Shown: positions 1-23,486 of the stretch, one piece after another | Position numbering within the stretch: the first letter of the stretch is position 1 | Layout of the letters: the number at the start of each line of letters is the position of its first letter | DNA from: a virus | Reading direction: 5' to 3' (one strand) | DNA length: 23,486 nucleotides | IMG/VR virus record: IMGVR_UViG_3300023184_007165 | Location: 1 to 23,486 of that record | Program-made: the position numbers and the translations under genes | Notes under the pieces: model-generated | Told to the model about the DNA's origin: nothing | Seen by the model: only the letters and a program-made list of their open reading frames with translations | Database searches by the model: none

Positions 1-243
1 ATTGACCAACTGAATATTATTAATCAAATGATTATAACTAAATCTGATGAAGGTTGTGAATATCAGGGAATCACATATCCAGTGGAAAAAGTTAATATCA
101 GAGATGTATCCGGTGCTGGTGATACATTTATTTCTGGATTAGTGTGTGAATATGTTTTAACAAAAGATATAATTAAAGCTATTTTATTTGCTCAAGAATG
201 TGCAACAAAAGTAGTACAAAAAAAAGGAGTTTGCACAATATAA
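1..243 (+). CDS. PfkB-family sugar kinase, C-terminal part (heptose-7-phosphate kinase-like)
   Basis: Only the last 80 residues are in the window; the frame is open from base 1. The fragment carries the PfkB signature 2 (DVSGAGDTFISG, about residues 34-45 of the fragment), whose GAGD aspartate is the catalytic base in ribokinase-fold kinases. It ends with an Ala-rich helix and a Val-Val-x-Lys-x-Gly-Val tail, as in the kinase domain of HldE/RfaE and HldA, which phosphorylate D-glycero-D-manno-heptose 7-phosphate at C1. The family is clear; the substrate is inferred from this tail and from the nearby phosphatase-nucleotidyltransferase. It leads a tight plus-strand unit: the stop lies one base before the next start. 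An adenosine- or fructose-kinase-like enzyme remains possible. Confidence 0.8.
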   Translation: MDQLNIINQMIITKSDEGCEYQGITYPVEKVNIRDVSGAGDTFISGLVCEYVLTKDIIKAILFAQECATKVVQKKGVCTI

Positions 244-244
244 A

Positions 245-1129
245 ATGATTGAATACCCAGATATAGAAAACATTATCAGAAAAGAACTTAACTTACCAGC
301 TTGTGACGATCTATCAATTTATAAATCATTGGAAAATAAAGAATATTACACAAAAAGAATAAATGAAATTGTAAATTCTTATATCCCAAAAACAGAGCAT
401 CCTTATGATTCAAAGGCTCTATCTCAAATTGAAACTGAAGGTTATGCAGTTATTGAAAACTTCCTAACTGAAGAACAAATTGATAAAATTGTTGAACTAA
501 GCAAAACAGTTAAGGGATACAATTTCCACGTCCCAGGCAGAGCATTTAATACAAGTCCTGAATTTTACACAGATGATTTAAATTGGAATGTGTGCGCTTA
601 CAAAATGAATCATCTTTTATCAAATCCAACAATTTTAAATATTATTACTAGAAAAGATATTGTATCTTTGATGCAAGCTTATTTAGGATGTGTACCAACA
701 ATAACTTCTGTTAGTATGTGGTGGAGTAAATACACTGGACAAGAATTTCATACTCAAAAACTTCACAGAGATTATGACGATTTTAAGTTTTTAGCATTTT
801 TTATTTACTTATCAGATGTAGATGACAATAACGGACCACACGTATATTACAAAAATACTCATAAAGGATCTGAAGATATGAGTGAAAAAGTTGTAATTAA
901 AGGGAAAGCTGGAACTGCAATTATTGGAGACACATTTGCATTACACCATGGACAACCGTTAAATTCTGGAGAAAGATTACTTTTTTGGTCTAGATACACT
1001 CTCCATAAAAATAATAATTTTTACAGAAATAATGATGCAGAAAATATGTTGAATAAAAATATGTTTTTTGACATTGTTGACGAAGATATTGTAAATAGAC
1101 ATTTGCTCAGTGCATTTATTAAGGAATAA
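245..1129 (+). CDS. PhyH-like Fe(II)/2-oxoglutarate dioxygenase
   Basis: The 294-aa protein has the double-stranded beta-helix signature of the phytanoyl-CoA dioxygenase family. H174-R-D176 would supply two iron ligands. A distal histidine (H234 or H235) is followed by N240-S-x-x-R244, the usual 2-oxoglutarate-binding arginine spacing. Members hydroxylate lipids, sugars, amino acids or antibiotics using O2 and 2-oxoglutarate. The substrate cannot be read here; placement between a sugar kinase and an Mpo1-like membrane protein suggests a glycan or lipid precursor (inference). The length is normal and no signal peptide is seen, so it should be cytosolic. An AAGGAG lies 15 bases before the ATG, inside the upstream gene, so translation may be coupled. 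Confidence 0.82.
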   Translation: MIEYPDIENIIRKELNLPACDDLSIYKSLENKEYYTKRINEIVNSYIPKTEHPYDSKALSQIETEGYAVIENFLTEEQIDKIVELSKTVKGYNFHVPGRAFNTSPEFYTDDLNWNVCAYKMNHLLSNPTILNIITRKDIVSLMQAYLGCVPTITSVSMWWSKYTGQEFHTQKLHRDYDDFKFLAFFIYLSDVDDNNGPHVYYKNTHKGSEDMSEKVVIKGKAGTAIIGDTFALHHGQPLNSGERLLFWSRYTLHKNNNFYRNNDAENMLNKNMFFDIVDEDIVNRHLLSAFIKE

Positions 1130-1133
1130 ATTT

Positions 1134-1424
1134 ATGAATATGAAAGAATATTATGAGATGTATTTAACCTTACATCAAAATAAAATCTGCAGAAGATTAC
1201 ATGTTTTAGGACAACTAATGACTCTTCTATGGATTGCTGGATGTTTGTGGTATGGATATTATTGGTTTTTGATCCTAACACCATTTATTGTTTACCCTTT
1301 TGCTTGGTCTGGACATTTCTTTTTTGAGAAAAACAAACCAGCAGCATTCAAGGATCCAATAAAAGCAAAGATAAGCGACTGGATTATGCTTTGGGATATA
1401 CTGAGAGGCAAAGTTCCATTCTAA
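1134..1424 (+). CDS. DUF962/Mpo1-like small membrane protein
   Basis: The 96-aa protein matches the DUF962 (Mpo1/YGL010w-like) pattern: an N-terminal Y-x-x-x-H14-x-N, then R-x-H23-x-x-G, two hydrophobic segments (about residues 26-57), then G-H61-F-x-x-E-K-N-x-P-A-A-F near the C-terminus. In yeast Mpo1 conserved histidines bind Fe2+ for alpha-oxidation of 2-hydroxy fatty acids; bacterial relatives are mostly uncharacterised. The protein should sit in the membrane. The ATG at 1134 is preferred over an in-frame GTG at 1110, because the GTG lies inside the upstream gene while AAGGA stands 8 bases before 1134. It follows the PhyH-like gene by 4 bases, so two iron-oxygen chemistry candidates are co-transcribed. 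Enzyme activity is not shown by sequence. Confidence 0.78.
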   Translation: MNMKEYYEMYLTLHQNKICRRLHVLGQLMTLLWIAGCLWYGYYWFLILTPFIVYPFAWSGHFFFEKNKPAAFKDPIKAKISDWIMLWDILRGKVPF

Positions 1425-1456
1425 ATAAAAAAGAGGCTCAAGGCCTCTTTTTTATT
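1424..1456. terminator. Bidirectional intrinsic terminator between convergent genes
   Basis: A perfect inverted repeat pairs AAGAGGC with GCCTCTT around the 5-base loop TCAAG. Flanking A and T runs extend the pairing to 14 bp (1424-1437 with 1443-1456). Because the flanks are A-rich on one side and T-rich on the other, each strand ends the hairpin in a U-tract. It lies exactly between the end of the plus-strand unit and the end of the minus-strand HAD-nucleotidyltransferase, whose stop overlaps the right arm. Confidence 0.9.
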
Positions 1457-2816
1457 TATAGTTCTCAAGAAAATAGTTTAAATCTTCAGGAGTTCCAATT
1501 CCCCACATTTTAGGAACATCAAATGTCTTTATCTTCAAACCATCTAACAAAGCTTCATTGAATACTGGACAAACATAAAATTCATTATTTACTCTGATAT
1601 CTTTTGAAATCATACTCTCAGCATATTTAACAAAATCTTTACCTTGCTTCCAATAATAAACCCCAACTGTAGCAATATCAGAAATAGGATTCTTTTCAGC
1701 AACCTCAGTCACGAAACCATTATCATCAACTTTTGCATATGACCATTTAGGATGTGTTGCTCTGAAAGATACAATCCCAGCATCCAAGTTCTGCTCATTC
1801 ATTTTGTAGAAAAACTCTAAACTATTCCATTCAATAAACTGATCAGAATTTGCAATGACTAAAGGCTCATCATTATCAATAAATTCCTTAGCCAAAAGAA
1901 CAGTACAAGCAGCTCCCTCAGTTACACCATCAACTTCTACAATCTTACAACCGGGGCAAATTAAAGAAAGCATAGAATCAAGATTGTATTTTTCTCTATG
2001 GGATTTCTGAACAACAAAAATAAAGTTAGCATCTACAGCAAGATTTTCAACAACTACCTGAATCATAGGCTTTCCATGCACTTCAATTAATGGTTTTGGA
2101 AATGTATATCCAGCTTGTGCAAATCTACTTCCATTACCAGCCATAGGAATTAAAACATTCATCTTCTTATCTACCCACCTTTCTTTATGCTGCTTATTGG
2201 AATGAAATGAATTGTTTAGTTTTTCAAAATCAAAATCATTCGTATTTTTCACTCTCAATACTTTAGCTCCAGATTTAAAAGCAGCAGTTAAACCCGTAGG
2301 CGAATCTTCAACAATTAAAGTTGTTTCAGGTAAAGCCCCAAAATAAGACATAGCTTTCCAATAAATTTCTGGATGAGGCTTAGAATATTTAACATCTTCA
2401 TTGGATAAAATTAAATCAAAGAAATTAATAATACCCAAGTTAGTTAATGAAAGATGTACCGTTTTTTCTATTGAATTTGAACAACAAGCAATAATATACC
2501 CATTAGCCTTCAGTTGTTCAAATAATCTAATAAACTTTTGATTTCTGCTTAAATTTGACAAGGCATTTAAAGTGTATGTCTGCTTGTTTTGAAATATTTT
2601 TTCTGATGTGTCTTTATCTGTCGGCAAACCTTTATATTTTGCAAGAAGATTCAACTTGTCATATGTCTTTAAACCATCATATGTTTTTAAATGCTCTTCC
2701 CAACTAATAACAAATTCTTCACCAATATCTCTTAATGCCAAATTCAATGCATCAAAATGAATTTCTTTTGCTTCTACTAATACTCCATCTAAATCAAAAA
2801 TAATAAGCTTAGACAT
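1452..2816 (-). CDS. Bifunctional HAD phosphatase / sugar-phosphate nucleotidyltransferase
   Basis: This 454-aa protein is a two-domain fusion. Residues 1-195 are a HAD hydrolase: D8-x-D10-G-V-L holds the nucleophile and acid/base, S113 is in motif II (CCSNS), K146 in SKPHP, and E170-D171 are the motif IV acids. Residues about 219-454 are a GlmU/RmlA-type nucleotidyltransferase: G-N-G-S-R-F (227-232) is the NTP-binding loop, F-P-K241-P-L the activating lysine, and S324-D325 a metal ligand. Both active sites look intact. Removal of one phosphate followed by NDP transfer to a sugar 1-phosphate matches the late steps of NDP-heptose synthesis, and a PfkB kinase lies nearby. The substrate is inferred, not shown. 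No Shine-Dalgarno is seen; a TATAAT lies 7 bases upstream of the ATG, so the message could be leaderless. Confidence 0.85.
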   Translation of the reverse strand: MSKLIIFDLDGVLVEAKEIHFDALNLALRDIGEEFVISWEEHLKTYDGLKTYDKLNLLAKYKGLPTDKDTSEKIFQNKQTYTLNALSNLSRNQKFIRLFEQLKANGYIIACCSNSIEKTVHLSLTNLGIINFFDLILSNEDVKYSKPHPEIYWKAMSYFGALPETTLIVEDSPTGLTAAFKSGAKVLRVKNTNDFDFEKLNNSFHSNKQHKERWVDKKMNVLIPMAGNGSRFAQAGYTFPKPLIEVHGKPMIQVVVENLAVDANFIFVVQKSHREKYNLDSMLSLICPGCKIVEVDGVTEGAACTVLLAKEFIDNDEPLVIANSDQFIEWNSLEFFYKMNEQNLDAGIVSFRATHPKWSYAKVDDNGFVTEVAEKNPISDIATVGVYYWKQGKDFVKYAESMISKDIRVNNEFYVCPVFNEALLDGLKIKTFDVPKMWGIGTPEDLNYFLENYK

Positions 2817-2822
2817 ACCAGT

Positions 2823-2828
2823 ATTATA
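2823..2828 (-). promoter_or_regulatory. Possible -10 element (TATAAT)
   Basis: A perfect TATAAT lies on the minus strand just after a terminator and 7 bases before the HAD-nucleotidyltransferase ATG. Transcription from it would begin at or next to the start codon. No convincing -35 hexamer is present, so the call rests on position and the -10 match only. Confidence 0.3.
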
Positions 2829-2832
2829 ACAA

Positions 2833-2867
2833 AATAAAAAGGAGGGTTTTTAATCCTCCTTTTTATT
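2833..2867 (-). terminator. Intrinsic terminator after the methyltransferase gene
   Basis: A perfect 13-bp inverted repeat (2833-2845 with 2855-2867; core GGAGG/CCTCC) surrounds a 9-base loop and ends in a T-run on the minus strand. It begins on the stop codon of the methyltransferase gene and separates it from the next minus-strand gene. Its symmetric A/T flanks could also stop plus-strand transcription. Confidence 0.88.
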
Positions 2868-3480
2868 ACTTTCTTTTAATGAAAGCTATACCATAATCCA
2901 TTTTTTTATCAACACATCTAATTTCTACTAAAAACTTATCAGGATCTAAGTTTTCTATTAGAGTTTTAGGGCCTGGATGATAATGCACATCGTGAACAAC
3001 AATCATTCCACCAGGTGATAATAAACTTGTATTTGTCCAGAGGTCTAACATTTGATTAATAGATGCTTCAACATCAAAAATAATAACATCAAATGCAGTT
3101 ACACCTTTGCTTGATGCTAATGAAATGATTTCACCATAATCTGCTTGATTTCTTTGCATAGTATAAATATCATTGTCATTATTTAAATCTGTGATATCGA
3201 CTTCACTAACTCCAAAATATTTAGTATCAGCTGACTTACTTTCTAAAATAATACGAGTAGCTGATCTAAAACCATCTTTCCAAGCACCAAATTCTAACAC
3301 TGAAAAGCAATGACTGTAAGGTTCGAAGTTAAAACCAAACCAGCTTCTATTACAGTTAGAATATTCAAAATTAGGCAAAACAGTTCCAGGAAAATCAATC
3401 ATCTCAACTGAATCATCTGCTGCAGTACCAGTTCTAATATCGTTTGTTAAATCATTATCAATTACATCTTGTATGGTCAT
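2866..3480 (-). CDS. Class I SAM-dependent methyltransferase (Methyltransf_24-like)
   Basis: The 204-aa protein shows a Rossmann-type methyltransferase: motif I L-E63-F-G65-A-W-K-D-G at the first strand, an acidic S-E-V-D95 after the second, D136 after VIIF, and LSPGGMIVVHD (154-164) before a H-P-G turn. This resembles the Methyltransf_24 group, found next to glycosyltransferases and sugar-modifying enzymes. The target is unknown; a sugar hydroxyl or amino group is plausible given the neighbours (inference). Residues 1-55 are not recognisable and may form a cap. A TATAAT at 3500-3505, AGAGG 8 bases before the ATG and terminators on both sides make it a self-contained unit of late transcription. 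Confidence 0.78.
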   Translation of the reverse strand: MTIQDVIDNDLTNDIRTGTAADDSVEMIDFPGTVLPNFEYSNCNRSWFGFNFEPYSHCFSVLEFGAWKDGFRSATRIILESKSADTKYFGVSEVDITDLNNDNDIYTMQRNQADYGEIISLASSKGVTAFDVIIFDVEASINQMLDLWTNTSLLSPGGMIVVHDVHYHPGPKTLIENLDPDKFLVEIRCVDKKMDYGIAFIKRK

Positions 3481-3499
3481 TTTTGATACCTCTAGTCAA

Positions 3500-3505
3500 A
3501 TTATA
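3500..3505 (-). promoter_or_regulatory. Possible -10 element (TATAAT)
   Basis: A minus-strand TATAAT lies between the capsid operon terminator and the methyltransferase start, 19 bases before the ATG. No clear -35 hexamer is seen. The same hexamer occurs in the equivalent place before the next gene. Confidence 0.3.
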
Positions 3506-3515
3506 CTGATAAAAG

Positions 3516-3550
3516 AAAAAAGAGCCCTCTACAAGAGAGGACTCTTTTTT
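3516..3550 (-). terminator. Intrinsic terminator of the major capsid operon
   Basis: A 15-bp arm (3516-3530) pairs with 3536-3550 around the loop ACAAG, with one mismatch on the plus strand that becomes a G-U wobble in minus-strand RNA. A run of seven or more U follows. It lies 22 bases past the capsid stop codon. The wobble and U-run favour function on the minus strand. Confidence 0.9.
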
Positions 3551-3571
3551 TAAAGATCCGTTAAACTAAAA

Positions 3572-4426
3572 TTAGGAAACGGTGATCTTTGAGACTGCGA
3601 AGTCATTGATGAGCGCAAATCCGAGCTCTTCGTAAACAACCCATCCGAGACGAAGTCTCTTTGGATCGTCAGCTGGGAGAACGGTGATGTCTTGTCTGAT
3701 TGGGAGAGCGCCAACGAATTGGGCTGGTGCAAGGACGTAGACAGCGTTCTTAGGAACCATGGTGCTGACGTGGATGTCTGCGGAGTAGATGTGGCCATAG
3801 AGACCAGTCATGAGGATATCTCTTTGAGTTGCCTCATCGAAGAATTCCTTACCCCAGTTTCTGATATCCTTGTAGCGTTGTGGGTGAAGAACAACCTTAG
3901 CACCAATGAGTTCGTGCTCTTCAATGAGGGTCAACGCAAGGTTGATGTTCTCTGGTTGAAGAGTACCGGAAACACTGATGGATTGGTCGGTTGGAACACC
4001 GGCGTTGAGGACCTTGAAGACTTCGGTATCTTCTTGTCTTTGGAGGGAGTCCTTAGCACGGACTTGAGCTCTATCGACAATGTAGAATCTTCTTTGTCTG
4101 ATCTCATTTAATCTGATTTGTGGGTGTGCAGCCAACTCGATGGTTGGGACGAGGAGTTCTTCTGCTTCAACTTCAGCGGAAGGAACACCACCACGCTTAG
4201 GAATGACGTAGGATTTAACTGCTACATCTCTCTCATAGCGAGCAAGAGCACCTTGTGGGAGCTCGTCAACCATGAACAACTTACGACCAATTGCTTGGTA
4301 CATAAGGGAGGTCTTGATTGGCTCGACCATTGCTTGTGCAAGAGCTGTGCGACCTTCAGCGGTCTCGAGTGCCATCGCAATGACGGTCTCTCTTTGCTCA
4401 TTTGAATTTCTCTTAATCATTGACAT
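3572..4426 (-). CDS. Major capsid protein (HK97 fold)
   Basis: The 284-aa protein has the features of HK97-fold major capsid proteins of large phages: an N-terminal helical region (10-50), an extended acidic segment before a conserved V-P-T-I-E-L strand (93-98), a long spine helix rich in D/R/K/E (116-142), a V-L-H-P-Q-R-Y motif (179-185) and a C-terminal beta-rich A/P-domain ending F-A-L-I-N-D-F-A. It forms the icosahedral shell. AGGAG stands 8 bases before the ATG. Base composition is clearly richer in G+C than its neighbours (29 of 60 bases over 3601-3660) and codon choice is more regular, as expected for the most highly expressed phage gene. It is the last gene of its operon. Confidence 0.88.
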   Translation of the reverse strand: MSMIKRNSNEQRETVIAMALETAEGRTALAQAMVEPIKTSLMYQAIGRKLFMVDELPQGALARYERDVAVKSYVIPKRGGVPSAEVEAEELLVPTIELAAHPQIRLNEIRQRRFYIVDRAQVRAKDSLQRQEDTEVFKVLNAGVPTDQSISVSGTLQPENINLALTLIEEHELIGAKVVLHPQRYKDIRNWGKEFFDEATQRDILMTGLYGHIYSADIHVSTMVPKNAVYVLAPAQFVGALPIRQDITVLPADDPKRLRLGWVVYEELGFALINDFAVSKITVS

Positions 4427-4452
4427 TTTATTTTCTCCTTAATCAATTCCTA

Positions 4453-5094
4453 TTAGCTTACTTGGAGTACCATTGTAAAGTAAAGAAGACCAGCAGCTGA
4501 GTCATACTTGTCAACTCTAGCAACCATAGGGCCGTCTGTTCCAATTGTAGCAAGCTTAACTAACTTACCTGAGCCATCTGCAGCGAATGTACAAGCATCG
4601 CCAGGTGCTGGGGTCCAAGTTCCACCAGCGTCAGCTGTAGCTGCAGATGAAACAACCAAGGAAACTTGGTCGGTTACAAATTGGCCACCTGGGGTGTTGT
4701 AAACACCAACGCCTCTGCGTGGGCCTTCATAACCAGAAGACTGTGCAGAAAGGTTTGTTACACCGTTAACGATTTCAGATTGGAAATCACCAATAGCTCT
4801 CTTAGCAGCAACGTAGAAACCGTTGTTGTTTGATTGGAAAACACCAGAGCCGTCGATGTAGTTTGAACCAACTGGGTCTGCAAGAATCATTGTGTTGCCA
4901 CTTCTAGCAGTGTCATCAGATGAAAAACCAACGAATGTTGCAAAGTTTAATGTATCTGCACCAGAAGCTCTGGATGCTAATTGAACGTTACCAGTTGAGC
5001 TATTGATTGCTAAACAAGCACCTGCTTGCCAGGAAGCAGTTGCGAGTGTATCATAGTTTGCAACGATGACTGAATTTAATGCACGAATTGCCAT
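4453..5094 (-). CDS. Probable capsid decoration / head structural protein
   Basis: The 213-aa protein is rich in Ala, Gly, Ser, Thr and Val with few charged residues. It has long stretches of predicted beta strand and turns (for example GSGVFQSNNNGF around 82-93) and no membrane segment or enzyme motif. It lies directly before the major capsid gene, with AGGAG 10 bases before the ATG and a 26-base gap to the capsid start, where decoration proteins are commonly encoded. No family is recognised; the role rests on position and composition. Like the capsid protein, it lacks the K/R-x-A motif common in the other head-module proteins. A fibre-like head protein is an alternative. Confidence 0.55.
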   Translation of the reverse strand: MAIRALNSVIVANYDTLATASWQAGACLAINSSTGNVQLASRASGADTLNFATFVGFSSDDTARSGNTMILADPVGSNYIDGSGVFQSNNNGFYVAAKRAIGDFQSEIVNGVTNLSAQSSGYEGPRRGVGVYNTPGGQFVTDQVSLVVSSAATADAGGTWTPAPGDACTFAADGSGKLVKLATIGTDGPMVARVDKYDSAAGLLYFTMVLQVS

Positions 5095-5126
5095 TGTTTT
5101 ATTCTCCTAAAATTAATGTGAGGAAA

Positions 5127-6854
5127 CTAATCCTCGATTTTTGGCATTGTCCAAGTACCCTTAAGAGCACTTTGGATGTCGAGAGCTGCACTATTGGCAG
5201 AACCAGATAATGCAGGGGAAGTAGAAATACTCATCGCTGAAGCAGTTCTTGTATTGAGTTTTTGTGCAGCTGCAGCAGCTACACGTTCTGCAGATGCTTG
5301 TGCAGATCTGAGAAGAAGTTGAGTATTCTTGATCATTACATCAGCTCTCAAACCATCTTCAAGAAGTTGATCGGCATAAGAATCGCATTCGTCAGAGTTG
5401 ATAATTCCAGCTAAAGCTAACTTTGTTGCACAGGAATATGCAGCCTTGATGCGAGCATTGGAGATTGAAGAGAGGGCATTTTGAGCTGCATTAGCACTTC
5501 CAACTAAATCTTCTACTTTAGTTTTAACAACAGTTGCATCTTCTGCAGTTTGATCAGGTGAAGCTTGATCTCCTGCTGGACCTGAGGTACCTGCTTCTCT
5601 CTTGTCATCACCTTCATCTTCTGCTTTCTTGCTGTCGCAATGTGGGCAATCAGCATCTTTATCGATACACTTGCTGCAAACACTCATTTTTGATGCACAT
5701 TTTTCGCATTTAACTGAATGCAACTTGTTGCCATTTGCTGCCATCCTAGCAGTGGACATCCCACAGCATTCACACTTCTTAGAAGCAGTGGATACTCTGG
5801 TTGTGTTGCGAGCAACTTGATCAGCATCTGTTGGGATTGCAAAATGCTCTAAGTTTGCTTCATTGTTAGATGGAATATTGCTCAATCTATCTAAATCTAA
5901 CTCATAATCTAAAGAACCGTCTTCAGAACCTTCGAATCTTGTTGCTTCAATGGAATCACCCAATTGAAGGTAGTTAGGATTCTTTGTTGGAACCTTACCC
6001 TTTTCAAATGTAACATCTTGCTCGTCGATAGCTTCTTGACCATCTAATTTAGTATGGCCAGTAAACTTCATTGTTGGATAGTCCATTTCTCCGTGGTATT
6101 GGTTCTCACTACTGTGTTGGAAACCTGCTGACGCTGGATAGGATTCTTCGCCATCAACTGAAGCAAATTTATTAAGAATTTGCTCTCTTTCAGTTCTACG
6201 AAGGATTTGTTCTCTTTCCGCACGACGAGCAGCTAAAGCTTGTCTTGTCATTGTTTTTTCTCTCCTACTAGATTTATGCATTTGGTGCTCTTCGGAATCA
6301 TCTTCCATTTCATCTTCATCTGATTCGTCATCATTAAAATGTGTGACTTCATCATCAGAATCATTTCCGCCTAAAACCTTGTCAAGCGCCTCTTGCACTG
6401 CCTTTTGTGCGGCCTCAACCATTTCAGCGGGGACTTCTATTTCAAAAGTTGCGATATCGTCATCTTCTACTTCGCTATCTTCGTCATCCATTTCGTCCAT
6501 GTCATCCATGTCTTCCATGTCGTCGGTTAAATCATCAGTGTCATCATCTGACAAATCTTCGTCTTCTTCGTTGTGAGTTTCTTTTGCGAAGTCTGCAGTT
6601 TCATGCCCATCTTCAAGATTTACAAATTTGCTTGTAACATCTTCGGAAAAACCGGCTTCTCTTGCAAGACCTGGAAGATACTTAGCTCTGATAGCTTTAG
6701 CAACCACAACGGCTTCATCACTGTTCAATGAAGCTGTGCGTTGCATGTCTGCTACACAGGAATCAAAATCTTCCTTATCTGTCATTTGAAGTTCGGCTAA
6801 ACGAAGTGCTGCAAACTTATCTTGAGATAAAGCTGTCTTCTTATTGTTTTTCAT
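5127..6854 (-). CDS. Acidic, zinc-cluster head-assembly (scaffold-like) protein
   Basis: No whole-protein family is recognised in this 575-aa protein. In order it has a helical N-terminus (1-80), a strongly acidic D/E/M-rich tract (about 95-135), a helix (138-162), a second acidic tract (165-190), a basic helix with a tandem E-R-E-Q-I-L repeat (213-227), a central low-structure region, a nine-Cys cluster (C361, C363, C364, C383, C386, C393, C396, C403, C406) that should bind zinc, and an Ala-rich helical C-terminus (445-535). Position just before the decoration and capsid genes, plus acidic and coiled regions, suggests a scaffold or inner-head protein (inference). Its ATG overlaps the stop of a 31-aa ORF (ATGA). 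The stop is TAG, rare in this window. Confidence 0.5.
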   Translation of the reverse strand: MKNNKKTALSQDKFAALRLAELQMTDKEDFDSCVADMQRTASLNSDEAVVVAKAIRAKYLPGLAREAGFSEDVTSKFVNLEDGHETADFAKETHNEEDEDLSDDDTDDLTDDMEDMDDMDEMDDEDSEVEDDDIATFEIEVPAEMVEAAQKAVQEALDKVLGGNDSDDEVTHFNDDESDEDEMEDDSEEHQMHKSSRREKTMTRQALAARRAEREQILRRTEREQILNKFASVDGEESYPASAGFQHSSENQYHGEMDYPTMKFTGHTKLDGQEAIDEQDVTFEKGKVPTKNPNYLQLGDSIEATRFEGSEDGSLDYELDLDRLSNIPSNNEANLEHFAIPTDADQVARNTTRVSTASKKCECCGMSTARMAANGNKLHSVKCEKCASKMSVCSKCIDKDADCPHCDSKKAEDEGDDKREAGTSGPAGDQASPDQTAEDATVVKTKVEDLVGSANAAQNALSSISNARIKAAYSCATKLALAGIINSDECDSYADQLLEDGLRADVMIKNTQLLLRSAQASAERVAAAAAQKLNTRTASAMSISTSPALSGSANSAALDIQSALKGTWTMPKIED

Positions 6855-6946
6855 TTGTCTGCTGCTTCCCTCATTTTTAACTTACGATCAATGTCTTGAT
6901 TGTATTTGTTAAAATTCTTCTGAATATATGCTGTTTTATCCTGCAT
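6851..6946 (-). CDS. Small 31-aa ORF coupled to the scaffold-like gene
   Basis: A short ORF begins with ATG-CAG-GAT-AAA and ends in a TGA overlapping the ATG of the 575-aa gene in the four bases ATGA, a classic translational coupling arrangement. The predicted peptide is charged and helical, with heptad-like spacing, and contains the K-T-A motif seen in other head-module proteins. No good Shine-Dalgarno is visible. It would be the first gene of the scaffold-decoration-capsid operon. It could instead be a leader peptide or a chance ORF. Confidence 0.4.
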   Translation of the reverse strand: MQDKTAYIQKNFNKYNQDIDRKLKMREAADK

Positions 6947-6970
6947 TAATATTCATTTCTTTTACACATT

Positions 6971-7001
6971 AAATGGGAAGAGATTAGCTCTCTTCCCATT
7001 T
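6971..7001 (-). terminator. Hairpin after the protease gene, possible terminator
   Basis: A perfect 13-bp inverted repeat (6971-6983 with 6989-7001; core GGGAAGAG/CTCTTCCC) surrounds a 5-base loop, 11 bases past the protease stop. On the minus strand the tail is only ATTTAATG, a weak U-tract, so termination may be partial and allow read-through into the scaffold-capsid operon. Confidence 0.7.
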
Positions 7002-7011
7002 TTATATCAAA

Positions 7012-10000
7012 TTAGTCGATCCAAGTGATGGTAACGTCTAATTTTGATGGATTCTTGCGGTTTTGAGCCACTGTAGTCTTAGCAATGTTTCCACAACCAT
7101 GACAGAATGTAGTATCCTTAACCTTGTTTGCTTCTCTGTTGCCACACTTAGGACAAACCATACCAACTGGTAATCTTAATTCAGCTGTTCTGTCAAAGTT
7201 TGGCATTGCAGTCTTAAGATAAACATCAGAATCAACAGTCGCTGCTAATCTAAATAATCCTCTTGCTTCAGCCATAGCTGGCATTCCAGCTGGAGCTGGT
7301 GCGCCTGGTGCAGGAGCGCCCATTGGACCGCCTACTGGAGCACCGGCTGGAGGCATTGGAGGCATTGCGCCAGCAGCCTCAGGAGCAGCACCCATTTCTT
7401 CTTCACCTTCAGGCTTTGCGCCTTCTTCCTTACCATTTGAAATAAGTTCAAGTGATTGGAGAATTTTGTATGCAGCACCACATGATTGACAGTCAGCATT
7501 TGAATCAGATATATTAACATCATCTGAACCACAAACTGGGCATACAGAACCCCAAGGCTTCTTATCACCAGGCTCAGAAACTGCGTCTAAATCTTCGCCA
7601 CCGGCTTCTCCACCAGGAGCTGCCATTGGGTCTGTTGTCATGGCACTCAAACCTGGACCAGCAAATGCGTTAGGATCTGCACCCATTTCACCACCCATAG
7701 GAGCTCCGCCCATTCCTGGTGCTCCACCTGGTGCAGCCATTTGTGCATATCTATTTAAAATATTATTTCTTCTTTGAACTTTTGCCATTCTGGCAGCATC
7801 AGACATGATTACAGGTTCTTCCATCGGGCCTTCCTCTGCCATTTCGCCACCCATTGTTGATTCAGCATTAAAGGATTTAGATGATCTGGAAGAAACAGAA
7901 GCTGTAATATCTCCAAATGCAGAAACGTTAAGGTCTGTGAAAGAGAATGTATTAGGGTCTACTTGAAAACCATGTCCTTGAAGAACTTCCATTGCTTTTT
8001 GTCTGAATGCATCCTCAAAGCCTTCATCGGCTGGCTTAACACCGCCAAGATCTTCTTCTCTGCAGACAAATCTGATAGTGTCAGACTTTTCTTGAGTAAC
8101 AGTCATAGCAGCTGTTCTTTCAGAGTTTTGCTTTGTTTCAACAGCCTTAACAACCAATCTTTCTGCTAAATCAGCATCTGAACAGAGTTTCTTAGCTGCA
8201 GTCACGATTGATTTTGTTGAAAGGTTGAAATTAGTAGCATAATCAGCTAACCAGCCGATAACATTTGTTGAAATGTCTGTTTTTGATGCAACTCTTTCGC
8301 CCCAGAATTCTCTTCTTGCTCTTGACTTGAGTCTTGCCTTTGTAGCACTTGCAGTTCTTGCCTTATTAACAGCAGCAACAAGAGACTTTTCATCCATCCC
8401 ATCAACTTCATCAACAACTTCATCAGGAGTTGCACCACTTTCTTCAGCTGACATTGCCATAGCAGAAACAGCTGATTTGAGGTCTTCTTTGGAAATAAGA
8501 TTTTCATCACCATCAACAGCGGATTGAAGAGCAGCCTTGAGTTCTTCTGATTTAGAAGGAGCACCCATTGCTTCGTCTGGTGAGCCAGCAGCTCCACCCA
8601 TAAGAAGTTCAGCCATTCTTGTAACGCCTTCTTTTGTCATTTCGTTTTCTTCAACTGCAACCTTAAGTGCTTCAGATAAATCAGCAGCAGAGATTGTTGA
8701 AGAAACTTCAGAACCAAGTTGTTCTAAAACAGCTGATACAGGACTTGAAGGCTCCATGTCTTTCTTGAAGAAATCAGCTCTTGCAGCATCATCTTCACGA
8801 ACATCTGCACCAGCAGCTGAAGTTTCAACCATTTCTGGAAGTTGAGCAATCTTAACAAGCTTTGCAGATGCTTCAATGATTTCATCAGGAGTGGAATAAG
8901 ATGCAACAACAGCTCTTCCTAAAGCTTTGATTGTAGATGCCATAACTTCATGAGCTGCAGCTGTTCCTTCTACTCTACACTTTTGAATTCTTTCATTAAG
9001 GCCTTCTTCAGAAACACCCTTATGAGCTTGTGCAACTAATTTTGATAATGCTTGCTTTACTTCAGCATCATTAACTTTATGACCATAGAGGCCAGCTGTT
9101 GATAAAGCAGCTTCGCCAAACTCAGCATCATCTGATCTTGAGCTATAGAAGTTACCATCAAGCTCTTCTTCTCTCACAGTCATACCATCGTTAGTTTTGT
9201 GATGTGATGCAACACCTTCGCCTAAAGACTTATAGCTAACACCTTTGCGATCACTCTCAAGTTCAACTTCCTTTACTTCGTGTGAAATGCTAGGAGCCTT
9301 GAGTGCAGTCTTAACAAAACCAGAAAGATCCTTAAGAAGATCTGCTGCAACTCTAGCGCCTTGTCCGCTTTCCATTGCAACGAGTTGGTTTTCATTTAAG
9401 ATTGGTTCCCAGCTAACTTTTTTACCATCTCTAAAACCTGCAATAGTTCCATCTGTAGAAAGAACTACACGGTTTCCAGCCCCATCTTCAACCTTAAAAT
9501 CGATTGTCACGGCGGCTGCTAATTTTTTGCGCTGTTCTTGCGCTATTTTAGCAAAATGATCCATTTGATTATTTCCCTCCGCCCTTAACGAATGGGGCGT
9601 ATTATTTCTAATATTTTTGTTTCGTTCATTAGCTAATCTAATAACGTCCTGAGTAACAGAAGCAGTAGCTGACTTATCACCTAAAGCTTCTTTAAGATTC
9701 ACTAAACTTTTTGAAAACTTTTCAAAATTTGATTCTTTTCTCGAGTTAGTGCTTGCAAAAACTTCTCTTCTACCATCACGAGAAGCCCATACCAAATGAT
9801 GTGATCTAGAAGAAGCTAATGCAACTCCACTTCCCACAGCATTATCAAACATAGAAGGCTCAACCATTTTTCCTACATTTCCAGCAGGCATATAGTTTGC
9901 TTGTTGGACATTAGCTGCAGGTTGTTGAGCTTGTTGCTGTTGTAGCTGTTGTTGGTTTAATGCCTGTGGTGCTTGACCTGAACCGACATCAATACCATCA

Positions 10001-11177
10001 TCAATCATGTCTTGCATGGTTGATTGGAGGTCTGCCATAGACTTAGTGATTTTGCCTACATGGGCTAAGTCAACATTATCTTTTCTGGCAAACATATTCA
10101 TCACAGCAACTTCTAAGAAATTGAGTGAAAGATTAATCATATCCAAGATATTTAAACCAGTTCTTGGATCGATACCTAAAGCACCTAAAACTGCATTGAC
10201 TGTAGAATTTTGATTAGCTCCTTCTCCAGCCATCAAAGGACCACCCACAAGTGTTCCAGCTGTTTGTGCTAATCTAAGAGCAGTTTTTGTAGTACTTTCT
10301 GCAACTCTTAAAGAATTCTCATATTCACTTCTATAATGTACTGGTGCGCCTTGTTGAGCTATAACAATGTTTGAAAGAATCTCACTTGCTTTCTTTTCAA
10401 CTTCACCGGCTGCACTTAAAACTTCATCAACATCATAAATCTCTTGGATTTCGCAAGTATCAAAAGCTCCATCACCAACACAAGAAAGTTCGATAAATTT
10501 TAAATCATAGTTGTATTCAAAAATAGGCTTGTTATTATCTGGGTCTTTTTTACCTTTCCATTTTTTAAGACAGGAACAATATTCTTTCTCTGTGTATGCC
10601 TTGTTTCCACATTTTGAACAAGTACCATAAGCAACAGAACATCCCATAGAAACATCGTGAATAACACCAGTACGAATGTTTCTTGCAATATCAGGATAAG
10701 CTTCTTCGTCTACAAAGAAAGTACAATAGACACAGTTTTCTTTTTCGTCCCATTCAGCATAAACCACCATACCTTTAGCTTGTTCAATATCATCATTTTT
10801 GTGGTTGGTATAAATTGGAACGCCTTCAAAAGTTTTATATGCTGGGATTTTTTCGCCTTTAATTTCTGCTTCTTTTAATAGTTCTTCTTTTGAAAAATAG
10901 TCGCCATTATGATTGACAGTATCAGCATCAATAGCTCTGGCACGAACCCATAGAAGTTTGGCATCCTTACGTGCCTTCATTTCTTTGACAATATCGAAAT
11001 CTTTGTATTTTTCAAGTACGTCTGAAGGATCTGCGTAAAGAGATTGTAATCCGATTTTAGCTGCTTCTCTCATCTGTTTGGAAGCAGTTTTAAGCATATG
11101 TTCTCTTGCAGTATTTCTGTCTTCGGTGGTTAAAAAACTATTAATTGTAATAGGACCACCTTTGGCAACTCTATACA
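7012..11177 (-). CDS. Giant prohead protease-scaffold fusion with zinc ribbons
   Basis: Counted from the ATG at 11177 the protein has 1388 residues. Residues about 75-255 resemble the herpesvirus/phage prohead protease fold: candidate catalytic H126 in Y-T-N-H-K and S177 in H-D-V-S-M-G, followed by a Cys-rich insertion (C187, C190, C201, C203) and a closing F-I-E-L-S-C strand. The rest is long and mostly helical: a Q-rich stretch near 405-425, Ala/Glu-rich helices, Gly/Pro/Met-rich linkers near 1140-1190 and 1266-1302, and two C-x2-C...C-x2-C zinc ribbons near 1213-1234 and 1342-1363. Ordinary prohead proteases have 200-300 residues, so it probably joins protease and internal scaffold (inference). 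An in-frame TTG at 11199 is less likely; AGGAG stands 12 bases before the chosen ATG. Confidence 0.75.
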
Positions 11178-11276
11178 TAAGTAAAAATTTCTCCTGCAAT
11201 CATTTTTATGCTGAAATAATTAGACATTATTATTGGTTTTTGTTCTGAATAAATGCTTAAATTTCCTGTTTAAAAG

Positions 11277-11305
11277 AAAAAACCTATCTCGACGATAGGT
11301 TTTTT
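11277..11305 (-). terminator. Intrinsic terminator after the portal gene
   Basis: AAAAAACCTATC (11277-11288) pairs perfectly with GATAGGTTTTTT (11294-11305) around a 5-base loop. On the minus strand the hairpin ends in six U, 20 bases past the portal stop. It separates the portal operon from the protease gene. No clear promoter was found in the remaining 99 bases before the protease ATG. Confidence 0.9.
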
Positions 11306-11324
11306 GTACAGAAGATTTGAGAGT

Positions 11325-13697
11325 TTAAATCTTTTCTTCTTCTGGGTTTGCATTTTTTGAAGCACCAGTTTTCTTTCTAATAGCTTGCATTATTACATTT
11401 AATACATCTTGTGGATGGTCATTTAATTCTTTGTCTGTGAATCTTAAAATAATCCAACCATTAGATGCAAGTTCGATGTCTCTTCTCTTATCTTTGGCGA
11501 TTTTTTCAGGATTGTTATGCCAAATTTCACCATCAGCTTCAATTCCAATTTTAAGATTAGGAATAGCTGCATCAAGTTGGTAATCCATTGTTGGTCCTGC
11601 AGCATATTGTGCATATAATGGATAAGGCATATTTAAAGAAAGCATCAAACCATAAAGTTTCTTTTCGATAGAAGTAAACATTTGAGGTGCTGGTTTTTCA
11701 AATTTTTTCTTAGCAAATACCTCTCTTGTTTCTGGAGCTGATTGAATATAATGCATTTCTTGTTGAGCATAATAGTTAACAGGAGTACAGTTATCTCCTC
11801 CAAATGGCTGTGGAATAATAATGCCACCAAAACCATCATATTCTTCAGGTAATGAGCCTAAATAAGCACGACCAGAAACGGGAGTTAAGCTTCTAATAAA
11901 ACCTTCATGCGCTGCTGATTTAAATCTTCTTCCAGCAATCCTCATGTTCATAAGTTTTGAAGAAGAATTTAATCTTTCTGTGTAGATATCATTTACGATG
12001 GTTGATGCTAATCTATAGTTATCAGTTGGACTTGATGCCATAGGCATTCCACCCATTGGAGGAGCTGCCATCCCACCTGGAGGCGGTGGTGTTAATCCCA
12101 TACCTGGAGCACCCATTCCCATATCGCCACCAGCACCAGGAGCACCAAAACCTTGACCAGTTACGTCACCAGATTGAAAGCCAGTATTTAAATCAGTATT
12201 TCCAAGGGCTGGATTTTGAACAAAGTTAGCTCCTTGCTCAAATCTTAACCTTTCAATTTCTTGGTCTGGGTCTAATCCAAATGCTTCAATAAGAGTCATA
12301 TTGGAAATAACTCCATTGGTATTAGCAGTAACCATCATTTGAAGTTTGCCAGTATCATCTCTTAATTGAAGATCATCGAATTTGATAGTAGGAAAGATGA
12401 TTTCTTCTTGCCCTCTTTCACCTTCAATAGTAAAACCATTCCATTCAGCTACTGGTTTGAAAACACATTCCTCAACCCATCTTGCTACTTCTCTTCTGAA
12501 TGTCTCTAGTCTTTGAGCCATTGCAAGAAGACCAACTTGAGCATTACCATATGTTGGACCTTCACCATTAAGAAGAGCTTTATTAAGCATAACACCATCT
12601 AAGATTTCTTGGTCAATAAGCTCATATTCATTAGTTAATTGAAGTACTTTTCCAGAAGCTCCAACGTAATCAAAGTCAAAAGCATGGTGAGTGACAAGAG
12701 TAAGGTTAGGGTCGTTAGCAATTGCAGCCAATTCATCTTGGACAGAGTCGAGGTCTTCTTGTGATGCTGGTCTTTGATCATTTCCTACTTTGACAACTTT
12801 AACAGGGAGGATATGTCTTTCTGCAACAATCCATTGAGATTGTCTTAACTTATCTTTATATGCTAATGTAGGGAACAATGGACGAATCAAAGGAGTTCCA
12901 TAGTCTTCCCATGGATTTGAACCATGCTTAAAGTGATGAATAGAAATCGGATTAAGCTTGATTGGCTCTCCTCTGATTATAAGTTTCTTTACACTATCAG
13001 GAATAGCATCATAAAGTTCTTTTGGTTGTCTTTCGTTAACAATCTTCATTTCTTCAGGAGATGGACGATAGACATACATTCCTGGTTGATCAATAAGACC
13101 TGGAGATTTTAAAACTGCATCAGGGTTAAGAATAGAAACGGATCTCCAAGAAGCTCCATCATGTTTACATTCTTCATTCTTCTCTTCATCCCAGTTAGAG
13201 CCATGGCAATGTTCACAGTCAATAGAGAGAAGTACAAAAGCATCTCCAAGTAAGTGATAAACCTTGGATATTTCTGGCAACCATTTTTGAAAGTTAAGTC
13301 TTTGAGTTAGTTTTTCAAAATAGTCTTTAACATATGAAGATGAACATTCTAACTTCCATCCAGAGAAAGGATAGTTGGTATAGAAGTTGATTGCAGCAGA
13401 GATTTTTGGTTCGTTATTTCTCCACCAGTTAGCCCATAAATAAACTTCACGGCGAGCATTTGGAATCTGGAATGAAGAAGGAGTAAGAAATGGTGAGTAA
13501 AAGTTAGGTGCGGTGGTCATTGTATTATTACCACCGGATGCAGTTTTTTGATTTACTGAAGGTCCTAAGCCTGAAGTAATCCTTGAGTTTGCATATTGTC
13601 TGTCAAACTCAGCTGAACCTAATACTCTTTCTCCAGTTACGTTATGTGCTGCTGTTTTAAGAACTTTGGCTAATGAAGGCGAATCTTTGGAACTCAT
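11325..13697 (-). CDS. Portal protein with C-terminal DUF559/Vsr-like nuclease domain
   Basis: The 790-aa protein has a phage portal core (about 65-500): an N-terminal wing with W-A-N-W-W-R-N-N-E-P (88-97), Y-x-L-L-G-D-A-F (147-154), I-H-H-F-K-H-G-S (253-260) and a long clip/stem region to about 490. C161-x2-C164...C177-x-H179 in the wing may bind zinc. A Gly/Pro/Met-rich linker (505-555) and a helical segment follow. Residues 673-775 match DUF559, a Vsr-like PD-(D/E)xK endonuclease fold: D709, then E720-A-D722-G, H727, basic D-K-R-R-D (736-740) and G-W-I-I-L-R-F (747-753). The acidic site looks intact. The portal forms the dodecameric DNA gate bound by terminase. Shine-Dalgarno is poor; the ATG follows the upstream stop by 22 bases. 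Confidence 0.85.
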   Translation of the reverse strand: MSSKDSPSLAKVLKTAAHNVTGERVLGSAEFDRQYANSRITSGLGPSVNQKTASGGNNTMTTAPNFYSPFLTPSSFQIPNARREVYLWANWWRNNEPKISAAINFYTNYPFSGWKLECSSSYVKDYFEKLTQRLNFQKWLPEISKVYHLLGDAFVLLSIDCEHCHGSNWDEEKNEECKHDGASWRSVSILNPDAVLKSPGLIDQPGMYVYRPSPEEMKIVNERQPKELYDAIPDSVKKLIIRGEPIKLNPISIHHFKHGSNPWEDYGTPLIRPLFPTLAYKDKLRQSQWIVAERHILPVKVVKVGNDQRPASQEDLDSVQDELAAIANDPNLTLVTHHAFDFDYVGASGKVLQLTNEYELIDQEILDGVMLNKALLNGEGPTYGNAQVGLLAMAQRLETFRREVARWVEECVFKPVAEWNGFTIEGERGQEEIIFPTIKFDDLQLRDDTGKLQMMVTANTNGVISNMTLIEAFGLDPDQEIERLRFEQGANFVQNPALGNTDLNTGFQSGDVTGQGFGAPGAGGDMGMGAPGMGLTPPPPGGMAAPPMGGMPMASSPTDNYRLASTIVNDIYTERLNSSSKLMNMRIAGRRFKSAAHEGFIRSLTPVSGRAYLGSLPEEYDGFGGIIIPQPFGGDNCTPVNYYAQQEMHYIQSAPETREVFAKKKFEKPAPQMFTSIEKKLYGLMLSLNMPYPLYAQYAAGPTMDYQLDAAIPNLKIGIEADGEIWHNNPEKIAKDKRRDIELASNGWIILRFTDKELNDHPQDVLNVIMQAIRKKTGASKNANPEEEKI

Positions 13698-13719
13698 GAT
13701 CTAATTTATACCTACATTT

Positions 13720-14274
13720 TTAAATTAATGTTTGATTTGCAGGTAAGTCTCCCATGAATAAAGCAGCTCCTTTGCCAGAAGCAAATGCAGCTGGTTGTCC
13801 AATACCTGTTTGTAATGGTTTACCTGTTTGTGCTGCTTGGGATTGCATATTTATAGGCTCTACATTATTATTTTGATGTCTTGACCCTTCTAATTGCTCT
13901 TCAATAGATGTATTTTCTGGAGCATGATGGAATGGAGATTGCCTTCTATGAGAGTTTGAAGACATTTGATCTCCAAAAGTGCCAGAATTAGAATCATCAG
14001 AAGCTTCACTACCACCAATATGATGAGGCCTTTTGATTAAGATATCCCAGAGTTCTTTTTGTTGATCTACAGACATTTCATAATAATCTTCTAATGTCTG
14101 CCCCATTTCTTCTAAGATGAATCGAAGTTCAGTGTTTAAAGCTTCATAACCATTATGTTGAGGAACAAATGTTTCAACTTGTTCTAATGGATTTCCACCA
14201 TCATTAACTGGAAGAAGAGGAGCAGCTTTTATTGCTCCTCCTCCGATATTTTGTTGGGATAATCTGTACCACAT
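13720..14274 (-). CDS. Uncharacterised head-module protein, 184 aa
   Basis: No family is recognised. The N-terminus M-W-Y-R-L-S-Q resembles short tags on other proteins here (the protease starts M-Y-R-V-A-K). A helical segment (about 42-82, N-G-Y-E-A-L to L-W-D-I-L) is followed by a low-complexity Ser/Asn/His/Gln-rich region and T-S-I-E-E-Q-L (122-128), a motif shared with two neighbours. There is no signal peptide or membrane segment. The gene lies 1 base after the 523-aa gene and 22 bases before the portal, so it is co-transcribed with virion genes and may be a portal- or neck-associated structural protein (inference from position). Confidence 0.6.
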   Translation of the reverse strand: MWYRLSQQNIGGGAIKAAPLLPVNDGGNPLEQVETFVPQHNGYEALNTELRFILEEMGQTLEDYYEMSVDQQKELWDILIKRPHHIGGSEASDDSNSGTFGDQMSSNSHRRQSPFHHAPENTSIEEQLEGSRHQNNNVEPINMQSQAAQTGKPLQTGIGQPAAFASGKGAALFMGDLPANQTLI

Positions 14275-14275
14275 T

Positions 14276-15847
14276 TTAGTCTTCTCTTGATTGTTCTAAG
14301 ATATAGTCTAAACCTAACTGATCAGCAAAATGTTTTAAATCTTCATCTGCAAATTGATGTCCCCAATCAGCATCTTCACCCAAAAGAGTTTCGATATTCT
14401 TATCAATATCTTTATTAGTTCTCTTCTCTTCTAAATGTGAATCAAATGACTTTAAATCATCCTTTTTTTTAGCTGTTTTGTTCAATGTATGGGAGATAGA
14501 ATCATCAGCACCATCACCAGCATCGTCATTAATTTCTTTAATAACATGTACTGGTTTTTCTTTCATTTCATTAACCATATGAAGGGTGGAATCTTCTTGG
14601 TCACCTTTTTGATCATAAAGGCCAGCATTATCAGATAAATTATCTTCAATAACATCTGTTTCTTCAACTTTGTTATTGTATTTTTCAACAAGTCTATCAA
14701 ATAAAGATTTCTTAACTTCTTCTCTATTTGGGAGTTGTTCTTCAATAGTTTTAGTATGATTTGTTTGAGAAAGCTTTACATGTTGATTTAATTTCTTATC
14801 ATCAACTGTATGGCCATATTGAACAGCTTTTAAATCAGAGAGTTGTTTTTCTCTATTATCTGTTTGATTGACATCTTTCTTTCTAAGTTTAGCTGCTTCG
14901 AGATCACTTTCTTCAAATAATCTTTCATAGCCAACTTCATCATCATGTCTCTTTCTCTTGCCTTCTTCAATATTTAAAAGATTGGCTTCATTATCAGGAT
15001 GTCTTGTGGTGTCCAATCTACCCATAACAACATCATGAGTTTGGAATGATTTTTTAATCCAAGTTTGATAGTTACAAGAAACTGAACCATCTTTAGATAC
15101 TTTTGAATCAATGCAGTTATGTCTACATTTTGAAACTTCCATTGGCACTGCTTGACCATTAATGTAAATACCTTTAGGGCACATTAAATAAGGCTCGCCA
15201 TCTTGTGTAGCTAAAGTGGTATATGCAACTCTGGTATTTCTTGGAGTTGAATAAGATTCGTACATATTCTTAACGATTTCTGCAGCACGGGATAAAAATA
15301 CATATCCACCAGCGCTAATCATTTTTTCAACATCATCAAGTGCAACCATTTCTTTCTTGTTTGCAATCTTCATAAGGGACTCAACACCACAAAGAGATTC
15401 TCCTTGGTGGAATCCTCTTGAAGAAGTTCTCATTTTGGATGCAGTTCTTTCAAGTTTTACTGCTTCATTGTTAATATCCAAAGCAGATTGTAAAGATGCA
15501 AAAATATTTCTAAGTTCTTTTCTTACTAATGCTAATCTTGTTTCTTGTAAAGTACTTGCAAGATGATGCATTGCTTTAGAAATATCATCTGGTGAATCAA
15601 TCTTGAAAATCTTAACTACATGCTTAGGACCGCCCATATTCATAAACTTATCTACGATTGGATCTGAATGGTCAAAATCATGGTCATTAAGTAAGTGAAA
15701 AGGGGTTTCCATGGTTGGTGCTTTTGGAATATTACTCATTACATCATTGAGCATATTTAAAATTCCATTACCACCAATAAGCTTATCTACAACTTTAGGG
15801 TTATGAGAGTGTAATTTTGTTTTTATAGTATAGTTTTTATTATCCAT
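14276..15847 (-). CDS. Uncharacterised head-module protein with Cys cluster, 523 aa
   Basis: No family is recognised. The N-terminal half is helical (about 85-200). C223, C241, C245 and C258 lie in an arrangement that could bind zinc. The C-terminal half is highly charged, low in structure and rich in Lys, Glu, Asp and Asn, with T-I-E-E-Q-L (367-372) and N-K-T-A-K-K, a K-x-A motif. Length and position, among genes packed with 1-5 base gaps, fit an internal or minor head protein. No enzyme motif, signal peptide or membrane segment is visible. The start codon follows the previous stop by 5 bases. Confidence 0.6.
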   Translation of the reverse strand: MDNKNYTIKTKLHSHNPKVVDKLIGGNGILNMLNDVMSNIPKAPTMETPFHLLNDHDFDHSDPIVDKFMNMGGPKHVVKIFKIDSPDDISKAMHHLASTLQETRLALVRKELRNIFASLQSALDINNEAVKLERTASKMRTSSRGFHQGESLCGVESLMKIANKKEMVALDDVEKMISAGGYVFLSRAAEIVKNMYESYSTPRNTRVAYTTLATQDGEPYLMCPKGIYINGQAVPMEVSKCRHNCIDSKVSKDGSVSCNYQTWIKKSFQTHDVVMGRLDTTRHPDNEANLLNIEEGKRKRHDDEVGYERLFEESDLEAAKLRKKDVNQTDNREKQLSDLKAVQYGHTVDDKKLNQHVKLSQTNHTKTIEEQLPNREEVKKSLFDRLVEKYNNKVEETDVIEDNLSDNAGLYDQKGDQEDSTLHMVNEMKEKPVHVIKEINDDAGDGADDSISHTLNKTAKKKDDLKSFDSHLEEKRTNKDIDKNIETLLGEDADWGHQFADEDLKHFADQLGLDYILEQSRED

Positions 15848-15852
15848 AGTTA

Positions 15853-16776
15853 TTAACCTAAGTCTAGTTCCTCAAGGCTCTCCCCTCTATTTTTCAATTC
15901 TGTTTTAATCTTTTTCAACTCTGCTGCAGCACCATCTTTACTGGCTGCATCTTTGTCATCCAAAAGACCATCGAGATAGTAAGCATTGTAGATAAGTTCA
16001 GCAGTAGATCTCTTTTCCCAATTTGGTTCTGTATCGTAGTCATATGCAGCAGTTTTAACATTGACTTCTGCAGATGCTTTCTTTTCTTCTTTTTCTTCTT
16101 TTTCTTCTTTTACTTTTTTATCATCATTACTATCTTGTTTTTTCTTCTTGTTATAATCTCTAACGATATCAACAGCTCTTTCAATGGTTTCATTACCCCA
16201 GAACTTTTGTTTTGCTAAATATCTAACAATATCTTTCTTTTCGATACCATGATCTAATAACTTACCTACTTTCCCCATTAAAACACGGAAAGGATTACCT
16301 CTAGTCTTCTTTTTCTTTTTAATTTGTGCTTCTCTGTTATTAAATGACATAGTTTTGGTACCCGCTGTATGATGATTATTGTGCTTTTCTTCATGCTCTA
16401 GATGGCTAAGTTTATTCATCATCCTTTCTGCTAACTGTTGTGCAGTTGGATCATATTCACCAGTGCTTGGATCTTTAGTCCTTTTTCTTGGATCTTGAGC
16501 CATATCGATTGCAGTTATAATTTGTGAAACTCTCTTTTTATATTCTGGTCTTGTTATTCTTTCAATAATCTCTTCAAGATCAGATTTATATTCTTTAAGA
16601 GTTTCATTTTCTGATTGGACAACTTTTCTAAGTAAAGCAATCATTTCCTTTTTAGTAACACCAGATGAGTCTGAACTCATGCCAGAACCATCTGCTCCAG
16701 CAACATTTAAATCAATATTATTGATTCCTGAAGCTGGATTAGATGCAATACCAGAAAAAGAAAACTTTTTGTCCAT
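15853..16776 (-). CDS. Uncharacterised coiled-coil head-module protein, 307 aa
   Basis: No family is recognised. A Gly/Ser/Asn-rich N-terminus (1-40) is followed by a long charged helix (about 42-95) with coiled-coil character, a basic Lys-rich region (150-165), a helical domain (167-215) and a K-E-E tandem repeat encoded by 9-base DNA repeats. The tail carries V-K-T-A-A and D-A-A-S-K motifs. The ATG at 16776 is preferred; an in-frame TTG at 16791 overlaps the upstream gene, whereas the ATG follows its stop by 1 base, the same spacing as between the 523- and 184-aa genes. Probably a minor virion or assembly protein (inference). Confidence 0.6.
   Translation of the reverse strand: MDKKFSFSGIASNPASGINNIDLNVAGADGSGMSSDSSGVTKKEMIALLRKVVQSENETLKEYKSDLEEIIERITRPEYKKRVSQIITAIDMAQDPRKRTKDPSTGEYDPTAQQLAERMMNKLSHLEHEEKHNNHHTAGTKTMSFNNREAQIKKKKKTRGNPFRVLMGKVGKLLDHGIEKKDIVRYLAKQKFWGNETIERAVDIVRDYNKKKKQDSNDDKKVKEEKEEKEEKKASAEVNVKTAAYDYDTEPNWEKRSTAELIYNAYYLDGLLDDKDAASKDGAAAELKKIKTELKNRGESLEELDLG
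16086..16111 (-). repeat. 9-bp tandem repeat encoding K-E-E units
   Basis: Three consecutive copies of CTTCTTTTT (the last slightly truncated) lie inside the 307-aa gene and encode E-E-K steps on the minus strand. Such a run could change length by replication slippage without breaking the frame. Confidence 0.7.
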
Positions 16777-16777
16777 A

Positions 16778-17596
16778 TTAGAATTTATCAATATCTAAGT
16801 TGATATTGATATTGTTGTAAATATCGTGAATAGTTTGCGCTTTATTAACTGCTCTATTTTCAATGTCTTCAGTATGGTTTTTCTTAACACCCATTCTGTT
16901 TTGTCTTGATTTTTCTTGCATAGCGACTTTTTGGAATTCTCTTTGATCAAGTTGGTCTGGATCAATCATTCCCCATTGTGAGGAATATTCAGATTCATTG
17001 CTTGTTCTTAAAACAGAATGTGCTCTATTTGAAACAACACTAGACTTTCTAAGAGAATTGAGTTTTTCTTCTTGCCATGAACTATGCTTAGAAGCTCTAG
17101 CTTCTCTTCTTTGTGCATCATTTACCATAGCTTGTTGGCTGGATGATTCTTGGCTATTTAAAAACTCTTCTGAGATTGCAATCATGTCAGGATTGAAAAT
17201 AGAAGCTGATCTGGAAAGCATTGCATTCATATATTCATCTGCAGAATAAGCTTTGAGGCCACTTGTAGTTGTTCTAGCATTCAAGCCATCATCAAATGTG
17301 GAACCTGCTCTTCTGATTGCATTAGGATTTAAGCTATCTTCTGATTCTTGTCTAAATGAATAAGTAGGCTCTGCATAAACGGAAGGGCCTTGAATTGTTT
17401 CCCAAGATCTGTCAAAAGATTGAGCTTCTTTTTGCATTCCAACAGTTTGCTTTGCAATCTTATTTCTGTTGTTTGCAGAGTTGTTCTTTAACTCAGCATA
17501 AGGATCTTCAACAACATCATAGCTTGCGCCAACAAATTTCTTTTCAATAAAAGATGGAATATTTTCGATTTCTGAAACTTTCTTGAATTTGCTCAT
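16778..17596 (-). CDS. Uncharacterised head-module protein, 272 aa
   Basis: No family is recognised. The sequence is polar and rich in Ser, Asn, Gln, Arg and Glu, with short helices and no hydrophobic segment. R-S-A-S and A-R-A-S-K fit the basic-x-A-S pattern recurring across this module. The ATG at 17596 is chosen over an in-frame TTG at 17620 because AGGAAAG stands just upstream of it; the TTG has no such site. A stable GAAA-capped hairpin lies 28 bases before the start. A virion or head-assembly role is inferred only from position. Confidence 0.6.
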   Translation of the reverse strand: MSKFKKVSEIENIPSFIEKKFVGASYDVVEDPYAELKNNSANNRNKIAKQTVGMQKEAQSFDRSWETIQGPSVYAEPTYSFRQESEDSLNPNAIRRAGSTFDDGLNARTTTSGLKAYSADEYMNAMLSRSASIFNPDMIAISEEFLNSQESSSQQAMVNDAQRREARASKHSSWQEEKLNSLRKSSVVSNRAHSVLRTSNESEYSSQWGMIDPDQLDQREFQKVAMQEKSRQNRMGVKKNHTEDIENRAVNKAQTIHDIYNNININLDIDKF

Positions 17597-17624
17597 TTTC
17601 TTTCCTATATTTTTCCTCAAGGCT

Positions 17625-17652
17625 ATATCCCAGGACTTTCGCCCTGGGATAT
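17625..17652 (-). other. Hairpin with GAAA tetraloop between structural genes
   Basis: ATATCCCAGG (17625-17634) pairs with CCTGGGATAT (17643-17652). In minus-strand RNA two further pairs close a GAAA tetraloop, giving a 12-bp stem with one G-U wobble. No U-tract follows, so this is not a standard terminator. It lies between the 315-aa stop and the 272-aa start and may stabilise or mark a processed mRNA end. Confidence 0.65.
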
Positions 17653-17672
17653 TTTGAACTTGAGGTTAGTTA

Positions 17673-18620
17673 TTAGTTTTTGCTATTAAATAATTCGTCA
17701 ACCCATTCTGGATCGCCATAGCCAAGCTCATTTTTCCAGTAATCTTTGCATCTGTTGATGTTTGCAGAATCAAGTTCAGCGACTTTGATAATGCTTGCAA
17801 CAACTTGCTTCTTGGTGCTAACATTGAGGTTAGAAGCCATAACTTGCTTGATTTCAACAACTTGTGGAGCTTCAGTAACAGGAGTATTGAGCATAGCTTC
17901 AACATATTCAGCTGGGAAACCAGAAGCAATGGCTTTTGCAGCAAATGCTTTCTTTGCATTGTTGTTAAGAGCAGAAGCCTTTACAAATGTTGGTTGAGTA
18001 TTCTTTGAAGCAGTCTTTTGAGCAACTGCAGTTCTTGCTTCATTCTTTGCAGCAACCTTTACAAGGTTTTCTCTGTAAGCTCTTCTTTGATTCAAAGTAG
18101 CTTGATGAGCTTGTGCAGTCTTAATGTTGGTTTCAATTTGAGTAGCTAATCTAACTCTTCTTTCATGGCGAGCTGCTAAAATTGTGTTAGCAAGTCTCTT
18201 ATCACCAGAAGCGATAGCTGCTTCTACTGCATCAGCTGAAAGTTGTGATGGGTGATTGAAAATGATTTTTGCTGTCTTTTTCATTTCAGCTTCTTCATCT
18301 TCATCTTCTTCATCTTCTTCATCAGATTCGTCTTCTTCAGACTCATCTTCATCTTCCATATCTTCATCGTCTTCATCCTCAGCATAAGCGGCCCATTTAT
18401 TGCCACCTTCTCTGTCGTTGGATTCAGCTTCTTCATCAAATTCTTCTGGATACTTATCATTTAAAGCGTCTAAAAGCTCATGTGGAACTTTCTTATCACC
18501 TTCGCCATCTTTGACAGCGGCTAATCTCTCATTGAATGTGTCCCAGTTAATACCTGTAAAAACAAGTTCAGAATCCAATCCTGATTCTTGAAACTTATTA
18601 GGGAAAATTCTATCGGCCAT
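17673..18620 (-). CDS. Uncharacterised acidic head-module protein, 315 aa
   Basis: No family is recognised. The N-terminus (1-60) is globular and moderately acidic; about 65-112 is almost entirely Glu and Asp; then M-K-K-T-A-K begins a basic, Ala-rich helical half (112-285) holding many K/R-x-A motifs. The C-terminus (C-K-D-Y-W...W-V-D-E-L-F) is a distinct small domain. The acidic-then-basic layout resembles scaffold or internal head proteins and mirrors the 575-aa protein near the capsid gene. AGAGGT stands about 11 bases before the ATG. A hairpin follows the gene and a repeat-bearing gap precedes it. A DNA-mimic or chaperone role for the acidic tract is possible but unsupported. Confidence 0.6.
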   Translation of the reverse strand: MADRIFPNKFQESGLDSELVFTGINWDTFNERLAAVKDGEGDKKVPHELLDALNDKYPEEFDEEAESNDREGGNKWAAYAEDEDDEDMEDEDESEEDESDEEDEEDEDEEAEMKKTAKIIFNHPSQLSADAVEAAIASGDKRLANTILAARHERRVRLATQIETNIKTAQAHQATLNQRRAYRENLVKVAAKNEARTAVAQKTASKNTQPTFVKASALNNNAKKAFAAKAIASGFPAEYVEAMLNTPVTEAPQVVEIKQVMASNLNVSTKKQVVASIIKVAELDSANINRCKDYWKNELGYGDPEWVDELFNSKN

Positions 18621-18688
18621 TATTTTAATTACCTCTCAAGTTCAATCCTTCATATTTCAATCCACATTCAGTTATTAAACTGGATGAA

Positions 18689-18728
18689 ACTTATAAAACC
18701 TTTCTATATTTACTTATAAAAAACCTTT
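18689..18728 (-). repeat. Two direct repeats in a 115-base intergenic gap
   Basis: Plus-strand ACTTATAAAACCTTT (18689-18703) recurs as ACTTATAAAAAACCTTT (18712-18728), 23 bases apart. On the minus strand each reads AAAGGTTTTATAAGT (the second with two extra T). They lie between the DUF192 stop and the 315-aa gene, the only large gap in this part of the operon. They may be binding sites or promoter elements; no -35/-10 pair is clear. Confidence 0.45.
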
Positions 18729-18735
18729 AAAAAGC

Positions 18736-19041
18736 TTATTGTTTACTTTTACGCAAAACTAAATCATCACCCTTGTGGATTAAAAAATCTCCAATTTCTA
18801 TATCTAGTTTTTTAAATGTGTCTTTATTTGCTTCTACAACATATTTGACATTGTTAGATTTAGGATAGACACTTTTTGTTTGCTCTGCTTCCATATCTTT
18901 AAAATCAACAATTTTAAAATTATTATCTAAAAATGCTAATGTCAAAGGGAAAGAAACATTTTTATTCCAGAATGAATAATTTCCTATTTCTGGAAAGATA
19001 AAAAATGCAGTTTCAAATTCTTCTAAAGGCTCTGCATGCAT
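18736..19041 (-). CDS. DUF192-domain protein lacking an upstream start
   Basis: From the first ATG the protein is 101 aa, but the recognisable DUF192 domain begins earlier in the same frame: residues encoded at 19042-19116 include F-S-V-R-F-V-A-D and L-S-K-G-L directly before this Met, which is the M of the conserved G-L-M. Other family marks are F-F-I-F-P, F-W-N-K-N-V-S-F-P-L and Y-V-V-E-A-N...I-G-D. No ATG, GTG, TTG, CTG or ATT codon lies between 19041 and the TGA at 19117, which ends the in-phase upstream gene. Either the domain is made by reading through that TGA, or only this shortened form is made (AAAGG stands close before the ATG). DUF192 is a small beta-rich domain of unknown role. 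Confidence 0.6.
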   Translation of the reverse strand: MHAEPLEEFETAFFIFPEIGNYSFWNKNVSFPLTLAFLDNNFKIVDFKDMEAEQTKSVYPKSNNVKYVVEANKDTFKKLDIEIGDFLIHKGDDLVLRKSKQ

Positions 19042-19116
19042 TAAACCTTTAGAAAGAGTTGCATTATTATCAGCTACAAATCTGACAGAAAACTTTCCAT
19101 CAAAATCATCTGTGAG

Positions 19117-19119
19117 TCA
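19117..19119 (-). other. In-frame TGA separating winged-helix and DUF192 domains
   Basis: The upstream 159-aa frame and the DUF192 frame are the same reading frame, interrupted only by this TGA (context AAA-ACT-TGA-CTC). With TGA decoded the product would be one 286-aa protein. TGA is otherwise used in this window only by the 31-aa ORF; every other complete gene ends in TAA, or twice TAG. Confidence 0.7.
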
Positions 19120-19596
19120 AGTTTTTGTAAACTTACTCTTTTTGCTTGCAACTTTAACTTCTTTAGCTGCATTTAAATCAAACTTATCTTTCTTTCTAGC
19201 TTTTCTAAACTCATTAACAGGATCTTTCAAGTAAGCATCTCTCAATGCAACTCTTCCTCTGTCTGTTAAAGTTACTGATCTACCGTGACCAGAAATAAGT
19301 CCAGCAGTCTTAAGTGCTAAAAGTGAATTGTCATCAATATTTTTTGGAACGACAAATGTTTTCCCATCTTTGATGTTATTTACAATATTAGCAGCAGTGA
19401 CAATTTCGTCTTGATTTTGCTCAATAATCTTAAGCAAATCGATATGTCTTTGGCTTACTGTAACTTTTGCTTCTCTTGTGTTAGTACTGCCACCAAGTAA
19501 CATAAGTTGGATATCAGATAAACCTAATCCTTCCATTGAAACTTTGTCGTTGTTGTCATCATTCCAGTTATTTAATGATTGAATTGGTAAAGGCAT
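19117..19596 (-). CDS. Winged-helix-like protein, 159 aa, upstream of DUF192
   Basis: Residues about 45-122 look like a winged helix: helices around Q-R-H-I-D-L-L-K (49-56) and A-A-N-I-V-N-N (68-74), then L-L-A-L-K-T-A-G-L-I-S (92-102), a wing G-R-S-V-T-L-T (105-111) and R-G-R-V-A-L-R-D (113-120). This fits a MarR/PadR-like fold, but no specific family is recognised. A basic linker (130-159, K-V-A-S-K-K-S-K) ends at the TGA. AGGAG stands 7 bases before the ATG and overlaps the upstream TAG stop. It may be an assembly protein using a winged helix for protein or DNA contact rather than a regulator, given its place among head genes (inference). Confidence 0.6.
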   Translation of the reverse strand: MPLPIQSLNNWNDDNNDKVSMEGLGLSDIQLMLLGGSTNTREAKVTVSQRHIDLLKIIEQNQDEIVTAANIVNNIKDGKTFVVPKNIDDNSLLALKTAGLISGHGRSVTLTDRGRVALRDAYLKDPVNEFRKARKKDKFDLNAAKEVKVASKKSKFTKT

Positions 19597-19605
19597 TGTT
19601 TTCTC

Positions 19606-20073
19606 CTATCTTGGTATTCTGTTGAGATAGCCCTTGCCATCAGCAACATTTTGTTCATAAGTGTTTTCGAAAGTAAAATTATCTAAAGTACCATCATTGG
19701 CACTTTCATCCATACCTACTGATTTTGTTGTTGGACCTGGATCGACATAAGCAATACCAGTACCAGAAGGTCCATGAAGTTTAGCTTCAGTATTTTGCTC
19801 ATCAGGTTCATCACTTTCACCATCATCATAATAATCTGGTGATCTAAAACGATCCTGTTTATCTAACCTTGCGTGATCAGCTTCTTCAAACTCATCTTCT
19901 AAATCTTTATATGGGACTTTGCCAACATAATCGTGCTTAGTAACAGAAAATTGTGGAGTAATTTGTGCAAATTTTAACAGCTCAGAAAAAACACTATCTG
20001 ATTCTCTATAAAAACCTGCCTTATCTAAATCATAGGCAAGTTTTATTTTTGAAGCAACAAATTTACTTTTCAT
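19606..20073 (-). CDS. Uncharacterised head-module protein, 155 aa
   Basis: No family is recognised. The N-terminus is a clear amphipathic helix pair: V-A-S-K-I-K-L-A-Y-D-L-D-K-A-G-F-Y followed by D-S-V-F-S-E-L-L-K-F-A-Q (about 7-37). The rest is polar and Asp/Glu/Gly-rich with little predicted structure. The N-terminal helices contain two basic-x-A motifs. There is no Shine-Dalgarno near the ATG and the stop is TAG, inside the Shine-Dalgarno of the next gene, so translation of the next gene may be coupled. Position suggests a virion component (inference). Confidence 0.6.
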   Translation of the reverse strand: MKSKFVASKIKLAYDLDKAGFYRESDSVFSELLKFAQITPQFSVTKHDYVGKVPYKDLEDEFEEADHARLDKQDRFRSPDYYDDGESDEPDEQNTEAKLHGPSGTGIAYVDPGPTTKSVGMDESANDGTLDNFTFENTYEQNVADGKGYLNRIPR

Positions 20074-20098
20074 AATTGGTTTTTTATTAATTTTAGAT

Positions 20099-21214
20099 TT
20101 ATTTTCCTGCTAATTCTTTTTTACAAACATCTAATGCATTAACAATAGTCTTGTCCATATCATAATATTTATAGCTTCCTAATCTTCCACCAATAATAAG
20201 ATTCTTTAGTCCATCTGCTTCAATGCGATATTTTTCATATCTTTCATTATTTAAATAATCATTAATAGGATAATAAGGTTCTTCAGAAAAGTTTTTGTCA
20301 TAAGATTTAGAATATTCGAAAGTAATATAATCCTTTTCTGACTTACTAAAAGTGAAATATTTATGCTGTATTATTCTTGTCCATTCAATATTTAATGAAG
20401 GATATGTAACGAGAGCAGTTCCTTGAAAATCTGAGTTAATTTCATAGTGTTTATGAGTTAAAGTTCTGTATTCTAAATCACCAAATCTATATTCAAAAAG
20501 TTTATCTATAGGGCCAGTATAAACAACTTTTTCTGCTAATGAATTAAAATAAGATTTATCACTGAAATAATCACAATCTAAATTAACTTCAATATCTTTT
20601 AATAGGTTTTTAAATATAGCTGTGTATCCATCAATTGGCACACCTTCATAAATATCAGCATCAGAATAATATCTATCGTTATAGTTTAATCTGAGTGGTA
20701 TTCTTTGTGCGATTGATGCTGGTAAGTGTTTTGGATCTCTTCCCCATTGCTTTTTTGTATATCCATAAAAAAACATTTCGTACAAAGTTTTACCCATAGT
20801 GCTTAAGCAATATTCTTCAAAGTTTTGTGGGTTTGGAATATTTATTTTATCTTGATTGATTTTATTGATTGCATTTTGTGGATTATATGCATCAGGCCAT
20901 ACTTGTTGTATTGTGCTTAAGTTGATTGGCAGAGAATATATTGTGTTATTGATATTTGCTTTATTTCTCAATGTAAAATTATTGAAAGTTGCAAATTGAT
21001 TTATATAATCCCAGACATATTTTAAAGAAGTATGAAAAATGTGAGGACCATATTTGTGAATGTGATAGTCTTCATATGGTTCTGAATAACAGTTTCCACC
21101 TATATGATTTCTTTTGTCAATTACTAATACTTTTTTATTAAGTTTTTTTGCTTCATATGCAAAAATGGAGCCGAATAAACCGGCTCCAACAACAAGATAA
21201 TCATATTTTGGCAT
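20099..21214 (-). CDS. glf: UDP-galactopyranose mutase
   Basis: The 371-aa protein is a full-length UDP-galactopyranose mutase, the flavoenzyme that interconverts UDP-Galp and UDP-Galf, the donor of galactofuranose for surface glycans. Visible are the FAD-binding G10-A-G12-L-F-G15 with a downstream I-D-K-R, the conserved G-P-H-I-F-H (56-61), K-K-Q-W157-G, R171, Y182-Y183, R280 and the C-terminal G-G-R344-L-G-S-Y-K-Y-Y-D-M-D. All key residues look present and the length is typical of bacterial enzymes. It is cytosolic. It sits between structural genes with an 18-base gap upstream and no clear Shine-Dalgarno: a metabolic cargo gene embedded in the late operon, probably acquired from a bacterium (inference). 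Confidence 0.95.
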   Translation of the reverse strand: MPKYDYLVVGAGLFGSIFAYEAKKLNKKVLVIDKRNHIGGNCYSEPYEDYHIHKYGPHIFHTSLKYVWDYINQFATFNNFTLRNKANINNTIYSLPINLSTIQQVWPDAYNPQNAINKINQDKINIPNPQNFEEYCLSTMGKTLYEMFFYGYTKKQWGRDPKHLPASIAQRIPLRLNYNDRYYSDADIYEGVPIDGYTAIFKNLLKDIEVNLDCDYFSDKSYFNSLAEKVVYTGPIDKLFEYRFGDLEYRTLTHKHYEINSDFQGTALVTYPSLNIEWTRIIQHKYFTFSKSEKDYITFEYSKSYDKNFSEEPYYPINDYLNNERYEKYRIEADGLKNLIIGGRLGSYKYYDMDKTIVNALDVCKKELAGK

Positions 21215-21232
21215 ATGATTATTTTACAGATT

Positions 21233-22204
21233 TTATGCCCATGGAACTCTTGGATAGTTTCCTTGACCTTGCATCAATGGATCATCATCAAATCCAATAG
21301 GTTCATTTCCAAAGTTATTTCTATCATATTGATTTTTTGGATAAGAATCTGCATGAAGCTGTTGCTCTAATGACATTTCGGAATTGTTTTTAGGGTCATA
21401 GTTTTTTGCAGAACTATTGCCACTGAAGTTTGGCTTTGTATCAGGGTCAACTATTTCTTCATTTTGAATATTTTCTTCATTCCACATACCACTTGGGTTT
21501 GGATTATTTTCATTCAATAATTCATCAAAATATTTGTCAATTTCAGCACCATTTGTTAATAATGGAGCCTTGCCCATAGGAACTTGTTGTTTAGTAGCCT
21601 TCCACCAAGCATCTGCATCGCCTGGTTCTGCTTCATTAATTTGATCTCTTCTTCTATAAGTGAAATCAATAGCTACTCTTTCATTTTTTGTGCTTGAATA
21701 AATGGAATGAGTTCTTTCTGGTTTGATTTGAGCTGGGACATCATCTTCATAATCAAACTTTTGTCCATCTTTGTATTTTCTACGAGATTGTAATGAATCT
21801 TCCATCGTAGAATGTTGGATTTTTTGATGATGTGGATTAGCTTTCATTTGAGTTGCTGCTTTTTCTAACATATGCTTATGAGCACGTAGCTTGGTTCTCA
21901 ATTTAAAAGCATTTCTTTCATCCACATCCAAAATATCAAGATTGTTAACAGCATCATCTTCTTTGAGGGTATGCTGAGGAACTAATCTTGCTTCCATATT
22001 TCTTTCTGGGTCATCTGGTGCATCTTGATGAATTCTTGATAAAATAGCTTCAAAACTAGCATCGTCAACAAACTGGTTAAAATTACCTTGAGTTTGTCCG
22101 CCTTTACCAATTGGATTCCCACCAGGAGCCCAAGCACCAGATCCAGCACCACCTACACCACCAAAACCTGCCGCTGTTCTGATATTTTTATTTTGATTGG
22201 CCAT
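21233..22204 (-). CDS. Uncharacterised head-module protein, 323 aa
   Basis: No family is recognised. A Gly/Ala/Asn-rich N-terminus (1-45, with I-R-T-A-A at 8-12) leads to a helical region (about 50-125) and a polar, Asn/Asp/Glu-rich C-terminal half. S-L-E-Q-Q-L (278-283) and T-M-E-D-S-L (133-138) resemble the T/S-I-E-E-Q-L motif of two other proteins here. No enzyme, signal or membrane features are seen. The ATG at 22204 is preferred to an in-frame TTG at 22216 because GGGGA stands just before it. As the first gene after terL it is likely a packaging or head protein (inference). Confidence 0.6.
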   Translation of the reverse strand: MANQNKNIRTAAGFGGVGGAGSGAWAPGGNPIGKGGQTQGNFNQFVDDASFEAILSRIHQDAPDDPERNMEARLVPQHTLKEDDAVNNLDILDVDERNAFKLRTKLRAHKHMLEKAATQMKANPHHQKIQHSTMEDSLQSRRKYKDGQKFDYEDDVPAQIKPERTHSIYSSTKNERVAIDFTYRRRDQINEAEPGDADAWWKATKQQVPMGKAPLLTNGAEIDKYFDELLNENNPNPSGMWNEENIQNEEIVDPDTKPNFSGNSSAKNYDPKNNSEMSLEQQLHADSYPKNQYDRNNFGNEPIGFDDDPLMQGQGNYPRVPWA

Positions 22205-22232
22205 TTTTATCCCCAAAATACTAGAAATATTG

Positions 22233-23486
22233 TTATCTTATTCTTGTGCCTGTATTGATTAACCTTGACTTAGGTAGGTTGACAATAATCTTAGAAAAGA
22301 ATGCTTCATAAGCTACTGCTGCAATAGCATCGCAAATATCATCGTGATACCCTTTTAAAGATTCGATAATAAATCTATTGCCTTTCCATTTCTTTTGAAG
22401 AAATAAGAACTGAGTTTTAGCCTCTTTAATCTCATCTAGAGGCATTTCATTTCCCCTAGCATCAATATAAGTTCCACCCGAAATATCATAAATATCAATT
22501 CGGTCTTCTCTCAATAAAGTTGCTAGTTCCGTATATATGCCTTCTTTATATTGCTTATTGAATGTTTTTTCGACAATTGGTATTCTCATATTTCTTAATT
22601 TGATAACTGAAGATTGAGAATTCCATTGGTCTATACTTACTTGTTTAAATCTAAATCTTTTATGAAGTGAAAGAATATAGTCTTCTACTTCTTTTTCTGG
22701 TACTGGTTGATTTTTGGTTTTAGGATTCCAGAAATGAATATGGTCTATAACAACTCTTCTCAAAGGTCTACCGTCTTGACCATTAGTTCCATACATGATT
22801 TCACAGTGACCAACAGCTAAAGCATAATAGTCTGAAGTTCTTGCTGGGTCTATATGGCAGAAATAATCATAGAATCCATTCCCTTCTTCTCTTCTTTTAA
22901 CCATAGAAGAAGATGAAAACATCCTATTAACTGAATCTTCGGAAAACATAGGATCTGAGGATGAAGCACCAAACTCAGCACCATATTGCATTTGATATTC
23001 AGTGCCATTTTTAAGTTTTTCAGATTCTAGAAAGTCTCTATCAATATTTGGATTTACAAGCCAAGTAGGACCACGCATAACAAGAGTTGAAGGGTCGTCT
23101 TGTCTATTTTCATGCAAATCATAAAGCAATCCAATAGGTCCTTTAGGGTTGGAAAGCATCATCATCTTTCCATCTCTACCAAAAGTTGCAAGAGAAGGTT
23201 TTAGGTCATTATATAAATCGTAATCAAGTCCAGAATCAGGATTATCACCAGCCATAGCAGCAATTTCGTCCATGATTACACACCAACAAGTAAGACCAAC
23301 GAGACCAGAAGCACTACTAGAACCGCATTTTAAAACTAATGAACCAGAAAATAAATTAAGTCCGGCTGTATCTCTTCTTTCATTTTCTTTACGGTCATTT
23401 TCAGTAAAGAATCGCATTTCAAGTTCAGTGTCTTTGCCAATATAAGGTTGAAAGAATGGAGATGCTAAGACTGTTTGCTTGATTTT
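22233..23486 (-). CDS. terL: Terminase large subunit, C-terminal part
   Basis: The frame is open to the window edge, so 417 C-terminal residues are seen and the N-terminal Walker A part lies outside. The ATPase remainder has the Walker B V-I-M-D73-E74 (fragment numbering) and the coupling motif M-M-L-S-N-P-K-G (109-116). The RNase H-like nuclease domain follows: H-I-D213-P-A-R-T-S-D, V-S-I-D286-Q-W and H-D382-D383-I-C-D386-A-I, the acidic residues that bind metal. TerL pumps DNA through the portal and cuts the concatemer. An internal Met codon at 23417 is not the start, since recognisable sequence continues upstream. It is the most upstream visible gene of the late minus-strand block. Confidence 0.93.
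   Translation of the reverse strand, partial: KIKQTVLASPFFQPYIGKDTELEMRFFTENDRKENERRDTAGLNLFSGSLVLKCGSSSASGLVGLTCWCVIMDEIAAMAGDNPDSGLDYDLYNDLKPSLATFGRDGKMMMLSNPKGPIGLLYDLHENRQDDPSTLVMRGPTWLVNPNIDRDFLESEKLKNGTEYQMQYGAEFGASSSDPMFSEDSVNRMFSSSSMVKRREEGNGFYDYFCHIDPARTSDYYALAVGHCEIMYGTNGQDGRPLRRVVIDHIHFWNPKTKNQPVPEKEVEDYILSLHKRFRFKQVSIDQWNSQSSVIKLRNMRIPIVEKTFNKQYKEGIYTELATLLREDRIDIYDISGGTYIDARGNEMPLDEIKEAKTQFLFLQKKWKGNRFIIESLKGYHDDICDAIAAVAYEAFFSKIIVNLPKSRLINTGTRIR

Follow-up and report, generated by a model that had tools for sequence, protein, structure and literature searches.

The window (the whole stretch of DNA that was analysed, a 23.5-kb virus record of 23,486 nucleotides) holds a phage head module in which the terminase is followed by smaller genes, the portal, the protease/scaffold, two proteins of 575 aa (acidic) and 213 aa, and then the major capsid protein. 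The ordered occurrence of the terminase, portal, protease and capsid genes on a single strand is the genomic place typical of a tailed-phage portal. The principal genes and the profile matches that identify them are as follows:

22233..23486, minus strand: terminase large subunit, 5' end lost at the contig edge (PHROG terminase large subunit, 1.1e-19)
11325..13697, minus strand: portal-nuclease fusion gene, 790 aa, single open frame (PHROG portal phrog_16240, 8e-39; Pfam Portal_Mu)
7012..11199, minus strand: 1395-aa fusion of a head maturation protease with a long scaffold-like region (PHROG head maturation protease, 8.7e-16)
3572..4426, minus strand: major capsid protein (PHROG major head protein, 4.4e-67)

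An earlier note on this DNA, made from the letters alone, had described the portal frame as open through a linker into a nuclease domain, and the fusion is indeed encoded by one uninterrupted frame (13697..11325, minus strand), in which Pfam Portal_Mu matches residues 233-444 (1.3e-9). The 1395-aa protease adjoins the portal downstream and its residues H133 and S184 are kept in at least 97% of homologues; its scaffold-like part exceeds 1000 aa and bears Cys-rich zinc-ribbon-like stretches, two of them near the C terminus (window 7012-11199, minus strand). Beside and inside the head module (window 1-3480 and 20099-21214), several genes appear metabolic by eye (kinase-like, dioxygenase-like, HAD plus nucleotidyltransferase-like, methyltransferase-like and UDP-galactopyranose mutase-like) and may have surface-sugar functions.

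The portal-nuclease protein can be divided into four parts:

12225..13460, minus strand: portal core, residues ~80-491, of stem/wing/crown fold (AF2 model and VIA-align to solved portals)
12030..12224, minus strand: disordered Gly/Pro/Met-rich linker, residues 492-556 (pLDDT ~30; length and sequence vary among relatives)
11685..12029, minus strand: inter-domain segment, residues 557-671, with a helix, a Y[KR]-x-A-[SA] motif and a 'PVTGRG' patch (alignment of relatives)
11364..11678, minus strand: DUF559/Vsr-type nuclease domain, residues ~674-778 (Pfam, predicted fold, conservation in relatives)

In the AF2 model of the full-length 790-aa protein (pLDDT 63), the portal occupies residues ~76-493 and is followed by disorder (~492-556), a helix (557-585) and the nuclease (676-776). 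The portal part of the model aligns with solved portals, including those of lambda, T4, G20C and HK97 (VIA-align Z 16-20), and the alignment extends to residue 490-499, matching residue 506 of lambda and 510-516 of T4. The Y[KR]-x-A-[SA] motif is conserved in the inter-domain helix, yet absent from nearly all of the deep subclade.

Identification of the C-terminal domain is based on profiles as well as on fold. Pfam DUF559 (PF04480) matches residues 703-773 (4e-8, 33.5 bits vs a cut-off of 20.6) and scores 31-48 bits in the records of relatives, while REase_MTES_1575 (PF18741) matches residues 704-773 (7.6e-9) with 36.0 bits, slightly under its cut-off of 38.2, which is exceeded in three relatives (L046, L124 and L139). 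A predicted model of residues 553-790 (pLDDT 77) shows the Vsr-type order of helix, three-stranded sheet, helix, strand and helices. Comparison of the nuclease model with solved structures gave Z 9.5 for the DUF559-like NGO0050 (3hrl; rmsd 1.8 over 93 residues), Z 9.3 for the homing endonuclease I-Bth0305I (rmsd 2.4 over 96 residues) and Z 7.5 (1cw0) and 6.6 for Vsr. Plain Foldseek ranked I-Bth0305I at the top with a modest E of 7.7e-3, and a profile search of PDB sequences, independent of the fold search, recovered 3hrl (E 8.6e-6) and 3r3p (I-Bth0305I; 9.5e-5). The fold search also matched FASTKD4 and mitoribosomal chains, and a search of BFVD matched DUF559 and other endonuclease proteins, none of them named as a portal. 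Predicted fold and fold search thus assign the domain to the Vsr/DUF559/I-Bth0305I group, as the earlier note had proposed; this identity stands since the fold search gave endonuclease similarity, and the proposed span (11373-11681) is correct to a few residues. NGO0050 (3hrl), Pfam DUF559 and REase_MTES_1575 have the fold and motif pattern in common with the portal domain but are not on a portal. I-Bth0305I (an EDxHD homing endonuclease) and Vsr (the E. coli mismatch nicking enzyme) have the fold and active-site layout in common with it, although they serve mobile-intron and repair functions and their sequence similarity to it is weak.

The residues expected at the active site are retained among relatives:

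11664..11666, minus strand: E678, acidic residue of the first helix (invariant, 48/48 sequences covering it)
11571..11573, minus strand: D709, metal-ligand position, Vsr D51 equivalent by motif (55/55 aligned)
11532..11540, minus strand: E720-A721-D722 acidic motif (E720 in 55/56, the exception, L208, being an intein boundary; D722 in 56/56)
11517..11519, minus strand: H727, Vsr H69 equivalent by motif (56/56)
11478..11492, minus strand: D736-x-x-R739-D740 (D736, R739 and D740 each in 56/56)

E678, in the first helix, is part of this nuclease domain, and G747, W748 and R752 are likewise unchanged among the 56 distinct sequences. The pairing with D51 and H69 of Vsr (PMC11879112) or with residues of I-Bth0305I is one of motif position, as opposed to residue-by-residue superposition. 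All residues that had been named beforehand (D709, E720-x-D722-G, H727 and GWIILRF) are numbered exactly; the catalytic residues are kept across deep divergence, which supports the active enzyme that had been deduced from the acidic ones. Judged by its sequence, the domain is complete, with an intact predicted active site. FASTKD4, which is Vsr-like and binds nucleic acid with no evident catalysis (PMC11879112), offers a parallel for a catalytically silent DNA clamp, in which the nuclease fold would be kept solely for holding or organising portal-bound DNA. Nevertheless, a domain that only bound DNA should have lost some of the catalytic positions, all of which are retained across portals that are ~42% identical, and this explanation is improbable.

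With the portal as query, the same portal-nuclease architecture was found in 56 full-length IMG/VR relatives; 30 of the full-length set, the window included, differ by more than 5%. The fetched loci contain 80 distinct nuclease-bearing portal frames from many separate contigs, which refutes an assembly artefact or chance readthrough in one contig, a reading of negligible probability that the metagenomic origin alone would favour. Deeper scans used portal-core motifs alone and reached portals ~42-45% identical, and every complete one among the best 80 matches that were kept carries the nuclease domain. The nuclease-bearing portals group as a single clade (SH-aLRT 96) of uncultured jumbo phages in a tree built from residues 110-345 of the core, and this clade is sister to the portals of the Bacillus phage G group. 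Only two clade members were scored without the domain: L048, which has a stop in the linker, and L215, which is truncated at the end of its contig. The stop in L048 is a single in-frame TGA (L048:9672-9674) with the nuclease frame intact behind it, and is a sequencing error, a mutation or a genuine split gene.

Among the 30 sequences, conservation of the nuclease domain is similar to that of the portal core, and segments 501-556 and 621-660 are not conserved. Values of dN/dS, which are rough because several dS are near saturation, are 0.007-0.05 for the nuclease in most close pairs (highest 0.12), 0.017-0.083 for the portal core and 0.05-0.36 for the segment between them. Core and nuclease distances correlate, both as tree paths (r 0.97) and as p-distances (r 0.92 without the outlier L124; 0.84 in the inner clade alone), and therefore give no sign of domain swapping. 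From these comparisons of sequence, the nuclease domain is inherited vertically with the portal and constrained like its core. The idea of a captured homing-type nuclease, raised in the earlier note, thereby survives as a possible ancestry, for which the I-Bth0305I fold speaks; as a description of the present domain it fails, the domain being fixed and co-inherited and not sporadic. That an EDxHD-type homing endonuclease is still spreading its own coding sequence here is highly improbable: although I-Bth0305I is among the nearest solved structures, the clade holds no empty sites, the domain is present in every complete member but L048, the portal and nuclease histories agree, Pfam detects no separate DNA-binding region beside the nuclease domain, and the real LAGLIDADG inteins in the same portals look quite different.

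These inteins touch the nuclease domain itself. In the L208 portal (L208:3776-8251), an intein (residues ~1014-1382) lies inside the domain, beginning directly after the active-site E and ending directly before CDG, that is, between both acidic residues. Inteins usually occupy indispensable motifs. Further LAGLIDADG sequence interrupts the core of the same portal, and intein-like insertions occur at several sites in the portals of L124, L139 (a frame of 1841 aa), L200, L206, L207, L212, L216 and L218; intein/LAGLIDADG domains are confirmed by Pfam in L124, L139, L208 and L218.

Portal gp14 of Bacillus phage G (YP_009015325.1), a close known counterpart, has a homologous core (31.5% identical across 57% of the query), and the packaging module of phage G is likewise ordered terminase, portal, major head protein. 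The phage G portal and its IMG/VR relatives differ in having no nuclease domain and end after a Pro/Gly-rich tail. One phage G-type portal (L077:7995-11042) bears a different C-terminal extension of ~440 aa (residues ~575-1016) with a CxxC motif, which shows that other extensions occur at this place. A second DUF559 gene was sought in the long genomes, where the portal copy alone was found, and a search for a cellular or proviral source gave no relative in genome_contigs. Searches by tblastn with the whole portal and its C-terminal 231 aa against 50,697 phage records showed no fusion among the matches listed. A link to the published bS21 phages (PMC9723584) through ribosomal protein S21 was considered and is not claimed, S21 being found only in G003.

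Portals are dodecamers at one capsid vertex. The position at the DNA gate that the earlier note had given to the nuclease agrees with portal topology and can be refined to the capsid-lumen side: the linker follows the crown part, so the nuclease should hang in the capsid lumen, and would on this topology lie inside the head. The T4 portal has stem, wing and crown within the capsid, with crown and wing contacting DNA, and T4 tolerates GFP on up to ~half of its portal subunits, C-terminal fusions included (PMC9958956); a C-terminal portal fusion is therefore workable. The explanation that we favour, tentatively and at somewhat less than even probability, is a tethered portal nuclease that processes the phage's own DNA at the lumen mouth. 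Twelve metal-dependent endonuclease domains of Vsr/DUF559 type would be flexibly tethered where the channel opens into the capsid lumen and would do a core job on phage DNA at the gate, during packaging or just before exit, with DNA ends, branches and damaged or mismatched duplex as candidate substrates. Such a gate role is favoured because the domain is found throughout the clade, evolves under a constraint like that of the core, gives no sign of swapping and, in L208, is interrupted by an intein at its active site; the constraint and the universal presence in particular suggest a core job on phage DNA. Because a general nuclease free to act within the head would degrade the genome, the domain would have to be held in check, whether by its specificity, by metal, by DNA modification or by geometry. 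The hazard of an active lumen nuclease follows from Staphylococcus nuclease placed in the T4 head, which digests the packaged genome after calcium addition (PMC9026906).

Precedents for nucleases at the portal/head end of packaging are found in T4, in which the portal-bound resolvase gp49 (endonuclease VII) frees branched DNA stalled in packaging (PMC9958956) and the head-completion nuclease gp4, of REase fold, has a nuclease activity required for packaging (PMC7824862). However, both are separate proteins (gp49 of another nuclease family, gp4 TnsA-like), and gp49 works on DNA still outside the head and not in the lumen, which counts against the gate-lumen reading. A bolder claim, which we hold to be more doubtful, is that the portal itself is an essential DNA-processing enzyme in a whole jumbo-phage lineage, its luminal ring of tethered Vsr-type nucleases serving to edit, trim or resolve the genome on entry or before it leaves the head; phage G does without the nuclease domain, which counts against the favoured gate role. 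In a separate line of enquiry, RuvC in phage G and its absence from five long nuclease-portal genomes looked complementary at first, as if the portal nuclease replaced a missing resolvase. RusA-like resolvases were matched in four of the five long genomes (two over the cut-off) and a RuvC search of G-like fragments found none, so this idea is unsupported; searches for endonuclease VII and T7 endo I gave no matches, and their controls gave no signal either.

The chief competitor of the lumen-mouth nuclease is an injected effector, for which the portal would serve only as a means of entry into the head: the prohead protease would cut the tether, and the nuclease would stay in the lumen until it left together with the genome and attacked DNA of the host, of plasmids or of rival phages. 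Enzymes are likewise attached to portals in the fusions described by Iyer et al. (2017), with PBECR RNase, 2H phosphoesterase and InPase domains; these have other folds and predicted activities and are interpreted there as virion-carried effectors (PMC5512222). In addition, the neighbouring head maturation protease keeps its H and S, and in the subclade of the window [KR]-x-A-[SAQ] motifs lie on either side of the portal core, being enriched at residues 1-62 and 557-600; the 30 sequences have none in the linker and one in the nuclease domain. In a 379-kb relative, the head module has 29 such motifs against 6 expected, compared with 54 against 31 elsewhere. The motif is several-fold enriched in head-module proteins (window 5127-6854, 7012-11199, 11325-13697 and 17673-18620, and in L129) and is absent from the terminase and the major capsid protein. 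It is a candidate prohead-protease site or scaffold-binding motif, and cleavage of the tether at it is a guess. However, the motif is absent between crown and nuclease in 19 of the 21 deep-subclade loci, where the nuclease is nevertheless retained, and for this reason release is ranked below retention. Furthermore, strict vertical inheritance without swapping is unusual for effectors and unlike the polymorphic ones. Release as an effector is thus unlikely, though it should be taken seriously.

A Vsr/DUF559 portal fusion was not found in the accessible portion of Iyer et al. (2017; PMC5512222), and a literature search, conducted mostly outside subscription journals, returned no report of such a nuclease on a portal. 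Thus, portal-enzyme fusions are known, but no description was found, within the literature searched, of a Vsr-type nuclease that is fixed throughout a portal lineage. Portals are usually viewed as passive gates, and DNA cutting is regarded as the task of the terminase; in this phage lineage, the gate has a nuclease attached throughout, and that nuclease is constrained like the portal core. Should the domain be active inside the head, the question arises of how a phage can house a nuclease next to its genome, and the domain would give access to the way in which jumbo phages complete packaging or arm the virion.

Follow-up and report, generated by a model that had tools for sequence, protein, structure and literature searches.

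How is a gene decoded when its two domains lie in one reading frame with a stop codon between them? The DNA analysed here, a virus record of 23,486 bases that we call the window, raises this question on its minus strand at 18736-19596, where a 159-codon frame ends at a UGA and a DUF192 frame follows in phase. A preliminary description of the locus had left four options: programmed readthrough, a natural suppressor tRNA, a recent nonsense mutation and a sequencing error.

Two frames around one UGA

Translation of the minus strand gave 159 codons (19120-19596), a TGA (19117-19119) and 126 codons closed by TAA (18736-19116), bearing out that the two frames are in phase with a single TGA between them. 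The upstream frame, which ends at the UGA, encodes the presumed major product of 159 aa, and the UGA is the presumed readthrough codon. A CTC codon (19114-19116) stands right behind it. The first ATG past the UGA is that of the GLM motif (19039-19041), within the conserved DUF192 core. When we printed the window's codons, no ATG, GTG or TTG was found from the TGA to this ATG, and the earlier claim that the DUF192 frame has no usable start ahead of GLM was confirmed.

The downstream frame matches the Pfam family DUF192 (PF02643; E 1.4e-18, 67.3 bits against a curated cutoff of 27), and the match starts at residue 14, ahead of the ATG at residue 26. We then predicted the fold of the fusion with AlphaFold, using 33 of 39 nonredundant sequences (model m6b1c7c353402; mean pLDDT 65.5, pTM 0.41). 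The model places a strand at residues 168-175 (19072-19095), between the UGA at residue 160 and the ATG at residue 186. Two DUF192 structures align over this stretch: 3pjy_A from residue 160 on (Z 16.6, rmsd 2.2, 112 residues) and 3m7a from residue 158 on (Z 15.2). The start of the Pfam match, the model and the fold alignment thus agree with the preliminary description that the first DUF192 strand is encoded before the only ATG. Since this strand lies between the UGA and the ATG, a product started at the ATG would miss it. The two known structures have the same fold as the extension; in the phage gene, a stop codon stands between the domain and the presumed winged-helix protein to which it would be fused. 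The function of the DUF192 family is unknown.

The identity of the upstream domain rests on less. Its sequence matches a winged-helix family only weakly (PF24409, E 0.036, below cutoff), so the winged-helix assignment made earlier has little support from sequence. Comparison of model residues 42-133 with MexR and other MarR-type chains gave Z scores of 7.3 and below, a range common by chance, and confidence in the model is moderate. A MarR-like winged helix is therefore a predicted identity, supported by fold comparison only.

The UGA and the codon behind it in relatives

Relatives were collected from IMG/VR by searching with both frames and with alignments, some of them on records of 316 and 358 kb; two of the searches took in 80 of 106 and 80 of 105 relatives. 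For a census, we ran two profile HMMs over 237 loci, which overlap and often lie several to a contig, and we counted junctions as distinct 150-base strings rather than as contigs. DUF192 followed in frame behind TGA-CTN at 221 of the 237 loci (130 CTC, 89 CTG, and 2 CTA). The rest comprised one TGA-CTC cut off by the contig end, six loci whose contig ends before the stop is reached, six with separate genes, and three further loci, all on one contig, that have separate genes and an upstream protein under the HMM threshold. The 221 in-frame loci contain 64 distinct junctions, with TGA in every one and CTC (40), CTG (23) or CTA (1) as the next codon. The fusions are as little as about 52% identical to that of the window.

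A sense codon or another stop at the junction was not found at any of the 221 in-frame loci of the IMG/VR census. The comparison with homologues that had been proposed as a check therefore turned up neither TGG nor any other sense codon in the in-frame clade; a true gene boundary does occur, but only in outgroups. Because the window is one metagenomic record, a sequencing error or a recent change of TGG to TGA could have been suspected. The same UGA in the same place in 64 distinct related junctions, spread over many IMG/VR records, excludes both, and we give them next to no credence.

The bases behind the UGA are conserved as well. Of the 64 junctions, 63 have C or G at the fourfold site behind UGA-CT, and A follows UGA-CU(C/G) in 55 of 59. 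These leucine codons are rare in the genomes concerned: the window has 53 CTC and 3 CTG among 540 Leu codons (10% together), and two long records have 523 of 7,384 (7%) and 678 of 8,229 (8%). By eye, the tree labels indicate several independent switches from C to G, one to A and none to T. Only 2 of the 90 TGA-ended open reading frames (ORFs) in the two long records have CT next, and both are the winged-helix/DUF192 gene. Given the use of rare codons at 63 of 64 junctions, the repeated switches and the restriction of CT to this gene, we read this, on sequence comparison alone, as selection acting on the nucleotides UGA-CU(C/G). The context is conserved at the junctions; that it is leaky on a bacterial ribosome is only inferred.

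Is the stretch past the UGA translated in the upstream frame? Codon tables and dN/dS were computed from 39 nonredundant sequences of 60 complete ORFs (the final set held 63), dN/dS over 175 sequence pairs at 75 to 95% nucleotide identity. Codons +1 to +8 are loose (dN/dS 0.68). From +9 to +28, up to GLM, dN/dS is 0.10, the same value as in the upstream domain, and it is 0.16 in the rest of DUF192. All 39 sequences have R at +16 and A at +19, although the codons for these residues vary. The linker of 23 to 29 codons changes in length by whole codons in 60 of 60 ORFs. Up to the GLM leucine, 53 of the 60 linkers are free of ATG, GTG and TTG; the other 7 have one, at linker codon 21 only. By these comparisons, the stretch past the UGA is under purifying selection at the protein level in a frame that has no usable start.

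We found little else at the junction that could act in cis. RNAalifold, applied to the whole set, gave no clade-wide RNA structure past the UGA. Single sequences and some subclades fold into small, nonhomologous hairpins there; in one hairpin folding set, 5 of the 10 stretches (L053, L104, L067, L016, and L057) began a few bases past the UGA. Against a protein-preserving control, the segment just past the UGA was the third lowest of 51 (mean z −0.92), and the lowest (z −1.85) lay 16 to 20 codons further on. Contrary to expectation, synonymous conservation was not exceptional at the UGA, which ranked 27 of 287, 37 of 291 and 16 of 289 windows. Signs of a cis element other than UGA-CU(C/G) are thus weak.

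Around the ATG of GLM, a separate observation can be made. In the window (minus strand, 19021-19053) and in relatives, AAAGG before this ATG and CCUUU after it could pair and thereby perhaps hide an internal start. When the flanking helix was tested for covariation, only one pair was informative (G-C in 2 of 44 sequences and A-T in 33 of 44), too slight a signal to call. All 44 distinct sequences have TTA or TTG as the second Leu codon of the GLM region.

Proposed readthrough, rival readings and the reader of the UGA

Of the four original options, programmed readthrough is the one supported: the UGA is conserved, CU(C/G) follows it, and coding constraint continues behind it without a start. 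That the gene is decoded in this way, with UGA-CU(C/G) as the signal, we consider very probable; readthrough itself is inferred, as there are no protein, reporter or ribosome-profiling data. UGA-C is reportedly, after Poole, Brown and Tate in 1995, the weakest stop context in E. coli. In our proposal, most ribosomes would terminate at the UGA and release the 159-aa winged-helix protein. Because UGA-CU(C/G) would be a poor termination signal, a near-cognate tRNA, most likely host tRNA-Trp, would decode the UGA on a minority of ribosomes and yield a minor protein of 286 aa with DUF192 at its C terminus. Such a device would supply DUF192 at a low dose, tethered to the winged-helix protein. Leaky termination and its level, Trp as the inserted amino acid, the two products, their tethering and the role of the fusion are all inferences. 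The proposal also offers a reason for the shortened DUF192 protein that gene-calling programs would report at this locus.

The main rival is termination followed by reinitiation: ribosomes would terminate at the UGA and begin anew at the CUC or CUG, making a separate DUF192 protein as a relic of the coupling found in outgroups. There, in L159 and L227, the two genes are indeed directly coupled with overlapping stop and start, and in the in-frame clade the CUC/CUG codon lies exactly behind the stop. Anti-Shine-Dalgarno pairing of −5 kcal/mol or stronger occurs in about 6 of 31 distinct upstream stretches (0.19). Ahead of the CUS codon, the mean pairing is −2.7 kcal/mol, compared with −1.1 for random codons and −7.0 for the true start, the upstream ATG, which has Shine-Dalgarno-like pairing in 27 of 27 distinct upstream stretches; weak as it is, it leaves some room for a restart. 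However, CUC outnumbers CUG at the junctions, and to our knowledge CUC is not an efficient start codon. Neither ATG, GTG nor TTG has taken its place in any of the 64 junctions, though the change would be easy. The linker's insertions and deletions keep to the upstream frame without exception, which reinitiation does not require, and the outgroup genes are not in one shared frame. We therefore regard reinitiation as improbable.

Readthrough by a near-cognate tRNA also has to be distinguished from decoding of UGA as a sense codon by a suppressor tRNA or through reassignment, in the phage or in its host. The preliminary description had TGA as nearly unused as a stop. This is true of the window, where it ends 1 of 19 ORFs, and not of the relatives: in two long records with the in-frame arrangement, of 316 to 358 kb, it ends 35 of 264 (G001) and 55 of 308 (G002) of the ORFs that reach 100 aa. 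With 90 of 572 ORFs ending in this way, UGA is an ordinary stop in both, which speaks against genome-wide reassignment (code 4). We then looked for a tRNA that could read it. The window has no tRNA, and ARAGORN found no UCA, CUA or UUA anticodon among the 4 and 9 tRNAs of G001 and G002. These long records were scanned for ORFs and tRNAs in 20-kb pieces, and features spanning a border may have been missed. An extra tRNA-like Rfam match in G001 has, by eye, a loop without these three anticodons, and one in G003 reads as a Thr tRNA. RF00005 was run on 13 records, 10 of them with the in-frame arrangement; tRNA matches occurred in 4 of these 10, and all the records may be fragments. The suggested phage suppressor tRNA was thus not seen in the window or in the two longest in-frame records.

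What can be set in favor of suppression comes from G004 (146,772 bases; loci L184, L168, and L338), a record with separate genes. Besides a tmRNA, it carries a UCA-anticodon tRNA of 72 bases and a 163-codon frame that contains an RF-1 domain. TGA nonetheless ends 30 of its 137 ORFs. The three features together are possibly a phage termination or rescue toolkit. Since the host is unknown, a host suppressor cannot be excluded; altogether, suppression or reassignment keeps only a small chance. With UGA an ordinary stop and no suppressor tRNA in the long relatives, the likely reader is a near-cognate tRNA of the host, itself unidentified. Where UGA is read in E. coli, Trp is mostly inserted, according to the accessible part of one source (PMC11126739).

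Selenocysteine insertion, hopping over the stop and a compensating pair of frameshifts are slighter possibilities still. UGA followed by C is also a common selenocysteine context, and to that extent the junction fits. But RNAalifold gave no consensus hairpin directly past the UGA (no dedicated SECIS model was used), the residue would fall in the linker, and no relative has Cys, or any sense codon, at this position. As for hopping, inspection of the junctions by eye found no matching codon pair shared by the clade.

Outgroups, genome setting and known systems

According to the preliminary description, readthrough would be refuted by homologues whose DUF192 gene is separate and has its own start. 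Such homologues exist, but only in two outgroup lineages. In the first (L158, L159, and L227), the genes are adjacent and in different frames, DUF192 starts from an ATG of its own at the first strand, and the upstream protein is longer; the junction is an ATGA overlap in L159 and L227 and reads TAAACATG in L158. The second comprises L258, L273, and L280 (on records of 167, 347, and 30 kb). There, TAA closes the upstream gene (HMM E 1e-31 to 1e-34) in 3 of 3, a gene of roughly 560 to 600 codons intervenes (the two genes are 1.6 to 1.8 kb apart), and DUF192 again has its own ATG. A DUF192 tree groups the in-frame rows in one clade (support 92/93); branches near the root are long, and its exact position is unsure. 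Because both outgroups lie outside the clade that lost the start codon, they do not refute readthrough. Only loci without a DUF192 start have the presumed leaky stop.

The separate gene is presumably the older arrangement, which the readthrough device appears to have replaced. The loci form a natural series from separate genes to a readthrough fusion, and if the proposal is true, this lineage records how a separate gene becomes a readthrough extension. In 5 of 6 outgroup sequences, Shine-Dalgarno pairing at the DUF192 ATG is slight (−2.2 to +1.7 kcal/mol), the exception being L159 (−6.1). From this weak pairing, set against the mean for the clade's upstream gene, we infer that low DUF192 output is an older trait, kept low by readthrough.

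The window also encodes a terminase (PHROG 2, E 1.7e-19) and a portal protein (Portal_Mu, E 1.3e-9). Its major capsid protein shares 48% identity, across the full length, with that of Bacillus phage G (Donellivirus). The gene thus lies among the packaging and head genes of a tailed phage, and the lineage is, as judged from the capsid protein sequence, related to phage G. A search of 50 kb of phage G, a stretch that includes its capsid genes, detected no homologue of either domain. Proximity to the terminase and the winged helix are the grounds for a guess that the fusion acts in DNA packaging or head assembly, and the locus may hint at a role of DUF192 in DNA packaging or the assembly of virions. 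Taken at its fullest, our explanation has UGA-CU(C/G) as a standalone bacterial readthrough signal with no obligatory RNA structure, a low-dose fusion device of a jumbo lineage related to phage G, born when a separate downstream gene lost its start. To this wider claim we would give an even chance and no more.

Among RNA viruses and eukaryotes, there are well-documented cases of conserved programmed readthrough. The nearest likeness is the coat/A1 pair of Qbeta, also a bacterial virus, in which a leaky UGA gives a minor, C-terminally extended form of a major protein; the UGA is read by tRNA-Trp, as stated in the part of the source available (PMC7764779). Qbeta, however, is an RNA phage and the protein its coat, whereas here large double-stranded DNA phages carry a winged-helix protein with DUF192 and a strict CU(C/G) past the UGA. 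The eukaryotic UGA-CUA(G) motif, so far as the accessible text describes it (PMC9841425), is likewise a short local signal of UGA and CU. Its next base is A rather than C or G, and any mechanistic likeness is only hypothetical because the ribosome and release factors are bacterial here. In E. coli reporters, termination is less accurate with G after the stop and more accurate with T; C is not singled out in the portion of that report at hand (PMC11126739). Frameshifting in lambda G/GT and P2 E/E+E′ resembles our case in producing a short and a C-terminally extended protein from one start in a morphogenesis region (PMC5009743 and PMC3091744, both available in part), but there the frame changes, and here a stop would be read as sense in an unchanged frame.

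The literature that we searched on tailed DNA phages describes frameshifting, and readthrough is hardly described in such phages. Open-access titles and abstracts contained no report of readthrough in a tailed DNA phage or of this gene; most subscription papers and bioRxiv preprints were outside this scope. What would be new is a Qbeta-A1-like readthrough in a tailed DNA phage lineage, with a third base unlike that of the eukaryotic UGA-CUA, insofar as sequences alone can tell. Being short and strictly conserved, the signal lends itself to direct transfer into a dual reporter in the laboratory.

Annotated phages had little resembling the locus. A nucleotide search against them gave no match, nor did the winged-helix protein; the DUF192 frame had distant matches only, in 7 records of cyanophages and gut phages. 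In a scan of species genomes, 44 stretches matched the winged-helix protein, and none was accepted as a relative. A search with the winged-helix protein of L158 returned only itself.

Three other genes on the minus strand of the window deserve mention. Within the packaging and head cluster lies a gene for UDP-galactopyranose mutase (20099-21214; GLF, E 6e-62). The portal-like protein (11325-13697) resembles DUF559 and MTES_1575 endonuclease-like domains at its C terminus (E 4e-8 and 7.6e-9). Beyond the capsid gene, 1452-2816 encodes a fusion of a HAD hydrolase and a nucleotidyltransferase (E 2e-27 and 2e-13).
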